Source: Haloplanus sp. GDY1
GTDB taxonomy: Archaea; Halobacteriota; Halobacteria; Halobacteriales; Haloferacaceae
Assembly: GCF_023703775.1 (NCBI RefSeq)
Contig: NZ_CP098514.1
Span: forward strand, 62,001-126,000
Direction: 5' to 3'
Length of the DNA stretch: 64,000 nucleotides
This document shows positions 1 to 64,000 of this stretch, piece by piece (the first letter of the stretch is position 1; each line of letters begins with the position of its first letter). The notes beneath the pieces were generated by a model that did no database searches, was not told the DNA's origin, and saw nothing but the letters and a program-made list of their open reading frames with translations. Made by a program: the position numbers and the translations under genes.

Positions 1-807
1 GGCACCGGCAGCGGCGCGGGGGCCGTCCTCGTCGAGCGGCTCCAGGAGCTGTACGACAAACCGGTGTACGTCCTCGGTGTCCTTCCGGCCGCGAAGGCGC
101 CCGACCGCGCGGCGCTGAACGCCGCCCGGTCGCTCAGGTCCATCGTCCCGGCGGCCGACAGCGTCATCCTGTTCGACAACGACCGCTGGCTCGACCCCGA
201 CGCCGCCGACGTCGACGAGGAGTACGAACGGGCGAACCGCGAACTGGCCGGCCGGATCGTTTCGCTGTTTGCCAGGGAGGAGTCCGACCCCGACTCCATC
301 GGGGCGAACACGATGGACTCCAGCGACATCATCCGTACGCTCTCGCCGGGCGGGGTCACCTCGGTCGGCTACGCCGAGACCGATCTCGACGACGGCGGCG
401 GATTTCTGTCGTGGGTCCTCTCGCTCCTCCCCGGCGACCGGGGCGACGAGGAGTCGGACGACCGGACCGACGCCGGGAAGATTCAGGGGCTCGTCCGACA
501 GGCGCTCAACTCGCGGCTGACGCTGCCGTGCGAGGTGTCAAGCGCCGAGCGAGTGCTCGTCGTGCTGTCCGGCCCGCCGGAGGAACTCTCCCGGCGTGGC
601 TTCGAGAGCGCCCGCCAGTGGCTCGAAGAGGAGACGGAGACGGTCGAGGTGCTCGCCGGCGACGACCCGCGGACGGGCTCCTCGACCGTCTCGGCGGTCG
701 TGTTGCTGTCCAACGTCACCGAGGTCCCGCGGATCGACGCGATGCAACGGCAGGCCGTCGAGTACGAACGCAGTCGGACCGTCCAGGCGGCCGACGAGTC
801 GGACTGA
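1..807 (+). CDS. cetZ: CetZ tubulin-like cytoskeletal protein (C-terminal part; 5' end outside window)
   Basis: The reading frame is open from base 1 and gives about 268 residues. It begins inside the tubulin/FtsZ nucleotide-binding loop (GTGSGAGAVLVERL), so roughly the first 100-120 residues lie upstream. Further CetZ-like blocks follow: FDNDRWLD, a SSDIIRTL-GGVTSVGYA segment, SRLTLPCEV, VLVVLSGPP and VPRIDAMQ near the end. Proteins of the CetZ family are GTP-binding filament formers that control cell shape and motility in haloarchaea. Compared with CetZ1-type proteins, the acidic segment after the GGG loop (about residues 130-155) is short and the C-terminal tail is brief, so this may be one of the minor CetZ paralogues rather than CetZ1. 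The gene converges on the membrane-protein gene that ends at 824. Confidence 0.85.
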   Translation, partial: GTGSGAGAVLVERLQELYDKPVYVLGVLPAAKAPDRAALNAARSLRSIVPAADSVILFDNDRWLDPDAADVDEEYERANRELAGRIVSLFAREESDPDSIGANTMDSSDIIRTLSPGGVTSVGYAETDLDDGGGFLSWVLSLLPGDRGDEESDDRTDAGKIQGLVRQALNSRLTLPCEVSSAERVLVVLSGPPEELSRRGFESARQWLEEETETVEVLAGDDPRTGSSTVSAVVLLSNVTEVPRIDAMQRQAVEYERSRTVQAADESD

Positions 808-823
808 CCGCTCCCCGCCGGAC

Positions 824-1567
824 TCACCTGCGCCCGTCCCCGTCGTTGCGGGGGCGAACCGCGTTCGCGAACGCGACGAGAAGGCCCAGCCCCCACCCGA
901 TGGGGACGGCGAGTCCGGCCCACATTCCCACGAACGCGATCCCGGAGAGGTTGAACTCCCGCCGGAGGACGGCGTTGAGGTTACCGACCGCCAGGACGTT
1001 GTCGAGGAGCCACGCGGCCAGTGACGTACTCCGCGGCAGGATGACCTCGCCCAGCGTGGGCGAGAAGAGCGCGGCCGTCACCGGGGGCAGACAGATCGCC
1101 GCGACGACGAACGGGTACGCGGCGGCGAGGGTCAGGCGCCGACCGCCGACGCTGGCGGTCCCCCACGCGAGCGCGGTGGACCCCGTCGCGACCACGCTCG
1201 CCGTGAGGACGGCCTTGAACCCCGAGGCCGGAAACCGGCCCCACGCGAGCGCCGTCAGCGCGCTCCAGGCGACGGCCACGACGGCGACGAGCGCGACCAG
1301 TCCCAGCCCGGTCGCGATGCGGTTGAGCTGTCGGGTCACGTACCGGGCCCAGAACCCGGCGACCGCGAACGGGTACGCGGCGACGATCAACACGGCTCCC
1401 AGCCCGCTCCAGGTCCAGAACGCGAGCCGGTCCCGGGTCGTCTGGGGTTGCCAGCGACCCCGAACCGGATGCCCGTCCGAGTCGGCCGAGAACAGAACCT
1501 GTCGCCAAGCGGTCAGTAACCGTATGAAGTCGGCTTTGATGGCCGTGACGAGTTGGGAGTCCGTCAT
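824..1567 (-). CDS. Uncharacterised multi-pass membrane protein
   Basis: A 247-residue protein with about five hydrophobic segments, near residues 50-70, 88-110, 118-140, 148-168 and 210-233. The N-terminus is soluble (MTDSQLVTAIKADF...) and the C-terminus is short and basic (NAVRPRNDGDGRR). The general plan resembles Yip1-like or other small archaeal membrane families, but I see no diagnostic motif and assign no function. The gene converges on cetZ, 16 nt from its stop, and the UspA gene upstream reads the same way. Being an open frame with haloarchaeal codon use and clear membrane periodicity supports a real gene. Confidence 0.7.
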   Translation of the reverse strand: MTDSQLVTAIKADFIRLLTAWRQVLFSADSDGHPVRGRWQPQTTRDRLAFWTWSGLGAVLIVAAYPFAVAGFWARYVTRQLNRIATGLGLVALVAVVAVAWSALTALAWGRFPASGFKAVLTASVVATGSTALAWGTASVGGRRLTLAAAYPFVVAAICLPPVTAALFSPTLGEVILPRSTSLAAWLLDNVLAVGNLNAVLRREFNLSGIAFVGMWAGLAVPIGWGLGLLVAFANAVRPRNDGDGRR

Positions 1568-1636
1568 CGGGTCACGCTACTCGATAGGGGCCGTTAACAG
1601 TTTTCGCTCGGACGCGGTCGTTCGCCGGAACGTTAC

Positions 1637-2083
1637 TCACGCGACGTCCGTCTTGACGACCACCACCGGTTCGTCGGCCAGTCGGACCACGCGGTCGGTG
1701 ACGGAGCCCAGCAGACTCCGGTACGCCTCGGGGTGGCGACGCGTCCCGAGGACGATCAGGTCGACCCCTTCCTCGTCGGCGTAGTCGACGATCTCCTCGT
1801 GGGGACGGCCGTGACGCAGCGCTTCGACGACCTCGACGCCGCGGTCGGCGGCCCGGGTCGTCACCGCCGACAGCGCCTCCTCGCCCACCTCCTCCAGCCC
1901 GTGTTCCGGCCCCTCGCGTTCGTCGACGTATTCGTCACCGCTGTACGCCGAGTAGACGTCGCTGTCGACGACGTAGAGCGCGTGCAGCATGGCGTCGTGG
2001 AGGTCGGCCAACCCGATGGCGTGGGCCGTCGCGTCGTCCGAGGCGACCGTTCCGTCCGTGGCGAGCAGGATGCGCTCGTACAT
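1637..2083 (-). CDS. Universal stress protein (UspA family)
   Basis: This 148-residue protein starts MYERILLATDGTVASDDA, the usual beta1-alpha1 start of UspA proteins with the conserved Asp. It continues with a VDLIVLGTRR segment and a later GS pair (SLLGSVTDRVV), then ends in PVVVVKTDVA. Together these correspond to the G-x2-G-x9-G(S/T) nucleotide-binding loop region, although the spacing is not the canonical one. UspA proteins bind ATP or AMP and are linked to stress survival; haloarchaea carry many paralogues. It stands alone, divergent from folD, with about 105 nt between the two starts. Confidence 0.9.
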   Translation of the reverse strand: MYERILLATDGTVASDDATAHAIGLADLHDAMLHALYVVDSDVYSAYSGDEYVDEREGPEHGLEEVGEEALSAVTTRAADRGVEVVEALRHGRPHEEIVDYADEEGVDLIVLGTRRHPEAYRSLLGSVTDRVVRLADEPVVVVKTDVA

Positions 2084-2188
2084 GGTCGGGGCTTCGGCGG
2101 CCGGCGTGAAAAGCCCCCACCGTGACTCCCACGGGGCGATACTGCGTCAAGCGGAGGCTTGAAGACCACACGCGGTCCCGGTTCGGAC

Positions 2189-3076
2189 GTGACTCACGTT
2201 ATCGACGGCGACGCGGTAGCGGCGGACGTCCGCGACGGCCTCTCGGATGCCATCGGCACGCTCGACGACGCAGGCGTCACGCCGACGCTCGCCACCGTCC
2301 TCATGAGCGACGACCCAGCCAGCGAGACGTACGTCTCGATGAAACAGCAGGACTGCGCGGAGGTGGGTATCGAGGCCCGGGACGTGGAACTCGATCCCGA
2401 GGCGCCCGCCGAGGAACTGTTCGGGACGGTCGACGACCTGAACGCCGACCCGGACGTGAACGGCATCCTCGTCCAGATGCCGGTCCCGGACCACATCGAG
2501 GACCGGGACGTGATCCGCGCCATCGACCCCGCGAAGGACGTGGACGGCTTCCACCCCGAGAACGTCGGCCGACTGGTCGCCGGCGACCCCGTGTTCAAGC
2601 CCTGCACCCCGCACGGCGTCCTCAAACTCCTCGACGCCGCGGACGTGGCGACGGAGGGCGCCGACGTGACTATCGTCGGTCGGTCGAACATCGTCGGCAA
2701 ACCCCTCGCCAACCTCCTCGTCCAGAAGGCCGACTACGGCAACGCGACGGTGACGGTCTGTCACTCCCGGACCGACGACCTGGCCGAGAAGACCCGGCGC
2801 GCGGACGTGGTGATCGCCGCGGTCGGCGTGCCCGAACTCGTCGACGGGTCGATGCTCTCGGACGGAACGGTCGTGATCGACGTGGGCGTCAACCGCGTCG
2901 AACGCGACGGCGAGTCGACGCTGGTCGGGGACGTGGAGTTCGAGAGCGCGAAGGCGACGGCGCGGGCCATCACGCCCGTCCCCGGCGGCGTCGGACCGAT
3001 GACGCGGGCGATGCTCCTCTACAACACGGTCAAGGCGACGAGCCGGCAGGCCGACGTGCCGGTCTCCCTCCCCTAG
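2189..3076 (+). CDS. folD: Bifunctional methylenetetrahydrofolate dehydrogenase/cyclohydrolase
   Basis: FolD interconverts 5,10-methylene-, methenyl- and 10-formyl-tetrahydrofolate in one-carbon metabolism. The 295-residue protein has the catalytic region YVSMKQQDCAEVGI with the active-site Lys, the GILVQMPVPDHI substrate segment, the NADP-binding GRSNIVGKPLANLL motif and the family signature ITPVPGGVGPMT. I chose the GTG at 2189 (MTHVIDGDAVAADV) because it matches the usual family start. The frame is open 30 nt further upstream, but that stretch is poorly protein-like. A weak AT-rich box (GCTTGAAG, 2156-2163) lies about 26 nt upstream, which fits a leaderless transcript. The stop overlaps that of the convergent zinc-ribbon gene. 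Confidence 0.93.
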   Translation: MTHVIDGDAVAADVRDGLSDAIGTLDDAGVTPTLATVLMSDDPASETYVSMKQQDCAEVGIEARDVELDPEAPAEELFGTVDDLNADPDVNGILVQMPVPDHIEDRDVIRAIDPAKDVDGFHPENVGRLVAGDPVFKPCTPHGVLKLLDAADVATEGADVTIVGRSNIVGKPLANLLVQKADYGNATVTVCHSRTDDLAEKTRRADVVIAAVGVPELVDGSMLSDGTVVIDVGVNRVERDGESTLVGDVEFESAKATARAITPVPGGVGPMTRAMLLYNTVKATSRQADVPVSLP

Positions 3077-3774
3077 TCCAGCCGGTTGCGGGCGGACGCG
3101 AGCGCCGACTCGTCGCCCTCGATCAGGTAGGAACCCACCTCGCGGGCCGCCCGGACCAGCGACTCGGCCTCGGACGGCGACACGTCGCCCTGGAGCGCCT
3201 CCACTCGCTTGCACCGTTCGCGGACCGTCCCGAGGGTCCGGCGGGCCTCGGCGTCGGGGTGTTCGTCCAGCCACGAGAGCAGGTCGCGGCGGTACGCGTC
3301 GACGGCCTTCGCGTCGCCGAGGCCGCGGGCCGCCGCCAGCCGTTCGGGGACCGCCGCCGGCCCGGGTCGCTCCCCCCGATCCGCGTCCCGGAGGAGGGCG
3401 AGGAGGTAGGTGTACTCCGCGTCGGTCGGGTCGCGGAGGCGGTCGAACGCGTCGACGACCTGCAGGAGTTCGGCCGCGGCGACGACGGATTCGTCGAGGG
3501 GGCGGAGTTCGCCGCCGTCGACGAAGCCGCGCCGCCGGAGGTAGCTCCGCAGGTCGCTCTTGCAGTCGTCGACGGCGTCGGCGAGTTCGTCGTCGGCCGC
3601 GGCGTTCCGGTAGGGCGTCAGGTCGAGCGTCGCCGGGGCGTCCGTGTGGAGGGTGCGGTCGTCGACGCCGACGCTCCGGAGGCTCCCGCAGTCCGGGCAC
3701 GACACGCTCCCCGTCTCGTAGTACGACCACCGGCAGCCGCAGTCCTGACACTCCCGTCGGCCGCGAATCTCCAT
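3073..3774 (-). CDS. Zinc-ribbon haloarchaeal protein of unknown function
   Basis: The 233-residue product begins MEIRGRRECQDCGCRWSYYE and then has SVSCPDCGSL. The two CxxC pairs (near residues 9-12 and 26-29) form a zinc ribbon. The rest is a helical acidic domain with no motif I recognise. The ATG at 3774 is preferred over an upstream start at 3849 because the zinc ribbon normally sits at the very N-terminus of such proteins. It reads convergently with folD and their stop codons overlap. The family seems restricted to haloarchaea. The zinc ribbon suggests nucleic-acid or protein contact, but that is inference. Confidence 0.75.
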   Translation of the reverse strand: MEIRGRRECQDCGCRWSYYETGSVSCPDCGSLRSVGVDDRTLHTDAPATLDLTPYRNAAADDELADAVDDCKSDLRSYLRRRGFVDGGELRPLDESVVAAAELLQVVDAFDRLRDPTDAEYTYLLALLRDADRGERPGPAAVPERLAAARGLGDAKAVDAYRRDLLSWLDEHPDAEARRTLGTVRERCKRVEALQGDVSPSEAESLVRAAREVGSYLIEGDESALASARNRLD

Positions 3775-3857
3775 GGGTCGCGTTCGCCCGGCGGCGACAA
3801 AAGGTCGGCGTTCCGCCGGACCGAGGATACAGGTAGCCGGAACCACCACGTGACGCC

Positions 3858-4004
3858 ATGCGAGACGAACGCGACGTCCGCGAGCAGTACGAGTTCCTCG
3901 CCGAACAGCTCGCGGACGAGGAGATGCGACACGAGGGCGTCAGACAGCTGTTCACTCACTACAAGCGAGCGCTCGGCTGGGTGTTGGAGGAGGAACACAT
4001 GTAG
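3858..4004 (+). CDS. Small acidic protein, 48 residues
   Basis: A short open frame starts with ATG 15 nt past the CACGTGAC sequence near 3847 and ends with TAG at 4002-4004. The product starts MRDERDVREQYEFLAEQ and ends ALGWVLEEEHM. It is charged and helical, with the codon use of the neighbouring genes. It sits divergent from the zinc-ribbon gene (83 nt between starts) and just upstream of the small-RNA candidate. I do not recognise its family. The composition and clean position between other features make it likely to be expressed, but at 48 residues chance cannot be excluded. Confidence 0.55.
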   Translation: MRDERDVREQYEFLAEQLADEEMRHEGVRQLFTHYKRALGWVLEEEHM

Positions 4005-4018
4005 CGACGAGGCGGTAG

Positions 4019-4026
4019 TTTTATAC
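4019..4026 (+). promoter_or_regulatory. TATA box for the small-RNA candidate
   Basis: TTTTATAC is an archaeal-type TATA element in otherwise GC-rich sequence. It is placed so that transcription would begin near 4046-4050, exactly at the base of the first hairpin of the candidate RNA. No start codon with a long open frame follows on this strand before the convergent permease gene. Confidence 0.55.
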
Positions 4027-4045
4027 TATCGGACTCCGGATTGTC

Positions 4046-4140
4046 AGGTGACGCTTCGTCTGGAGGGCCGAAGCGTCAGCGGGGACCAATTCAGGGCGGC
4101 AAGCTTCCACGCGATTTTCGCGTGGCTTGCTTTCCTTTTG
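4046..4140 (+). ncRNA. Candidate structured small RNA with terminator-like 3' end
   Basis: Just after the TATA element is a two-hairpin sequence of about 95 nt. Hairpin 1 has perfect 10-bp arms (4049-4058 and 4069-4078, arms TGACGCTTCG/CGAAGCGTCA) around a 10-nt loop. Hairpin 2 pairs CCACGCG (4107-4113) with CGCGTGG (4119-4125) over a 5-nt loop, and GCAAG (4099-4103) with CTTGC (4126-4130) outside a 3-nt bulge. The pyrimidine run TTTCCTTTT (4131-4139) follows directly. Promoter, compact fold and T-rich end together look like an independent small RNA gene. The main alternatives are a 3' UTR and terminator of the 48-residue gene, or a terminator shared with the convergent permease gene. Confidence 0.45.
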
Positions 4141-4166
4141 TACCAATTCGACGAGCCCCGCGTCCG

Positions 4167-5321
4167 TCAGTCCTGCGGGGCGGCGTCCTCGGCCTCGCCG
4201 GTATCGACGTCGGCCAGGCTCCCCGGATCGACCGCGTACGGCTGGATGGGCTTTGCCCCCAGGAGTTCGGGCAACACCAGTCGGGCGAAGTGCACGACCA
4301 ACACGAGGAGCATGGGCGCGAGGAAGATGCCGTACCAGCCGAAAAGCAGGGGGCCGAAGGTGTAGGCGATCATCAGGCTCCCGACGTGGAGGCTCCGCCC
4401 CGAGACGTACGGTCGGAGGACGAGGTCCGGGATGGTGTCGACGACGACGAACGAGACCAGCGCGAAGACGGCGACGAACCAGAGGCCGGTCGGATCGGTC
4501 AGCAGTCCGATCCCGGCGAGGTAGAGCGCGACGGGGACGTAGACGAGTTTCATGCCGACGATGGGGATCAGGCTCGCGACGCCGGCGAGCAGTCCGACCA
4601 GCGGGGCCGCGGGGATCCGGAGTCCCGCCGGCGCGTAGACGTTCAGGATCGAGTACGCCAGCACGCCGATGCTCCCCGTCAGCACCGCGTTGAGGATGTT
4701 GCCGAAGAAGATGCCCTTGAAGTCGCGGTCGACGGCGCGGCCGTAGGCCTCCAGGATCCCCCGGTCGTCGCCGAACCGCGCGAGCGCCCACCGGGAGAGT
4801 CGGCCGCCGTCCCGGAGCAGGTAGAACGCCAGCGCCAGCATCACGAACAGGTGGACGGCGCCGACGCCGACGAACGCCACGGTGTCGGCGGCCGACCCCA
4901 GCGACGAGAACAGCGACTGCAGGCGCTCGACGGAGAGGTACTGCTCCGGGTCGAGGGAGATGAGCGTCGCCGGATCGGCGATCCGAGCCAGCGTCTCCTG
5001 ATCGAGTAGTGGCCACCGCGCCGGGTCGAACGCGCCCGAGTTGACGTACTTCAGGAGTTCGTTGAGCGCGATGCTGAGGGCGTAGACCACCAACAGGAGC
5101 GCGGGGAGCGCGAGCGCGAACAGCGAGATGGCGGCCGCGAGGCTCGGCGGGCGGATCACCCGACGCAGGCGCCGGTAGATCGGCCGGGTGGCGTAGTAGA
5201 TGAACACGCCGAAGACGAACGTGCCGACGAAGGAGTAGACGACGTACAGCAGCGCCGCCCCGAGTGTGAACCCCAGGCTCCACCACCCGAGCCGAAACCG
5301 GGAGAGCCGGAACTCCGACAT
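4167..5321 (-). CDS. AI-2E family transporter (permease)
   Basis: The 384-residue membrane protein has about eight hydrophobic helices, starting with a pair near residues 15-50 and another pair near 55-85. A large polar loop follows (about 95-150, containing PATLISLDPEQYLSVERLQ), then the C-terminal helices, including GLLAGVASLIPIVGMKLVYVP and LLFGWYGIFLAPMLLVLVVH. Order and length match the AI-2E/PerM family, whose members export small molecules or act as Na+/H+ antiporters; the substrate cannot be told from sequence. It ends in an acidic tail. FEN1 upstream reads in the same direction with about 50 nt between. Confidence 0.85.
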   Translation of the reverse strand: MSEFRLSRFRLGWWSLGFTLGAALLYVVYSFVGTFVFGVFIYYATRPIYRRLRRVIRPPSLAAAISLFALALPALLLVVYALSIALNELLKYVNSGAFDPARWPLLDQETLARIADPATLISLDPEQYLSVERLQSLFSSLGSAADTVAFVGVGAVHLFVMLALAFYLLRDGGRLSRWALARFGDDRGILEAYGRAVDRDFKGIFFGNILNAVLTGSIGVLAYSILNVYAPAGLRIPAAPLVGLLAGVASLIPIVGMKLVYVPVALYLAGIGLLTDPTGLWFVAVFALVSFVVVDTIPDLVLRPYVSGRSLHVGSLMIAYTFGPLLFGWYGIFLAPMLLVLVVHFARLVLPELLGAKPIQPYAVDPGSLADVDTGEAEDAAPQD

Positions 5322-5372
5322 GGTGACGACCCTCGTGGGCCGGAGAGAAAAATCCCCCTGCGGAGCGCCCCG

Positions 5373-6353
5373 TCAGGTCCAGCGATCCAGCCCCGTCTGC
5401 ACCAGCGACTCCTCGATCCGGTCGAACCCGCGTTCCACCTCGTCGGCGTCAACCTCCCACTCCTCGGTCACGTACTCGCGCGCGGCGGCCACGTCGGGAT
5501 CGAGGTCCAGGTCCAGGTCGTAGTCGTCGGTGACGGGCGGGTTCCGGAAGAGGGCTCGCACCCGGTCGGCGTTTTCCACCCGCCAGCCCTCGGCGTCGAG
5601 GGCGGCCCACAGGTCGCCGTGGTCCCGGATCGCCCGGAGCGCCGTCTTCGGGCCGACGCCGTCGACGCCGGGGTTGAAGTCCGTGCCACAGAGGATCGCC
5701 ACGTCGATGAGCGCCTCCCACGTGATCCCGTGGCGGTCGAGGGTCGTGTCCAGGTCCATCAGCTCCGGGGTGCCCTTGCTCGTCAGCTGGCGGAGGGTCA
5801 GCGGCGCGCCGAACAGCAGGGTGTCGTAGTCCTCGCTGCCCGCGTAGTCGGCGTCGCCCCGGCGGGCCATGTGGGCCGCCTGTGCCTCCCCCTCGGCGGG
5901 CGCCTCGACGACGGGCACGTCGAGCAGCGCCAGCAGTTCGCGCGTCGTCTCCAGGATCACGTCGGTGAGCCGCTGGGTTCGGGCGTCGAGGCGGGCCGCC
6001 TCCACGGCGTCGCCGCGCGCCTCGGCCTCGGCCCGCCGCTCCTCGGCGCGCTCCCGTCGCTCGCGCCGTTCGGCCACCTCGTCGTCCTTCAGATCGGTGA
6101 CGCCGCCGTCGAAGACGAAGACGGGCGTCAGGTCGTGTTCGAAGAACTTGGGGAGCCCCTGGACGACGCCGACGAGGTTCGCCACCTCCTCGCCCGCGGC
6201 GGTGGTGTAGACGTCGTCGCTCGTCCACTTGACCGTCGTCGTGAGGTAGCGATACAGCCAGTTGTGCGCGTCGACGGCGACGACGCTGTCGGCCACCTCG
6301 TCCCAGGAGACGTCCGAGAGGGCGGCGAGTTGCCTGAGGTCTGCGTTGCCCAT
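5373..6353 (-). CDS. fen: Flap endonuclease 1
   Basis: FEN1 removes 5' flaps during Okazaki fragment maturation and base excision repair. This 326-residue protein has the N-terminal MGNADLRQL start with [14 protein letters not shown] (metal Asp) and the FVFDGG segment. The internal [15 protein letters not shown] block carries catalytic acidic residues, [10 protein letters not shown] the next metal Asp pair, and [17 protein letters not shown] the helix-hairpin-helix. The C-terminal end [11 protein letters not shown] resembles a PCNA-binding PIP box (Q-x-x-L-x-x-W). The ATG at 6353 is chosen over a GTG 6 nt upstream because FEN1 proteins begin MGNADLR. Domain order and length are normal for the archaeal enzyme. 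Confidence 0.93.
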
Positions 6354-6443
6354 CGGCACCCGGTACGCGGGCGCGGGCTTTCAACGTCCGGGTTCGGTCC
6401 CCGGCCCAACATGTATCCGTCCGGAACGACGAGGCACGACCCC

Positions 6444-6731
6444 ATGATTCTTCGACCCTCCGACACCCGTGAGCTGTTCGCTCGGAAGTGCGACTTCCCG
6501 GCCGAGGAGGCGGCCGTCGTCGACGCCGTCGGCGACGTCGGCATCGACTCCCCGAACGGCGAGACGACCGACGTCCGCACGGTTCTGGAGCGGAGTTCGG
6601 CGACGAGATACGCGTCCGCGGCCGACCTCCACAGCACCGTGATGGCGAACCTGCCGGCGGATCACGTCGGCCGCAAGCGCTACGACGACCGGTCGCGGAC
6701 GGCGGTTCGAACCACCGAACTCTCGGTGTGA
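6444..6731 (+). CDS. DUF5789 family small protein
   Basis: The 95-residue product (MILRPSDTRELFARK...) has the layout of the haloarchaeal DUF5789 family. A hydrophobic-poor N-terminal half carries FPAEEAAVVDAVGD, a GETTDVRTVLERS strand-helix segment follows, and the conserved C-terminal block VGRKRYDDRSR closes it. Function is unknown; the family is small, soluble and often near chromatin or stress genes. The ATG at 6444 follows a clean gap after the divergent FEN1 start. The frame is also open far upstream over the fen gene, but that part is antisense shadow. Confidence 0.75.
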   Translation: MILRPSDTRELFARKCDFPAEEAAVVDAVGDVGIDSPNGETTDVRTVLERSSATRYASAADLHSTVMANLPADHVGRKRYDDRSRTAVRTTELSV

Positions 6732-6766
6732 CGGGCGACCGCGGCAAAACTCGGCACACGTCACCC

Positions 6767-7072
6767 ATGTCACAGCAACCCACGTTCACGACCTACGTCG
6801 CGCTCATCGACGTCGCGGACCCGAACGTCCAGAACATGCAGGAGCTGGCGTCCGTCTGGGGGGACATCACCCGGGAGTTCGACCGCATCGGTGCGTCCAT
6901 CGAGGACGCGTACGCGGCGCTCGGCGAACACGACTTCCTCGTGATCTTCGATGGGTCGGGCACCGAGACGGCGTTCCAGGCCGACGTCATCCTCGAACGA
7001 CACGGGCTGGACGTCCAGACCATGGAGGTCGTCGACACGGAGACGTTCTCGGAACTCGTGACCGACCTGTGA
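6767..7072 (+). CDS. GYD domain protein
   Basis: The 101-residue protein starts MSQQPTFTTYVALIDVAD and has the ferredoxin-like alpha/beta pattern of the GYD family. That includes a NMQELASVWGDITREFDRIG helix, the EDAYAALGEHDFLVIFDG strand that corresponds to the family's G-x-x-D-x-V motif, and an ETAFQADVILERHG helix. Members are small oligomeric proteins of unsettled function. It follows the DUF5789 gene by 35 nt in the same direction, so the two may be cotranscribed. The ATG at 6767 is chosen because upstream sequence in frame overlaps the DUF5789 gene. Confidence 0.8.
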   Translation: MSQQPTFTTYVALIDVADPNVQNMQELASVWGDITREFDRIGASIEDAYAALGEHDFLVIFDGSGTETAFQADVILERHGLDVQTMEVVDTETFSELVTDL

Positions 7073-7111
7073 GGGTCGCGAGGGCCGGCGCGCCGGGTGG
7101 ACGCCCCCGTC

Positions 7112-7897
7112 TCACGACAGGGCGACGAACAGGAGGGCGACGCTCCCGAGGCCGGCGACGACGCCGACCCCCCGCGCCAGCCGGTCACCCCATCCCACCG
7201 TCCGCTCCAGCGAGAGCACCACGGTGAGGCCGGCCATCCAGAGGAGGTTCATCGAGCCGACGACGACCATGACGGCAAAGAGCGCCCAGCAACAGCCGAC
7301 GCAGAAGACGGCGAACCTGAGGCTCATCGCGGCCGCGCCGCGGACCCCCGGTTCGTGGTACTCCATCAGGAAGCCGAGAGGCGTCCGACAGTACTTCAGA
7401 CACCGGTGCTTGTACGGCGAGAGCTGGTAGGCCGAGAGGACGGCGAGGGTCCCCCCGAACAGGAGCGCCCCGCGCTCGCTGGCGACCGTCGCTATCGGGA
7501 GGACGGCGTTCACGGCGAGCGGCACCACCCCGGTCAGCGTCCACACGAGCGCGTACGTCCCCATGAAGGCGCCGACGCGTGCGGCCTTCCCCCCGGTCGT
7601 CGTCCCGTCGAGCGTCTTGTAGTACAGCCGAAACAGCGGCACCGACGAAGGGTACATCATCGCGACCATCATCACGCCCCACATGAACAGATAGAGGCCG
7701 ACGCCGACGGGACCGTTCGAGAGCGCCATCGCCTCCGGCGCTCCGGGGTCGGACATCCGCAGTCCCGGCACCGACCCCGGCATCGGGAGCCACCGCCCCA
7801 CGAGGCTCAGCCACGCGAGGAGGGCGATACCGTAGGTGACGAGCGCGACGACGGGGACCCGGCGGGGGACGAACCGCCCCGGAGTGGCGCGTGCCAT
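7112..7897 (-). CDS. DUF2182 integral membrane protein
   Basis: A 261-residue multi-pass protein with the DUF2182 family traits. A long loop follows helix 1, then MWGVMMVAMMYPSSVPLFRLYY (a Met-rich helix), YKHRCLKYCRTP with a Cys pair, and FAVFCVGCCWALFAVMVVVG. The family is described as predicted metal-binding membrane proteins. The Cys, His and Met clusters fit copper or another soft metal, but this is inference. It directly follows the DUF1326 gene on the same strand (12 nt between), the usual partnership of these two families, so they probably act together. Confidence 0.85.
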   Translation of the reverse strand: MARATPGRFVPRRVPVVALVTYGIALLAWLSLVGRWLPMPGSVPGLRMSDPGAPEAMALSNGPVGVGLYLFMWGVMMVAMMYPSSVPLFRLYYKTLDGTTTGGKAARVGAFMGTYALVWTLTGVVPLAVNAVLPIATVASERGALLFGGTLAVLSAYQLSPYKHRCLKYCRTPLGFLMEYHEPGVRGAAAMSLRFAVFCVGCCWALFAVMVVVGSMNLLWMAGLTVVLSLERTVGWGDRLARGVGVVAGLGSVALLFVALS

Positions 7898-7909
7898 GGG
7901 CCGTCGACG

Positions 7910-8521
7910 TCAGGCGCTGGCGAGTTCGAAGTCGCCGAGGTAGGCGTTGTTTCCGGAGACGTCCCAGTCGAAGCCGTCGCCGTACGAGGCGGTCGCCGTC
8001 GTCGACTTGCCGGCGATCATCTCCTGGCTCTTCGTGAGTGGGTGCGGCGAGACCCGACCGAGTTCGCCGTTGAACCCCGGCGCTCCGGCGGCCTCCATCG
8101 TGGCGATGTCGCCGACCGAGACGGAGAACTCGTCGCCGTCCCGGGCGAACTCGATGGGCGCCGTGGTCACCTCGACGCTCTCGACGTGCGCGTCCGCGAC
8201 GGCCGCCCAGATGCCCCCGGCCCGACCCAGGAAGACGTCCTCGATGGCCGCGCGCTGCTCGTCGTCGGCCGCCTCGTCGACGACGAGGACGACGTCCCAC
8301 CCGGTTTCGGGGGCGAACATGACCCCCTCCTCGGCCGTGATCAGCATCGCGACGGAGCGGGCCCTCAGGTCCACGTCGCCGTACTCGCCCTCGCGGATGT
8401 GCCACGCGAGCGAGGCGATACAGCCGTCGTCGTCGGCCGGTTCCATCCAGATGCACTGACAGGCGACGTCGCAGTTGCACGCTTCCACGTAGTCGCCCGC
8501 GATGGTCCAGTCACTGGTCAT
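7910..8521 (-). CDS. DUF1326 domain protein
   Basis: The 203-residue soluble protein begins MTSDWTIAGDYVEACNCDVA followed by CQCIWMEP. The Cys-rich CNCxxxCxC motif at about residues 15-22 is the hallmark of DUF1326. The remainder is a beta-rich domain (GDVDLRARSVAML..., GWDVVLVVDEAAD, AAIEDVFLGRAGGIWAAVAD). Its function is unknown; pairing with DUF2182 suggests a metal-handling module in which the Cys cluster binds the metal. It is the first gene of the two-gene unit. A TATA-like sequence abuts the ATG and is too close to serve this start. Confidence 0.85.
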   Translation of the reverse strand: MTSDWTIAGDYVEACNCDVACQCIWMEPADDDGCIASLAWHIREGEYGDVDLRARSVAMLITAEEGVMFAPETGWDVVLVVDEAADDEQRAAIEDVFLGRAGGIWAAVADAHVESVEVTTAPIEFARDGDEFSVSVGDIATMEAAGAPGFNGELGRVSPHPLTKSQEMIAGKSTTATASYGDGFDWDVSGNNAYLGDFELASA

Positions 8522-8585
8522 TATACTAACACTTCATTGGGATACGTTGCCAGGTGACAAGGCCTTTTCGGTCCGCTCGTCCCCG

Positions 8586-9500
8586 CTACTCCCCGAGTCT
8601 CGCCACCGCACCGTCGTCGCCGTCCTCGATTTCGACCAGGCCGTCGTCGGCCAGGTCCGCGAGGAGTCCGCGGAGCCACTCCCGGCCGTACTCGCCCTCC
8701 GGCGCGTAGTCCACGCGAATCCGCGGGCCGAGTTCGTCGAGGGGGAGGGCGCCGTGTTCGCCGAGGACGCGCACGACGCGCCCGCGGAACTGGCGCCGAC
8801 TGCCCTCGAACTCGGGTTGCGTCGGCACGTCGGGCGCGGTGAAGTCCCCCGTCTCGTAGGCGTGACACCACCGGCGCCACGGGCATCCTTCCTCGTCACA
8901 CCGGGGCCGCTGCCGGCAGGCGACGCCCCCTAACTCCATGATGGCGTTGTTCCAGACGCGGGACTCGCCGTCGGGCATGAGTTCGCCCGCCGCCCGCTCG
9001 AACGCCGCGTCGTCGTCGGGGATCCCGAAGGCGCGATAGAGGACGCGCTTGACGTTGGTGTCGACGACGGCGTCGCCGTTGTCGAACGCGAAGCTCGCGA
9101 CGGCGTTGGCGGTGTAGGGACCGACGCCCATCAGGTCCTGCAGGGCCGCCGGCGTCTCCGGCCACTCGCCGCCGAAGTCGTCGACGACCTGCCCGGCGGC
9201 CTCGTGGAGGTAGCGCGCGCGGTTGTTGTAGCCGAGGCGCTGGTCGGACCAGAACCCCACCACGTCGCTCCGGTCGGCGGCCGCGAGCGCCTCGACGGTC
9301 GGCCACCGGTCGAGGAAGGCCGCCCACGCGTCGACGACGCGGTCGAGTTGGGTCTGCTGGCTCATCACCTCCGAGACGAGTATCTCGTAGGGGTCGGTCG
9401 TCCGCCGCCACGGGAACTCTCGGTGGTCGGCCTCGTACCACTCGACGAGCGCCGAGCGGACGGCCTCGACGTCCTCCGGCAGCGCGTCGTCCTCGCTCAT
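8586..9500 (-). CDS. mutY: A/G-specific adenine glycosylase MutY
   Basis: MutY removes adenine mispaired with 8-oxoguanine. The 304-residue protein carries FPWRRTTDPYEILVSEVMSQQTQ with the catalytic Glu, the helix-hairpin-helix LMGVGPYTANAVASFAF, and the following VDTNVKRVL with the catalytic Asp. A cysteine cluster (CRQRPRCDEEGCPWRRWC) forms the 4Fe-4S site with spacing C-x5-C-x4-C-x5-C instead of the canonical C-x6-C-x2-C-x5-C. The last 70 residues look like a winged-helix fold (RVVRVLGEHGALPLDELG...) rather than the NUDIX-like recognition domain of bacterial MutY. The ATG at 9500 is preferred over an upstream ATG because the extra 36 residues are Arg/Pro-rich shadow sequence. Confidence 0.88.
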   Translation of the reverse strand: MSEDDALPEDVEAVRSALVEWYEADHREFPWRRTTDPYEILVSEVMSQQTQLDRVVDAWAAFLDRWPTVEALAAADRSDVVGFWSDQRLGYNNRARYLHEAAGQVVDDFGGEWPETPAALQDLMGVGPYTANAVASFAFDNGDAVVDTNVKRVLYRAFGIPDDDAAFERAAGELMPDGESRVWNNAIMELGGVACRQRPRCDEEGCPWRRWCHAYETGDFTAPDVPTQPEFEGSRRQFRGRVVRVLGEHGALPLDELGPRIRVDYAPEGEYGREWLRGLLADLADDGLVEIEDGDDGAVARLGE

Positions 9501-9588
9501 CGTCGGACGGTTGCGTCGCGGCCCGTTAGGCGTGCTGGTTCGCCGGGGAGCCGAAAGCCGTATTCGGCGGCCGGACCTTTCCCGGGGC

Positions 9589-9909
9589 ATGGGTCTCGAC
9601 GAACTCACCGCTGACGTGGAGGACGCCTACGGCGCGCTGGGCGACGAACTCGCCGTCGAACTGGACCGCGAGACGCGCAACGAACTCGCGATGCTCTCGG
9701 CGGCCATCGGGGCCGACGAGGGCGAACTCGTCCGGCGGGCGATCCACGCACTCTACCGCTCGACGGTCGACACCGGCGACCTGGACTTCCACCTCCGGCA
9801 GGGGTACGACGTGACCTACGACGAGTACCTCTCGGGGATGACCTACGACGAGATGACGGGCGCGGACCAGTACCCCCAGCGCGACGACGAGCGTCGCTAC
9901 CAGATGTAG
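9589..9909 (+). CDS. Conserved haloarchaeal hypothetical protein
   Basis: The 106-residue acidic protein has a helical middle (LDRETRNELAMLSAAIGA followed by DEGELVRRAIHALYRSTVD) that resembles a ribbon-helix-helix or coiled DNA-binding dimer helix pair. A Tyr/Asp-rich C-terminus follows (GYDVTYDEYLSGMTYDEMTG). I do not recognise the family. It is divergent from mutY (88 nt between starts) and 37 nt upstream of bolA in the same direction, so the two may share a transcript. The start at 9589 gives a sensible N-terminus (MGLDELTADVEDAYG). No membrane segment or signal is visible. Confidence 0.65.
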   Translation: MGLDELTADVEDAYGALGDELAVELDRETRNELAMLSAAIGADEGELVRRAIHALYRSTVDTGDLDFHLRQGYDVTYDEYLSGMTYDEMTGADQYPQRDDERRYQM

Positions 9910-9946
9910 CGGGTAACTTTTGTGCGCCGGCCGCCGCCGTAGGGGT

Positions 9947-10216
9947 ATGGACACCGCCGAGGTCGAACGACTCATCGAGGAGGGAATCGAGGACGCCGAC
10001 GCGACGGTCACCAAGCCCCGCGTGCCCGACGAGGACCACGAGGACGCCCACTTCGCCGCCGTGGTCGTCTCGCCCGCCTTCGAGGGGCTGCCCCTGGTCC
10101 AGCAACACCAGCTCGTCTACGACGCGCTGGAGGGTCACATGACGACCGACATCCACGCCATGGAGATGAAGACCTACACGCCGGAGGCGTACGAGGAACA
10201 CGGGCCGGAGGCGTAA
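9947..10216 (+). CDS. BolA family protein
   Basis: The 89-residue product begins MDTAEVERLIEEGIEDADAT and has the BolA core: a DAHFAAVVVSPAFEG strand-turn, LPLVQQHQLVYDALEGHM helix, and IHAMEMKTYTPEAY end. BolA proteins are small KH-like proteins that work with monothiol glutaredoxins in Fe-S trafficking, or bind DNA in bacteria. In archaea the role is undefined. An AT-rich stretch (TAACTTTTG) about 30 nt upstream of the start could be its own promoter. Fumarase follows 37 nt downstream on the same strand. Confidence 0.85.
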   Translation: MDTAEVERLIEEGIEDADATVTKPRVPDEDHEDAHFAAVVVSPAFEGLPLVQQHQLVYDALEGHMTTDIHAMEMKTYTPEAYEEHGPEA

Positions 10217-10222
10217 CGGTAG

Positions 10223-10230
10223 CTTTTACG
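10223..10230 (+). promoter_or_regulatory. Likely TATA box of fumC
   Basis: CTTTTACG lies centred about 27 nt before the fumC ATG at 10254, the right distance for a leaderless haloarchaeal transcript. It stands alone in GC-rich sequence between the bolA stop and fumC. Confidence 0.45.
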
Positions 10231-10253
10231 AGGCGGCTCCCCTTCGCTCGCGC

Positions 10254-11672
<1,419 letters not shown>

Positions 11673-11919
11673 GCGGCGCTGCTGTACCCGGCTCCCGTCG
11701 TGACGGCGCCCCGACGCCACACCGGCGCCGACGGACCGCGCTCCCTTCGAGACGACGGCCGGGCGACCGATCCGGAGCCCCGAGACGTCGCCGCGTTTCG
11801 AGAACCCGACGAACCCGAGACCCGCGGACGGAACGGAGAGACCACCACTCCGACCGCGAATCCGTCAGGTATGGAACCGAAGCGACACGTTCATAGTGGA
11901 TGCTGTCGATGCTCCGACT

Positions 11920-12078
11920 ATGCCGCAGATGCACGTCTCTACCCGGCGGGACCTCCTCGTCTGTCGAAAGTGCGATGCCGAGTTCCCGGAGGGCCGCGCC
12001 ACGAAGGACGGATGGACGTACGAATGTCCGGAGTGCGGCGAGGCGACCGGCCTCGGCGAGGGACTGCGGCGGGCCTGA
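11920..12078 (+). CDS. Small zinc-finger protein, 52 residues
   Basis: The product begins MPQMHVSTRRDLLVCRKCDA and continues through YECPECGEATG, giving two CxxC knuckles about 28 residues apart, the pattern of haloarchaeal CPxCG-related mini-proteins. Such proteins are thought to be single-domain regulators or adaptors; the partner here is unknown. An AT-rich stretch GTTCATAG (about 11889-11896) lies at leaderless distance from the ATG at 11920. An alternative ATG at 11929 would shorten it by three residues. Between fumC and this gene (11673-11919) I see nothing else protein-like. It converges with the metalloprotease gene, 1 nt apart. Confidence 0.7.
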   Translation: MPQMHVSTRRDLLVCRKCDAEFPEGRATKDGWTYECPECGEATGLGEGLRRA

Positions 12079-12079
12079 A

Positions 12080-13654
12080 TTATCGCCCTCGGCCGACGAG
12101 TAGCGCCGCGAGCGCCGCGAGCGCCGCGACGGCGGCACCGACGCCGAAGCCGGGGGCCGACCCCTCGGTTCCGGACGGCGTCCCGGTCACGTCCGCGTTC
12201 GTCCCCTCGGCGCCCGTCGTCGGGTCCGCCGTCCGCGTCGGCGCGTCGACGGCTCCCGCCGGCCCCGCGCCGGCGACGAACGGGTGCCGGCCGCGGTCGA
12301 TTTCCATGCCGCTCGCCACCCCGTCGCCGTCCGGGTCGAGCGACGGTTCGGCGACGTAGTACCGCGGGTCCTCGGGAAGCGGCGGCAGGGCGTTCGTGGT
12401 GGCGTAGCGATCCAGCCACGGCCCCAGCGAGTCGTCGCCCGAGACGCGGACGACCGCCGCCCGGAACGCGCGGTAGTCGCGGAACGGCTCCGACCGGCCG
12501 GCGAACACGTCACGCAGGGTCCGCTCCCCGCCGGTGCGTCGCCTGATCTCCGCGTCGAGCGCGGCGAGGACGTGAGCCCCCTTGTCGTAGTGGGCGGTGG
12601 TCCCCGTCCACGTCTCCGGGTCGGTGAGGACGACCGCCCGCCGATCGGGGGCGTACTCGGTCGCCCGGAGGCCCGACCGGAACGACTCGTAGCCGCCGAC
12701 GCCGTCGTTGAGGGCGAACAGGTGGCCGTAGTACTCGGCGCTCGCTTCGGTCAGCCACGCCGCGTCGTCGGCGCCGACCGTCCCCAGGCGCGTGTGGACG
12801 TACTCGTGGGCGAACACCGCGCCCGTGTGGTTCATGCGGAGCCCCGACTGGCCCACCCAGAACGCCGTGTCGACGGTGGCGGCGTCCACCCCGGTCGTCG
12901 CGTCGTCGCCCACCGGCAGGACGAACACCGTGATCCGGTCGCGCCGGACGCCGAAGTCGAAGTGCTCGTTCGCGGTGCGCAGGAACGCAGTGGCCCGGGT
13001 CGGATCCGCGCCCTCCGCCCCGAGGACGAACGTCGCTCGCTCGTCGGCGGCGGTCACGTTCCGGACGTCGTGGGGGCCGAGGTAGGCGAGGTGGCTGCTC
13101 GCGTACCCCGGTTCCGCGGCCGCGACGCCGAAGGACGTCGTCCGGATCGGGCGCTCGTTCGCGCGGACCTGCACGCGGGTGTTGGGCTGTGAGACGAGCG
13201 CCCAGTCGCCGCGCTCGACGCCGCGGACGCCGCTCCCGAGTTCGTCGCCCACCGCCAACCGGAGCGAGACGCTCGGGCGCTCCGTCTCGGCGTCCCAGCG
13301 GAACCGCGTCGACTCCGTTCGCTCGAAGCCGTCGGTGCCCGCGACGGTGATGCCGGGAATCGAGAGGACGGGGACGATCACCCGAAGCCCCGTCACCGAG
13401 GCCGGCACCCGGTACGCGAAGGTGAGGGTCACGCTCCCGGGTTCGGCGTTGCGCGAGGCGACGATGCGCTCGTCGAGGGTCGGGCGCTCCCCCTGTGGCG
13501 CCACCGCGCCGTCGCCCGGCGCGGTCGCCGCGGCAGTCCACGGGCCGGTGCCGTCTACCGTCGCGAGCGCGGGCGCCGCCCCGGCGACGACGAGCAGTAC
13601 GGTCACGAGCAGCGTTCCCGACACCCCGAGCCGACGGCCTGTCATGGAGCGCAT
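12080..13654 (-). CDS. Secreted Hvo_1808-like metalloprotease with PGF-CTERM tail
   Basis: The 524-residue protein has a Sec-type signal (MRSMTGRRLGVSGTLLVTVL then VAGAAPALA), a beta-rich N-terminal region, then a gluzincin motif. HEYVH is near residue 280, followed about 20 residues on by EASAEYYG with the third zinc-ligand Glu. The later part is helical (AHYDKGAHVLAALDAEIRRRT), as in M1/M61-like peptidases. The C-terminal region has a DPDGDGVASGMEIDRG calcium-loop-like motif, a Thr/Gly/Pro-rich stalk, and PGFGVGAAVAALAALAALLV with a basic end. That end is the PGF-CTERM signal processed by archaeosortase A and replaced by a lipid anchor. It should therefore act on the cell surface; the substrate is unknown. 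Confidence 0.82.
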   Translation of the reverse strand: MRSMTGRRLGVSGTLLVTVLLVVAGAAPALATVDGTGPWTAAATAPGDGAVAPQGERPTLDERIVASRNAEPGSVTLTFAYRVPASVTGLRVIVPVLSIPGITVAGTDGFERTESTRFRWDAETERPSVSLRLAVGDELGSGVRGVERGDWALVSQPNTRVQVRANERPIRTTSFGVAAAEPGYASSHLAYLGPHDVRNVTAADERATFVLGAEGADPTRATAFLRTANEHFDFGVRRDRITVFVLPVGDDATTGVDAATVDTAFWVGQSGLRMNHTGAVFAHEYVHTRLGTVGADDAAWLTEASAEYYGHLFALNDGVGGYESFRSGLRATEYAPDRRAVVLTDPETWTGTTAHYDKGAHVLAALDAEIRRRTGGERTLRDVFAGRSEPFRDYRAFRAAVVRVSGDDSLGPWLDRYATTNALPPLPEDPRYYVAEPSLDPDGDGVASGMEIDRGRHPFVAGAGPAGAVDAPTRTADPTTGAEGTNADVTGTPSGTEGSAPGFGVGAAVAALAALAALLVGRGR

Positions 13655-13685
13655 TGGGAACCGTCGGGCAAGTATCTGTGGCCGG

Positions 13686-14657
13686 TCAGTCGAGGCGCTC
13701 GGCCGCGTCCCGATCCAGCAGGGGTTCGGCGTTCGGCGTCGGCAGCGTCACCACGTCCTCGCTCGCGAGGTCGTACTCCCGCTCGTCGACGCCGAAGATC
13801 TCGCCCACGTCGCGGGTGATCCGCAGGGTGGTGCGGTCGGTGTCGGCGGCCTCGCCGCCGTCGGGCGTCGGTTCGGTCCCGTCCGCGCCGCCCGGCGTCG
13901 GCGCCTCGACTTCCGGGCCGTCCTCGTCGCTCCGTGCCGCCCCGTCGGCCGACGTCGCCGCGGGGGACCCCGACCCGGCCCCGGCCCCGTCGCGCGAGCC
14001 GTCACCGCCCATCGCCTCCGCGAGGAGGTCGTCGGGATCGGGCGCCGGCCCCGGATCTGCCGCGGGGTCGTCGGCCTCCGGCGGCGGGGTCGGATTTGCC
14101 GCGGGGTCGTCGGCCTCCGGCGGCGGGGTCGGATCTGCCGCGGGGTCGTCGGCCTCCGGCGGCGGGGTCGGATCCGTCGCCGACGACGCGGGCTCCGGAT
14201 CGGGTGCGGGATCGGCGGCCCCGGGTGCCGGCCCCGCGTCCGACGCGTCGTCCGCGTCGTCGGTCTCGACGTCCCCGGCGAGCGTGTCGAGGACGGTCTC
14301 GCGGTTGGTCTCGATGCGTGCGACCAGATCCTCGAAGAGGTCGCGCTCCTCGCTGGTGAGGCCCTCGTCCTCGGTCGCCATGCCGGCGGCGGCGAAGGTC
14401 GCCCGCTTGACGATCTTTCCGATCCGGCGCTCGTAGATGCTCTCGACGACTTCCTCGGCGGTCTCGATTTCGTCCGTGAGGCGGCTCACCTCCGGCGAGG
14501 AGAAGGGATCGTCGGCTTCCTCGGCGACGCGTTCGCGTTCGGCCTTGCGCTCGGCGACGTAGTCCGCCACGTCGCGGTAAAACGAGTCCCGGAGGTGCTG
14601 GAGGCTGTCTTTCTGCCGTTCGGTGCGCTGTACGGAGCGCAGTTCCTCCACGTTCAT
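13686..14657 (-). CDS. GINS complex subunit Gins51 with repeat-rich linker
   Basis: Archaeal Gins51 forms the GINS tetramer, which with MCM and a RecJ-like protein makes the replicative helicase. The 323-residue protein starts MNVEELRSVQRTERQKDSLQ, with the helical A-domain through about residue 105 (ESIYERRIGKIVKRATFAAA, ERDLFEDLVARIETNRETVL). The B-domain at the end (TTLRITRDVGEIFGVDEREY...) is joined by an acidic, Pro/Asp-rich linker of about 150 residues. The linker contains three exact copies of a 39-bp repeat encoding PTPPPEADDPAAD-like units. Its start overlaps the priS stop (ATGA-type overlap), so both subunits come from one transcript. A long linker between A and B is known in archaeal GINS, but the tandem repeat is unusual. 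Confidence 0.87.
   Translation of the reverse strand: MNVEELRSVQRTERQKDSLQHLRDSFYRDVADYVAERKAERERVAEEADDPFSSPEVSRLTDEIETAEEVVESIYERRIGKIVKRATFAAAGMATEDEGLTSEERDLFEDLVARIETNRETVLDTLAGDVETDDADDASDAGPAPGAADPAPDPEPASSATDPTPPPEADDPAADPTPPPEADDPAANPTPPPEADDPAADPGPAPDPDDLLAEAMGGDGSRDGAGAGSGSPAATSADGAARSDEDGPEVEAPTPGGADGTEPTPDGGEAADTDRTTLRITRDVGEIFGVDEREYDLASEDVVTLPTPNAEPLLDRDAAERLD
14053..14169. repeat. 39-bp tandem repeat, three copies, in the gins51 linker
   Basis: Copies lie at 14053-14091, 14092-14130 and 14131-14169, followed by the start of a fourth. Only one base differs (TTT for TCT at about 14095). The unit is a multiple of three, so copy-number change keeps the frame and alters linker length only. 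Confidence 0.9.
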
Positions 14658-15814
14658 TCTTTGACCTTCCGGGCCCGGTCGCGCGTCATCAGGAACACGC
14701 CGACGCACTCCGGTACCGTTTGCTCTCCCGCGTCCAACGTAAACGTGTCGCCGTCGAGTTCGACCCGCCCCGGATCGGTCACGTCGACCCGGACGGAGCG
14801 CCGGGTGAACCGCTCGGGGACGGCGTCGACCAGCGGGTCGAAGTCGTCGACGGCGTCCCGGTCGATCCGCCGGACGACGAGGCCGCTGCCGCCGTGGAGG
14901 CTCCCCGGCAGGCGGATCAGGCGGTGGGTGTCCGTCGTCACGGGTTCGTCGATGGGCGCCGTCTCCGCCGCGACCGTCTCGGTCGCCAGCGCCTCGACGA
15001 GGGTGCGCGCGCCCGGCCCGCCCACCTCGACGTTGCCGCGTTCGACCGCGCGGTCGTTGTCGACGAAGGCGTCGAGCAGCGTCGCCGCGCCCTTCTCGCC
15101 GATGCCGTCGAACGCCGTGAGGCGATCCGTCGCCTCGTCCTCGTCGAGCGTCCGCAACTCCTCGACGAACTCGCGGAGGCGGCGGTGGGTGCGCCGGCCC
15201 CATCCGCCCTCGGTGCGGAGTTCGCGCCGCGTCACCCCGTCGACCGCCCGCGTCCGCACAAGTCCCTCGACGTCGAGGTCGACCGCGCGGACGTAATCGA
15301 CGACCTCTCGCCGCGCGGCCGAGTCGAGGCCGGCCAGTCCCTCGTCGCGGACGTGGACGTGGTAGCCGCGGCCCCCCGAGAACACGACGGTCACGTCCTC
15401 GAACCCGAAGTCGTCTTCCAGCAGGTCGAGCAGCCGTCGGAGGGCGTCCTTGCAGGCCGCGAGCATCTCGGCGTACGTCGCCGCCTCGGGGTCGACGCTC
15501 GGGAGGTGGTCGGCGTCCAGATCGAACACGAGGTCGGCGCCCTGCCAGCCCTTCGCGTCCATCTCCGCCGCCCCCGGGTCGTCGTAGCGCGCCGCCGAGA
15601 AGTAGACGTGACGCGGCGCCTCGCGTTCGAGGAAGTCGGGCACCTCGCCGAGGTCGTAGATCGACTGGTGGCGGACCATCGTCGTCGCCGCGCCGTCCGT
15701 CCAGGGGATGTGGCCCCACTCCCGCCGCTCCGGATCGGGAGGCAGCGTCGGATCGACGCCGCGGTAGTAGTCGCCGAAGCGCCCCGAGAGGTACTCACGC
15801 GTCCGTCGGTCCAT
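14654..15814 (-). CDS. priS: DNA primase small subunit PriS
   Basis: PriS is the catalytic subunit of the archaeal/eukaryotic primase that makes replication primers. The 386-residue protein carries RHVYFSAARYDD, the catalytic metal-binding motif DLVFDLDADH (DxD), the VVFSGGRGYHVHV motif with the nucleotide-binding His, and near the C-terminus TDTHRLIRLPGSLHGGSGL, the conserved block with the third catalytic acid region. I chose the ATG at 15814 (MDRRTREYLSGRFGDYYR), which matches the family; the frame is open further upstream across the promoter. A TATA box at 15839-15847 gives a nearly leaderless message. gins51 follows with a 4-nt overlap, a pairing found in many haloarchaea. Confidence 0.93.
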   Translation of the reverse strand: MDRRTREYLSGRFGDYYRGVDPTLPPDPERREWGHIPWTDGAATTMVRHQSIYDLGEVPDFLEREAPRHVYFSAARYDDPGAAEMDAKGWQGADLVFDLDADHLPSVDPEAATYAEMLAACKDALRRLLDLLEDDFGFEDVTVVFSGGRGYHVHVRDEGLAGLDSAARREVVDYVRAVDLDVEGLVRTRAVDGVTRRELRTEGGWGRRTHRRLREFVEELRTLDEDEATDRLTAFDGIGEKGAATLLDAFVDNDRAVERGNVEVGGPGARTLVEALATETVAAETAPIDEPVTTDTHRLIRLPGSLHGGSGLVVRRIDRDAVDDFDPLVDAVPERFTRRSVRVDVTDPGRVELDGDTFTLDAGEQTVPECVGVFLMTRDRARKVKE

Positions 15815-15838
15815 CCGGTACGGTCTCGGCCGGGGACG

Positions 15839-15847
15839 GTATAGTAG
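15839..15847 (-). promoter_or_regulatory. TATA box of the priS-gins51 operon
   Basis: Read on the minus strand the sequence is CTACTATAC, centred about 28 nt before the priS ATG. It lies between the divergent priS and mscS-like genes. Confidence 0.6.
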
Positions 15848-15909
15848 CTTGTGATCGGCGGGCGGCGCGCCGTGGAAACCCTTTTTTTCGGCGCCGGTGA
15901 GGGACCGAC

Positions 15910-16959
15910 ATGGACCTCGGGGCGATCGGACTGGCGGGGACGACACCACCGATCGGGACGTGGGAGTGGCTCCGGTGGCTGTGGGGCTTCGCCTCCGTCC
16001 GGGTCGCCGTCGCCGTCCTGATCGTCCTCGGGGGGGTCGTCCTCTCGAAGTTCCTCGTCCGGCTGCTCGGCCGACCGGTTGCTCGCCGGTTCCAGCGCCA
16101 GAGCGTCGCCCAGACCGTCCTCGGCCTGCTCCGCGTCTCGACCGTCGTCGCCGCGACGTTCGTCGCGGGGAGCATCGTCGGCCTCGGCATCGGCGACATC
16201 GTCCTCTCGGTGACCGTCTTCTCCGCCGTCCTCGGTATCGTCCTCGCCCCCATCGTCGGCAGCATCATCAACGGCGTGTTCGTCCTCGCGGACAACCCCT
16301 ACGAGATCGGCGACATGATCGAACTCGAGGACGGCCGCCGGGGGTTCGTCGACGACATCACCCTCCGCTACACGAAGATCTTCACCCTCGACAACACCTT
16401 TCTCGTCGTCCCGAACTCGTCGATGCGCGAGCGCGACGTGACCAACTTCTCCGCCGAGGACGAGCGAACCCGACTGTCGATCCCCCTGCTCGTGACCTAC
16501 GAGGGCGACCTCGACGCGGCACGGCGGATCATGGAGAAGTCCGCACGGGACTGCGAGGGGGTGATCGAGGGCGGCCCGGACATCCGCATCGGGAGCGCGC
16601 GCTACCCCGCGAAACCGACCTGCCTGATCGACGCCTACGCCGACAGCGGCGTCCGCCTCGTCGTCCGGTTCTGGGTGCGAACGCCGTACAAGATCCCGCG
16701 GGTGGAGTCCACGGTCCGCGAGCGCATCTGGGAGAACCTGACCGAGGCGGACGTGGAGATCGCCTACCCCCACCAGCACCTCCTGTTCGACGAGAACAGC
16801 GGACAGGCGCGGGTCGCCGTCGAGGAGGGCACCGGAACCGCCCCCCAGCGGACGGCTGGCCCGACCGGCCGGGAGGGCGACGCGGCCGCCAGCGGCGTGA
16901 CGGACGCCGATCCGGCGGCCGACGCGGAGGCGGACCCCGACGGACCGCCGCCGGAGTGA
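15910..16959 (+). CDS. Mechanosensitive ion channel, MscS family
   Basis: This 349-residue protein has three N-terminal hydrophobic helices (about 30-55, 75-100, 105-125). The third, VLGIVLAPIVGSIINGVFVL, is the Gly/Ala-rich pore helix typical of MscS. The beta domain follows (NPYEIGDMIELEDGRRGFVD, the conserved YxxGDxIE segment, and VVPNSSM), then the alpha/beta cytosolic vestibule domain and a disordered acidic/Pro tail. MscS channels open on membrane tension during hypo-osmotic shock, relevant to a halophile. It is divergent from priS and convergent with the UspA gene (3 nt between stops). Confidence 0.9.
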   Translation: MDLGAIGLAGTTPPIGTWEWLRWLWGFASVRVAVAVLIVLGGVVLSKFLVRLLGRPVARRFQRQSVAQTVLGLLRVSTVVAATFVAGSIVGLGIGDIVLSVTVFSAVLGIVLAPIVGSIINGVFVLADNPYEIGDMIELEDGRRGFVDDITLRYTKIFTLDNTFLVVPNSSMRERDVTNFSAEDERTRLSIPLLVTYEGDLDAARRIMEKSARDCEGVIEGGPDIRIGSARYPAKPTCLIDAYADSGVRLVVRFWVRTPYKIPRVESTVRERIWENLTEADVEIAYPHQHLLFDENSGQARVAVEEGTGTAPQRTAGPTGREGDAAASGVTDADPAADAEADPDGPPPE

Positions 16960-16962
16960 CCC

Positions 16963-17364
16963 CTACGCGCTGACGGTGATCACGTCGCAGTCGAGTTTCT
17001 CCCGCAGGAACTGATCGATGTCCGGGTCGTCGAGAAAGCGGGCGAAGGTGCGGCGCCAGCGGCCGACCTGCTTCGAGCCGATGACGACGGCGTCGGCGTC
17101 CTCGGCGGCCACCTCGTCGAGGATGGTCTCCTCGACGAGGAATCCCCGGCGGACCACGTAGCGGGCGCGGTCGACGTGGCCGAACTCCGCCTCGACCGCG
17201 CGCTTCAGGTCCGTCCGCGTCACCTCCCGGCCCTCCTGGTAGAGGTCGACGTGCAACACCGTGAGGTCGGCGCCGCGGTCCTCGGCGATCCGGATCGCCT
17301 CCGCGAGCGTCGCCCGGGAGTGTCTGCTGAGCGGGTACCGGACCGGGACGACCACCAGCGTCAT
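16963..17364 (-). CDS. UspA-like protein, second copy
   Basis: The 133-residue protein starts MTLVVVPVRYPLSRHSRATL and has the alternating strand-helix pattern of the Usp fold with DLTVLHVDLYQEG and ADAVVIGSKQVG. It lacks the clear G-x9-GS nucleotide loop of ATP-binding Usps: after VIGSKQVG comes RWRRTFARFLDDPDIDQ. It may therefore belong to the non-ATP-binding branch. ATG 17364 is chosen; the ten upstream residues in frame are not family-like. The gene is followed by nothing closely spaced on the same strand, and its stop faces the channel gene. Confidence 0.78.
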   Translation of the reverse strand: MTLVVVPVRYPLSRHSRATLAEAIRIAEDRGADLTVLHVDLYQEGREVTRTDLKRAVEAEFGHVDRARYVVRRGFLVEETILDEVAAEDADAVVIGSKQVGRWRRTFARFLDDPDIDQFLREKLDCDVITVSA

Positions 17365-17445
17365 GGAACCAATGAGTGGACCGGGCGGTTTCAATGTATT
17401 CGATCCGGCCAGTTGGGAGCCCCCCGCGGGGACTCCCGACCGCGG

Positions 17446-17646
17446 TCAGTTCTCGAGTTCGAACGCCACCTCGACCTCTGCCTGGTACTCGCGGTTCTCC
17501 ACGGCCGCGACCTCCACCCCGAGTTCGTCGACCTCGATCCACTTGACGTTGTTCAGCGTCTCGTCCGCGCGGTCGATGGCGTCGTCGACCGCGTCGTCGA
17601 AGCTGTCCGAACTCCGGCCGATCAGCGTGATCTTCTTGAAAACCAT
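17446..17646 (-). CDS. Dodecin
   Basis: The 66-residue protein ([20 protein letters not shown]..., then [19 protein letters not shown], ending [14 protein letters not shown]) is a full-length dodecin. The conserved Trp in VKWIEV stacks on the isoalloxazine ring of bound flavin. Dodecins form hollow 12-mers that store or scavenge riboflavin and FMN; in haloarchaea they bind riboflavin and lumichrome and protect against light damage. The ATG at 17646 fits the family exactly. It stands alone, between the UspA gene and the acetyltransferase gene. Confidence 0.92.
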
Positions 17647-17783
17647 GGCTCGAACCCCTCGATACGTTGACCCACGCACGACTTAAATCCACGCCCGTCC
17701 CGCGGGTTGCGGTCGGAGACGCGGGCGATCCCCCGAACCCTCCCGGCGTCGTCGGAGCCCCTCGCGTTCCGAACGGGGTCGCT

Positions 17784-18446
17784 CTACTCCGACCGGTCCC
17801 GGCGCGCGACCCGCTCGCCCGCGGCGTCGACCCCCGGTGGCGGATCCACGACCGCCGGCGGGTCGTCGAGCCAGTCGTCGAGGCGGGCCGCCAGCTCGTC
17901 GTCCAGGTCGCGTTCGCGATACCGTCGTAGCCCGTCGCGGTATCGGCCCACGTCCCGCGTCGCTGGCCGCGCCGCCGGTCGCTCGCAGACGAGTTCGGCC
18001 AGCCCCGTCTCCGCGCCGGTGAACGCGAAGCCGGCGCGGTAGGCGGCCCGGTAGGCGGCGGGGTTGTTGACGGCGATGCGGACCCGGTCGTAGCCACGCG
18101 CGGCGGCGCGGCCGGCGACGAAGGCGAGGAGTCGGGCACCGAGGCCCTCCCCCTGCCGGTCGTCCCGGACGGTCACGTAGCGGACGACGAGGCGGTCGGG
18201 GTCCGTGCGGTCGGCGCTGAACGACGCGGCCGCGAGGACGCCGTCGTCGAACTCGCGGTCAGTTTCCGAGGAGCGTGGCTCCTCGCGGTCGGTTTCCGAG
18301 GAGCGTGGCTCCTCGTCCCCCACACCATCGCGGACCACCGCCTTGCCCGTCGATCCGAGGACGAACTTGCCCGCGTAGGCGAACCGCCGGTAGTCGAGGC
18401 GGAGCGTCGGGGCGTTCGGCGGCCACCCGAGGCAGGCGAACTCCAT
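17784..18446 (-). CDS. GNAT family acetyltransferase with palindromic repeat insertion
   Basis: The 220-residue protein begins MEFACLGWPPNAPTLRLDYR. The acetyl-CoA binding motif A is VVRYVTVRDDRQGEGLGARL, with the V-x-x-x-R-x-x-G-x-G core, followed by a typical AFVAGRAAARGYDRVRIAVNN helix-strand. Its substrate is unknown. Between beta strands in the N-terminal third, about residues 43-62, the sequence contains two copies of the decapeptide EEPRSSETDR encoded by a 30-bp direct repeat. This segment looks inserted into the loop before DDGVLAAASFSAD. The gene is divergent from the methyltransferase gene, which carries its own insertion, with 57 nt between their starts. Confidence 0.8.
   Translation of the reverse strand: MEFACLGWPPNAPTLRLDYRRFAYAGKFVLGSTGKAVVRDGVGDEEPRSSETDREEPRSSETDREFDDGVLAAASFSADRTDPDRLVVRYVTVRDDRQGEGLGARLLAFVAGRAAARGYDRVRIAVNNPAAYRAAYRAGFAFTGAETGLAELVCERPAARPATRDVGRYRDGLRRYRERDLDDELAARLDDWLDDPPAVVDPPPGVDAAGERVARRDRSE
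18255..18314. repeat. 30-bp direct repeat, two copies, each containing a hairpin
   Basis: Copies lie at 18255-18284 and 18285-18314 with one mismatch. Each contains a perfect 8-bp inverted repeat around a 3-nt loop (CGAGGAGC-GTG-GCTCCTCG at 18267-18285 and 18297-18315). The unit length is a multiple of three and keeps the acetyltransferase frame. Confidence 0.9.
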
Positions 18447-18503
18447 GGGTACCCTTCGCCCGCGCCCCCGAAACCTTTGGCGCTCGGCCGCCGAGTCCCC
18501 GGT

Positions 18504-19196
18504 ATGCACGGCTCCGGCGACGTCCGATTCTTCGACCGCGTCGCGACCCTCTACGACCGACTCGCGCCGGCGACGGATCCCGAACCGCTCTGGGCCGGAC
18601 TCGCGCGGGCCGACCGCCCCGTCGAGCGGGTACTGGACCTGGCGGGCGGCACCGGCCGGGCGGCGCGGGCCGTGAGCGAACCGGGGACGGGGTGGCGCGC
18701 TCCGGAGACCCTGGTCGTCGACGCCTCGCGACCGATGCTCCGCCGGGCGGCCCGCCGCGGGTCGGCGGCCGTACAGGCCGACGCGGGGCGACTCCCCCTC
18801 CGCGGCGAGGCCGTCGACAGCGAGGGTGATGGGTCCCATCGGGCAGACGGCGAGGCCGTCGACAGCGAGGGACCGGAGCCCCCTCGGGCAGACGGCGAGG
18901 CCGTCGACGCCGTCGTCGTCCTCGACGCCCTGCATCACCTCCCGGACCCCGGGGCCGCGCTCTCGGAGGCGGCGCGGGTCCTCCGACCGGGTGGGGTCCT
19001 CGTGATCCGGGAGTTCGATCCCGGGACGGTCCGGGGGCGGGCGCTGGTCGCGGCGGAGCGACTCGTCGGCTTCGACTCGACGTTCCGCGGCCCCGACGCG
19101 ACGGCGAGCGCCGTGGCGGCGGCGGGACTGACCCCGTCCGTCCTCGACCGGGGGTTCGCGTACACGGTGGTCGGGAAGAAGCGAGGGAGCCATTAG
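18504..19196 (+). CDS. Class I SAM-dependent methyltransferase with repeat insertion
   Basis: The 230-residue protein begins MHGSGDVRFFDRVATLYDRL and has the SAM-binding motif I VERVLDLAGGTGRAARA, motif II with the acidic residue LVVDASRPML, DALHHLPDPGAALSEAARVL (motif IV region) and RPGGVLVIREFDPG. It resembles the UbiE/COQ5-like Methyltransf_11 group; the substrate is unknown. Between ADAGRLPLR and AVVVLDALHH, where the core fold needs a short loop, sit two copies of a 15-residue unit starting GEAVDSEG and a third partial GEAVD. I infer an in-frame expansion of an original GEAVD segment. The DUF3054 gene follows 21 nt downstream. Confidence 0.83.
   Translation: MHGSGDVRFFDRVATLYDRLAPATDPEPLWAGLARADRPVERVLDLAGGTGRAARAVSEPGTGWRAPETLVVDASRPMLRRAARRGSAAVQADAGRLPLRGEAVDSEGDGSHRADGEAVDSEGPEPPRADGEAVDAVVVLDALHHLPDPGAALSEAARVLRPGGVLVIREFDPGTVRGRALVAAERLVGFDSTFRGPDATASAVAAAGLTPSVLDRGFAYTVVGKKRGSH
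18804..18908. repeat. 45-bp tandem repeat (2.3 copies) with internal hairpins
   Basis: Units start at 18804, 18849 and 18894 (partial, 15 bp). The first 22 bp of each unit are identical, and the middle part differs but is palindromic in both: GATGGG-T-CCCATC (18828-18840) in unit 1 and CGAGGG...CCCTCG (18866-18886) in unit 2. The unit junction GACGGC-GAG-GCCGTC is a further hairpin. Confidence 0.85.
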
Positions 19197-19217
19197 GCCC
19201 CAGTCGAAAGCGCGGGT

Positions 19218-19637
19218 ATGGCCAACGCAGTCGCAGCTTTCTTCGACCGTCGTCTCGACGGCCGTGCGACGCCGCTCGCGGTCGGCGACCTGATCGTCGT
19301 CGCCGTCCTCTTCAGTGCGGGTACGGTCCATCACAACGGCTTCGCGTTCGTCGCCGCGAACCCCGGGTATCTGGCGGGTGCCGTCGGCCCCTTCCTGATC
19401 GGGTGGATCGTCGCGGCGCCGCTTCTGGGCGCGTACGCCCCGGGTGCCGCCGAGTCGTCGAAGGCGGCCGTCCCGCTGGCGCTCCGGTCGTGGCTGGTCG
19501 CGGACGCCATCGCGCTGGGAATCCGGGCGACGCCGTTCGTCCGCGGCGGCGTCCAGTTGACGTTCGTCGCCGTCTCCCTCGGCGTCGGCCTCGTGGGGCT
19601 GGCGCTCTGGCGGACGGCCTTCTTCAAACTGCGGTAG
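19218..19637 (+). CDS. DUF3054 membrane protein
   Basis: The 139-residue protein has four hydrophobic helices (about 20-45 LAVGDLIVVAVLFSAGT, 55-75, 88-105, 112-132) and the conserved start ...RATPLAVGDL and internal HHNGFAF. The PFLIGWIVAAPLLGAY segment and LRSWLVADAIALGIRATPF are typical of DUF3054, found in haloarchaea and actinobacteria. Function is unknown. It is likely cotranscribed with the methyltransferase gene upstream and converges with the MFS gene (16 nt between stops). Confidence 0.85.
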   Translation: MANAVAAFFDRRLDGRATPLAVGDLIVVAVLFSAGTVHHNGFAFVAANPGYLAGAVGPFLIGWIVAAPLLGAYAPGAAESSKAAVPLALRSWLVADAIALGIRATPFVRGGVQLTFVAVSLGVGLVGLALWRTAFFKLR

Positions 19638-19653
19638 ACACACCCCCCGGCGC

Positions 19654-20937
19654 TCAATCCCGCCGGATCAGGTAGACCGCGAGGGTCGACGCCACGGCCG
19701 CGAACCCCGCGAGGACGACGAACAGGGTCCCGGGGTCCGCGTAGGTGAGAACGGCGCCGGCGACGGCGCCGCCGAGCGCCCCGACGCCGAACGAGCCGAG
19801 GTACGTGTAGCCGTAGGAGAGGCCGCGGGTGCCGGCGGGCGTGTAATCGGCGACGGTCGCCTGGTAGAGCGGTTGGGCGGTGAAGAGCGTGGCGCCGAAC
19901 AGCGCCCCGAAGACGAGCAGGGGGCCGAACCCGAGCGCCGCCACCGGCAGGAAGGCGAGCGCGAGGACCGCGAGCAGGGCGAAGACGGCGGCGATGCCGT
20001 ACTCGGGGGGGAAGCGATCGGTGAGTTTCCCGCCGAGATACTGCCCGCCGATGCCGACGAGCAACAGGCCGGCGTAGAAGTACCGCTCCGGGTTGAGGGT
20101 GCGCCCCGACTCGACGCCCGGCACGAACGCGGAGAGCGGCACGGGATCGAAGCCGGGGAGTCCCTCCAGCAGGTTCGGGAGGAACGTCAACACCCCACGG
20201 TAGTACAGGCCGTTGGCCATGACGACGACGAACACGACGACGAACGCGCCGGCGAAGAGCCTTCTCGACTCGGTGACGAACTCGGCGAGCGAGTCGACGC
20301 CGCCCTCCGTGCGGGCGTCGACGCCACCGTCCGTGCCCATCCCGTCGCTGGCGGCCGTCTCGTCGAACTCCGCGCGCAGCGCGTAGAGGCCGGCGACGAG
20401 GGCCGGCACCGCGAGCACCGCCGCCACCGCCGTCCAGTCGAAGACGAGGAGGAGCAGCGCCGTGAGGAGCGGCCCGAGGCCGATGCCGACGTTGCCGGCC
20501 ACGCCGTGGTAGGCGAAGCCGGTGCCCCGCTCCGTGACGCCCTTGCTGATGAGCGTCAGGCCGGCGGGGTGGTAGACGCTCGCCGCGAGTCCCCACAGCA
20601 GGAGGGCAAGCGTCACCACGACGAGGTCCGGGGCGACGCCGAGGAGGAGGAACGACCCGCCCATGCCGAACAGACAGGCGGCGATCAGCCGTCGCGACCC
20701 GAGTCGGTCCACGAGGACGCCGCCGGGGAGGGCGCCGACGCCGAACAGGCCGTACCCCGCGGTGACGATCAGCCCCAGCGTCGCCTGCGTGACGCCGAAC
20801 TCCACGCCGGCGACGCCGATGACCTCGAACTCGGCGAGCCAGATGGAGACGAAGATGGGGATGGAGAGCTCGTAGGTGTGGACCAGCCCGTGTGCCACCA
20901 TCGACAGCCCCACGATCGCCCGGTCGTTCCCGTTCAC
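19654..20937 (-). CDS. Major facilitator superfamily transporter
   Basis: A 427-residue, 12-helix permease. The motif A region between helices 2 and 3 appears as GVLVDRLGSRRLIAACLFGMG, and a related GGKLTDRFPPEYGIAAVFAL marks the second half. A polar central loop of about 35 residues contains DGMGTDGGVDARTEGGVD. Motif A in both halves supports a proton-linked MFS carrier. The substrate is not evident; the sequence fits the family of drug or sugar exporters often annotated simply as MFS in haloarchaea. Translation probably starts with a GTG at 20937 (MNGNDRAIVGLSMVAHGLVH), close behind a TATA box at 20962-20969. Confidence 0.87.
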   Translation of the reverse strand: MNGNDRAIVGLSMVAHGLVHTYELSIPIFVSIWLAEFEVIGVAGVEFGVTQATLGLIVTAGYGLFGVGALPGGVLVDRLGSRRLIAACLFGMGGSFLLLGVAPDLVVVTLALLLWGLAASVYHPAGLTLISKGVTERGTGFAYHGVAGNVGIGLGPLLTALLLLVFDWTAVAAVLAVPALVAGLYALRAEFDETAASDGMGTDGGVDARTEGGVDSLAEFVTESRRLFAGAFVVVFVVVMANGLYYRGVLTFLPNLLEGLPGFDPVPLSAFVPGVESGRTLNPERYFYAGLLLVGIGGQYLGGKLTDRFPPEYGIAAVFALLAVLALAFLPVAALGFGPLLVFGALFGATLFTAQPLYQATVADYTPAGTRGLSYGYTYLGSFGVGALGGAVAGAVLTYADPGTLFVVLAGFAAVASTLAVYLIRRD

Positions 20938-20961
20938 GGTCGCTCACACGACGCCGATCGA

Positions 20962-20969
20962 CTTAATTC
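20962..20969 (-). promoter_or_regulatory. TATA box of the MFS gene
   Basis: GAATTAAG on the minus strand, about 28 nt upstream of the GTG start of the transporter. The surrounding 20940-21130 stretch is noticeably AT-richer than the rest of the window, but I find no coding sequence in it before the small membrane protein. Confidence 0.5.
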
Positions 20970-21135
20970 CTACTAGATGACTGACTGAACATAATCATCG
21001 TCGGTGTGGATAGTACGTCCGCATCTATCATGGAAAACTTATGAGATGGTTTCGAAAAAGCTGCAACTGGGATTCGCAGTGCCTACGGGAAAGAATTATG
21101 TGAGCGGCTCCGATAGTATCGTACGGATGGTACCT

Positions 21136-21363
21136 ATGACCGGATACTACGACTACGTCCTCGGCCTCGTTCCCGTCACCCTCGTTGGCATCACCGCAGT
21201 CCTCGCCGCCGTCGGCGTCGGCTATCTGACGGCGGTGTCGGTCGGTGCGGCCGCGGCCGCGCTCGTCGTGGGACACGCCATGTTCGTCAACGGTCCGGTC
21301 GCACCCGAGGAGAGCGGGTCGGTCCGCTCGGCGTCGGACCACGGTCCAGTCAACGCCGACTGA
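21136..21363 (+). CDS. Small two-helix membrane protein
   Basis: The 75-residue product starts MTGYYDYVLGLVPVTLVGIT and has two hydrophobic helices (about 8-30 and 33-53, GYLTAVSVGAAAAALVVGHA), followed by MFVNGPVAPEESGS and an acidic tail. It looks like a conserved haloarchaeal small membrane protein with a cytosolic or exposed acidic C-terminus; no function is known to me. An ATG nine bases upstream (21127) is an alternative start. The frame stays open to about 21004, but that AT-rich part is not convincing as protein. Confidence 0.65.
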   Translation: MTGYYDYVLGLVPVTLVGITAVLAAVGVGYLTAVSVGAAAAALVVGHAMFVNGPVAPEESGSVRSASDHGPVNAD

Positions 21364-21475
21364 TTGCGTCGACGTCGTTCGACCGCCCCGCCCGCTGCTG
21401 CTTAGGTGGAGTCTGCTCCCGAAACGGACGGAGGTCCGTTCGCGTCCCTCGTCGCCGCCCGCTCGCTCGGCCAAT

Positions 21476-21483
21476 AGTATAAC
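21476..21483 (+). promoter_or_regulatory. TATA box of the ornithine-cyclodeaminase-like gene
   Basis: AGTATAAC lies centred about 28 nt before the ATG at 21508, fitting a nearly leaderless transcript. Upstream, a perfect 7-bp hairpin (AACGGAC-GGAG-GTCCGTT, 21423-21440) sits in the intergenic region; it has no T-run and its role is unclear. Confidence 0.55.
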
Positions 21484-21507
21484 TGCCCGCCGCGCACAGG
21501 GGAGGGT

Positions 21508-22509
21508 ATGACCGACGCGTTGTTCCTTTCGAGCGAGGCGGTCGCCGGCCTGGCGACCCCCGCGGAGTACGTCGACGCCGTGCGCGAGGGATACCGCCAG
21601 CGCGGCGCGGGCGCGCCCGCCGAACCCCGGACGGCGCTGTACAACGAGGAGCCACCCGGACTCTTCACCTCCTACGCCGCCGTCCTCCCCGACACCGGGG
21701 CGATGGGCGGCTACACGTACAGTGCCGGGTTCGGCGAGGGCGACGCGTGGTTCGTCACGCCGCTGTTCGACGCCGAGTCGGGCGAACCCCTCGCCCTCCT
21801 CGACGGCGCGAGCATGAACCCGTTCAAGACCGGCGCCGCGGGCGCCGTCGGCGTCGACGCCCTCGCCCGCCCGGACGCCTCGGCGGTCGCCGTGTTCGGC
21901 GCCGGCGCGCAGGCCCGCGGGCAGTTGCGCGCGATCGACACCGTCAGGGACGTCGAGACCGTCTGGGTGTACTCGCCGACCAAGTCCAGCCGCGAGGCCT
22001 TCGCCGGCGAGATGGACCGCTACCTCGACGCCAGCGTGGCCGCCGTCTCCTCCAGCGCCGCCGCCGTCGAGGGTGCCGACGTGGTCGTCACCGCTACCGA
22101 CTCCCCCGAACCGGTGTTCGACGGCGACCTGCTCGAACCCGGCACGCACGTCACCGCCATGGGCCAGTACCACCCCGAGAAGCGCGAACTCGACGACCGG
22201 ACGGTCGCGCGGTCGACCTACGTGATCGACCTCCGCGGTCGACTCACCCGGGACGCCGGGGCGTACATGCACGCCGTCGAGTCCGGAGCCGTCGAGGCGG
22301 ACCACTGCCACGCCGAACTCGGCGAGGTGGTCGCCGGCGAGGCGCCGGGCCGCACCGACGAGGAGGAGATCACCGTCTTCGACAGCGGCGGGACGGGCAT
22401 CGAGACGACGGCGGCCGCCGCGATGCTCTACGAGAAGGCGCGCGAGGAGGGGCTGGGCCAGGAACTCCCCTTCGCGCCCGCGAGCGAGGCGCTCACCGGC
22501 CGGGAGTAG
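21508..22509 (+). CDS. Ornithine cyclodeaminase / mu-crystallin family protein
   Basis: The 333-residue NAD(P)-dependent protein has PAEYVDAVREGYRQRGAG at the N-terminus and a substrate-lid segment LDGASMNPFKTGAAGAVGVDAL. The Rossmann motif is VAVFGAGAQARGQLRAI, followed by VWVYSPTKSSREAFAG, then DVVVTATDSPEPVF and HVTAMGQYHPEKREL. Members include ornithine cyclodeaminase, L-alanine dehydrogenase (archaeal) and lysine/arginine cyclases. The Arg and Lys that hold the substrate carboxylate are present at family positions, but I cannot choose the amino acid. No amino-acid biosynthetic neighbour helps. It converges with the small membrane protein that ends at 22510, the two being immediately adjacent. 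Confidence 0.85.
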   Translation: MTDALFLSSEAVAGLATPAEYVDAVREGYRQRGAGAPAEPRTALYNEEPPGLFTSYAAVLPDTGAMGGYTYSAGFGEGDAWFVTPLFDAESGEPLALLDGASMNPFKTGAAGAVGVDALARPDASAVAVFGAGAQARGQLRAIDTVRDVETVWVYSPTKSSREAFAGEMDRYLDASVAAVSSSAAAVEGADVVVTATDSPEPVFDGDLLEPGTHVTAMGQYHPEKRELDDRTVARSTYVIDLRGRLTRDAGAYMHAVESGAVEADHCHAELGEVVAGEAPGRTDEEEITVFDSGGTGIETTAAAAMLYEKAREEGLGQELPFAPASEALTGRE

Positions 22510-22683
22510 TCAGCGCGGCCGAGCGAGGATCCCGCCGCCGACGAGACAGCACAGCGCGACGACGCCCACCGTGAACAGGGTGTCGACCCCGATGACGCCC
22601 AGCAGGACCGCCGCCGCGCTTCCGACGAACAGGAGGCTCGCGAGGCCGAGAAACGCCTGTCCGGCGAGTCGGGAGCGTCGCAT
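22510..22683 (-). CDS. Small membrane protein downstream of pelota
   Basis: A 57-residue product begins [20 protein letters not shown] and ends GGGILARPR, with two hydrophobic helices and basic ends. Its ATG overlaps the pelota stop codon by one base (ATGA), the arrangement of translationally coupled genes, which is the best evidence that it is real. No family is recognised. A role with pelota is possible only by position. Confidence 0.6.
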   Translation of the reverse strand: MRRSRLAGQAFLGLASLLFVGSAAAVLLGVIGVDTLFTVGVVALCCLVGGGILARPR

Positions 22684-23750
22684 CACTCCAGTCGGTATCG
22701 CAACAGCGCCGCGATTCCCCCGAGGTTCTTCAGTCGCTGTCCCGGTTCGAACTCGCCGGAGAAGACGACGACGTCGCCGCCCTGGCGCTCCACCGACGTG
22801 ATGACCTCGTCGGCGTCGACGTCCCAGTCGCCGCGCCCCCCGCGCTCCTCGCGCAGTCGGTCGTCGAGGACCAACAGCGTCTCGACGGCGCCGTACTCGG
22901 CGGCCTCGGCGACCGCTTCCGGGCCGTAGGTCGCCTTCTCGCCCGTCGCCATCCGCTCGGTCAACTCGTCGATGAGTTCGGCCTCGCGGGCGATGCGCGT
23001 CTCGGCCTGGACGTCCTCGACCGCCCCCCGCTTCAGCACCTCGTGGACGCCCCGGTCGCCCACGCCCGAGGTGTCGACGGTGGACGTCTTCTCGGCCACC
23101 TCGGGGAACTCCTCCTCGAAGTGATCCAGGGCGTCGCCCTTCGTGAACCCGGGTCCGGCGAGGATGATCGCGTCGGGGTCGAGGTGGTCGAGCGCCTCGC
23201 CCAGTTCCGCGAACAGTTCCGAGCGGGGGCGGGCGTACTCCCCCTTGCCCGTCGGCCGGGTGAACGAGGCGTACTCCTCGGTGCCGTACTGGGCGACGGT
23301 GTGGACGTGTGCCTCCCCCTCCTCGACCGTCGCGATGGCGACGTCGGGGTTCTCGGCCGCCGCCTCCGCCTCCTCGATGCGCTCCATCTGGTCCGGCTTG
23401 AAACGTTTCTCGATCGTCAGCTCGTCGTGTTCCTCGACGTTCAGCGTGTGGTGATGTCCCAGTTGGTCCTCCCGGGAGCAGCCGACGATGACGCCGCCCA
23501 CGCGCAGGCGGTTGGCGAAGCGCGCGAACTCCACGTCCTCCACCTCCAGCGTGACGTGGATGTGTTCGCGCTCGCCGCCGGTGTCGCGCATCTGGTCGTC
23601 GTCGCGCTGGATGCGTCGGCTCGTGTCCCCCGCCACCTCGTCGCCGGGTTCGAGGACGTACGACAGGTGCCAGAGGTCGTCGACGTTCTCGGGGACGACC
23701 GTCAGCCGGGTCCGTCCCTCCTCGCCGCGACCACGGCTCTGGATTCGCAT
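22683..23750 (-). CDS. pelA: mRNA surveillance / ribosome rescue protein pelota
   Basis: Archaeal pelota (aPelota, a relative of eRF1 and Dom34) pairs with aEF1A to release ribosomes stalled at mRNA 3' ends. This 355-residue protein begins [20 protein letters not shown], has the N-terminal Sm-like domain with [17 protein letters not shown] and the [16 protein letters not shown] strand, then the central domain ([19 protein letters not shown], and [20 protein letters not shown]) and the C-terminal domain ending [24 protein letters not shown]. Length and domain order are normal. A short membrane protein follows with an ATGA overlap, and another ribosome-rescue gene, rqcH, lies about 3.6 kb upstream on the same strand. 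Confidence 0.93.
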
Positions 23751-23827
23751 ACCGAACGCTCGCCGCCCACGGCCACATACCTTGCCATTCGACCTCGTTC
23801 TCCGCCGAAAAAGTCGCTCCGTCCCGA

Positions 23828-24532
23828 TCAGATGGCGGGCCGCTCCGCCCCCGTCTCGCCGTCGTCGTCGTGGACCGTCAGCCCGCGAGTGTCGCCCCAG
23901 GCGTGCCCGACGATGTAGTACGCCGCGACGACCGCGTAGAAGCTCACGAACGCCCCGACGAACGTCCCGAGCAGCGGCACGACGCTGAGGAGGCCGGTGA
24001 CGACCCCCGCGCCGAGGAGGACGGCAAAGCCCAGCAGCCACCCCGTCGCGTAGGTCCCCGAGGTGAGGACGGGACGCAGGTCACCGACCGCGAAGCCGGC
24101 CCGGACCGACCCCGACTCGGCGTAGTTGGCGACCGCCGCGGGGACGACGTAGGCCGCAAGTAGGCCGACGACGAGGGCGAGCAGGCCGCCCACCAGCGTC
24201 ACGCCCCCGACGAGCAGGCCGCTTCGGGGCCCCGGCCCGGCGATCAGCGCCGCGAACGCGGCCGTCAGGCCGATCAGCAGGCCGGGGACGATCCCGTAGA
24301 CGAACGCGATGGCGACGGCGTAGAGGCCGTCGCGCCCGAGGTCACCCCAGTCCTCGAACCGTGGCGGCGCGTCGTCGCCGTGCATCGTCGCCCGCAGGAC
24401 GCGAACGAGATAGCCCGCGACGAACACGACGGGAACGAGCAGGAACCCGAAGAACGTCAGGAGGCCGCCGATCAGGACCGTCTTTACCCAGTCGTCGCTC
24501 GTGCGCAGGTAGGTGAGTGATTCGTTGATCAT
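23828..24532 (-). CDS. DUF4013 membrane protein
   Basis: The 234-residue membrane protein starts [20 protein letters not shown], the canonical beginning of DUF4013, with helix segments [60 protein letters not shown] and [19 protein letters not shown], ending in [14 protein letters not shown] and an acidic tail. The family is abundant in haloarchaea and functionally undefined, often with glycine-rich helices. It lies between pelota (77 nt) and the kinase-like receptor gene on the same strand. Confidence 0.82.
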
Positions 24533-24649
24533 GGTGGCGAGCAGGACGGACCGATCCGCGGTTGCTCGGACATATAACGCGTCTGATGGTATTAAAGATA
24601 CCCCGACTGACAGTCGCTCGCTCCCCGCGGCGTCGACGGGGTGGTCGGC

Positions 24650-27340
24650 TCACTCCGCCGGCACGTTTCGAAGCCCGTCCCGGAGGTAGAGGACGGACTC
24701 GTAGCGGTCGGCCTTCTCCTTCGACAGCGCGGTCAGGAGCACGTCGTCCAGCGCCTCCGGCACGTCGGCCACCGCGCTCGGCGGCGTCGGCTCCTCGTGC
24801 AGGACGCGGTGCATCGCCTTCGCCGGCTTGCCCTCGAACGGCGGTTCGCCGGTGAACAGCTCGTACAGCACGGCGCCCAACTGGTAGACGTCCGTGACGT
24901 CGTCGGCCTCGCCGTACTCCTCGTCGAACTGCTCGGGCGCGGCGTACCCCGGCGACAGCCCCTCGACGCTCTTGGAGTGCTCCAGCAGGTGCTTCGAGAG
25001 CCCCCAGTCGGCCACCTTGGGGACGTCCCACGCCCCCTCGACGGAGCGAAAGAGGACGTTCGCCGGCTTCAGATCGAGGTGGACGACACCGTGCCGGTGG
25101 GCGTGGCGGACGCCCTTCGCGAGGGCGACGGCGGTCCACCGCGCCTGTTCGAACTCCATGGCGCCCGCTCGCTCGCCCAGGTCGCCCGCGTCCATGTACT
25201 CCATGGCGATCCAGGGGAGCGGTTCGGCGCCGTAGTCGACGACCCCCACGACGTGGTCGTGGCCGCCGAGTCTGTCCCACGTCTCCGCCTCCTCCAGCAG
25301 TCGCTCGACTGCGTCCGTGTGCAGCGTCCCCTGCATCCGCGGGCGCTTGATCGCCAGCGTCACCTCGCCGTCTGCGGTGGGTAGGGTCGCCCGCGTCACG
25401 TCGGCGTTGCCGCCGGCGCCGATGGGTTCCTCGTCGGTCAGCGCGTCGTAGTCGACGGTCACGTCGGGGGCGCGCGGGATCGATTCGGGTGGTCCGGGGC
25501 GGTCCGCACGCCCGGCCTCGGCCGGCAGGTCCCCCCGGCGTCGGTCGCGTGCCGCCGCCTCGCGGCGGTCGTCGAACCCCTCCTCTGTCGCCCGGTCGGC
25601 CAGCGCCTCCGCGCGGCCCACCGCCTCCCGGAGCGAGCCGGGGTCGTCGGCGAATCGCGCCCCGTAGATCTCCCGTTCGGTCCCCGCCAGCCGGTCGAGC
25701 CGCTCCTCGACCGTCGCCGCGTCCACGGCGTCGCTCCCGCTCGCCGCCTCCCGGGCCTCGCGGTACGCCGCCCGGGCGTCGTCCACCAGCGAGAGCGCGC
25801 GGTCGTACTCGCCGGCCGCGACGAGGTTCGTCGCCTCGACTTCGAGGCCGTCGCCGTCGTCGATCAGGTCGGCGGCGGGGTCGGGCTCCGGGGCCATCTC
25901 GGCTGCTCCCTCGCCGGCCTCGCCCGCCGTCCCGGCACCGCCCCCCTCGTCCGCGTCGTTCCGGAGGCGTTCGATGTCCTCCTCGGGCCACGAGATGCCG
26001 TCCGGCTCCCCTTCGTCGCCGTCGTCGTCGCGGATGCGTTCGAGCGCCGTGGGTCGGTCGTCGTCGCGGGGGCGGTCCGCGTCGACGTCGCCCCCGCCTC
26101 GGAGGCCCCACCAGAGTACCCCGGCGCACAGAACGAAGACGCTGGCCACGACGCCGGGCCACACCCGCTCGAGAAGCAGCTCCCCGGACGGACCGAGCAC
26201 CGGCAGGTCGGCCCCCGCCGATCCGACGCGGTCGAGTCCATCCTCGAGCGCGTAGACCCTGTCTTCGGCGTCGTTGACGTAGACCGTCCCGTCGGCGACG
26301 ACCGGCGCGCGCGCCCAGTCGGGCAGCCCGAACCGCCAGTTTCTGTCCCCGTCGTTCGCGTAGATGGCGTACACGCCCTGGGTCCCGCCGACGTAGACGG
26401 TGTCGTCGATCACGGCGGGCTTCCCGGTGAGCCCGTCCATCCCGAACGACCACCGCTCGCTCCCGTCGGCCGCGTTCAGCGCGCTCACGCCACCGTTCCG
26501 CTCGACGTAGACGGTGCCGTCGGCCACCGAGGGCGACGGGTACCCGCGATCCGTCTCGGCGGTCCACCGCTCGCTCCCGTCGGCCGTCTCCAGCGCGTAC
26601 AGGGGGGACTCGTAGCCGCCGGCGTAGACGACGCCGCTCGCCACCGCGGGCGTCCCGACGCCGCCGTCGACGGTGACGCGCCACCGCTCGCTCCCGCCGT
26701 CGGCGTCGAGCGCGTAGAGGGTCCCGCCGTCGTCACCCGCGTAGACGGTGCCGTCGGCGACCGCCGGCGTCCGGCGGATCCGCTCGTTCGCGTCGAACCG
26801 CCAGCGCTCGCTCCCGTCGCTCGCGTCCAGCGCGTACACGTCGGTCGTACAGACGTAGAGGGTGTCGTCCGTCACCGCGGGGCCGGCCGAGATCCCGCCG
26901 TCGACCGACACTCGCCAGCGCTCGCTCCCGTCGCTCGCGTCCAGCGCGTACACCGTCTCGTCGCTCGCGAAGTGAACGGTGTCGCCGGACACCGCCACGG
27001 CGCTGTGGACGACGGACTCAGTGCCGACCTGCCAGCGCTCGCTCCCGCCGAGCGAGTCGAGCGCGTACAGGCCGTCCGACGTCGCGACGTAGACGGTGTC
27101 GTTCGCCACGGCGAGCGACGTGACGGTGCCGGACCGCTCGACCCGCCAGGACTCGCTCACGCCGCCGACCGGTCCCGCGTTCTCGGGCGCGTATCCCGTG
27201 TTCGCCGCCCCGTATCCGAACTGTGGCCAGGAGTCGGCACGCTGCCCGCTCGCGACGCCGGTCGCCGCCGCCATCGCTCCTCCGACGGCCGTCCCGCCCA
27301 TCGTCCGCAACGCCTCCCGCCGCGTCCACGCCCCACCCAT
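24650..27340 (-). CDS. Tat-exported PQQ-like propeller / transmembrane / Ser-Thr kinase receptor
   Basis: The 896-residue protein starts with a twin-arginine signal (TRREALRTMGGTAVGGAMAA). Residues about 40-380 form a beta-propeller of repeated YALDASDGSERWR units with alternating VYV and GTVY strands, as in PQQ_2 repeats. A transmembrane helix (WPGVVASVFVLCAGVLWWGL) is near 387-412. An acidic linker of about 220 residues follows, then a protein kinase domain (about 637-896): the P-loop PIGAGGNADVT, the catalytic Lys in LAIKRPR, HLDLKPANVLF with the catalytic Asp, ADWGLS in place of DFG, and YAAPEQF. All key kinase residues are present, so it should be active, with an exported sensor and cytosolic kinase. 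Its ligand is unknown. Confidence 0.87.
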   Translation of the reverse strand: MGGAWTRREALRTMGGTAVGGAMAAATGVASGQRADSWPQFGYGAANTGYAPENAGPVGGVSESWRVERSGTVTSLAVANDTVYVATSDGLYALDSLGGSERWQVGTESVVHSAVAVSGDTVHFASDETVYALDASDGSERWRVSVDGGISAGPAVTDDTLYVCTTDVYALDASDGSERWRFDANERIRRTPAVADGTVYAGDDGGTLYALDADGGSERWRVTVDGGVGTPAVASGVVYAGGYESPLYALETADGSERWTAETDRGYPSPSVADGTVYVERNGGVSALNAADGSERWSFGMDGLTGKPAVIDDTVYVGGTQGVYAIYANDGDRNWRFGLPDWARAPVVADGTVYVNDAEDRVYALEDGLDRVGSAGADLPVLGPSGELLLERVWPGVVASVFVLCAGVLWWGLRGGGDVDADRPRDDDRPTALERIRDDDGDEGEPDGISWPEEDIERLRNDADEGGGAGTAGEAGEGAAEMAPEPDPAADLIDDGDGLEVEATNLVAAGEYDRALSLVDDARAAYREAREAASGSDAVDAATVEERLDRLAGTEREIYGARFADDPGSLREAVGRAEALADRATEEGFDDRREAAARDRRRGDLPAEAGRADRPGPPESIPRAPDVTVDYDALTDEEPIGAGGNADVTRATLPTADGEVTLAIKRPRMQGTLHTDAVERLLEEAETWDRLGGHDHVVGVVDYGAEPLPWIAMEYMDAGDLGERAGAMEFEQARWTAVALAKGVRHAHRHGVVHLDLKPANVLFRSVEGAWDVPKVADWGLSKHLLEHSKSVEGLSPGYAAPEQFDEEYGEADDVTDVYQLGAVLYELFTGEPPFEGKPAKAMHRVLHEEPTPPSAVADVPEALDDVLLTALSKEKADRYESVLYLRDGLRNVPAE

Positions 27341-27383
27341 CGATGTGCTACCCTGGTGCGCGCGGGAACTAAATGATTTTCCG

Positions 27384-29480
27384 CTACTCCTCGACGATGC
27401 TGCTCCCGCCGGGCGGCAGGAACTCCTGAATCCTGTCTGGGCTCGCCACCTTCCGGAGGAACGACTGGTCCGCGAACCGCTCCTTGAACTCCCGGTAACA
27501 CCGCTTGGCGGCGTCGTTCTGCGCGAACTTCCCGGGTTCCAGCCGGATCGACGTCTCCGCGCGCGGTTCGATCGCCGACGGCGGCCCGCCGATCACCCGC
27601 GTCTCGGATTCGCACTGGATCCCCACCGCGACGCTCGCGGACACGTCCCGGAAGTAGGTGCGGTCGCCGCGGATGACGAACCCGCCCTTCTCGATGTACT
27701 CGCCGCTCTCGGGGGTCTTCGACACCTGCTCGGGGTCGACCACGTAGGCGTCGCCGGCGAAGCGGCCGTCCTTCCAGACCGAGGAGTAGGAGACGGCGAA
27801 CCGCGCGGCCTCCTCCAGACTGCTGTCGGGGAAGTCCACCTCGCGGGCCTTCTCGCTCGGCCCCGTCGCCTTCAGGAGCGTCACCGGGCCGCCGTGGGCC
27901 TGCGCGTGGAAGAAGCGGTCGTTGCCGTCCATGTACTTTTTCACCAGCGCCTCGTTCTGGTCCGCGTTCCGGCCGCCGATGACGAGGAAGCCGTCGCTCG
28001 TGTGGAACCACCGGAACTCCTCGTACCAGTGTTCGGGCTTCCGGATCGGGATGGACGACCGCGAGAGCCAGTCGACGTCGCGGTCCTCGTCGTCTTCGTC
28101 GTCCTCGTCGTCCTCGTCGTCGGCCTCCCACTCCTCGCGCCGCCGCTTGACCGCTGCCAGTTCCTCCCGGGTGTTCTCGATGGCCTCCAGGGCCCCCTCC
28201 TTTTTCTCTTCGACCCGCTTTGCCTCCGTATACCGGCGGTCGGCGTTCTTCTCGACGCCCATCGAGGGGTCGACCGGCACCTCGGTCCCGTCGAGGTCGA
28301 CCGTCACCTCGCCCTCGGCGGCGTTCACGTCGACGACGGCCTCGGCGGCCGGAATTCCCCGCTCCGCGCCCTCCGCGAGTGTCTCCTCGACCTCCTCCCA
28401 CGGGACGCTCTCCTCGCGTGCGGCCCGCACCGTCGAGATGATCTCGTCCACGAGGTCGTAGTGGGCGTACAGCGCCTCCGCCCGCTCGCGCTCGGCCTCG
28501 GCCTGCTCCTCGAACCCCTCGATTGCGCCCTCCTGTTGCTCGATGATGCGCTGCTGTTTGGCGATCTCGGCCTCGAAGTCCGGGCGCTCGGTCCCCGTCG
28601 CCTCCTCCTCGGGCTCGCGCTCCAGGCGGTGGAAGTAGTCGTCCAGGGCGGCGTTGAACGAGTCGAAGCCCTCGGCCTCCAGGTTCGCCCGCTCCTCGAG
28701 GGGGAACGGCGTCGCGTCGACGACCCGGTCGTCCTCGAGGTACACCCGCGGGTCGAAGTCGCCCTCGCGGAGCCGGTCGGCCAGGCGGCCGATGGCGTCG
28801 TAGAGCGCCTCGTACTCCGCCTCGCCCGCGTCCGCGATGTCGAGCGTCTTCTCGACGCCCGCGCGGGAACAGACCTCCTCGCCGTAGAGGCCGCCGAAGT
28901 TGAGCTGGGTGGCGAGGGTGCGCACCACGTCCGTGTCCGACTCCTGCATCTGCCGGACGAAGCCGTCGTAGCCGACGGTCAGCGGGTCGACCCGCGAGTC
29001 CGGGAAGCCGTACTGCGATCCGGGAGCGACCGTCCGCGACTTCAGGCGCACGGTCTCCAAGCTCCGCACCACCTCGCCGCTCTCGTCGAGGACGGCGACG
29101 TTGCCCTGCCCGAACAGTTCGGCGACGACGGTGGTGTTCTCGTCGTCGCGCTCGAACTCGAAGACGAGGATGCGGTCGAACTCGTACTGCTCGACGCCGG
29201 CGAAGTCGGCACCGCTCAGGCGGTTCCGGAGCATCATCGCGAAGTTGGGCGGTCGCCCCGGCGCGTCCGCGACGTGTTCGGGGTCGGCGACGTGGGCGCG
29301 TTTCACGTCGCCCACCTCGATCAGCAGTTCGACGCGGCCGCGGTCGAAATCGCGCATCCGGAACCGCAGGAGGTCGTCGTCGTAGAGGTAGACCTTGTCG
29401 ACCTTCGCCCCCTCGTACCGGCCGAGTTCGGTGACGAGGGCGGCGAGGTCGACGCTGGTCAGTTCCCGCTTCGCGTCCAT
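27384..29480 (-). CDS. rqcH: Ribosome quality control protein RqcH (NFACT family)
   Basis: The 698-residue protein carries NFACT-N (MDAKRELTSVDLAALVTELG, then YLYDDDLLRFRMRDFDRGRV), a coiled-coil middle (IAKQQRIIEQQEGAIEGFEE) and the NFACT-R domain (HWYEEFRWFHTSDGFLVIGG, then RNADQNEALVKKYMDGNDRF and FFHAQAHGGPVTLLKATG). NFACT proteins bind split 50S subunits with stalled peptidyl-tRNA and add Ala tails in bacteria (RqcH) or CAT tails in eukaryotes (NEMF/Rqc2). An acidic Asp/Glu run sits between the coiled coil and NFACT-R. I chose the ATG at 29480; upstream in frame is not family-like. It lies on the same strand as pelota. Confidence 0.92.
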   Translation of the reverse strand: MDAKRELTSVDLAALVTELGRYEGAKVDKVYLYDDDLLRFRMRDFDRGRVELLIEVGDVKRAHVADPEHVADAPGRPPNFAMMLRNRLSGADFAGVEQYEFDRILVFEFERDDENTTVVAELFGQGNVAVLDESGEVVRSLETVRLKSRTVAPGSQYGFPDSRVDPLTVGYDGFVRQMQESDTDVVRTLATQLNFGGLYGEEVCSRAGVEKTLDIADAGEAEYEALYDAIGRLADRLREGDFDPRVYLEDDRVVDATPFPLEERANLEAEGFDSFNAALDDYFHRLEREPEEEATGTERPDFEAEIAKQQRIIEQQEGAIEGFEEQAEAERERAEALYAHYDLVDEIISTVRAAREESVPWEEVEETLAEGAERGIPAAEAVVDVNAAEGEVTVDLDGTEVPVDPSMGVEKNADRRYTEAKRVEEKKEGALEAIENTREELAAVKRRREEWEADDEDDEDDEDDEDRDVDWLSRSSIPIRKPEHWYEEFRWFHTSDGFLVIGGRNADQNEALVKKYMDGNDRFFHAQAHGGPVTLLKATGPSEKAREVDFPDSSLEEAARFAVSYSSVWKDGRFAGDAYVVDPEQVSKTPESGEYIEKGGFVIRGDRTYFRDVSASVAVGIQCESETRVIGGPPSAIEPRAETSIRLEPGKFAQNDAAKRCYREFKERFADQSFLRKVASPDRIQEFLPPGGSSIVEE

Positions 29481-29535
29481 ACCCCGCCTTACCGGGCGGG
29501 GCCGAAAAGGCGTGTCGTTGTGCGGGCGGGGCGGC

Positions 29536-30297
29536 TCAGCCGCGGCGCCGGCCCAGCGCCGCCAGGCCGGCGACGACGAGGGCGGCGAGCGTCGCGGTCG
29601 GACCGAAGCCGGCGCCGTCACCGGCCGTCTGCTCGGCCGTCGGCGTTCCCGTGGCCGTCGGTTCGGGGGTGGCGGTCGGCGTCGCGGTGGCGGTCGGCGT
29701 CGGCGTTCCCGTGGCCGTCGGTTCGGGGGTGGCTGTCGGCGTCGCGGTGGCCGTCGTCTCCGGATGGACCACCGCGAACAGGGAGAAGCCGTGGGTCTCG
29801 GCGGCCACCGTCACCGTCTCCCCGTCGCCGCTCGCGACCGACGTTTCGAGCCGGTCCGCCGGGCTGGTGCTACTCAGGCGGACGATCCTGACGGTTTCGG
29901 CCGGCGCGTCGTTCGCCGTGAACTCCGTCCGCGGCAGGGTGATCTTCACGCGCGGATCCCGGCCGTCGGCCAGGTCCGGCACGCCGATCCGGACGGTCGC
30001 GAGCAGTTCCCCCTCGGGTGCGGACACGTCCGCGGGGAGGCTGTCGACCGGTTCCATGGCGATGGCGCCGGTCGTCGGTTCGTCGAACACGACCGTCACC
30101 GCCCGCACGTCGGCGTCGCGGAACGCCTCGGTCACGGTCGTCTCGGCGACGATGATGTCCTCGCTGCCGCCGTCGTCCACGTGTTCGCCGTCGATTCCGC
30201 TCGCCGTCGCCGCACCGGCGACCGGTCCGGCGACCGTCGATACGACGATCACGACCGCCAGCGCCGCCGCTCGCGGTCCGGTTCGATCCCCGAACAT
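29536..30297 (-). CDS. Secreted surface protein with PGF-pre-PGF domain and PGF-CTERM-like tail
   Basis: The 253-residue protein has a signal peptide (RAAALAVVIVVSTVAGPVAG-type core) and a globular beta-rich region with the PGF-pre-PGF pattern: VTVVFDEPTTGAIAMEPVDS, LLATVRIGVPDLADGRDPRV, and TVAAETHGFSLFAVV. A Thr/Pro-rich stalk follows with two copies of a TATPTATPEPTATGTPTP-type unit. The tail has GFGPTATLAALVVAGLAALG and a basic end, close to the PGF-CTERM pattern recognised by archaeosortase A. The stalk probably carries glycans. It should be anchored to the cell surface through a lipid after processing. The gene is upstream of rqcH on the same strand, 55 nt away. Confidence 0.8.
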   Translation of the reverse strand: MFGDRTGPRAAALAVVIVVSTVAGPVAGAATASGIDGEHVDDGGSEDIIVAETTVTEAFRDADVRAVTVVFDEPTTGAIAMEPVDSLPADVSAPEGELLATVRIGVPDLADGRDPRVKITLPRTEFTANDAPAETVRIVRLSSTSPADRLETSVASGDGETVTVAAETHGFSLFAVVHPETTATATPTATPEPTATGTPTPTATATPTATPEPTATGTPTAEQTAGDGAGFGPTATLAALVVAGLAALGRRRG

Positions 30298-30407
30298 GGG
30301 TCAGTCGTCGGCGGGGCGTCCTGTCGGAGGGCGCATCGGCGGGCACTCACGGCTCGGGACGGGTCAATCCGCTGCATGCGTGTGCAGGGCCGGCGCTCGA
30401 CGCCGGC

Positions 30408-30416
30408 TACTATAAC
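30408..30416 (+). promoter_or_regulatory. TATA box of the MutS-like gene
   Basis: TACTATAAC precedes the ATG at 30440 by about 28 nt, so the transcript should be almost leaderless. It lies in the gap between divergent genes. Confidence 0.55.
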
Positions 30417-30439
30417 CCCTCCGCCCGAGTCCATTCGGT

Positions 30440-32158
30440 ATGCGACTGGAGGACTACTGGGGCGTCGGCCCGAAGACGAGCGAGCGCCTCCGCGAGGAAC
30501 TGGGTGAGGCGGCGGCCGTCGAGGCCATCGAGTCGGCGGACGTGCGCGCGCTGACCGACGCGGGGATCACGCGCGGCCGGGCGACGCGCATCCTCCGCCG
30601 GGCGAACGACGAGGCCGGGATGGACGCCCTCGCCACCCGGGACACGAGACAGGTGTACGACGACCTGCTCGAACTCGCGAGCGAGTACGCCCTCACCCGG
30701 CACGCGGCCGACCGCATCCGTGTGCTGACGCCGCTCTCCTCCCGGGCGGCCGTCGAGGACCGCCTCGACGACGTCGACGCCGCCCGGGAGGCCTGGACCG
30801 CCCTCGACGACGCGGGGCGGGCGGCCGTGATCGACGCGTTCGAGGCGTACGACGCCGCCGAGGGCTCCGAGCGCGCCGCCGTCGACGCCGCCCTCGCGCT
30901 CCGGGAGGCGGGCCTCGGCGGGGCGGCCTTCGACGCTCTCGGCGACGTGGATCCCGAGGCCCTCCGCGAGGCGGCCGAGGCACTGGAGTACGTCACCGCC
31001 GAGGGGGTCGCCGAGGGGGCGGACGACCGCCTCGACGACCTGCGGGCCCGCCTCGCCGACGCCCGCGACCTGGAGAACTCCGCGTTCGACGTCCTGGAGC
31101 GGGTCCGCGAGACCGGGGTGCGCGATCTGGCTGACTTCCGGGGGGCCTTCGCCGACTACGTGGACCGCGAGACGCGGCTCTCGCGGTCGGCCATCGAGGA
31201 GGCCGCGCCCGCGGAGGCCCACGACGCCGCCGACTTCGTGAGCACGGCGCTCCGGGCGCTCGTCGACGACCTGGAGCGCCGGGCGGCCGAGCGGGAACGC
31301 GAGGTGGAGGACGACCTCCGTGCCTCGGTGGCCGACGCCCGCGAGGACGTCGACCGGGTGCTCGCCGCCGTCGACGACGTGGCGTTCGACCTCTCGCTGG
31401 CCCGCTTCGCGGAGGCACACGGCCTCGTCCGGCCGACCCTGGGCGGCGACTGCCTCGCCGTCGAGGGGGCGCGCAGCCTCTTCCTGTCCGATCCGGAGCC
31501 CGTCACCTACGCCGTCGGCGACCACGACCTGTCGCCGCCGACGGGCGACCGCGTGGCGGTCCTGACCGGGGCCAACAGCGGCGGGAAGACGACGCTTTTG
31601 GAGACCTGCTGTACGATCGCCCTGCTCGCGGCGATGGGGCTGCCCGTCCCGGCCGACCGCGCCGCCGTCGGCTCCTTCGACGCCGTCGTCTTCCACCGCC
31701 GGCACGCCAGCTTCAACGCCGGCGTGCTGGAGTCGACGCTGAAGTCCATCGTCCCGCCCCTGACCGACGACGGGCGGACGCTCATGCTCGTCGACGAGTT
31801 CGAGGCGATCACGGAGCCCGGCCGGGCCGCCGACCTGTTGAACGGGCTGGTCGACCTCACCGTCGACCGGGGCGCCCTCGGGGTCTACGTCACTCACCTC
31901 GCGGACGACCTGAGCCCGCTCCCCGACGCCGCGCGCGTCGACGGCATCTTCGCCGAGGGACTCACGCCCGACCTGGACCTGCGGGTGGACTACCAGCCCC
32001 GCTTCGGCACCGTCGGCAAGTCCACGCCGGAGTTCATCGTCTCGCGGCTCGTCGCCAACGCGAGCGACCGGGCCGAGCGCGGCGGGTTCGAACACCTCGC
32101 GGCCGCCGTCGGCGAGGAGGCGGTCCAGCGCACCCTCGCCGACGCGTGGGAGGAGTGA
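30440..32158 (+). CDS. MutS-related ATPase with N-terminal helix-hairpin-helix
   Basis: The 572-residue protein has an N-terminal HhH (YWGVGPKTSERLREEL) and a second helix-turn unit (LTDAGITRGRATRILRRAND). A long helical, charged region replaces the MutS connector and clamp domains. The C-terminal MutS V ATPase has Walker A VAVLTGANSGGKTTLL, the ST/FNAGVLESTLKSIV segment and Walker B LMLVDEFEAIT, then a YVTHLADDL signature. It lacks the mismatch-recognition domain with the Phe-x-Glu wedge, so it is not a classical MutS1. Haloarchaea have such MutS5/MutS2-related proteins, whose roles may be in recombination or ribosome splitting. A small domain would be needed for nuclease activity, but no Smr domain is visible. 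Confidence 0.85.
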   Translation: MRLEDYWGVGPKTSERLREELGEAAAVEAIESADVRALTDAGITRGRATRILRRANDEAGMDALATRDTRQVYDDLLELASEYALTRHAADRIRVLTPLSSRAAVEDRLDDVDAAREAWTALDDAGRAAVIDAFEAYDAAEGSERAAVDAALALREAGLGGAAFDALGDVDPEALREAAEALEYVTAEGVAEGADDRLDDLRARLADARDLENSAFDVLERVRETGVRDLADFRGAFADYVDRETRLSRSAIEEAAPAEAHDAADFVSTALRALVDDLERRAAEREREVEDDLRASVADAREDVDRVLAAVDDVAFDLSLARFAEAHGLVRPTLGGDCLAVEGARSLFLSDPEPVTYAVGDHDLSPPTGDRVAVLTGANSGGKTTLLETCCTIALLAAMGLPVPADRAAVGSFDAVVFHRRHASFNAGVLESTLKSIVPPLTDDGRTLMLVDEFEAITEPGRAADLLNGLVDLTVDRGALGVYVTHLADDLSPLPDAARVDGIFAEGLTPDLDLRVDYQPRFGTVGKSTPEFIVSRLVANASDRAERGGFEHLAAAVGEEAVQRTLADAWEE

Positions 32159-32243
32159 CGGCCCGGTCGGGACCCCCAGTATGCAGGGCCGTCGTGGCCC
32201 GTCGGAGCGTGCGACTCTTAACCCCGCGTCGTCTGGGGGAGAT

Positions 32244-33596
32244 ATGTTCGAGGACCGCTCGGGCCTGCTCGCCGACAATCCCCCGTTTCGAGGGTACGGC
32301 GCGGCCGTCACGCCCGGCCCCGACGGTCCGCTCGTCTTCGTCGCCGGCTTCGGCAACGCCAACCGCGTCCTCCGGTTCGAGGGCGACGCCGTCGTCGACA
32401 CGGCCTGTGGCGTCCTCGCCGACGACGGGCGCCACGCCATCGGCGTCGCCGCGGCCGACCTCGACGCCGACGGCCGCGAGGAGGTGTACGTCCACAACGT
32501 CGCCGCCTTCGGCGGCACCTCGGCGGAGGCCGACCTCCTCCTCGACCCGGAGTGCGACCGGGCCCGGTGGCGGGACCTCTTTGCCGACCCGGTGAACCGG
32601 GGGCGGGAGAACTACCGCGTCGGCCGCTCGGTCGCCGCCGTCGACCGCCTCGGCACCGGCCGGTACGGCCTGTTCGTCACCGGCTACGGCGCCCCCGCCC
32701 GGTTCTACGAGGTGGGCGACGACGGCGGCATCACCGACCTCGCCGACGCGGTCGGCCTCGACGTGGTCACCGGCGGCCGGTCGGTCGCCGCCGGTCCCAT
32801 CATCTCCGAGCGAACGGACCTGTTCGTCGGCGCCGAGCGCGGGCCGAACCTCCTGCTCCGGAACGTCGGCGGGAAGTACGTCGACGTGGCCCGGGAGTAC
32901 GGCGTCGCCGACTCGGAGGAGAACGCCCGCGGTGCGGCGCTCGTGGCGCCGGACGGGGCGACGTCGCCCGATATCGTCTGTGGCAACTGGAACGGCGCGA
33001 ACCGGCTGTTCGCCCGCGAGGGCGACGCCTTCCGCGACGCGGCGCCGGCCGACCTCGCCCGCCCGGCGCGGGTCCGCACCGTCGTCGCCGCCGACTTCGA
33101 CAACGACGGCCGCCTGGATCTGTTCGTCAACTGCCTCGGCGCGCCCAACCGCCTGCTCACGTACGACGACGGGTGGACACAGACCGGGATCGGCGACGCC
33201 TCAGAACCCGAGGGGATGGGCACCGGCGCCGCGGTAGCCGACCTCGACGGCGACGGCACGCTGGAACTCCTCGTCGTCCACGGCGAGGCCGAACCGCAGT
33301 CGCTCTCGCTCTATCGCGCACCGAACGACGGCGACTGGCTCCGCGTGCGGCCGCTCACGCCAGCCGGCGCCCCCGCTCGCGGCGCGCGCGTGACCCTCCG
33401 CACCGACGCCGGGCGGCAGGTCCGCATCGTCGACGCCGGCAGCGGCTACCTCTGCCAGATGGAACCGGTCGCCCACTTCGGCCTCGGATCGTCGACCCCC
33501 CACGAGGTCGCCGTCCGCTGGCCCGACGGCCGCGAGCGGACGATCACCGACCCGCCCGCGTGTGCGACGCTCCGCCCGACCCACCCCGGCGGCTGA
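32244..33596 (+). CDS. FG-GAP/VCBS beta-propeller protein (CRTAC1 family, UnbV/ASPIC domain)
   Basis: The 450-residue protein begins MFEDRSGLLADNPPFRGYGA and has FG-GAP-like blades with calcium-type loops (AADLDADGREEVYVHN, AADFDNDGRLDLFVNC, VADLDGDGTLELLVVH), followed by a C-terminal ASPIC/UnbV domain (GARVTLRTDAGRQVRIVDAG, HEVAVRWPDGRERT). CRTAC1-type proteins are beta-propellers of unknown function. No clear signal peptide is visible at the chosen start, which follows a TTAAC box at leaderless distance. It may be cytosolic or use a non-classical export route. It follows the MutS-like gene on the same strand after 85 nt. Confidence 0.85.
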   Translation: MFEDRSGLLADNPPFRGYGAAVTPGPDGPLVFVAGFGNANRVLRFEGDAVVDTACGVLADDGRHAIGVAAADLDADGREEVYVHNVAAFGGTSAEADLLLDPECDRARWRDLFADPVNRGRENYRVGRSVAAVDRLGTGRYGLFVTGYGAPARFYEVGDDGGITDLADAVGLDVVTGGRSVAAGPIISERTDLFVGAERGPNLLLRNVGGKYVDVAREYGVADSEENARGAALVAPDGATSPDIVCGNWNGANRLFAREGDAFRDAAPADLARPARVRTVVAADFDNDGRLDLFVNCLGAPNRLLTYDDGWTQTGIGDASEPEGMGTGAAVADLDGDGTLELLVVHGEAEPQSLSLYRAPNDGDWLRVRPLTPAGAPARGARVTLRTDAGRQVRIVDAGSGYLCQMEPVAHFGLGSSTPHEVAVRWPDGRERTITDPPACATLRPTHPGG

Positions 33597-33620
33597 CCGC
33601 CCGCCGGTCGAGGTAGCGGG

Positions 33621-33628
33621 ATTTAAGG
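33621..33628 (+). promoter_or_regulatory. TATA box of the small TRASH-like zinc gene
   Basis: ATTTAAGG centred about 31 nt before the ATG at 33655. Haloarchaeal TATA boxes of this form are common. Confidence 0.5.
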
Positions 33629-33654
33629 AGAGGTCCCCGCTACTGACTGGAAAC

Positions 33655-33852
33655 ATGATCGACCCCACATCCGACATCGGCGAGGACGTCGACGAGAGCA
33701 CCGCACCCACCTGTCACACCTGCGGGAAGAAGATCGTACAGGAGCCGAACCACCGCGTCGTCTCGTGGGTCGACGAGGGGGCCGTCGAACACCTCCACTT
33801 CTGCGACGACGAGTGCCGCGAGGCCTGGAGCGGCCGGCGACCGAGTCGCTGA
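33655..33852 (+). CDS. Small zinc-binding protein (TRASH-like, DUF7576-type)
   Basis: A 65-residue product begins MIDPTSDIGEDVDESTAPT and contains CHTCGKKI and later HLHFCDDECREAWSG, with the CxxC...CxxxC pattern of TRASH/YHS-like metal-binding knuckles. In haloarchaea a family of this size and pattern (DUF7576-type) is common. It probably binds zinc or copper and may act as a regulator or chaperone; this is inference. The TATA box supports the chosen ATG. It lies upstream of the TnpB element, whose left hairpin is about 50 nt past its stop. Confidence 0.7.
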   Translation: MIDPTSDIGEDVDESTAPTCHTCGKKIVQEPNHRVVSWVDEGAVEHLHFCDDECREAWSGRRPSR

Positions 33853-33904
33853 TCGGCGGCCGTCCGGTCGGTGTGGGGCCGGTTCACAGGGGGCAAGGAG
33901 GAAG

Positions 33905-33924
33905 CCCACGGCTTTAGCCGTGGG
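33905..33924. repeat. Left-end hairpin of the TnpB element
   Basis: Perfect inverted repeat, 8-bp stem and 4-nt loop; it shares the stem CCCACG/CGTGGG and architecture with the right-end hairpin. Such subterminal hairpins are what IS200/IS605 transposases recognise. Confidence 0.85.
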
Positions 33925-34035
33925 AGGAATCCAACAAGGCTTGCATCAACCCACGAGCGATAGCAGCCCGACTTCCCCACGCCAGCCATAGAATTCATAA
34001 AAAATAAGCCCGAGATGTGAAATAGGGATGGGGGC

Positions 34036-35331
34036 ATGATTCGCACCGTCAAAGTCAAACTCGACGTTCTAGACGAGCGGTGCGACGACCTCCATCAAAC
34101 CAAAACCCAGTTCCTCCACTGTGCGAACACGACCGCAGAGTGGGCGTGGAGATATCCAAACGACGACAGCGTAACCTCGAAACAGAAAGCCGAGAACGCC
34201 CTCTACGACCAACTCCGAGACGAAACGGAGTTGACTGCAAACCTCGTCCAGAAGGGGATTCGACGTGCTATCGAGGCCACGAAAAGCGGTGTCGCTCGAC
34301 TCAAGAAGGACGAGAAGACGAGTCAACCACACTTCGATGCGTGGAGCGTCGTCTACGACAAGCGGTCAGCGACGTTCCACCGCGACCACGTTTCGCTGTC
34401 TACGGTGACTGGTCGCGTCGAGTGTGACTACGTGCTTCCCGCCGAACCAGAGGAGACACCGATTGGCAAGTATGTGCTGAACGAGGACTACGAGTTCCGT
34501 ATGTCCACGTTGCAGTACGACCCCTCAACGGAGTCGTTCTACCTCCACGCACGAATGCGCCGAACTGGAAGCAACGACCAAGAGCAGTCCGCTACTGCGT
34601 CATCCAACGCCAAGCACCAAACAGTCCTTGGCGTTGACCTGAACGTGGACGGCTCGCTCGCCGTGACTTCCACAGGTGCGTTCATCGGGAACGCCGACTA
34701 GATGAATCATCGGCGCCGAGAGTTCGAGAAGACGCGCAGCTCGATGCAACAGGCGGGAACGCGGTCGGCCCACTTATCGATTCAGTCGATGGACGACCGC
34801 GAACACCGCTGGATGCAGGACGAACTCCACCGCGCATCGAACCGGATTCTCGACGAAGCCCGCGACCATGGGTGTACACACGTCGCGTTCGAGAACCTGA
34901 CCGATATTCGCGACCGGATGGCTGGTGCGAAGCGATTCCACGCATGGGCATTCCGACGCCTCTACCAGTACGTCGAGTACAAAGCCGAGATGGACAGCAT
35001 CGAGGTGGAGCAGGTGAGTCCCGCATACACGAGCCAGCGGTGTTCGTCGTGCGGATTTACGCACGAGAGCAATCGGCGGTCGAAATCCCAGTTCGTCTGT
35101 CAGAAGTGTGAGTACGAACTGAACGCGGATTATAACGCGAGCAAGAATATTGCGCGCAAACTTCTCAAACGTCTCCACCCGGGGCAGAAGTCTTCGAGTG
35201 GAGGCGCACCCTGTCAGTGTGCGCTACCGTCAGGGACGCTGAACCTGAACGGCGATTTCCACGCCTCCGACCTTGCGTCGGCAGAAGGGGAGTCCACTGA
35301 CAAGCCCACGACTTCAGTCGTGGGTAACTGA
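34036..35331 (+). pseudogene. tnpB: TnpB (RuvC-like RNA-guided nuclease family), interrupted by an in-frame amber stop
   Basis: A 221-codon frame (MIRTVKVKLDVLDERCDDLH...) ends at TAG 34699-34701 and continues in the same frame from 34702. Together they give about 430 residues. The RuvC triad is visible: LGVDLNVDG before the stop, then HVAFENLTDIR and ELNADYNASKNIARK after it, with the CSSCGFTHESNRRS...CQKCEYEL zinc finger between the last two. Where relatives have Glu or Tyr (GNAD-x-LNHRRREFEK), this copy has TAG; a single-base change explains it. TnpB proteins are guide-RNA-directed endonucleases. A product would need read-through or two-part assembly; otherwise it is a recent pseudogene. 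Confidence 0.8.
35305..35324. repeat. Right-end hairpin of the TnpB element
   Basis: Perfect inverted repeat, 8-bp stem with TTCA loop. The last codons of tnpB run through it, and the minus-strand helicase gene ends inside its loop. Confidence 0.85.
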
Positions 35332-37704
35332 CCCGCCGCTCTCCTCGAACCGATCCAGCCCCAGCGACAGCATATCCGGGCTCACCGGCCCGAACTCCTC
35401 GCGCTCCCACTCGGGGAAGTACTCCCGGACGCCGTTCCAGCGGTCCCGGGCGTAGCGCGCGTCGATCAGTACCCTGACGCCCCGCTCCTCGGGGCCGCGG
35501 ATGACCCGACCGATGGCCTGTCTGGCCTTCCGGACCGCGGGCACCGTCAGCGCCGTCTCGAAGCCGCTCCGGCCGCCGTTCCCGTCCGTGCCGAACGCCC
35601 GGTCGTAGGCCGTCACGACCGCTCGCGTCCGCGGGCGCGTCGTGTCGACCAGCGGGACGCCACACACCACCGCCGCGTGCAGGCGGTCGCCGCGGTAGTC
35701 CACCCCCTCGGTCAGCGTCCCCCGGAGGCTGGTCACGAGCGTCTTCGACCCGCCGGCGAAGAAGTCGGATTTCAGCCGCTCGGTCGCGCCGTCGTCGCTC
35801 GACTCGTCCAGCAGGACCGGGGAGTCGAGGCGCTCGTCGAGGCGGCCGGCCATCCACTCCGCCTCGGCGTAGTTCGGCATCCCGACGAGGACGTTCCCGT
35901 CCCGGCGGGCCACCTCGGCGACGGCGTCGACGTACACCCGCCGGGCGTCGGTGTCCGCCCCCACCGCGCCCCGGTTCTCGTGGGTGTAGGCCGGCGCGTC
36001 CACTGCGAAACTCGCGCGGTTCGACTCCGGGAAGGTGAGGCCGTAGGTCCGCTCGACGACCGGCCGGCCGTCCTCGGCGAGGGCGTCGAGGCCCGTCACC
36101 GTCCGGAACACGTCGAGCGGTTCGAGCGTCGCCGACATCAACACGCCGCCGCCGAAGTCGTCGAGGCGGTCGGCGATGGCCTCGCCGGGGACGCAGTTGT
36201 GCAGGGAGAGACGCGCGTTGTAGGCCCGCCGCCACGAGTCCCCCGGTTCCGACTCGTTCCACGTCCGCGAGAGGTCGACCGAGCGGAAGTAGCGGGTGTG
36301 GTCCGCGCGGTACCACGCCCCGAGGACGCGGCCGACCGTCGGCGCCGCGCGCTCCCGGTCGGCCTCGTCCAGTTCGTTCAGGGCGCGCGCGGCGACGGCG
36401 CCGACCGTCTCGGCGCGGGCCCACACGTCGTCGCCGTACTCCCCGTCGGCCCACTCCGTGATGGCGTCGACCCCCGGCTCCTCCGGGTCCCGAAGCGGGA
36501 TCTCGTCGTCCGGTAGGTCGTCCATCGACGCCCGCCAGCCCGGTCGCTCGCGGTCGAGGTGGGCTCGAACCTGTCGGTCGAGTTCTCCGCGCAGGTCCCG
36601 GACGAACGACCGCGTCGCCTTCAGTTCCGCGAGGCTCACGTCCGCCTCCTCCAGTTCGCCGCGAACCAGGTCGGCGTCCCGGGCGTCGCCGGCCGACCCC
36701 GTCCGGGCCGCTGCACCCGCTCCCCCCTCGTCGAGTTCCACCGCCTGGATCACCCGCGTCAGTTCCGACTCCGCGTCGCGGAGGGTGGCGTCGCCCACCC
36801 CGTCGCTCACCAGGTCGCGCACACGCGGTTCGAGCATGTGCGCCTCGTCGCAGACGACGAAGGTCGACTCGTCGAGGAGCGCGCCGGTGAAGGAGCCGAC
36901 CGTCTGCGGGTCGAAGGCGTGGTAGTAGTTGCCGATGACCACCTCGACGTGGGGAATGAGCGCCCCGAGCATCGAGTGGGGGCAGGTGCCGTGACCCGCC
37001 GACAGGGCGACCAGGTCCTCCGTGTCGAGCAGCCCCCGGTCCGCGAAGTCGAAGGGGACGGCCTCGACGGGGTCGCCGTCCTCCGGCAGGTCCTCCAGAT
37101 ACCGCGCGTAGAAGGGGCAGTACTCCGTGTCCTCGTACTCGGCGGTGTCGGGCGGGTAGGGCGTCGGCTCGCCGGCGGTTTCGAGGAAGTCGACCGTCCT
37201 CCCGCTCCCGGTGTCGAGGTGGCCGGCCCCCGTTTGCCGGGCGTCGGAAGCCAGCGCCGCGGCCGTCGTCGGTCCCTCCTGTCCCGTCAGGTTGCGGGTC
37301 CGCTCGCGGAGCCCGTCACACCGCTCGTAGACCGTCGTCTCGTCCACGCCGGCGACGCGCTCCCGGCTGTACGGGCAGACGTCCGCCTTGCCCACCAGCG
37401 TCAGCGCCGAGACGGGCCGCCAGTCCGCCGGCAGGTTCTCGTTTATCGTCGTCACGTCCGCCTCGAACTGGCGGAGCTGCTGTTTGACGCTCGTGAGGAC
37501 GGCCACCCGCTCGAACGACGAGTCGGGGTCGCGCACCCGGTCGATCCCGGCGGTCAGGGCGAGCATCGTCTTGCCCGTCCCGCAGGCACCTTCGATCACG
37601 GCGAACCCGCCCCGGTCGGCCGTCTCGATGGCCGTCTCGATGCCGTCGGCCTGCTCGGGGTACGGCTCCTCGTGGCCGAACACCGTCCGCCACGTGTCGC
37701 CCAT
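35314..37704 (-). CDS. XPD/Rad3-DinG type ATP-dependent DNA helicase
   Basis: The 796-residue protein begins MGDTWRTVFGHEEPYPEQAD, with Walker A FAVIEGACGTGKTMLAL and the DEAH box FVVCDEAHMLEPRVRDL. Cysteines around CPYSRERV, CDGLRERT, CPFYARYLED and CPHSMLG are placed to hold the 4Fe-4S cluster of XPD-like helicases. The second RecA domain has SLRGTLTEGVDYRGDRL and AIGRVIRGPEERGVRVLIDAR. It likely unwinds DNA 5' to 3' in repair. The C-terminal residues after SGG (SVTHD) and the stop codon come from the right-end hairpin of the TnpB element, so the native end has been altered or trimmed. Confidence 0.87.
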   Translation of the reverse strand: MGDTWRTVFGHEEPYPEQADGIETAIETADRGGFAVIEGACGTGKTMLALTAGIDRVRDPDSSFERVAVLTSVKQQLRQFEADVTTINENLPADWRPVSALTLVGKADVCPYSRERVAGVDETTVYERCDGLRERTRNLTGQEGPTTAAALASDARQTGAGHLDTGSGRTVDFLETAGEPTPYPPDTAEYEDTEYCPFYARYLEDLPEDGDPVEAVPFDFADRGLLDTEDLVALSAGHGTCPHSMLGALIPHVEVVIGNYYHAFDPQTVGSFTGALLDESTFVVCDEAHMLEPRVRDLVSDGVGDATLRDAESELTRVIQAVELDEGGAGAAARTGSAGDARDADLVRGELEEADVSLAELKATRSFVRDLRGELDRQVRAHLDRERPGWRASMDDLPDDEIPLRDPEEPGVDAITEWADGEYGDDVWARAETVGAVAARALNELDEADRERAAPTVGRVLGAWYRADHTRYFRSVDLSRTWNESEPGDSWRRAYNARLSLHNCVPGEAIADRLDDFGGGVLMSATLEPLDVFRTVTGLDALAEDGRPVVERTYGLTFPESNRASFAVDAPAYTHENRGAVGADTDARRVYVDAVAEVARRDGNVLVGMPNYAEAEWMAGRLDERLDSPVLLDESSDDGATERLKSDFFAGGSKTLVTSLRGTLTEGVDYRGDRLHAAVVCGVPLVDTTRPRTRAVVTAYDRAFGTDGNGGRSGFETALTVPAVRKARQAIGRVIRGPEERGVRVLIDARYARDRWNGVREYFPEWEREEFGPVSPDMLSLGLDRFEESGGSVTHD

Positions 37705-37874
37705 GCTACTCACAGGCTGGCGACGTCCCCGGATAAAAAGCTCGGCTCCGCGTCGTCGGGATCGCTCGCGTCGTCGACCGCTACGGCCCCGTGCACAAGA
37801 CTCATCCCTCCGCGGCCGCCGTTCACACGACACATGACCGGGACCGAGCGACCACCCGCGGGGGCCGCCGGACG

Positions 37875-38030
37875 ATGACCGGTCCGGCCGACGTCGGTGG
37901 CGTGCTGGTGGCCGTCGAGTTCGTCGTCACCGCCGGACTCGTGCTGCTGTTGGTTCCCCTCGAGGCCGCCGCGCCGCTCGTTCCGCTGCTGCTCGTCTTC
38001 CTGCTCGCCCTGCACGCGTATCGCTCCTGA
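37875..38030 (+). CDS. Small hydrophobic protein, 51 residues
   Basis: A short frame begins MTGPADVGGVLVAVEFVVTA and ends LALHAYRS, with two predicted hydrophobic helices (about 10-30 and 33-46). It is divergent from the helicase, with 170 nt between starts. Codon use is haloarchaeal, but its 3' half overlaps the antisense frame of the DoxX remnant and no family is recognised. It may be a real small membrane protein. Confidence 0.4.
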   Translation: MTGPADVGGVLVAVEFVVTAGLVLLLVPLEAAAPLVPLLLVFLLALHAYRS

Positions 38031-38033
38031 CTG

Positions 38034-38228
38034 GGGCGGCCGGCCCTGTCCTCGTCGTCGCTCGCTCGCCCACCCGAAGAGGGCGGCACCGAGGAGGGCG
38101 AAGTTCCGGAGGAACGAGGTCGGTTCCTCGCCGCGGGAGTCGGCGTCGACGGCCCGGACGTCGTGGACGGGCGGCGTGACGCCGAGGAGGACGGCGGGGT
38201 CGCCCCTGCCCGGTCGGACGGCCCCCGC
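38034..38228 (-). pseudogene. DoxX family remnant (C-terminal fragment)
   Basis: Right after the lipoprotein stop, the same minus-strand reading frame encodes a segment including PVHDVRAVDADSRGEEPTSF and then LRNFALLGAALFGWAS. This matches the end of haloarchaeal DoxX proteins (the HDFWAVDD...FLKNVALLGAAL region). No start codon lies between the stop at 38229-38231 and this segment, and the N-terminal two-thirds of DoxX is absent. It therefore looks like a decayed fragment left by deletion or replacement. The frame runs on without similarity past about 38034. Confidence 0.5.
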
Positions 38229-39167
38229 CTACGACGGCTCCGAGACGTACAGGCCGTACCGGTGGAGTTCGCCGTCGTACCACAGGAGCCGTCCGTTCAC
38301 GGCGTCGTCGACGGCGCCCAGGCCGAGCGCGTCGAGCAGGGCGTCGAACGGCTCCGAGACCGGCTCCGTCTCGGCGTACGTGCCGCGGGCGACGGCCTGC
38401 TCGAGGCGTTCCCGGGACTCCCGGGAGAGCGCGTCCGGCGCGAGTTCGGCGTCGACGCGCGCGGCGAAGACGACGTCCCGGAACTCGGACCGGGAGTCGG
38501 CGACCGGGAGCGCGAGCGCCGTGTGGGCCGGTTCGACGATCCGCTCGCGGGCGACCTCGACCCGGTAGGCCCACGACCCGCTCTCGGTCATCGTGACGAC
38601 CCGACCGTCCAGGTCGCCCGTCGCGAGTCGGCTCTCCCGTTCCGCCGGCCGGCGCAGGACGTAGGCGTCGCCCCGGAGCAGGTCGGCGGTCCCCGTCTCG
38701 CCGTCGGTCTGGGCGTGGGTGTGGAGCATCTTGAGGGCTCGCGCGCTCGGCCGCGGGAGCGTGTCGATCAGCACGGCGTCCTCGGGGACTCGATCCTCCG
38801 GCAGGGGGTCGACGCGGACGAGCAGTCGGGGGAGTCGCTTCCGCCCGGTGACGACCGACGCGATCCGGTAGTACGTGCCGTCGCGGTGGACGTAGGCGCC
38901 GTCGGGGAGCGGTTCGTAGCCGTAGGTCGTGTGTCGGCCGTCGGGGAGGATCCCGTCGAGTGCGGCCCGCGCGGGGTCGCCGAACAGCGCGCCGTCGTCT
39001 GGTTCGTAGATGGCGTGCGCGACCGGCGAGGCGCCGGCCGAGTCGACTGTGAGGACGTACTCGGCGGCCGGTTCGGAGCCGGTGAAGTCGGTCGCGGCAC
39101 AGCCGGCGACGGCGGTTGCCGTCGTCGCGGCGGCCGTTCGGAGGAGGCGTCGGCGGGTGGGGACCAT
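38229..39167 (-). CDS. Tat-dependent lipoprotein of unknown function
   Basis: The 312-residue protein begins MVPTRRRLLRTAAATTATAV followed by AGCAAT: a twin-arginine motif (RRRLLR), a hydrophobic stretch and a lipobox (AVAGC) with the lipidated Cys at residue 23. It should be exported folded and anchored outside. The mature part is mixed alpha/beta (YVLTVDSAGASPVAHAIYEP, YRIASVVTGRKRLPRLLVRV, SARALKMLHTHAQTDG), with no motif that I recognise. Haloarchaea encode many such lipoproteins. The stop is followed in frame by the DoxX remnant. Confidence 0.78.
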   Translation of the reverse strand: MVPTRRRLLRTAAATTATAVAGCAATDFTGSEPAAEYVLTVDSAGASPVAHAIYEPDDGALFGDPARAALDGILPDGRHTTYGYEPLPDGAYVHRDGTYYRIASVVTGRKRLPRLLVRVDPLPEDRVPEDAVLIDTLPRPSARALKMLHTHAQTDGETGTADLLRGDAYVLRRPAERESRLATGDLDGRVVTMTESGSWAYRVEVARERIVEPAHTALALPVADSRSEFRDVVFAARVDAELAPDALSRESRERLEQAVARGTYAETEPVSEPFDALLDALGLGAVDDAVNGRLLWYDGELHRYGLYVSEPS

Positions 39168-39243
39168 GGGTGGAACGGGCGTCGCCGACCATTTGTCCCT
39201 GTCGACTGCGGCGGTGACACCGCCATCCCGGTCGTCGCCTGGC

Positions 39244-40035
39244 TTACAGATTCGACGCGCCCACGCCGCCCTCGATGGGCAGGGCGACGCCGTTGATGTA
39301 GCCGGCGCGGGGCGAGGAGAGGAAGGCGACGGTGTCGCCGAGTTCGATGGGGTCGCCGATGCGCTCGAGGGGGTTGCCCTCGGCCCAGTCGGCCAGCCCC
39401 GCCTCGTAACTGTCGTACTCGCCGCGCTCCATGGCCTGTTCGATCAGGTCCTCGATCCGGCTGGTCTCGTGGGGGCCGGGGAGGACCGCGTTCGCGCGGA
39501 CGTCCGGCGCGAGTTCCTGCGACAGGGTCTTCTCCAGGCCGACGACGGACATCCGCACCGAGTTCGAGAGCACCAGCGAGTCGATGGCCTCCTTCACCGA
39601 CCGCGAGGTGATGCAGGTGATGGTCCCGTGGTCGGACTCCCGGAGGTGGGGCGCGGCCTCGCGAACCGTGCGGACGACGCTCATCACGAGGAGGTCGTAG
39701 GCGTCGTACCAGTCCTCGTCGGTCGTCTCGAGGAACGGGCCGGAGGGCGGGCCGCCAGCGGACGTGACCAGCGTGTCCAGGCCGCCGAACTCCTCGACGG
39801 TGCGCTCGACGAGACGCTCGATGTCGTCCTCCTCGGTCAGGTCGCCTTGGACGCCGACGACCTCGCCGGCGCCGACGTCGTCGAGTTCCGCGACGGCGTC
39901 GTCGAGGCGGTCGGCGTCGCGGCCGTTGACGACGACGTTCGCCCCCTCCCGGGCGAGCGCCGTCGCGGACGCCTTGCCGAGGCCGCTGCTCGATGCGGTG
40001 ACCAGTGCGCTCGTGTCCTCGAGTTCGAGGTCCAT
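39244..40035 (-). CDS. Atypical SDR oxidoreductase lacking the catalytic Tyr
   Basis: The 263-residue protein has the SDR cofactor motif ALVTASSSGLGKASA with the NAG-equivalent VTSAGG. The active-site segment reads CITSRSVKEAIDSLVLSNSV, where the usual YxxxK is missing (S at the Tyr position and R later). The lid region PGPHETSRIEDLIEQAMERG and C-terminal AGYINGVALPIEGGVGASNL are normal. Relatives in this SDR subgroup with the same SRSVKE segment exist, so the variation is probably ancestral; activity as a dehydrogenase is uncertain. It follows the enolase-like gene on the same strand, 57 nt away, and could belong to that pathway. Confidence 0.82.
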   Translation of the reverse strand: MDLELEDTSALVTASSSGLGKASATALAREGANVVVNGRDADRLDDAVAELDDVGAGEVVGVQGDLTEEDDIERLVERTVEEFGGLDTLVTSAGGPPSGPFLETTDEDWYDAYDLLVMSVVRTVREAAPHLRESDHGTITCITSRSVKEAIDSLVLSNSVRMSVVGLEKTLSQELAPDVRANAVLPGPHETSRIEDLIEQAMERGEYDSYEAGLADWAEGNPLERIGDPIELGDTVAFLSSPRAGYINGVALPIEGGVGASNL

Positions 40036-40092
40036 ACCCGTGCCCTCCGGTCGGGAACGTATAAATCCGTCCGGACGCGGTAAGCCGTGCGG

Positions 40093-41310
40093 CTACGACC
40101 AGAGGCCGTCGCCCGTGGCGTGGGCGGCGGCGACGTCCTCGTCGAGGGAGACGCCGAGGCCCGGCGCCTCGGGCACGGCGATGCGGCCGTCGCGGATGAG
40201 CGGGTCCGATCGAACCAGCAGGTCGTCCCACCAGTCGACCTCCAGCGCGTGATACTCGAGGTAGCCGAAGTTGGCGACCGAGGCGCCGAGGTGGACGCAG
40301 GCCATCGTCCCGACGGGGCTGCAGACGTTGTGCGGCGAGAAGGTGATGTAGTTCTCCTCGGCCCGGTTGGCGACTGCGCGGGACTCCGCGAGGCCGCCAC
40401 ACGTGGTGGGGTCGGGCGTCACCACGTCGACCGCGAAGTCGTAGAGCAGGTCCGAGAACTCGTGGACGCGAAAGCGGTTCTCGCCCGTCGCCAGCGGCGT
40501 CGACGTGGAGCGAGCGACCTCTCGCTGGGCGTCGGCGTTCTCGGGGGGCACGACGTCCTCCAGCCACAGCAGGTCGTACGGCTCCAGCGCGCGGGCGAGG
40601 CGCTTCGCGCTGTCGATGGCGTAGTCCCAGTGGCAGTCGAAGGCGACTTCGGCGTCGCCCCCCACAGCCTCGTGGACCGCCTCGACGATTTCGCGCTTGT
40701 CGGCCACGTCCGCCGCCGAGAGGCGACCGTTGAACGGGTCGGGGTCGTTGTCCGCGGGCGTGTCGAGGTCGAACTTGATCGCGTCGAAGCCCATCTCGAC
40801 CGCCTCCCGCGCCGTCTCGGCGTACGCCTCGGGTCGGTAGGACTCCGTCTCGCCGTACTCGGTGTAGCCCGTGTCGACGGCGTAGGCCTCACCGGCGTGG
40901 CAGTCACAGTAGATCCGAACCTCGTCGCGGTACTTGCCGCCGAGCAACTGGTAGGTGGGCACGTCCAGCAGTTTGCCGGCGAGGTCCCACAGCGCGATTT
41001 CGACGCCCGAGGCCGCCGTCACGACCTTCCCCGTCGTGCCGCCGTGTCCCGACGTCTCCTGGATCATCCGCCGGAAGAGCCGTTCCACGTCGAGGGGGTT
41101 CTCCCCCACGAGGAAGTCGGCCATGTAGTCCACGATGTCGGTGATCGCCCCGCCGCGGTAGGACTCCCCGAGGCCGGTCACGCCGGCGTCGGTGTGGATC
41201 CGCACGAGGTTCCAGTCGAAGTTCCCCTCGATCACGGCCGTCTCGATTCCCGTGATCCGGACGTCCCGACCGTCGGCACGCCGCGTGCTCCCGTCGCCGT
41301 AGTCGCGCAT
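40093..41310 (-). CDS. Enolase-superfamily (mandelate racemase/dehydratase) protein
   Basis: The 405-residue protein has the N-terminal capping domain (RITGIETAVIEGNFDWNLVR) and barrel domain. Metal ligands appear as AEVAFDCHWDYAIDSA (Asp), LLWLEDVVPPENAD (Glu) and PLATGENRFRVHEF (Glu), with FDAIKFDLDTPADN providing the KxD-type base and FSPHNVCSPVGTMA the His partner. This motif set fits sugar-acid dehydratases such as galactonate/gluconate-like or RspA-type enzymes. In this cluster it likely dehydrates an aldonic acid to a 2-keto-3-deoxy acid. The substrate is unknown. It is first in a minus-strand unit with the SDR gene. Confidence 0.85.
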   Translation of the reverse strand: MRDYGDGSTRRADGRDVRITGIETAVIEGNFDWNLVRIHTDAGVTGLGESYRGGAITDIVDYMADFLVGENPLDVERLFRRMIQETSGHGGTTGKVVTAASGVEIALWDLAGKLLDVPTYQLLGGKYRDEVRIYCDCHAGEAYAVDTGYTEYGETESYRPEAYAETAREAVEMGFDAIKFDLDTPADNDPDPFNGRLSAADVADKREIVEAVHEAVGGDAEVAFDCHWDYAIDSAKRLARALEPYDLLWLEDVVPPENADAQREVARSTSTPLATGENRFRVHEFSDLLYDFAVDVVTPDPTTCGGLAESRAVANRAEENYITFSPHNVCSPVGTMACVHLGASVANFGYLEYHALEVDWWDDLLVRSDPLIRDGRIAVPEAPGLGVSLDEDVAAAHATGDGLWS

Positions 41311-41502
41311 GGTTACCGCGGCCTCCCGAGTCCGTCCCCGTCGACCGATGCGGGCGCTTCGAGGGTCGTCGCTGCCGAACCACGCTCGGCGTCTGTGGCT
41401 GCCATGGCCGGGGGTTCGGCGTGTGGTACTAAATGTCTACGTGAACGGGGCCGCCTCACGGCCACCGACAGGGTTTACACGCCGTTCCCGTTACCCTCTC
41501 CC

Positions 41503-42795
41503 ATGCGATTTCCCGACGGCGACGTCGTCGACGAGGCGCTCTCCGCGCCGACGCTCCCGCGGTTCGCGGCGGTGCGCTACGCGCCCGAGACGCCGGCACT
41601 GGACGACGTGACGGGGCGGACCCGCGAGGAACTCGACGCGCTTTCGCTCTCGGCCCTGCCGGACGGCGCCACGGTCGCGGTGGGACTCGGCAGCCGCGGC
41701 ATCCACGACGTCGTGCCCGTCGCGCGGACGGTCGTCGACGAACTCCGCGCCCGGGGGTTCGAGCCCGTGGTGGTGCCCGCGATGGGGAGTCACGGCGGGG
41801 CGACCGCCGAGGGGCAACGCGAGACGCTCGCCGCCCTCGGCCTCACCGAGGACGCCCTCGACTGCCGGATCGACGCCCGGATGGACACCGAGGTGCTCGG
41901 CGAGTCCGAGGTGGGCGCGCCGGTCCCCTTCTCGACGGCCGCGCTGGAGGCCGACGGCGTCCTCGTCGTCAACCGCGTGAAGGCACACACGAACTTCACG
42001 GGGCGCTTCGAGAGCGGCCCGACCAAGATGACGGCCATCGGCCTCGGGAAACGGGAGGGGGCGAAGGTGGCCCACGAACACGCGCTCGGGACGGGCTACG
42101 TGCCGGTCATCGAGGCGGCGTTCGAGGTGATCCGCGAGGCGGTGCCGCTGCTCGGCGGCCTCGCCATCGTCGAGAACTTCCACGACCGCACCGCGGCCAT
42201 CGAGGGCCTCCCCGCCGACGCCCTGCCCGACGCCGAGGAGCCCCTGAAGGAGCAGGCCGACGAGTACATGCCCACGCTGCCGTACGACGACCTCGACGTC
42301 CTCGTCGTCGACCGCATCGGCAAGGACGTCTCCGGCGCGGGCATGGACACCAACGTGATCGGGCGGTACCGGGTGTTGAACGCCGACGACCCCGACTCGC
42401 CCGACGTCGACCGCATCGTCGTCCGGGGGCTGACCGAGGCCACCCACGGCAACGGCAGCGGCATCGGGCTGGCCGACGTGACGACCCGGCGGGTCGTCGA
42501 CCAGCTCGACCTGGATCAGGTGTACACCAACTCGCTCACCAGCAACTCGCTGCGCAAGGCCGCGATTCCGGTCGTGCTCCCTGACGACGAACGCGCCGTC
42601 GCCGCTGCGCTCTCGACCGTCGGGGTCTCCGACCCCGAGACGGTTCGGATCGCCTGGATCCGCGACACCGGCCACCTCTCCGAGTTCCGCGTCTCCGAGG
42701 CGCTCGCCCGCGAGGCGCCCGCGGGCGTGACCGTCGAGGAGTGGCTGTCGCTGTCCTTCGAGGACGGCGAGCCGGTCTTCGAACCGGTCGACTAG
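41503..42795 (+). CDS. LarA-like protein (DUF2088, lactate racemase domain)
   Basis: The 430-residue protein begins MRFPDGDVVDEALSAPTLPR and shows the LarA N-domain features TVAVGLGSRGIHDVVPVART, the PAMGSHGGATAEGQ block with a His, DGVLVVNRVKAHTNFTGRFE with a second His and the Lys/Arg region, and MDTNVIGRYRVLNADDPDSP. LarA racemases carry a nickel pincer cofactor made by LarB, C and E, none of which is visible nearby. LarA homologues outside lactate racemase act as racemases or epimerases of 2-hydroxyacids, which suits this cluster. The gene is divergent from the enolase-like gene and its stop overlaps that of the FAH gene by 4 nt. Confidence 0.8.
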   Translation: MRFPDGDVVDEALSAPTLPRFAAVRYAPETPALDDVTGRTREELDALSLSALPDGATVAVGLGSRGIHDVVPVARTVVDELRARGFEPVVVPAMGSHGGATAEGQRETLAALGLTEDALDCRIDARMDTEVLGESEVGAPVPFSTAALEADGVLVVNRVKAHTNFTGRFESGPTKMTAIGLGKREGAKVAHEHALGTGYVPVIEAAFEVIREAVPLLGGLAIVENFHDRTAAIEGLPADALPDAEEPLKEQADEYMPTLPYDDLDVLVVDRIGKDVSGAGMDTNVIGRYRVLNADDPDSPDVDRIVVRGLTEATHGNGSGIGLADVTTRRVVDQLDLDQVYTNSLTSNSLRKAAIPVVLPDDERAVAAALSTVGVSDPETVRIAWIRDTGHLSEFRVSEALAREAPAGVTVEEWLSLSFEDGEPVFEPVD

Positions 42796-43610
42796 CGGAC
42801 GACGTCGGCCCCGACGGCCCCGAACGCGTCGACCTCGGCCCGGACGTGATCGCCGTGGGCGACGGGTTCGGCGCCGGGCGTCCCCGTCGAGATGACGTCG
42901 CCGGGTTCCAGCGTCATCACCTCGGAGTGGAACGCGACCAGTTCGCGGGGCGAGAAGTGCATGTTGCCGACGACGTTCCGCGCCGTCACCTCGCCGTCGA
43001 CGACGGTTCGCACCTCGACGTCCGCGAGGTCACGTCCGGATTCCGGCACCGCGACGTGCGGCCCGAGGACGAGGAAGGAGTCGAAGCTCTTGGCCCGGGT
43101 GAGGAATCGCGGATTGCGCTGGAGGACGTCCTCGGCGGTCACGTCGATGACGGGCACGAACCCCGCGATGACGTCGTCGGCCTCGTCGACGCCGACGTCG
43201 CGGCAGGTCCGTCCGATCACGACGGCGAGTTCCGCCTCGGCCGTGACCCGCTCAGAGACGTCGGTCGGCGGCAGCCGGATCGGCCCGCCCGGCCCCGTGG
43301 CGGCGGTGGCCGGCTTGAAGAAACTGGCCGGTTCGTCCGGCGCCTCCTCGGAGAGGTCGGCGGCGTGTGCCGCGTAGTTGAGGCCGATGCCGAAGAGCTT
43401 CCCCGGGTCGGACAGGGCCGCCCCGAACGTCAGGTGGTCGCGGGGCACCCGACCGGCCGGGGTCCCGTCCGGGTCGACGAGGCCGTCGGGGGCCTCCGGG
43501 AGGACGTCGGCGACGGACGTCGCCCCGGGATAGGCCGCCGACAGCGGGACGAACCCCTCGTCGTCGCCGAGGTGTGGGTCGCCGCTCGCGGTGCGGGCGA
43601 GATACCGCAT
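42792..43610 (-). CDS. Fumarylacetoacetate hydrolase family protein
   Basis: The 272-residue protein (start ATG 43610, with a GTG directly before it) has an N-terminal cap and the FAH fold: KLFGIGLNYAAHAADLSEE, ASFFKPATAATGPGGPIRLP, metal ligands in VTAEAELAVVIGRTC (E-x-E) and FVPVIDVTAEDVLQRN (Asp), and DVISTGTPGAEPVAHGDHV. FAH enzymes cleave C-C bonds in beta-diketo acids or dehydrate/hydrate 2-keto-3-deoxy sugar acids. In the present cluster it may hydrolyse a 2,4-diketo acid, as in the diketo-hydrolase pathways described for rhamnose in haloarchaea. The stop overlaps the convergent larA-like stop. Confidence 0.87.
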   Translation of the reverse strand: MRYLARTASGDPHLGDDEGFVPLSAAYPGATSVADVLPEAPDGLVDPDGTPAGRVPRDHLTFGAALSDPGKLFGIGLNYAAHAADLSEEAPDEPASFFKPATAATGPGGPIRLPPTDVSERVTAEAELAVVIGRTCRDVGVDEADDVIAGFVPVIDVTAEDVLQRNPRFLTRAKSFDSFLVLGPHVAVPESGRDLADVEVRTVVDGEVTARNVVGNMHFSPRELVAFHSEVMTLEPGDVISTGTPGAEPVAHGDHVRAEVDAFGAVGADVVR

Positions 43611-43724
43611 CACGCGGCCCTCCGGTCGGCCGCAGTCGTCGACGCGTCGGTGCGTTCTCGGGTGGTGAGAGCCATACCCGAACCCCCTCGGTCGGCGCTA
43701 ATCAACCTTGGCACACGGCGGGGA

Positions 43725-44687
43725 CTACAGGCGCTCGGCGTTGACCGCGGACTCCGGTATCCCGCCATCGCGGACCGTCCGCACGTTGGCGGCGGCCCGG
43801 CGACTCATCCGCTCCATGGCCCCGCGGGTGAGCCCCCCGAGGTGCGGCGTGAGGACGACGTCCTCGCGGTCCAGCAGCGGGTGGTCGTCGGCCGGCGGTT
43901 CCGTCGCGAACACGTCGATGCCGGCGCCCGCGACGACCCCCGATTCGAGCGCGTCGACCAGCGCCGCCTCGTCGACGACGCCGCCGCGCGAGGTGTTGAC
44001 GAGGACCCCGTCGCTCCCCAGCGCGTCGAGTTCCGCCGTCGAGACGGCGCCCCGCGTCTCGGGGGTCAGCGGCGTGTGTACCGACACCGCGTCCGCGCGC
44101 TCGAACAGGTCAGCTTTCGCCGCCACCATCTCGACGCCCTCGGGCACCGACTCGGCGGGGACGAAGGGGTCGTAGGTGACCACGTCGGCGTCGAACCCGC
44201 GGGCGAGTCCGGCGGTTTCGCGGGCGACGTCGCCGAAGCCGAGGAGGCCGAGCGTGTCGCCGCCCAGTTCGCGGCCCTCGAACCGGTGGCGCTCCCAGTC
44301 GCCGCCTCTCACCGCCCGGTCGGCCGGGAGGACGTTCCGCCGGACGGCGAGCAGCAGCGTCATCGCGTGTTCGGCGACCGCCCGCGAGTTCGCGCCCGGC
44401 GTGTTCGCGACGACCACGCCGTTGCGCGTCGCGGCCTCGACGTCGACGTTGTCCAGGCCGGCGCCGTGTTTCGCGACCACCTGCAGGTTCGTCGCGGCGT
44501 CGAGCAGGTCCGCCGGGAGGTCGGACACCCGGACGATGATCGCCTCGAAGCGGTCGATATCGGCCCGGAGCGCCGCTCGATCCGGGTAGTCGTCCATCGC
44601 GGTGAACGTCGCGACGTCGGCGATGGCGTCGGGACCGCTCGGGTCGATGGTGGCGGGGAGCAGTACCTCCCACTCGTCGTCGGTCAT
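43725..44687 (-). CDS. D-2-hydroxyacid dehydrogenase family protein
   Basis: The 320-residue NAD(P)-dependent protein has LQVVAKHGAGLDNVDVEAAT, the Rossmann motif LGLLGFGDVARETAGLARGF (G-x-G-x-x variant), LVNTSRGGVVDEAALVDAL with the substrate Arg, AGAGIDVFATEPPADDHPLL with the catalytic Glu, and VVLTPHLGGLTRGAMERMS with the catalytic His. Substrate could be glyoxylate, hydroxypyruvate or a related 2-keto acid; it is not phosphoglycerate dehydrogenase because the ACT domain is absent. It lies upstream of the FAH gene on the same strand (about 115 nt), consistent with one catabolic unit. Confidence 0.87.
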   Translation of the reverse strand: MTDDEWEVLLPATIDPSGPDAIADVATFTAMDDYPDRAALRADIDRFEAIIVRVSDLPADLLDAATNLQVVAKHGAGLDNVDVEAATRNGVVVANTPGANSRAVAEHAMTLLLAVRRNVLPADRAVRGGDWERHRFEGRELGGDTLGLLGFGDVARETAGLARGFDADVVTYDPFVPAESVPEGVEMVAAKADLFERADAVSVHTPLTPETRGAVSTAELDALGSDGVLVNTSRGGVVDEAALVDALESGVVAGAGIDVFATEPPADDHPLLDREDVVLTPHLGGLTRGAMERMSRRAAANVRTVRDGGIPESAVNAERL

Positions 44688-44741
44688 ACTCCCTACGCGG
44701 ACGGGGGACTGAAAAGCGTACGTGTGCCCGACGGCGGGCGG

Positions 44742-45209
44742 TCAGTCCGCCACCACGCCGGGGTCCGTCCGGTCGTCGGCCGCCCCGGTCAGCGCGTGGA
44801 GGTAGTCGTCGAGGTCGAGGGCGAAGGCGGCGTCCGTCGGGAGGTCGACCCAGAAGAACTCGAACGCCGTCCCGCGCTCCGGACCCGCTCCCGTGACCGT
44901 GTGGGTCCACGAGTCGCGTGGCTCGTGGACGGGGACGTGATAGAAGTTTCGCACGTACCGCTTCGGCGGCGACCGCCGACGGGTCCAGACGTCGGTCGTG
45001 AGGTGGTGAAGCCCTCCGAACGTCGCCAGCCCGCTCTCCTCGATCGCCTCCCGGACCATCGCCTCGCGGGGCCGCTCGCCGGGTTCGACGGTCCCCTTGG
45101 GAACCTGCAGGCCGTCGTGACCCGGCCCCTCGAAGACGAGGACCTCCGACTCGTCGCGGGTGATGTAGGCACAGACCTTCTCGACGTACGTTACGTCCCG
45201 TGATGACAT
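44742..45209 (-). CDS. NUDIX hydrolase
   Basis: The 155-residue protein begins MSSRDVTYVEKVCAYITRDE and has a clear Nudix box: GTVEPGERPREAMVREAIEE followed by SGL, matching G-x5-E-x7-R-E-x2-E-E-x-G. Preceded by HDGLQVPK and followed by a strand-rich C-terminal part, it looks like a housecleaning pyrophosphohydrolase for a nucleotide derivative; the substrate is unknown. The ATG at 45209 follows a gap of 171 nt from the divergent CDC48-type gene. Upstream frame extension is antisense to that gene. Confidence 0.87.
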   Translation of the reverse strand: MSSRDVTYVEKVCAYITRDESEVLVFEGPGHDGLQVPKGTVEPGERPREAMVREAIEESGLATFGGLHHLTTDVWTRRRSPPKRYVRNFYHVPVHEPRDSWTHTVTGAGPERGTAFEFFWVDLPTDAAFALDLDDYLHALTGAADDRTDPGVVAD

Positions 45210-45380
45210 ATCACACGTGTATCTGCCGTTACGGTTAACAGTTCTCATACAGTCGCCTTTAGGTGTATTAGGACGGCATCCGTCCACACCTGTCGGAACG
45301 GGTGGCCGTTCGCGTGAGGGCGGGCACCCGCTCGGACCGGGAGCGAAGGGTAAAGGGTCGGCCGACCCTACCGGCGGGCG

Positions 45381-47564
45381 ATGAGCGAGAGCGCCGGGAT
45401 CGAACTCACGGTACACAGTGCCGAGAAGCGCGACGCGGGCCGCGGCATCGCGCGCCTGCCGGAGGCCGCCCGGCGACGCCTCGGCGTCCTGAGCGGCGAC
45501 GCCGTCCTGCTGGAGGGCGAGCGGACCACGGTCGCGAAACTCTGGCCGGCGCGGGCCGGCGTCCCCGACGACGCCGTCCTCGTCGACGCGGGCACGCGGG
45601 CCAACGCCGGCGTCGCCGTCGGCGACACCGTCCGCGTGCGGACGGCGGACGTCGCCGACGCCGAGACGGTCACCCTCTCGTCGCCCGCGGGCGTCGAGGT
45701 CCGCGACGCGACGCGGCGCGAACTCCGGCGGGCGCTCGACGGCCGGCCGCTCCGCGTCGGGGACCGGGTGCGCGTCGAGAGCCTCGACGCCGACGCGTTC
45801 GTGGTGCGGGAGACCCGCCCCGACGGCGCCGTCCGGGTGGTCGAGGGGACGGACCTGCGCTTGCGCGGCGACTCGACTGGCGACAGCGGAGCGTCGGGGA
45901 CCGAGGGGTCGGCGGCGGGGGACGACGCCCCCGGCGGCGCGGTGGCGCGCCCCACCACCGGCGTCTCCTACGAGGACATCGGCGGCCTCGACGACGAACT
46001 CGACCTGGTGCGGGAGATGATCGAACTCCCGCTCTCGGAGCCGGAACTGTTCACTCGGCTGGGCGTCGACCCGCCGAAGGGCGTCCTGCTCTACGGCCCG
46101 CCCGGAACCGGGAAGACGCTGATCGCCAGGGCCGTCGCCAACGAGGTGGACGCCACCTTCATCTCCGTCTCCGGCCCGGAGATCGTCTCGAAGTACAAGG
46201 GCGACAGCGAGGAGCGACTGCGACGGGTGTTCGAGCGCGCCCGCGAGGACGCCCCGGCCATCGTCTTCTTCGACGAGATCGACTCGGTCGCGCCGAAACG
46301 CGAGGACGGCGGCGGGATGGAAGACCGGATCGTCGGCCAACTCCTCTCCTTGATGGACGGGCTGGAGGCGCGGGGCGAGGTGATCGTCATCGGCGCGACC
46401 AACCGCGTCGACGACCTCGATCCGGCGCTCCGACGCGGGGGCCGGTTCGACCGCGAGATCGAGATCGGCGTCCCCGGCGAGGCCGGCCGTCGGGAGATCC
46501 TCGACGTCCACACCCGCCGGATGCCCATGACCGACGGCGTGGATCTGGACCGCCTCGCCGCCCGGACCCACGGGTTCGTCGGCGCCGACCTCGAATCGCT
46601 GGTGACGGAGGCCGCCATGTCGGCGCTCCGGCGCGCCCGCCGCGAGGGGACCGCCACCGCCGACATCGCGGTCACCCGGGACGACTTCGAGGCGGCGATG
46701 GCCGCCGTCGATCCCAGCGCCATGCGCGAGTACGTCTCCGAGGCGCCGACCGAGGGGTTCGAGTCGGTCGGTGGCCTCGACGAGGCCAAGGCGACCCTGG
46801 AGCGGGCGGTCACCTGGCCGCTCACCTACGGCCCGCTGTTCGAGGCGGCGGACGCCGACCCGCCCTCGGGCGTCCTGCTCTACGGACCGCCCGGGACCGG
46901 AAAGACGCTGCTGGCCCGCGCCGTCGCCGCCGAGAGCGGCGTCAACTTCGTCCGCGTGCAGGGGCCGGAGCTGCTGGATCGCTACGTCGGCGAGAGCGAG
47001 AAAGCGGTCCGCGAGGTGTTCGACCGCGCCCGGCAGACGGCGCCAGCCATCGTCTTCTTCGACGAAATCGACGCCGTGGCGACCGACCGAAACAGGGGGG
47101 AGAGCGACGTGACCGAGCGCGTCGTCTCCCAGCTTCTGACGGAGTTCGACGCCGTCGCCGACAACCCCAACCTGATCGTCCTCGCGGCCACGAACCGGAA
47201 GGACGCCCTCGATCCGGCGCTCCTGCGCGCGGGTCGGTTGGAGTCACACGTCGAGGTGCCGGGCCCGGACGAGACCGCCAGGCGGGCCATCCTCGACGTG
47301 CACACGCGCCGAAAGCCGCTGGCCGAGGACGTGGACCTCGACGCCGTCGCCGCGCGGACGGCCGGCTACTCGGGGGCCGACCTCGCCGCCGTCTGCCGGG
47401 AGGCGGCCATGCTCGCCGTGCGCGCGGTGGCCGACGCCTACCCCGGCGCCGACGCCAACGACCACGCCGACGAGGTGTCGCTGACGGCCGCCGACTTCGA
47501 CGCGGCGCTGGAGGCCGTGGCCCCGTCGCTCCCGGAGCGGGATTCAAGTCGCGTCTCGTCGTAG
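45381..47564 (+). CDS. CDC48/VAT-type AAA ATPase
   Basis: The 727-residue protein begins MSESAGIELTVHSAEKRDAG, with an N-terminal double-psi-barrel domain. D1 is at about residues 195-430 (VLLYGPPGTGKTLIARAVAN, IVFFDEIDSVAPKREDGGG, and the arginine finger segment RRGGRFDREIEIGVPG) and D2 at about 465-700 (VLLYGPPGTGKTLLARAVAA, IVFFDEIDAVATDRNRGESD, RAGRLESHVEVPGPD). Both Walker A and B sites look intact. CDC48/p97 hexamers unfold ubiquitin-like or SAMP-tagged proteins and feed the proteasome in haloarchaea. Haloarchaea have several paralogues; this one has a linker acidic stretch (STGDSGASGTEGSAAGDDAP). The C-terminal peptide lacks the HbYX motif expected of a proteasome activator. Downstream NUDIX gene follows by 9 nt. 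Confidence 0.9.
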   Translation: MSESAGIELTVHSAEKRDAGRGIARLPEAARRRLGVLSGDAVLLEGERTTVAKLWPARAGVPDDAVLVDAGTRANAGVAVGDTVRVRTADVADAETVTLSSPAGVEVRDATRRELRRALDGRPLRVGDRVRVESLDADAFVVRETRPDGAVRVVEGTDLRLRGDSTGDSGASGTEGSAAGDDAPGGAVARPTTGVSYEDIGGLDDELDLVREMIELPLSEPELFTRLGVDPPKGVLLYGPPGTGKTLIARAVANEVDATFISVSGPEIVSKYKGDSEERLRRVFERAREDAPAIVFFDEIDSVAPKREDGGGMEDRIVGQLLSLMDGLEARGEVIVIGATNRVDDLDPALRRGGRFDREIEIGVPGEAGRREILDVHTRRMPMTDGVDLDRLAARTHGFVGADLESLVTEAAMSALRRARREGTATADIAVTRDDFEAAMAAVDPSAMREYVSEAPTEGFESVGGLDEAKATLERAVTWPLTYGPLFEAADADPPSGVLLYGPPGTGKTLLARAVAAESGVNFVRVQGPELLDRYVGESEKAVREVFDRARQTAPAIVFFDEIDAVATDRNRGESDVTERVVSQLLTEFDAVADNPNLIVLAATNRKDALDPALLRAGRLESHVEVPGPDETARRAILDVHTRRKPLAEDVDLDAVAARTAGYSGADLAAVCREAAMLAVRAVADAYPGADANDHADEVSLTAADFDAALEAVAPSLPERDSSRVSS

Positions 47565-47573
47565 CCCCAGGCG

Positions 47574-48014
47574 ATGACCGACCGGCCGATCCCCGACGAC
47601 GACTGGCGGACGATCGTCGCGAACGTCCCGATCCCCTCCGTCGACCTGGTCGTCCGTCACGACGGCGGCGTCGTCCTCGGCAGGCGCGAGAACGCCCCGG
47701 CCCGCGGCGAGTGGTTCGTCCCCGGCGGCCGGGTGCGGAAGGGCGAACGGCTCGCCGACGCGGTCCACCGGATCGCCGAGGCGGAACTCGGGGTCGACGT
47801 GCGGATCGAGGACCGGCTGGGCGCCTACGAACATCTCTACGACGAGAGCGAGGTCCCGGACGTCGACTCGAAACACTACCTCGCCGTCGGGTTCGTCGTT
47901 CGTCCGGTGAGCGACGCCTTCGCACCCGACGCCCAGCATTCGGCGCTCCGACTCGTCGAGCCGCCGTTCCCGGACCTCCACCCGTACGTCGAGGCCTACC
48001 TGCGGGACGCCTAG
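47574..48014 (+). CDS. NUDIX hydrolase, GDP-mannose-hydrolase-like
   Basis: The 146-residue protein begins MTDRPIPDDDWRTIVANVPI and has FVPGGRVRKGERLADAVHRI followed by AEAELG, a Nudix box in which the R-E-x2-E-E core is changed to RIAEAELG, as in the GDP-mannose mannosyl hydrolase branch. LDVRxEDRLG and the SKHYLAVGFVVRP strand follow. This branch often cleaves GDP-sugars or other nucleotides. It follows the CDC48-type gene within 9 nt and converges with lhr (stops overlap by 4 nt). Whether it is cotranscribed functionally with the ATPase is unclear. Confidence 0.85.
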   Translation: MTDRPIPDDDWRTIVANVPIPSVDLVVRHDGGVVLGRRENAPARGEWFVPGGRVRKGERLADAVHRIAEAELGVDVRIEDRLGAYEHLYDESEVPDVDSKHYLAVGFVVRPVSDAFAPDAQHSALRLVEPPFPDLHPYVEAYLRDA

Positions 48015-50851
48015 TCCCAGAACGACTGCGTCCGGGCGTACTGGCGCTCCTGTTCGAGGATGTCCCGGTAGAAGTCGTCCTCGTCCTCGCGGAGTTTGGC
48101 GATGATCCGGGCGGCGTTGTGCGGGCCGACGCCGCGGGCCGCCATCGCGATCACCGCCTGCTTGCCGTGGCTCTGGACCAGATTGGCCGACCGGTAGGCG
48201 CGCTCGGTCATGCGCTCCTGCTCGTCGTCTTTCTCCTCGGCCCGGACCGCCGTTACGACGTCCTCGGCCCACGGGTTGAGCGCGGCGACCCGGGTGGAGT
48301 CACACTCCGGGCACCGGGGCTGGTCCGGCACCCGCTTTACCTTCGTCTTTCGCGTCCACTCCGTGCAGTGCAGACAGGCGAGGATCACCCGGTCGTTCCG
48401 GATGCGCTCTTTCAGCGTCTGGACGACGCTCGCGTCGGCGTTCTCGGGGACGAGCAGTTCCCGGCCGCTGGAGCGCCCGCCCGTCCCGATGGGCGTGTGT
48501 TCCCGGGCGGTCACGACGTCGACCGCGCCCGACTGGATCCGCTCCAGTACCTCGGCGGCCTCCTCGACGGCGAGGTCCCTGTGGAACACCTCCCTGACCG
48601 CCTCGTCGTACACCGGCGTGTCCTCCAGCGCGGCCAGCAGGCGGTCGGCGCCGAACCGCCCCGACCCCTGATAGCGCTTGAGCGCCCCGAACTTCGCGGC
48701 CACCTGCGCCAGCGTGAACTTCAGCGTCCCCGAGTTCTTCAGGGCGAGTTCGAGCAGGCCCTCGACGTGGTCGGGATCGGTCGTCTCCAGCACCTCGACC
48801 ACGTCCGACGGCCCGGTGCGCCCCGGGACGTCGAGTTCGATCCGGTAGGGGTCGACCTCCATCCCGACCGAGGAGCCGGTCTTCTGGCCGATCAGCGCCG
48901 AACACAGGCGGCCGAGCGTCTCGTTTACCTCGTGGCCGAACGGGGCGTTGAGGACGACCCCGCGGCCCTGCCCCTCGACGACGAGGCGGTCGGCGGTGGG
49001 CGTGGGCGCGCCCGTCTCGACCTGTCGATCCACGGGCGCCAGCGCCTCGCTCACGGTGTGTTCGTCGCCCGGATACCGGGACAGGAACTCGCGGGCGACG
49101 GCCGCCCGGTCGGCGCCGCCCTCGAACTGCCGCGTCGCCACGTCCCGCATCTCGCCCACCTCGCCGGCGACGGCCGCCGGCACCGGGATCTCCTGGCCCG
49201 TCCACGACGGCACCTCGCCCGCGGGGTCTTCGATGGGCGTCACCTCGACGCGCGTCTCCTCGTCGTCGATCTCGGTGATGCGCCACATCTCCCCGCGCTG
49301 GATGAACGTCTCGCCCGGCGCCGCGAAGTTCCGCACGAACCGCTCGTCGAGGGTGCCGACCGTCTCCCGCGAGGAGAGGTCGTACACCTCGTAGGTCTCC
49401 TCGTCGGGGATCATCGAGAGGTTGGCGTAGAAGTACTGCCACGTCCCGCCGGACTTCTCCAGGCGGTCGGCGTCCTCCTCGAGCCACAGGAGGCGGTTCG
49501 CGTCGAGTTCGCGCACCACCTCGCGGAACTGGGCCTCGGTGAGGTCGCGGAAGGGGTAGGCCCGCGTCAGCGTCTCGTAGGCCTCGCGGGCGTCGATCTC
49601 GCCGTGATCCATCACCAGTCCGACGATCTGGTTGGCCACCACGTCGAGGCTGCCGTGGTGGATCGCGGCCGGTTCGACCGCGCCGTCGACCGCCCGGCGG
49701 GCGATGGCCAGCGCCTCCAGCGTGTCGTCCGGGTGGCTCGTGAGGACCGTCCCCTCCGAGACGGCGTCGCGGCGGTGGCCCGCGCGGCCGACCCGCTGGA
49801 GCAGCCGGGCCACCTCGCGGGGGCTGCCGTACTGGATCACGTGGTCCACCCGCCCCACGTCGATGCCGAGTTCCATCGACGAGGTGCAGACGAGGCCGTC
49901 GAGGTCGCCCGCCTTGAACGCGTCCTCCACCTCGATTCGGGCCTCCGTCGAGAGCGACCCGTGGTGGACGCCGATGGGCTCCTCCAGGCGCTTGAACCGC
50001 GACCCCAGCGCCTCGGCCGTCTGGCGCGTGTTAACGAAGATCAGCGTCGACTCGTTGTCCGCGACGACGTCGCGGATCGCCCGCACGTGGCTGGCGACCG
50101 CCACGTCCGTCGCCAGCTTCCCCGCCAGCGCCTCGTCCTCCTCGGTCACCTCGGGCTCCCGAATCCGGAACTCGACGTTCGTCCCCGCGTCGACTTCGAC
50201 GAGCGCGGGGTCGCGGTCGCCGGTCAGGAACCGCCCCACCTCGCCCGGGGAGCCGACGGTGGCCGACAGGCCGATGCGCTGGAACGGCCCGGCCAGGTCC
50301 CGCAGGCGTTCGAGGCCGACCGTCAACTGCGCGCCCCGCTTCGAGGAGGCGAGTTCGTGAACCTCGTCGACGACGACGTGTTCCACGTCCGAGAGCGCCG
50401 TTCGCAACTTCTCGCCCGTCAGGGTCGCCTGCAGCGTCTCCGGCGTCGTCACCAGCACGTCCGGCGGGTCGTCGGCCTGCTTGCCCCGCCGGTACTGACT
50501 GGTGTCGCCGTGGCGCACGTCCACCTCGACGTCGAGGTACTCGCCCCACCAGTCCAGCCGGTCGCGCATGTCGCGGTTGAGCGCCCGGAGCGGCGTGATG
50601 TAGAGCGCCGAGATCCCGAACCGGTCCTCGGCGCGGTGGATCGAATCGAACACCGGCAACATCGCCGTCTCCGTCTTGCCCGTCCCCGTCGGCGCGAGGA
50701 CGAGGGCGTCCTCGCCGGCCGCGATGGGTGGGATCGCCCGCCGCTGTGGCTCCGTCGGCGTCGAAAAGCCGCGTTCCGAGAGCGCCGAGCGCACCCGCTC
50801 GCCGAGGTGGGTGAACGCGTCCATCCCGCCGACGGCCTCCTGGTCCGCCAT
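48011..50851 (-). CDS. lhr: Lhr-type superfamily 2 helicase
   Basis: The 946-residue protein begins MADQEAVGGMDAFTHLGERV and has DALVLAPTGTGKTETAMLPV (Walker A), HVVVDEVHELASSKRGAQLT (DEVH box), IGLSATVGSPGEVGRFLTG (SAT), FVNTRQTAEALGSRF, TSSMELGIDVGRVDHVIQYG and RVGRAGHRR. Then come a winged-helix region and the Lhr core domain, a CLHC/CPEC zinc finger at about residue 840, and a final HhH (ARGVGPHNAARIIAKL). Archaeal Lhr helicases act in DNA repair and on RNA:DNA hybrids. It is 66 nt downstream of the phosphoesterase gene on the same strand, making an operon with RPA genes. Confidence 0.9.
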   Translation of the reverse strand: MADQEAVGGMDAFTHLGERVRSALSERGFSTPTEPQRRAIPPIAAGEDALVLAPTGTGKTETAMLPVFDSIHRAEDRFGISALYITPLRALNRDMRDRLDWWGEYLDVEVDVRHGDTSQYRRGKQADDPPDVLVTTPETLQATLTGEKLRTALSDVEHVVVDEVHELASSKRGAQLTVGLERLRDLAGPFQRIGLSATVGSPGEVGRFLTGDRDPALVEVDAGTNVEFRIREPEVTEEDEALAGKLATDVAVASHVRAIRDVVADNESTLIFVNTRQTAEALGSRFKRLEEPIGVHHGSLSTEARIEVEDAFKAGDLDGLVCTSSMELGIDVGRVDHVIQYGSPREVARLLQRVGRAGHRRDAVSEGTVLTSHPDDTLEALAIARRAVDGAVEPAAIHHGSLDVVANQIVGLVMDHGEIDAREAYETLTRAYPFRDLTEAQFREVVRELDANRLLWLEEDADRLEKSGGTWQYFYANLSMIPDEETYEVYDLSSRETVGTLDERFVRNFAAPGETFIQRGEMWRITEIDDEETRVEVTPIEDPAGEVPSWTGQEIPVPAAVAGEVGEMRDVATRQFEGGADRAAVAREFLSRYPGDEHTVSEALAPVDRQVETGAPTPTADRLVVEGQGRGVVLNAPFGHEVNETLGRLCSALIGQKTGSSVGMEVDPYRIELDVPGRTGPSDVVEVLETTDPDHVEGLLELALKNSGTLKFTLAQVAAKFGALKRYQGSGRFGADRLLAALEDTPVYDEAVREVFHRDLAVEEAAEVLERIQSGAVDVVTAREHTPIGTGGRSSGRELLVPENADASVVQTLKERIRNDRVILACLHCTEWTRKTKVKRVPDQPRCPECDSTRVAALNPWAEDVVTAVRAEEKDDEQERMTERAYRSANLVQSHGKQAVIAMAARGVGPHNAARIIAKLREDEDDFYRDILEQERQYARTQSFWD

Positions 50852-50917
50852 CGGTCACGGTACCCGCGCGAACCGATTAAGGACACCGCTTCGGGTCGTG
50901 GCGGCTGCCGCGTTCCG

Positions 50918-51682
50918 TCAGACCCGGCGGAAGGACCCCAGTCGCGTCCCGTCGAGCAGGTAGGCGTCGGCGTCGCCGACGCCAGCCGGGAGGAAGGGGG
51001 CGAGGAACTCCTGGCCCTCGACGTTGATCCACGTCCCCCCCGAGCGGTCGTTGAACGCGGGGAAGACCACGAGTTCCGGCCGGTGGTCGGCGGGCGCGAG
51101 CGCCTCGGGCGCGACGCCGTAGTGGTCGGCGAAGGTGTCGATCCGTAGCGGTCCGCGGAGCCACGCCTTCTCCGCGCGGCCGCCGCCCACCTCGTCCTCC
51201 AGTCGCACCTGCGGGTGTTCGTGGCCCACGCACACCGTCGACGCGCCCAGCACCGCCCGGTCGGGCCAGGTGTGGCCGTGGACGAAGCCAACGTCGCCGC
51301 GGCGGACGCCGGCGGGATCGGTCACGTCGATCCGGTCGCCGTAGGCGTCGGCGACGCCGCCGTCGTGGTTGCCGGGGACGAGCGTCAGGGGGACGTCGAG
51401 GCCGTCGAGGAGCGCGACGACCTCGTCGCGCTCGCCCGCCCCCGGGTCGCCGATGCGGTGGACCAGGTCGCCGAGGACGACCACCCGATCCGGATCGGTG
51501 CGCTCGACCAGCGCCAGCAGGCGCTCCCGGCGGCCGTCGGCGTCGCTGCGGAGTTCCACCCCGCGCTCGTACCGGAGGCCGGCCTCGATGCCGGCGTGGT
51601 AGTCCGCCACGACGAGCGCGCGCTCGTCGCCGCAGTCGGCCGTCGCGGCGGGCGCCCCCGGAACCGGCTCGACCAGCGCCAT
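50918..51682 (-). CDS. Metallophosphoesterase of the RPA operon (SbcD-related archaeal type)
   Basis: The 254-residue protein begins MALVEPVPGAPAATADCGDE with the calcineurin-like metallophosphoesterase motifs: LVVADYHAGIEAG (D-x-H), VVVLGDLVHRIGD (G-D), LTLVPGNHDGGVADAYG (G-N-H-D), FVHGHTWPDRAV and STVCVGHEHPQVRLED (G-H). The family resembles SbcD-related archaeal proteins and bacterial PdeM that pairs with Lhr helicases. Homologues in haloarchaea are the third gene of the rpa operon. Its ATG overlaps the stop of the RPA-associated gene (ATGA). Nuclease or phosphodiesterase activity on DNA is expected; the exact substrate is unknown. Confidence 0.88.
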   Translation of the reverse strand: MALVEPVPGAPAATADCGDERALVVADYHAGIEAGLRYERGVELRSDADGRRERLLALVERTDPDRVVVLGDLVHRIGDPGAGERDEVVALLDGLDVPLTLVPGNHDGGVADAYGDRIDVTDPAGVRRGDVGFVHGHTWPDRAVLGASTVCVGHEHPQVRLEDEVGGGRAEKAWLRGPLRIDTFADHYGVAPEALAPADHRPELVVFPAFNDRSGGTWINVEGQEFLAPFLPAGVGDADAYLLDGTRLGSFRRV

Positions 51683-53205
51683 CAGATCGCTTTCAGGCTG
51701 TCCTCGCTCGGCTCGTAACACTTCCCGCTCATCAGCGCGTCCTCGATGGCGTCGGCGACGGCGCCGGGGTCGGCGCCGTACTCCTCGACGACCGCCGCGA
51801 TCACGGCCTCGCGGTCCGCGCCGTCGCCGTCGTCGAGGTCCGCCATCGCCTCGACGGCGACGGCCTCGAGGTCCACGTCGGCGGCCGTCCCCGGGCTCTC
51901 GGCGGCCGCCTCGTCCGCGGCTGCCCCGTCCGGGTCGGCCGCTTTTGCGGTGTCCTCCTCGGCTTCGTCCGACGCCGCCCCGGACCCCGCGACGTCCTCC
52001 GGTCCCGGGACGTCGATGTCGGCCTCGCCCGGGTCGTCGACGTCGACCCCGCTCTCGAAGCCCACGTCGAAGGACTCCTCGACCTCCCGACGCTCCTCCT
52101 CGTCGAGTTCGTAGAGGTCGTCGTCGTCGAAGTCGCCGAGGTCGTTCCCCGCGTCGTCGGTCCCGCCGACCGACGCGTCGTCGACGCTCGGGTCGGCCGT
52201 CGAGTCCGGGGCGGACGCCTCGGTCGACGCGGCGTCCGGGGCGGTCCCGTCGTCGGGGTCCGTCGCCGTCGCGTCCGCGGCAGGTTCGGTGTCCGCGGCA
52301 GGTTCCGCGTCCGCGTCGGGTTCCGCGTCCGCGTCGGGTTCCGCGTCCGCGGCGGTCCCGGTCGACGCCGCCTCGCCCTCGGGCGTCGAGTCGACGGGCT
52401 CCGTCGACGTCTCGGCGGCCGCCGCCTCGTCGCTGGTCTCGGTGGCCGTCGCGGCCTCGCCCCCGCCGCCGGTCACCGCCGCCGGCAGCGGGCCGAGCGA
52501 CGAGGTGCCCGCGTCGTCCGGCGCCCGGTCGAGCGACCGGACGGCGTCTCGGTCGCCGGCGACCACCTCCAGCGCGTCGAGGGCGACCTCCCGGAGGGCG
52601 TCGAGGTAGGCGGTCGTCGTCCCGTAGCGGTCGAGGGCGATGGGGATGCCCGCGGAGAGCGAGGCGTCGTAGCCGCGCTCCCCGAGCGCCGCCTCCAGCG
52701 CGTCGCCCTCGGCGTCGAGCGACCGGGCCTCCGCCATCGCCGCGATCCGGCGGAGCGTGGCCTCCGCCGCGGAGACGGTCCACCGGTCGCGCGTCTCGGC
52801 GTCCACCTCGGCCACGCTCTCCGGGCGCACCGACGTGTAGATCCGGTCGCCGTCGTCGGGTTCGAACGTCCGTGCCTTGCCGGTGAGCGCGACGAACGCC
52901 GGCGGGTCCGTCCGCTCGAAGAAGGCCGCGGCGTCAGGCTGGTACTGGCCGGCGTAGGAGACGAACGCGCCCGTCGGGTCGACGACGCGGGCGCGGAGGA
53001 CGTCCTCGTTGACCGACTCCACCTCCGTCAGGACGCCCACGGCGAAGAGCCGGTTCACCCGCGCGCCCGTCGGCGTGACGACGTACTTCGGCGCGCGCTC
53101 CTCGTCGCTCTCGGCGTAGGAGACGGTGGCGTCGTCGAACTCGGCGGCGAAGAGGCGGTGGGCCACCTCGCGGCGTCCCGGCCCCGAGTCGTCGCCGGCG
53201 CTCAT
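51682..53205 (-). CDS. RPA-associated protein (RPAP1-like)
   Basis: The 507-residue protein begins MSAGDDSGPGRREVAHRLFA and has an OB-like N-terminal domain (KYVVTPTGARVNRLFAVGVL, RARVVDPTGAFVSYAGQYQP, PAFVALTGKARTFEP), the COG3390 type. A long acidic, Ala/Asp-rich disordered linker with degenerate EPDADA units follows, then a helical C-terminal end (ADREAVIAAVVEEYGADPG) and ALMSGKCYEP. RPAP proteins of Haloferax form a complex with their cognate RPA. The length here fits the RPAP1 type more than the short RPAP3. Start and stop overlap the neighbouring rpa and phosphoesterase genes by 4 nt, so the three are translationally coupled. Confidence 0.85.
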   Translation of the reverse strand: MSAGDDSGPGRREVAHRLFAAEFDDATVSYAESDEERAPKYVVTPTGARVNRLFAVGVLTEVESVNEDVLRARVVDPTGAFVSYAGQYQPDAAAFFERTDPPAFVALTGKARTFEPDDGDRIYTSVRPESVAEVDAETRDRWTVSAAEATLRRIAAMAEARSLDAEGDALEAALGERGYDASLSAGIPIALDRYGTTTAYLDALREVALDALEVVAGDRDAVRSLDRAPDDAGTSSLGPLPAAVTGGGGEAATATETSDEAAAAETSTEPVDSTPEGEAASTGTAADAEPDADAEPDADAEPAADTEPAADATATDPDDGTAPDAASTEASAPDSTADPSVDDASVGGTDDAGNDLGDFDDDDLYELDEEERREVEESFDVGFESGVDVDDPGEADIDVPGPEDVAGSGAASDEAEEDTAKAADPDGAAADEAAAESPGTAADVDLEAVAVEAMADLDDGDGADREAVIAAVVEEYGADPGAVADAIEDALMSGKCYEPSEDSLKAI

Positions 53206-54473
53206 CGCGCCACCCCCGCGAGCAGTTCGCTCGCCCGGTCGGCCGGGTCGTCCGCGCTCTCGACGAACTCCTCGGCGTCGAGGTTGGCGCCGTACTCGTC
53301 GACGGAGAGCGACCCCCGGACCCGGTACTCCCGGCCGACGATCCGGTCGCGGATCTCGTCGGCCACGACCTCCTTGTCCATGGCGTCGCGGGCCGCCGCC
53401 TTCGCGTCCTCGACGCCGCCGCCGTACACCGCGGCGGTGAGGTCGGTGCCGAGGACGGCCGTCACCGTCCCCGTGCCGTCGTCGAGGATGGCCTTCACCC
53501 GCAGGTCGTCCTCGCCCTCGACCTCGCCGTGGGCGCGACACTGGCCGTTCTGGACGACCCGGCCGCAGTCCGGACAGCGTTCGATCAGCCCCGACCCGTC
53601 GCGCACCGCGATCACGTTGCCGAGGAGTTCCACGTCGAACAGGCCGCCGGTGGCGACGGCCTCGCCGATCCCCATCCGCGGCGCCGAGTCGGGTGCCTCG
53701 ACCGTCCGGTCGAGCGTCTCGACCGTCGAGAACTCCGTGACGTTCACCTGCGGCACGCCCCGGTACTCGCGGACGTACACGTCCGAGAGGCGGAGCGAGG
53801 CGCCGGCCTCGACGTCGGCGTGGGGGTCCCAGTCGGTCAGCGGGAGTCGGGCGCTCTCGTCGGCGACGACGCCCGAGAGGATCTCCGTCTCGCCGTCGCG
53901 GCCGTCGATCGTCCGGCGCTCCACCTCGACGACGGTCACCTCGACCGTCCGCCCGCGGTCGCCGGGTTCGAGGTCGATCAGGTCGCGCTCGCCGCCCACC
54001 TCGTGGGGCGTCTCGACCGGGTCCGACGCGGGCGCGACGGTCGTGTTCGTCCCCAGGTTGAGTTCGGGGTCGCCCTCCCACTCGCGGACGTTCGCGTTGC
54101 CGACGGTGATCGAGTCGCCGGGCTCGAAGTCGAACGACTCCCACGCGGTGTAGGAGATGCGCCCGGTGCCGTCGGCGAACTCGCCCTCCCTGATGACCCG
54201 GTCCTCGCCCTGATAGCGGATGGAGCGGGTGCCCTTCGTCAGCACCCGGACGGTGACCGTCACCGAGCCGTCGTCGGGGGAGACGTCGTCGAGGGACTTC
54301 GCCGTCGGCGTCGCCGCGGAGCCGTCGTCGCCGCCGTGCTTCCGGCGGACGCTCCCCTTGGCTTCCTCGATGGGCACGTTGTACTCGAGCAGGCTCTGCA
54401 GGTCCTCTTTGACCTCCGCTTTGTCTACGCCGAGGTCGGAGGCGAGGTCCTCGGCATGGTCGTCGAGTTGCAT
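53202..54473 (-). CDS. Replication protein A, single-strand DNA-binding (RPA1-like)
   Basis: The 423-residue protein begins MQLDDHAEDLASDLGVDKAE with a helical N-terminus (QSLLEYNVPIEEAKGSVRRK). OB folds follow with SVTVTVRVLTKGTRSIRYQG and ISYTAWESFDFEPGDSITVG, then VEVTVVEVERRTIDGRDGE and SARLPLTDWDPHADVEAGAS. A C-terminal domain contains a zinc finger CPDCGRVVQNGQCRAHG and RVKAILDDGTGTVTAVLGTD. This layout matches RPA1 of haloarchaea, which binds ssDNA in replication and repair. It is the first gene of the operon with rpap and the phosphoesterase, with a TATA box at 54496-54505. Confidence 0.87.
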   Translation of the reverse strand: MQLDDHAEDLASDLGVDKAEVKEDLQSLLEYNVPIEEAKGSVRRKHGGDDGSAATPTAKSLDDVSPDDGSVTVTVRVLTKGTRSIRYQGEDRVIREGEFADGTGRISYTAWESFDFEPGDSITVGNANVREWEGDPELNLGTNTTVAPASDPVETPHEVGGERDLIDLEPGDRGRTVEVTVVEVERRTIDGRDGETEILSGVVADESARLPLTDWDPHADVEAGASLRLSDVYVREYRGVPQVNVTEFSTVETLDRTVEAPDSAPRMGIGEAVATGGLFDVELLGNVIAVRDGSGLIERCPDCGRVVQNGQCRAHGEVEGEDDLRVKAILDDGTGTVTAVLGTDLTAAVYGGGVEDAKAAARDAMDKEVVADEIRDRIVGREYRVRGSLSVDEYGANLDAEEFVESADDPADRASELLAGVAR

Positions 54474-54495
54474 CGGGGGGAGGTTGGTCGCGCGA

Positions 54496-54505
54496 TCATA
54501 AAAAA
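54496..54505 (-). promoter_or_regulatory. TATA box of the rpa operon
   Basis: GTTTTTTATG-type AT-rich box on the minus strand, centred about 27 nt before the rpa ATG, predicting a leaderless message for the rpa-rpap-phosphoesterase-lhr unit. Confidence 0.6.
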
Positions 54506-54614
54506 CGACACATCGGCCGGTCGTCGCGCTGGGGACGGGAACGGAAATCCCCACCCCTCGTCGCGGCCGACCGGTCACCGAAAGCCGTAACTCCCCCGGA
54601 CCGAAGGGGGGCGT

Positions 54615-55277
54615 ATGGAAGTCGTCGTCAACGCGGCGACGAGCGTCGACGGAAAGCTCTCGACCCGCGAGCGCCGGCAGGTCCGCATCTCCGGCGAGGC
54701 GGACTTCGACCGGGTCGACCGTCTGCGAGCGTCGGCGAACGCCGTGCTCGTCGGCGTCGGGACGGTCCTCGCGGACGACCCACAGCTCGGGGTGAAATCG
54801 GAGGACCGACGGATCGAGCGCCTGCGCAACGGCCGCCCCGCCGATCCGGCACGCGTCGTCGCGGACTCCCGGGCTCGCACCCCGCCCGACGCGACGCTGC
54901 TCGACGACGACGCCGACGTCTACCTGCTGGTCTCCGCCGCGGCGCCCGAGGAGCGCCTCGCCCCCCTCCGCGAGGCGGGCGCGACGGTCGTCGAGGCCGG
55001 CGAGGATCGGGTCGACCTCGCCGCCGCCCTCGACGAACTCGAACGCGAGGGCGTGGACCGCCTGCTCGCCGAAGGCGGCGGCGAACTCGTCTTCTCGCTG
55101 TTCGAGGCCGGCCTCGTCGACGAACTCAGCGTCTTCGTGGGGTCGCTCGTGATCGGCGGCCGCGAGGCGCCGACGCTCGCCGACGGCGAGGGGTTCGTCG
55201 AGGCGTTCCCGGACCTCGACCTCGTGGGCGTCAACCGGGTCGACGACGGGGTCGTCCTGCGGTATCGCTGCCCCTGA
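54615..55277 (+). CDS. arfC: 2,5-diamino-6-ribosylamino-pyrimidinone phosphate reductase
   Basis: ArfC catalyses the NADPH reduction step in archaeal riboflavin and F420 biosynthesis. The 220-residue RibD C-terminal-type domain begins MEVVVNAATSVDGKLSTRER and has DRLRASANAVLVGVGTVLAD, DDPQLGVKSEDRRIERLR, and VDRLLAEGGGELVFSLFEAG with LVDELSVFVGSLVIGGREAP. These are the substrate and NADPH motifs of the family. It stands alone, divergent from the rpa operon, with thioredoxin 98 nt downstream on the same strand. Confidence 0.9.
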   Translation: MEVVVNAATSVDGKLSTRERRQVRISGEADFDRVDRLRASANAVLVGVGTVLADDPQLGVKSEDRRIERLRNGRPADPARVVADSRARTPPDATLLDDDADVYLLVSAAAPEERLAPLREAGATVVEAGEDRVDLAAALDELEREGVDRLLAEGGGELVFSLFEAGLVDELSVFVGSLVIGGREAPTLADGEGFVEAFPDLDLVGVNRVDDGVVLRYRCP

Positions 55278-55375
55278 CTCGGCGGTCGTCGCCGTCCGCT
55301 CCCCGGCTCCGCGGTCGTGCGTCGGAACGCCCGAACGACTCAACCGTTAAGGGGTTCGCGTGGGTACGGAGTGGT

Positions 55376-55714
55376 ATGAGCAAGTCGACCGCGGAGCAGT
55401 CCGAACCCATCCACGTCGAAGACGCCGACCACCTGAACGACCTCCTCTCGGAACACGCAGTCGTCCTCGTCGACTACTACGCCGACTGGTGTGGCCCCTG
55501 CAAGATGCTGGAGCCGACGGTCGAGGAGATCGCGTCCGAGACCGACGCGGTCGTCCTGAAGGTCGACATCGACGAACTCCAGGAACTCGCCCAGGAGCGG
55601 GGCATCCGCAGCGTCCCGACGCTGGAGTTCTACGCGAACGGCGAGCAGGCCGAGCGGCTGATCGGCGTGCAGGACAAGGCCGACCTGATCGAGATCGTCG
55701 AAGACCTCTCCTGA
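55376..55714 (+). CDS. trxA: Thioredoxin
   Basis: The 112-residue protein begins MSKSTAEQSEPIHVEDADHL and has the active site VVLVDYYADWCGPCKMLEPT, VVLKVDIDELQELAQERGIR and the cis-Pro loop SVPTLEFYANGEQ. It is a classical thioredoxin reducing disulfides in the cytosol. The N-terminal extension of about 15 residues is polar. It has no visible partner reductase nearby. The start is supported by a plain TTAAGGGG-rich upstream region (about 55347-55352). Confidence 0.92.
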   Translation: MSKSTAEQSEPIHVEDADHLNDLLSEHAVVLVDYYADWCGPCKMLEPTVEEIASETDAVVLKVDIDELQELAQERGIRSVPTLEFYANGEQAERLIGVQDKADLIEIVEDLS

Positions 55715-56055
55715 GAACGCCGGCCGTCGGTGAGACGGTCGCTGCCCTGGACGGTGGCCGTCTCGGAACGGTCACGGCCGACGACGCGAGCGGCCGCGGT
55801 CGCCGCCACACATCGCCCTCGACGGTTCTGCGGCGGAGCGCCCCGCCCGGGAGCGTCGCGGCCGTCGACGGTCGAACCCTCCGAGGAGGGTTCGGCACGC
55901 CCCGTCGGTGAGGTTGGGACCCGTTCCGGCCGGGCGTGCATACCTACATTGGAGCGGTCCGGCAAAGAACTGTCGTGCAGAGCCAGGTGAACGCCGATTC
56001 CGCGGCGACCGGGAGACGCCGCCGACCGGTGGACGCCCCGCCAGTCCCGTCAGAC

Positions 56056-56064
56056 GAAATATCT
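56056..56064 (+). promoter_or_regulatory. TATA box of the TrmB-like gene
   Basis: GAAATATCT predicts transcription from about 56085, which is the 5' foot of the leader hairpin; the start codon is near 56125. Confidence 0.55.
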
Positions 56065-56083
56065 TTCCCTCGTGGCCGCCTCG

Positions 56084-56115
56084 CCTGACGGACGACGGGG
56101 CACTCCGTCGTCAGG
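56084..56115 (+). promoter_or_regulatory. Hairpin in the 5' leader of the TrmB-like gene
   Basis: CCTGACG...CGTCGTCAGG-type pairing. CGACGG (56093-56098) pairs with CCGTCG (56105-56110), and the outer arms CCTGA/TCAGG pair beyond a 4-nt bulge. It occupies most of the roughly 40-nt predicted leader. It could be an operator palindrome or a translation control element. Confidence 0.4.
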
Positions 56116-56124
56116 TTGGGACCC

Positions 56125-56939
56125 ATGAATGCGACAGCCGCACACAGAGACGCGATCGAACTGCTTCAACAACTGGGGCTTCAGGAGTACGAAGCCAGGT
56201 GTTTCGTCGCACTCTCGCGACGCCCACGGGGAACGGCGAAGGAGATCAGCGAGACGTCGGAGGTACCGCGAACGCGCGTGTACGACGCGGTCGGGGTACT
56301 GGAGTCGAGAGGGCTCGTCGAGACCCAGCATTCGAGTCCGAAGCAGTTTCGCGCCATCCCGATCGACGAGGCGGTCCAGACGCTCCGGGCGGCCTACGAG
56401 ACCCGGATCGGACGGCTTCGGCAGGCGCTCTCGAACCTCGATCCGGTCGAATCGGGGGAGGGGGGGAGGGGGAGGTCACCCACGAGGTGTGGGCGCTGGA
56501 GGGGCAGACGAGCATCGAGTCCCGGCTCCGGAAGCTGATCGACGGCGCCGAGTCGGAGGTGCTGTTGGTCGTCGGAACCGAATCCGCCCTCACGGACGAC
56601 CTGATCGACGGCCTTCGGGGGGCCGACGACCGCGGCATCGACGTCGTGGTCGGCACGCCGGACGCGGCGGTGCGGGATCGACTCGCGGACGCGCTCCCGG
56701 GAATCGAGACGTACGTCTCCGGGCTGGAGTGGTTGAGCCAGTCGGCCGTCCCCGGCGACGACACCGAGATCAGCCGGCTGCTGCTGGTCGACCGACGGAC
56801 CATCCTCGTGAGTTCGATCACCGAAGCGTCGGGGAACGAGCACCACCGGGAACGGGCGGTGTTCGGGCGCGGGTTCGACAACGGCCTGGTCGCGGTCGCT
56901 CGCCGGCTGATCGCGACCGGGTTCGGCCACCCCGACTGA
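56125..56939 (+). pseudogene. TrmB-family transcriptional regulator, frameshifted in a G-rich tract
   Basis: The N-terminal frame (MNATAAHRDAIELLQQLGLQ, winged-helix with EISETSEVPRTRVYDAVGVL) holds about 110 residues and then runs out of frame. The downstream -1 frame supplies the regulator's C-terminal domain (EGEVTHEVWALEGQTSIESR to ATGFGHPD). The switch lies in the tract G5-A-G7-A-G5 at 56454-56472. Joined, the two give about 271 residues, the usual TrmB length. A single missing G explains it. TrmB proteins sense sugars or other ligands. This could be a pseudogene, an assembly error, a phase-variable switch or a -1 recoding site. Confidence 0.75.
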
Positions 56940-57088
56940 CGGCGCGTGTCGGCGCCGGCCGGGTGGCGGGCGACCACGGCTGGGGACGGGACCGCGATCC
57001 CTGTGGGAGGCGTCGACGAACTCCGCCGATGCCGGCTACGGGTCCGCGGACGCCCTCGCCACCGGACGGAAGCGCCCCCGAGCCGAGA

Positions 57089-57096
57089 GTATATAC
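57089..57096 (+). promoter_or_regulatory. TATA box of the SBDS gene
   Basis: GTATATAC centred about 27 nt before the ATG at 57120; predicts a leaderless message. Confidence 0.6.
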
Positions 57097-57119
57097 CCCC
57101 GGAGGGTCTACCTCGCGGT

Positions 57120-57845
57120 ATGATTTCGCTCGACGAGGCCGTCACCGCACGCCTCGAATCCCACGGCGAGCGCTTCGAGGTACTGATCGACCCCGACGCG
57201 GCCCTCGCCATCAAGCGCGGCGAGTTCGAGGGGGATCTGGAGGACGTCATCGCCGCCGAGGACGTCTTCGAGGACGCCTCCCGCGGTGATCGCCCCGCCG
57301 AGAACGACTTAGAGGAGGTGTTCGGGACGACCGATCCCATGGCGATCATCCCCGAGGTGGTCAAGCGCGGCGAGATCCAGATCACCGCCGAGCAGCGCCG
57401 CGAGATGCAAGAGCAAAAGCGCAAGCAGCTGATCAACCGGATCGCGCGCAACGCGGTCAACCCGCAGATGGACGACGCCCCCCACCCGCCCGAGCGGATC
57501 GAGCGGGCGCTGGAGGAGGCCGGCTTCCGGGTCGATCCCATGGAGCGCGTCGAGTCGCAGGTCGACGAGGCGCTGGACGCGCTCAGACCCGTCATCCCCA
57601 TCCGCTTCGCCGAGGTGACCGTCGCGGTGCAGGTGCCCGCCGACAAGGCCGGGAGCGCCCAGGCGAAGATCCGCGAGTTCGGGGACCTCGACCGCGAGGA
57701 GTGGCAGGCCGACGGCTCGTGGATCGGCGTCCTCACCTTCCCCGCGGGGATGCAAAACGACTTCTACGACCTGGTGAACGAGGTGACGAGCGGCGAGGCC
57801 GAGACTCGGATCGTCAAGGACGAGGACGACCTCAACGTCCGGTAA
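57120..57845 (+). CDS. Ribosome assembly factor SBDS
   Basis: SBDS removes aIF6 from the 50S subunit late in ribosome biogenesis. This 241-residue protein begins [20 protein letters not shown], has [20 protein letters not shown], the [20 protein letters not shown] loop, [40 protein letters not shown] and the C-terminal ferredoxin-like domain ([40 protein letters not shown]). Length is normal. It converges with the FUN14 gene (stops one base apart). In many archaea the gene sits with exosome genes, but not here. Confidence 0.93.
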
Positions 57846-58184
57846 CTATCCCTTCCGGAACCCGAGCAGGAACCCGCCGGTGAAGCCGACGGACACCGAG
57901 AGCGTCGAGAGGATGGTCGACGCCCAGCCGGGCGGGCCGCCGGCCGCGCTCTCCCCCGTCTTCAGCAGGCCGGCCGAGAGCGCCGCCCAGTCCACCGAGA
58001 GGATCCCGCGGGATTCGAGGAACTTGAACAGCGCGAGTTCGAGGCCGACGATCAGCGCGACGATCTTGGCGACTTTCTTGGCCGCGAAGCCGACGATGCC
58101 CCCGATGACGGCGCCGCTCCCGAACTCGATCCCCAGTTGCTGGGGATCGATCCCCAGTTGCAACGCGAACATCAACCCGTCCAT
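57846..58184 (-). CDS. FUN14 domain membrane protein
   Basis: The 112-residue protein begins MDGLMFALQLGIDPQQLGIE and has glycine-rich helices GSGAVIGGIVGFAAKKVAKI and FTGGFLLGFRKG-type ends, the FUN14 pattern. FUN14-like proteins are small membrane proteins; the eukaryotic relative is a mitochondrial outer membrane mitophagy receptor. The archaeal role is unknown. It is divergent from hflX and convergent with SBDS. Confidence 0.85.
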   Translation of the reverse strand: MDGLMFALQLGIDPQQLGIEFGSGAVIGGIVGFAAKKVAKIVALIVGLELALFKFLESRGILSVDWAALSAGLLKTGESAAGGPPGWASTILSTLSVSVGFTGGFLLGFRKG

Positions 58185-58271
58185 ACCTCCCGTGTGTCGT
58201 GGGGGGGTAAGTCGTTTGTGGCGTCTCGCCGTGCGCGGATGGACCGGGGAACCGAGGCCGACGCGAGCGGA

Positions 58272-58279
58272 GTTTAAGT
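58272..58279 (+). promoter_or_regulatory. TATA box of hflX
   Basis: GTTTAAGT; transcription would start near 58300, giving a leader of about 50 nt to the ATG at 58350 and excluding the in-frame GTG at 58278 as the start. Confidence 0.5.
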
Positions 58280-58349
58280 GGTTCGAGCGCCTACCTCGCC
58301 GGTAGAACGTGCAGGGAACGCATACGGCTCCGACGGGGCGGGTGGACCG

Positions 58350-59645
58350 ATGAGGACGGTCGTCGCCAAGCGGGTGGATCGGGGTGACGCCGACACCGAG
58401 GAGATCCGGGACCTCGCGCGCGCCGCGGGCCACGAGGTGGTCGGGGAACTCACGCAGACCCGCGAGGAGGACGCCGCCTACGGATTCGGCGAGGGGAAAG
58501 TCGAGGAACTGGCGGCGCTGACGGCCGAACGCGACGCGGAGGCGGTGATCGTCGACAACCGGCTCGGTCCCTACCAGACGTACAACATCGGGGGGAAACT
58601 CCCCGAGGGGGTCGAGGTGGTCGACCGCTTCACCCTCATCCTGGACATCTTCGGGCAGCGGGCACAGACCCGCACCGCGCAGTTGCAGGTCGAACTCGCG
58701 GAACTCCGCTACGAACTCCCGCGGGCCGAGGCCAAGACCAGCCTCGCGAAGCGCGACGAGCGCCCCGGGTTCATGGGCCTCGGGGAGTACGACGAGAGCC
58801 GCGAGCGCGACATCAAAAACCAGATCGCCGACATCAAGCGGGAACTCGACTCCATCGCGGAGAAGGAGGAGACCCGCCGGGAGCGACGCCGCGAATCGGG
58901 GTTCGACCTCGTGGCGCTGGCGGGCTACACCAACGCCGGCAAGTCGACGCTGATGCGCCGCCTGGCCGAGGACCTCGACGTCGACGAGAACGAGGACCGA
59001 CACCCGGACCTCGACACGACCGCCGAGAGCGAGGACCGCCTCTTTACCACCCTCGGCACCACCACCCGCCGCGCCGACACCGGACGCCGGGACGTCCTGC
59101 TGACCGACACCGTCGGGTTCGTCTCCGACCTGCCCCACTGGCTCGTCGAGTCCTTCGAGTCGACGCTCGACTCCGTCTACCACGCGGACCTCGTTCTCCT
59201 CGTCGTCGACGCGAGCGAACCCGTCGAGGAGATGCGGGAGAAACTCGTCACCTGTCACGACACGCTGTACGAGCGCAACGAGGCGCCCATCGTCACGGTG
59301 TTGAACAAGGTCGACCGGGTCGACGACGAGGCGTTCGCCGAGAAGCGCGAGGCGCTGTCCGCGCTCGCGCCCAACCCCGTCGCCGTCTCGGGGCTGACCG
59401 GCGAGAACGTCGACGAACTCCGGGATCGGATCGAGCGGGAACTCCCCGACTGGGAGTTCGAACGGCTCGTCCTCCCGATGGCCGACGACACCATGAGCCT
59501 CGTCTCCTGGGTCCACGACCACGGCAACGTCGAGGCCGAGGAGTACGAGGGCGAGCAGGTGGTCCTGGAGTTCGAGGCGCCGCCGTCGGTGGTGGAGCGC
59601 GCCCGCGCCAAGGCGGGGAACCTCGCGGCCGTCGAGTCAGTCTAA
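58350..59645 (+). CDS. hflX: GTPase HflX
   Basis: HflX splits stalled or hibernating ribosomes and acts in heat or other stress. The 431-residue protein begins MRTVVAKRVDRGDADTEEIR, has the HflX domain (VIVDNRLGPYQTYNIGGKLP, VEVVDRFTLILDIFGQRAQT), a coiled arm with DIKNQIADIKRELDSI, and the G domain: G1 LAGYTNAGKSTLMRRL, G3 LLTDTVGFVSDLPHWLVES, G4 TVLNKVDRVD and G5 AVSGLTGENVDEL. A C-terminal alpha/beta domain follows. The ATG 58350 is chosen from the promoter position. It adds to the ribosome rescue set in this window (pelota, RqcH). Its stop overlaps that of moaC. Confidence 0.93.
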   Translation: MRTVVAKRVDRGDADTEEIRDLARAAGHEVVGELTQTREEDAAYGFGEGKVEELAALTAERDAEAVIVDNRLGPYQTYNIGGKLPEGVEVVDRFTLILDIFGQRAQTRTAQLQVELAELRYELPRAEAKTSLAKRDERPGFMGLGEYDESRERDIKNQIADIKRELDSIAEKEETRRERRRESGFDLVALAGYTNAGKSTLMRRLAEDLDVDENEDRHPDLDTTAESEDRLFTTLGTTTRRADTGRRDVLLTDTVGFVSDLPHWLVESFESTLDSVYHADLVLLVVDASEPVEEMREKLVTCHDTLYERNEAPIVTVLNKVDRVDDEAFAEKREALSALAPNPVAVSGLTGENVDELRDRIERELPDWEFERLVLPMADDTMSLVSWVHDHGNVEAEEYEGEQVVLEFEAPPSVVERARAKAGNLAAVESV

Positions 59646-60134
59646 CCGCCGTTTCGTCTTCTCGGTCACCCGCACGTCGCTGATCGCCGTGTCGGGGTAC
59701 TCGCCGTCCGCGTCCTTCTCGGCCGCCTTGACCATGTCCCAGACGACGTTCAGCCCGGTCGTCACGCCCTCCAGGGCCTCCATCTCGCAGCCGGTCTTGC
59801 CCGTCGTCTCGACGGCGACGGCGAGGTCCACCCGGTCCTCGCCGACCTCGAAGTCCGTCTCGACGTTCGTGATCGGGATCTGGTGACACATCGGGATCGT
59901 CTCCCACGTGTGTTTCACCGCCTGCACGGTGCCGACGCGGGCCGTCGCCAGCACGTCGCCCTTCTCGACGTCGTTCTCGCGGATGGCGTCGACCGTCGAC
60001 GGCTGGAGGTGGATCGTCCCCTCGGCGACCGCCCGGCGGGCCGTGTCGGGCTTGTCGCCCACGTCGACCATCTGCACCGATCCGGACTCGTCGGTGTGGG
60101 TCAGGTCGTCGGCGCCGGCGTCCTCGTCACTCAT
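59637..60134 (-). CDS. moaC: Cyclic pyranopterin monophosphate synthase MoaC
   Basis: MoaC makes cyclic pyranopterin monophosphate, the first step of molybdopterin synthesis. The 165-residue protein begins MSDEDAGADDLTHTDESGSV, has QMVDVGDKPDTARRAVAEGT, IPMCHQIPITNVETDFEV and the signature TTGKTGCEMEALEGVTTGLN, followed by VVWDMVKAAEKD, all normal for the family. It overlaps nnrDE by 8 nt on the same strand, so the two are probably translated from one message. Confidence 0.94.
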   Translation of the reverse strand: MSDEDAGADDLTHTDESGSVQMVDVGDKPDTARRAVAEGTIHLQPSTVDAIRENDVEKGDVLATARVGTVQAVKHTWETIPMCHQIPITNVETDFEVGEDRVDLAVAVETTGKTGCEMEALEGVTTGLNVVWDMVKAAEKDADGEYPDTAISDVRVTEKTKRRLD

Positions 60135-61560
60135 CGCCCTCACCCCACAGGGACCGCGGGAGTTCCGGGGGGAGGTCGCTCGCCAGCAGGCCGTACCCCT
60201 GTCGGTCGACCACCCGGTCGCCGGCGAGGCCGTTGGCGTAGGCGGCGAGGGCGCCGGCGTCGACGGGGTCCTGCGTGGCGAGCAGCGCTCCGGCGGCGCC
60301 GGCCAGCACGTCGCCCGTCCCGCCGACGGTCATCCCCGGGTTGCCCGTGCGGTTCACCCGCGACGTCTCGCCGTCCGAAATCACGTCGTAGGCGCCCTTC
60401 ACGAGCAGCGCGTGGCCCAGTTCGGCGGCGAACGCCGACACCGCGTCGAGCCGGTCGCGCCAGTCGTCCGCGCTCGGGCCGCCCATCTCCCGGAGTTCGC
60501 CCCCGTGGGGCGTACACAGGAGCGTCGCCTCGGTGTCGACGTCCGGAACGACCGCGAGGGCGTCGGCGTCGATCACCGCCCGGCCGTCGAAGTCGGCGAG
60601 GAAGTCCCCGACGGCCGCCAGGGTCGCCTCGTGGTCGCCGAGGCCGGGGCCGAAGACGACGGCGTCGTGGTCGGCCGCGAGGCCGCGGACGTGGTCGAGG
60701 TTCTCGGCCGTCAGTCGGTCGCCGTCGAACGGCCGGAGGATCAGCCCCGCCTCGAACCCCTGCACCTCGCGGGCGACGGCGCGGGGGCAGGCCACCCGAA
60801 CCAGGTCGGCGCCGGCGCGCATCGCCGCCTCCGCGGCGAGGGCCGGCGCGCCGGTGTAGGGCCCCCCGCCGACGACCAGCACCTCGCCGAAGTCGCCCTT
60901 GTGGGCGTCGCCGGGGCGGGAGAGCAGGTTTCGGTCCCCGGGTCCGGTGAACAGTTCCGCCGCCTCGGGGATGCCGATGTCGGCGACGGTCACCGCCCAG
61001 TCGTCGAGGCCGGGCTTCTCGTCGTGGAAGGTGACCACGTGGTCGGCGTCGACGGCGGTGCCTGCGGCCTCGCCCGTGTCGGCGTCGACGCCGGAGGGCA
61101 CGTCGACGGCGACGACGGTGGCGGACGAGTCGTCGATCGCTTCGGCGGCCGACCGTTCCGGTTCCCGGAGCGCGCCGGTCACGCCCGTCCCGAGCATGGC
61201 GTCGACGACCACGTCGGGGTCGCCGAGGTCCAGGCTCCGCGAATCGGCGACGACCCGGGTGTCGTACTCCGCGGCCACGAGCGCGTCCCAGTTCTCGCGG
61301 GCGATGTCGGTGCCGATGGTCTCCGGGCGGCCGAGCAGGTGGACGGTCACGTCGTAGTCGTCGAGGAAGCGCGCGGCGACGAAGGCGTCGCCGCCGTTGT
61401 TGCCGCGGCCACAGACGAGGGCGACGGCGGCACCGGGGTCGGCGACCCGGCGCACCACCCCCGCGACGGCGTTGCCGCTCGACTCCATCAACTGCTTGCG
61501 CGGCACCCCGAGGGCGGCCGCGTTCTCGTCGACGGCCGCCATCCGGTCTGCGGAGATCAT
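60127..61560 (-). CDS. Bifunctional NAD(P)H-hydrate repair enzyme
   Basis: The fused NnrE-NnrD protein (477 residues) repairs damaged NADH and NADPH hydrates. The epimerase half has MESSGNAVAGVV, VALVCGRGNNGGDAFVAARF and ATVVAVDVPSGVDADTGEAA. The dehydratase half has HKGDFGEVLVVGGGPYTGAP, ALAAEAAMRAGADLVRVACP and TGNPGMTVGGTGDVLAG with the ATP loop. It is the first gene of an operon with moaC (8-nt overlap). A minus-strand TATA box (61584-61593) supports the ATG at 61560. Confidence 0.93.
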   Translation of the reverse strand: MISADRMAAVDENAAALGVPRKQLMESSGNAVAGVVRRVADPGAAVALVCGRGNNGGDAFVAARFLDDYDVTVHLLGRPETIGTDIARENWDALVAAEYDTRVVADSRSLDLGDPDVVVDAMLGTGVTGALREPERSAAEAIDDSSATVVAVDVPSGVDADTGEAAGTAVDADHVVTFHDEKPGLDDWAVTVADIGIPEAAELFTGPGDRNLLSRPGDAHKGDFGEVLVVGGGPYTGAPALAAEAAMRAGADLVRVACPRAVAREVQGFEAGLILRPFDGDRLTAENLDHVRGLAADHDAVVFGPGLGDHEATLAAVGDFLADFDGRAVIDADALAVVPDVDTEATLLCTPHGGELREMGGPSADDWRDRLDAVSAFAAELGHALLVKGAYDVISDGETSRVNRTGNPGMTVGGTGDVLAGAAGALLATQDPVDAGALAAYANGLAGDRVVDRQGYGLLASDLPPELPRSLWGEGDE

Positions 61561-61583
61561 ACCCCGGCTTCGCCCCCGCGGCC

Positions 61584-61593
61584 GTTATACTAT
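61584..61593 (-). promoter_or_regulatory. TATA box of nnrDE-moaC
   Basis: ATAGTATAAC on the minus strand, about 28 nt before the ATG; predicts a leaderless message. The plus-strand MFS gene starts 65 nt away. Confidence 0.6.
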
Positions 61594-61647
61594 TCGCCCC
61601 GGCGTCGAACGCAACCCTTGTACCGCCCCCCGTCGAACGCCGGGGAC

Positions 61648-62805
61648 GTGACCCGTCGGCTCTTCGGCACGCTCTGTGGGCTGGTCCTCTGTGCCAACTT
61701 CGGGCGGGTGGCCTTCGCCCCCCTCCTGGAGACGTTCCGGACGACGTTCCAGGTGGGGACGGGCGCCGTCGGCCTCGTGGCGACGCTCGTCTGGGTGGGC
61801 TCGGCGGTGCCGCGGATCCCGGTCGGTTACCTCGTGACGCGGATTCCGCGGGGGCGCATCGTCCTCGGCGCGGGCCTCCTCCTCACCGTCGCGTCGGCGC
61901 TGACGGCGACGACGGACTCGCTGCCCCTCCTGCAGGTGGGCGCCTTCGCCGTCGGCGTCGCCTCGGGGGCGTACTACGCGTCGGCGGTCCCCCTCATCGG
62001 CGACCTCTACCCCGACCGCGTCGGGCAGATGGCCGGGGTCCACGGGACGGCGGCGCAGACCGCGGCCGTCGTCGCGCCGACGCTCACCGTCGCCCTCGTC
62101 GCCGCCGAATCGTGGCGGGCCGTCTTCTGGCTGCTCGCGGCGGTCGGCGCGACGTTCTCGCTCCTGTTTCTCGTCGTCTCCCGGCGGCGGGACGGCGGGG
62201 TTCCCCGCGGCGCCGACCACGACTTCCTCGCGGCGCTGGCCCACTGGCGGGTCATCCTCGCGGCCGTCGTGATGGTCGGCGGCGCCGGCTTCGTCTGGCA
62301 GGGCGTGTTCAACTTCTACGTCACGTATCTCGTCACGACCAAGGGGATGGTCGCCGGGCGCGCCGGGACGCTCCTGACGGTGGCCTTCGCGGCCGGGCTG
62401 CCGGCGTTCTGGCTGGGCGGCAGCCTCGCCGACCGGCTCCCACACGTGCCCTACATCCTGGCGCTCGGGGCGGGCGTCGCCGCGGGCGTCGCGGCGCTGA
62501 CCGTCGCCGGGTCGCTCCCCGCCCTCGTCGCGGTGAGCGTCGCGCTCGGCCTCGTCGCCCACAGCCTCTTTCCCGCCCTCGACGCCTACGTCCTCGGGAC
62601 GGTGCCCGACAACCGCGGGAGCGCCTACGCCGTCTACGGCGGCCTCGCGCTCCTCGTGCAGGCCACCGGGAGCGGCGCGGTCGGACTGCTGGGCGAGATC
62701 TACCCCTTCGACGCCATCTTCCGGGGGTTCGCCCTGGGCCTCCTCGCGCTCCTCGCGCTCCTCGCGGCCCTGTATCTGCGCGGTGCCTTCCCCACCGCCG
62801 AGTGA
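61648..62805 (+). CDS. Major facilitator superfamily transporter, second
   Basis: A 385-residue 12-helix carrier starts with GTG at 61648 (MTRRLFGTLCGLVLCANFGR). The motif A-like GYLVTRIPRGRIVLGAGLLL lies between helices 2 and 3, and GGSLADRLPHVPYILALGAG marks the second half. Helices have the usual 12 stretches, with a central loop VVSRRRDGGVPRGADHD. Substrate not evident. The frame is open far upstream, over nnrDE, but that is antisense shadow. Divergent from nnrDE. Confidence 0.85.
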   Translation: MTRRLFGTLCGLVLCANFGRVAFAPLLETFRTTFQVGTGAVGLVATLVWVGSAVPRIPVGYLVTRIPRGRIVLGAGLLLTVASALTATTDSLPLLQVGAFAVGVASGAYYASAVPLIGDLYPDRVGQMAGVHGTAAQTAAVVAPTLTVALVAAESWRAVFWLLAAVGATFSLLFLVVSRRRDGGVPRGADHDFLAALAHWRVILAAVVMVGGAGFVWQGVFNFYVTYLVTTKGMVAGRAGTLLTVAFAAGLPAFWLGGSLADRLPHVPYILALGAGVAAGVAALTVAGSLPALVAVSVALGLVAHSLFPALDAYVLGTVPDNRGSAYAVYGGLALLVQATGSGAVGLLGEIYPFDAIFRGFALGLLALLALLAALYLRGAFPTAE

Positions 62806-62842
62806 AGTATCAACTAGGTTACTGAATGAGATTCTGGCGAAG

Positions 62843-62852
62843 GATTTTTACC
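62843..62852 (+). promoter_or_regulatory. TATA-like box of the HTH membrane protein gene
   Basis: GATTTTTACC centred about 29 nt before the ATG at 62876. The preceding 62806-62875 is AT-rich and contains near-repeats of GGTTACT and GGTAACT. Confidence 0.5.
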
Positions 62853-62875
62853 CTGGATTGGTAACTCACGGCGTG

Positions 62876-63484
62876 ATGTCAGGGCTGTTACCGTCACAGT
62901 TGGAGGGGGACGTGAGCGCGGAGGGGGACGGTGAACTCCGCGTCCTGTCCCTGACGGACGACGACGCCGAGGACCTCATCGGTTCGATCTCCTCGGAGAC
63001 GGCCCGTTCGATCCTGACCGCCCTGGAGGATCGCCCCGCGACGGCGTCGGAACTCGCGGAGTCGGTGTCGACGTCCCTCCAGAACGTCCGTCACCACCTC
63101 GGCAACCTCGAAGAGGCCGGGCTGGTCGAAGTCGCGGACACGCGCTACTCGGTGAAGGGACGCGAGATGAAGGTGTACGCCCCGACGCAGGACTCGCTCG
63201 TCGTCTGCGTGGGGTCGGACGCCGACAAGGAGCGCTTCCTCGACTCGCTGGATCGGCTCGTGGGCGTCCTCGCCGTCCTCGCGGTGGGGGCGTTCGCGGT
63301 CCAGCGGGCGTTCGGCGCCGGCGTCGTCGACCTCGGCGGCCCCGGGACCGCGCCCCGCGTCGGCGACGGCGTCGGGAACGCGACGGGGCCCCTGCTGGGG
63401 CTGCTTCCCCCCGGCCTCGCCTTCCTCGCGGGCGGGCTCCTGATCGTCGCGACCCTCGTCGTCTGGGACTACTACGCCCGCTGA
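62876..63484 (+). CDS. Membrane-anchored ArsR-like winged-helix protein
   Basis: The 202-residue protein begins MSGLLPSQLEGDVSAEGDGE. Its N-terminal winged-helix has IGSISSETARSILTALEDRP, ATASELAESVSTSLQNVRHH and LGNLEEAGLVEVADTRYSVK, an ArsR-type fold. Two C-terminal hydrophobic helices (about 130-150 VGVLAVLAVGAFAVQRAFGA and 175-197 LAFLAGGLLIVATLVVWDY) should tether it to the membrane. A GTG one codon upstream is an alternative start. It is immediately followed by a secreted protease-like gene, as in haloarchaeal regulator-protease pairs; it may sense an envelope signal. Confidence 0.82.
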   Translation: MSGLLPSQLEGDVSAEGDGELRVLSLTDDDAEDLIGSISSETARSILTALEDRPATASELAESVSTSLQNVRHHLGNLEEAGLVEVADTRYSVKGREMKVYAPTQDSLVVCVGSDADKERFLDSLDRLVGVLAVLAVGAFAVQRAFGAGVVDLGGPGTAPRVGDGVGNATGPLLGLLPPGLAFLAGGLLIVATLVVWDYYAR

Positions 63485-63490
63485 TCCGCC

Positions 63491-64000
63491 ATGTTCGACG
63501 CCCCCCGCGCACGCGTCGCCCTCCTCACGCTCGTCGTCGTTCTCGCGGCCGTCCAGCCGGTACCGGCGGGTGCGACCGACACGCCGCCGGCGACCGCGGC
63601 CACGGACGGCGGCGGGGAGGTCGGCACGACCATCGGCTCCGCGGTCCAGCGACACCCGTCGGGCGCCGGCGCGACGGCCGATGCGCTCCGGTCGGTCCGG
63701 GCCGACGCGGTCCACGCTCGCGGCCTCACGGGCTCCGGCGTCGACGTGGGCGTCATCGGCCGCGGCTTCGACGCGAGCAACGGGGTGATCGCACCCCACG
63801 TAGTCGAGCGACGGCGGATCGGCGGCCCGGCGGGGGCGACGGCTCACGACACCGCCGTCGCCGAGGTGGTCTCGGAGACGGCCCCCTCCGCGAACCTCTA
63901 CCTCGTCGGCGTGGGCCGGACGCCGACGCCGGCGGAGTACGCCCGGGCCGTCGAGTGGCTGACCGACCGCGGGGTCGACGTCGTCGTCGACTCCGGGAGC
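63491..64000 (+). CDS. Secreted subtilase-like protein (3' end outside window)
   Basis: The 170-residue part begins MFDAPRARVALLTLVVVLAA followed by VQPVPAGA, a Sec signal peptide. A subtilase-like domain follows: LTGSGVDVGVIGRGFDASNG, and AHDTAVAEVVSETAPSANLY with the His. The position of the catalytic Asp (D in VGVIDxG) holds Gly here (VGVIGRG); the Ser would be downstream. It may be an inactive subtilase, or use a shifted residue. It starts 6 nt after the membrane regulator stop, so both are in one operon. Confidence 0.75.
   Translation, partial: MFDAPRARVALLTLVVVLAAVQPVPAGATDTPPATAATDGGGEVGTTIGSAVQRHPSGAGATADALRSVRADAVHARGLTGSGVDVGVIGRGFDASNGVIAPHVVERRRIGGPAGATAHDTAVAEVVSETAPSANLYLVGVGRTPTPAEYARAVEWLTDRGVDVVVDSGS

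Follow-up and report, generated by a model that had tools for sequence, protein, structure and literature searches.

The hairpin-bearing repeats in an acetyltransferase gene of Haloplanus sp. GDY1 are most probably copies of a mobile element that is short and non-autonomous, forms hairpins and resides in haloarchaeal protein genes. What was observed directly is that the element is dispersed, has a 42+3 anatomy and covarying stems, favors one reading frame, varies in tandem number, and is represented by filled and empty sites as well as by relics; no transposase or other mobilizing enzyme was identified for it, and neither polymorphism within a species nor a new insertion event was observed.

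Two insertion sites in the window

The window, i.e., the whole 64,000-nucleotide stretch that was analyzed (C1:62001-126000 of a 3.44 Mb genome), had been the subject of a sequence-only reading that described two in-frame 30-bp copies, each bearing a hairpin, which add EEPRSSETDR twice to a GNAT acetyltransferase. The repeat finder, a comparison of the palindrome with shuffled sequence and translation of the minus strand all bore out this description (Table 1). Tandem Repeats Finder reported a period of 30 with 2.1 copies and 97% matches for 18252-18315, both units contain the perfect palindrome CGAGGAGC-GTG-GCTCCTCG (8-bp stem, 3-nt loop), and they differ from each other by a single silent base (ACC/ACT). 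With up to 3 mismatches allowed, the hairpin pattern matched the window four times, as opposed to 0.14 matches expected and 0/100 shuffles; the repeat is not a product of chance. The GNAT protein matches Pfam Acetyltransf_1 with an E-value of 1.5e-7, and prediction of its structure from the single sequence yielded a pLDDT of 41 and no reliable model. Alignment places the insertion in a segment of variable length across haloarchaea, and only the window genome has it (0 of 11 congeners).

The neighboring methyltransferase gene, 0.5 kb from the array, reads GAC-core-GAC-core-GAC at 18816-18908, which corresponds to two in-frame 45-bp units that are missing from the syntenic orthologues in six congeners. 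The GNAT array and the methyltransferase copies therefore represent two independent insertion sites in the window. Two other tandem repeats were recorded there, an imperfect GC-rich repeat of 39 bp, a multiple of three, at 14027-14198 (3.8 copies, 91% matches) and an 18-bp repeat at 52270-52353 (4.7 copies, 89% matches).

Table 1 Genes, repeat units and element cores in the window.
Feature	Position	Strand	Remarks
GNAT acetyltransferase gene, carrier of the array	17784..18446	-	ORF (start placed at 18446), Pfam Acetyltransf_1
30-bp unit 1	18285..18314	-	codes EEPRSSETDR
30-bp unit 2	18255..18284	-	codes EEPRSSETDR
Hairpin 1 of unit 1	18297..18315		stem CGAGGAGC/GCTCCTCG, 3-nt loop
Hairpin 1 of unit 2	18267..18285		
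Class I SAM methyltransferase gene, two further element copies	18504..19196	+	Pfam Methyltransf_11; orthologues without 2 x 45 bp
42-nt core, copy 1	18819..18860	+	9+6 stem variant, hairpin 1 decayed; GAC flanks
42-nt core, copy 2	18864..18905	+	GAC at 18861-18863 and 18906-18908; model R1 42.6 bits, E 3e-9

Anatomy and pairing of the full element

The full form is a twin hairpin, recognized by reading some 80 loci, where the short hairpin often proved to be no more than the leading half of a larger unit. Its 42-nt core consists of RG, hairpin 1 (8-bp stem, 3-nt loop), a 4-nt spacer and hairpin 2 (7-bp stem, 3-nt loop), and GAC usually stands on both sides, so that one insertion adds 45 bp, or 15 codons. 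The 30-bp unit is present in the GNAT gene, as first described, but the full unit is the 42-nt twin hairpin plus GAC; the shorter unit had been our first guess for the mobile one and was abandoned once the 45-bp insertions emerged. We infer that the GNAT units are a shortened, tandemly expanded form of the dispersed element, derived from the full form. A second layout with stems of 9 and 6 bp (EASETPRATGEAGD) leaves the total of 42 nt unchanged and has GGCA or GGAA as spacer (L135 1466, L136 1466, L048 and L122). Among 71 isolated distinct copies, GAC lies upstream of the core in 43 and downstream in 51 (the GAC codon background in three window genes is 5.7%); these triplets are compatible with a 3-bp duplication of the target as well as with an element whose own end reads GAC.

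Pairing was assessed in an alignment of 33 copies (A1). Since pairing in hairpin 1 and across the five inner pairs of hairpin 2 had been among the criteria by which these copies were picked, the proportion of paired cells, 98.6%, is inflated. Eight of the 15 pairs have changed on both sides, with 58 double-changed cells against 18 in shuffles (0/500) and 0-4 in slid controls, and the outer pairs of hairpin 2, which lay outside the selection criteria, are mostly U-A (17) or C-G (14) and G-C (19) or A-U (10). Neither the double-sided changes nor these outer pairs are accounted for by copy selection. A reversed-sequence control for the twin hairpins is uninformative (a palindrome reversed stays a palindrome) and was excluded as evidence. 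Perfect hairpin-1 stems alone comprise 15 different sequences. Changes in the stems preserve pairing but replace residues of the peptide (E to V, A or G; T to P or S), and what the copies have in common is therefore less an amino-acid sequence than a paired structure. Rfam gave no match above the gathering score in five element-bearing loci.

Dispersal through the Halobacteria

Had the segment been fixed in all orthologues, with no other genomic copies, the idea of a mobile or expandable element would have been refuted; instead, in-frame copies are scattered through unrelated genes of the host genome and of other haloarchaea. At up to 2 mismatches, the 19-nt hairpin occurs at 14 sites in the source genome, compared with 0 for the reversed pattern. 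These sites fall in six unrelated genes, namely those for the GNAT protein (2 units of 30 bp), a family III CoA-transferase (4 units of 27 bp), a DUF502 protein (3 units of 30 bp), a NarJ-type chaperone (3 units of 30 bp), a GHMP kinase and an AzlC permease, and all 14 share one codon phase, GAG GAG .. .. TCC TCG or one-base variants of it. With the loop left free, the pattern CGAGGAGCNNNGCTCCTCG was present in 52 of 292 Halobacteria genomes as opposed to 1 of 292 for the control, the genus of the window genome being the richest.

For the census we used a covariance model, R1, whose E-values are rough (the calibration was shortened). It found 27 copies in the window genome (E<=0.01), and 9-68 in each of 12 congeners (418 overall). 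Across the class Halobacteria, 128 of 145 genomes, representing 50 of 58 genera, gave matches, with best E-values of 1e-14 to 1e-16. Carriers include Halolamina, Halobacterium, Natronococcus, Natrinema and Haloterrigena, as well as a plasmid of Haloferax alexandrinus, where the host gene is annotated as a histidine kinase. The host genes are unrelated (MetRS, MutS, photolyase, DapB, PhzF, UDG, histidine kinases), and the strong R1 matches that were read (76 loci) lie nearly all inside coding frames. A weak match in the window genome (L218, G000:C3:19499-19550) has a perfect CGAGGCGC/GCGCCTCG hairpin and no clear coding signal, and is possibly an intergenic relative. None of three exact patterns was found in viral contigs, a result of little weight in view of the stem variability. 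In several histidine kinases (L196, L197, L153, L146, L367) the element, in the form SVEHGST and often as tandem copies, coincides precisely with the N-box (NLFRNSVEHGST), and this box may be the source of hairpin 1.

Filled and empty sites in orthologues

Comparison of orthologues yielded six genes in which the filled site is longer than the empty one by exactly 45 bp (G000 is the window genome, the other G labels are congeners): quinone oxidoreductase (filled in G280, empty in G080), a MenD-like gene (filled in G294 and G289, empty in G135 and G173; the name is tentative, the gene fragment having no Pfam match), photolyase (filled in G173, empty in G135, G000, G294 and G296), PhzF (filled in G173, empty in G135, G294, G239 and G296), MetRS (filled in G280, empty in G173, G294, G296 and G135) and UDG (filled in G294, empty in G080 and others). 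Copy number varies as well. The CoA-transferase has no copy in eight species, one short unit (+30 bp) in G293, 4 x 27 bp (+108 bp) in the window genome and degraded units, or relics, in G289 and G080, while in MutS a single segment is empty at four sites, holds relics at several and a fresh copy at one. The variable presence and copy number looked for among close relatives were accordingly found, both in the CoA-transferase (0, 1 or 4 copies) and in the GNAT gene, whose insertion has no counterpart in congeners. Of the two properties that the sequence-only reading had proposed, expansion is seen as variation in tandem number, whereas mobility is only inferred from filled and empty sites, no event having been observed.

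The same reading had confined the element to loops. This agrees with the length-variable gap in the GNAT alignment and with MetRS, where comparison with the archaeal entry 1rqg shows the element as an extra segment amid conserved blocks, but other copies lie at protein ends, at the C-terminus of the DUF502 protein and the N-terminus of the NarJ-like protein.

Reading frame and orientation

No fewer than 84 of 91 distinct full copies were called in one frame and orientation. This main frame is free of stops and, alone among the frames, acidic, with a mean charge of -2.1 compared with 0 to +4 for the others. Among the remaining seven copies only that in the UDG gene of G294 (L359/L365) scores convincingly, the rest being weak and some close to gene ends. 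The UDG copy (+45 bp) lies in reverse orientation between GTC triplets, which are GAC on the opposite strand, and encodes a different, basic peptide; insertion is therefore possible in either orientation, and the copy suggests that DNA, not peptide, is copied. The survival of insertions is probably filtered by the host protein, and we infer that insertion at Asp codons in acidic segments, combined with selection against basic or hydrophobic inserts, suffices for the frame bias. The near-total restriction to coding sequence and to one frame, which is stronger than reported for the Rickettsia elements, could also mean that the element spreads as coding sequence, for instance by gene conversion. 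In G289 the UDG gene (L360) is truncated near the G294 insertion site; no remnant of the element remains at the break, and no link was found.

Discussion

A full insertion consists of the 42-nt twin-hairpin core and a GAC triplet. It is usually placed at an Asp codon (GAC), within an acidic segment of variable length, and we propose that the host protein usually tolerates the insert because 45 is a multiple of three, the main frame is free of stops and the peptide is acidic and hydrophilic. Once inserted, a copy may multiply in tandem with periods of 24, 27, 30 or 45 bp, as we suppose for the GNAT gene of the window, or it may decay to an ordinary acidic linker. By inference, the hairpin would be needed for copying or insertion and not by the host, spread into GAC sites would proceed through a copy mechanism acting on DNA, and the effect on the host would be near neutral.

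A more specific version of the mobile-element reading, which we regard as possible but rather unlikely, would have the element be a MITE- or PATE-like derivative of IS200/IS605, moved by a Y1 transposase (TnpA) for which the hairpins and a GAC target would be the recognition sites. In having two hairpins and a short target triplet the element resembles IS605, Y1_Tnp matches are present in 9 of the 12 congeners, and the top copy count (68) and top Y1 count (9) coincide in one genome. Y1 enzymes, however, read specific hairpins, and the stem sequences of the element vary widely. Nor is a resident Y1 transposase necessary for carriage, because G289, a single contig, has 40 copies and no Y1 match (G296 likewise has no match, and a lost enzyme cannot be excluded). 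The PATEs of Haloquadratum do establish that small transposase-free elements with palindromes occur in haloarchaea, their terminal-only versions measuring just 52 bp, but they originate from the ends of IS605 and are not described as inserting in frame into coding sequence (PMC3119063).

It also seems improbable that the replication machinery alone produced the repeats, without any mobile element, by template switching between short direct repeats (GAC...GAC), through which quasi-palindromes in acidic loops would arise, become perfect and be copied in tandem. Independent local events of this kind would not yield the architecture, spacer (GGCA/AGCA), hairpin sequences and 42-nt length common to unrelated genes of different genera, even if the tandem periods and the short flanking GAC repeats are consistent with slippage. 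Quasi-palindrome correction by template switching would also give perfect stems of changing sequence. Spread at the protein level, as a functional acidic peptide or tag favored by its benefit to the host, would fit the single dominant frame (84/91) and an acidic peptide suited to haloarchaeal proteins; it is very hard to reconcile with a peptide that changes while pairing is kept, with the absence of the copy from most orthologues, with the basic peptide of the UDG copy and with relics that decay. That the repeats arose by chance, or as simple low-complexity sequence in an acidic proteome whose GC-rich codons favor short palindromes, is virtually ruled out, as is an explanation by tandem repeats alone, by the controls (14 against 0 sites for the reversed pattern, 52/292 against 1/292 genomes) and by filled sites that exceed empty ones by exactly 45 bp.

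A bolder form of the mobile-element reading can be offered only tentatively, as something less than an even prospect: class-wide, coding-specialized mobile DNA with a fixed 42-nt twin hairpin, a GAC target and a length of precisely 15 codons, which without a dedicated transposase would still be seeding in-frame peptides in essential genes and was possibly born from the N-box (NAVEHGST).

Among known systems, the likeness to Rickettsia palindromic elements (RPEs) that had been suggested from the sequence holds for the way the element works and not for its length and build. RPEs (Ogata et al. 2000, 2002; reviewed in PMC2229807 and PMC10969869) are dispersed hairpin-forming repeats that lie in frame in unrelated housekeeping genes, where they are tolerated, and spread by an unknown mechanism. 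They are known from Rickettsia, with long stem-loops, a length of 105-146 bp and locations that extend to intergenic regions and RNA genes. The haloarchaeal element is likewise dispersed, palindromic, in frame in unrelated genes and missing from orthologues, but in length and build it is distinct, being smaller (42+3 bp with two hairpins, below the length of RPEs), practically restricted to coding sequence and spread through a whole archaeal class. Coding palindromes are also on record for Wolbachia (Ogata 2005, cited in PMC2996958) and for Methanocaldococcus jannaschii, where the repeats are palindromic, have coding potential and lie inside protein genes (Suyama et al. 2005, cited in PMC2996958 and PMC2229807); the latter are archaeal and in protein genes too, but their host is a methanogen and not a haloarchaeon. 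PARCELs (palindromic amphipathic repeat coding elements) share with the present element palindromic coding DNA in tandem units, but build up tracts of tandem domains, especially in surface proteins, with none reported in archaeal genomes (PMC2996958), whereas ours comes mostly as one to four units in enzymes and does not form such tracts. REPs are small, mainly extragenic palindromes that carry a GTAG or CGTC tag and are associated with RAYT genes, and they are sometimes found inside tRNA synthetase, ligase and photolyase genes (PMC3733652); the haloarchaeal element differs in its GAC/GAC flanks and coding location, lacking both the tags and the extragenic setting. A full-text literature search returned no description for haloarchaea, with most subscription journals outside its reach, and a prior report cannot be excluded.

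Previous descriptions of coding palindromes concern a few intracellular bacteria and a single methanogen; to these is now added a whole class of free-living archaea, with up to dozens per genome. The exact filled and empty sites, fixed length and target triplet make both the movement of the element and the gain of protein segments directly testable, and genetic systems exist in Haloferax and Haloarcula. Some of the 'acidic insertions' in haloarchaeal proteins may be relics of a mobile element, and not adaptations to salt.
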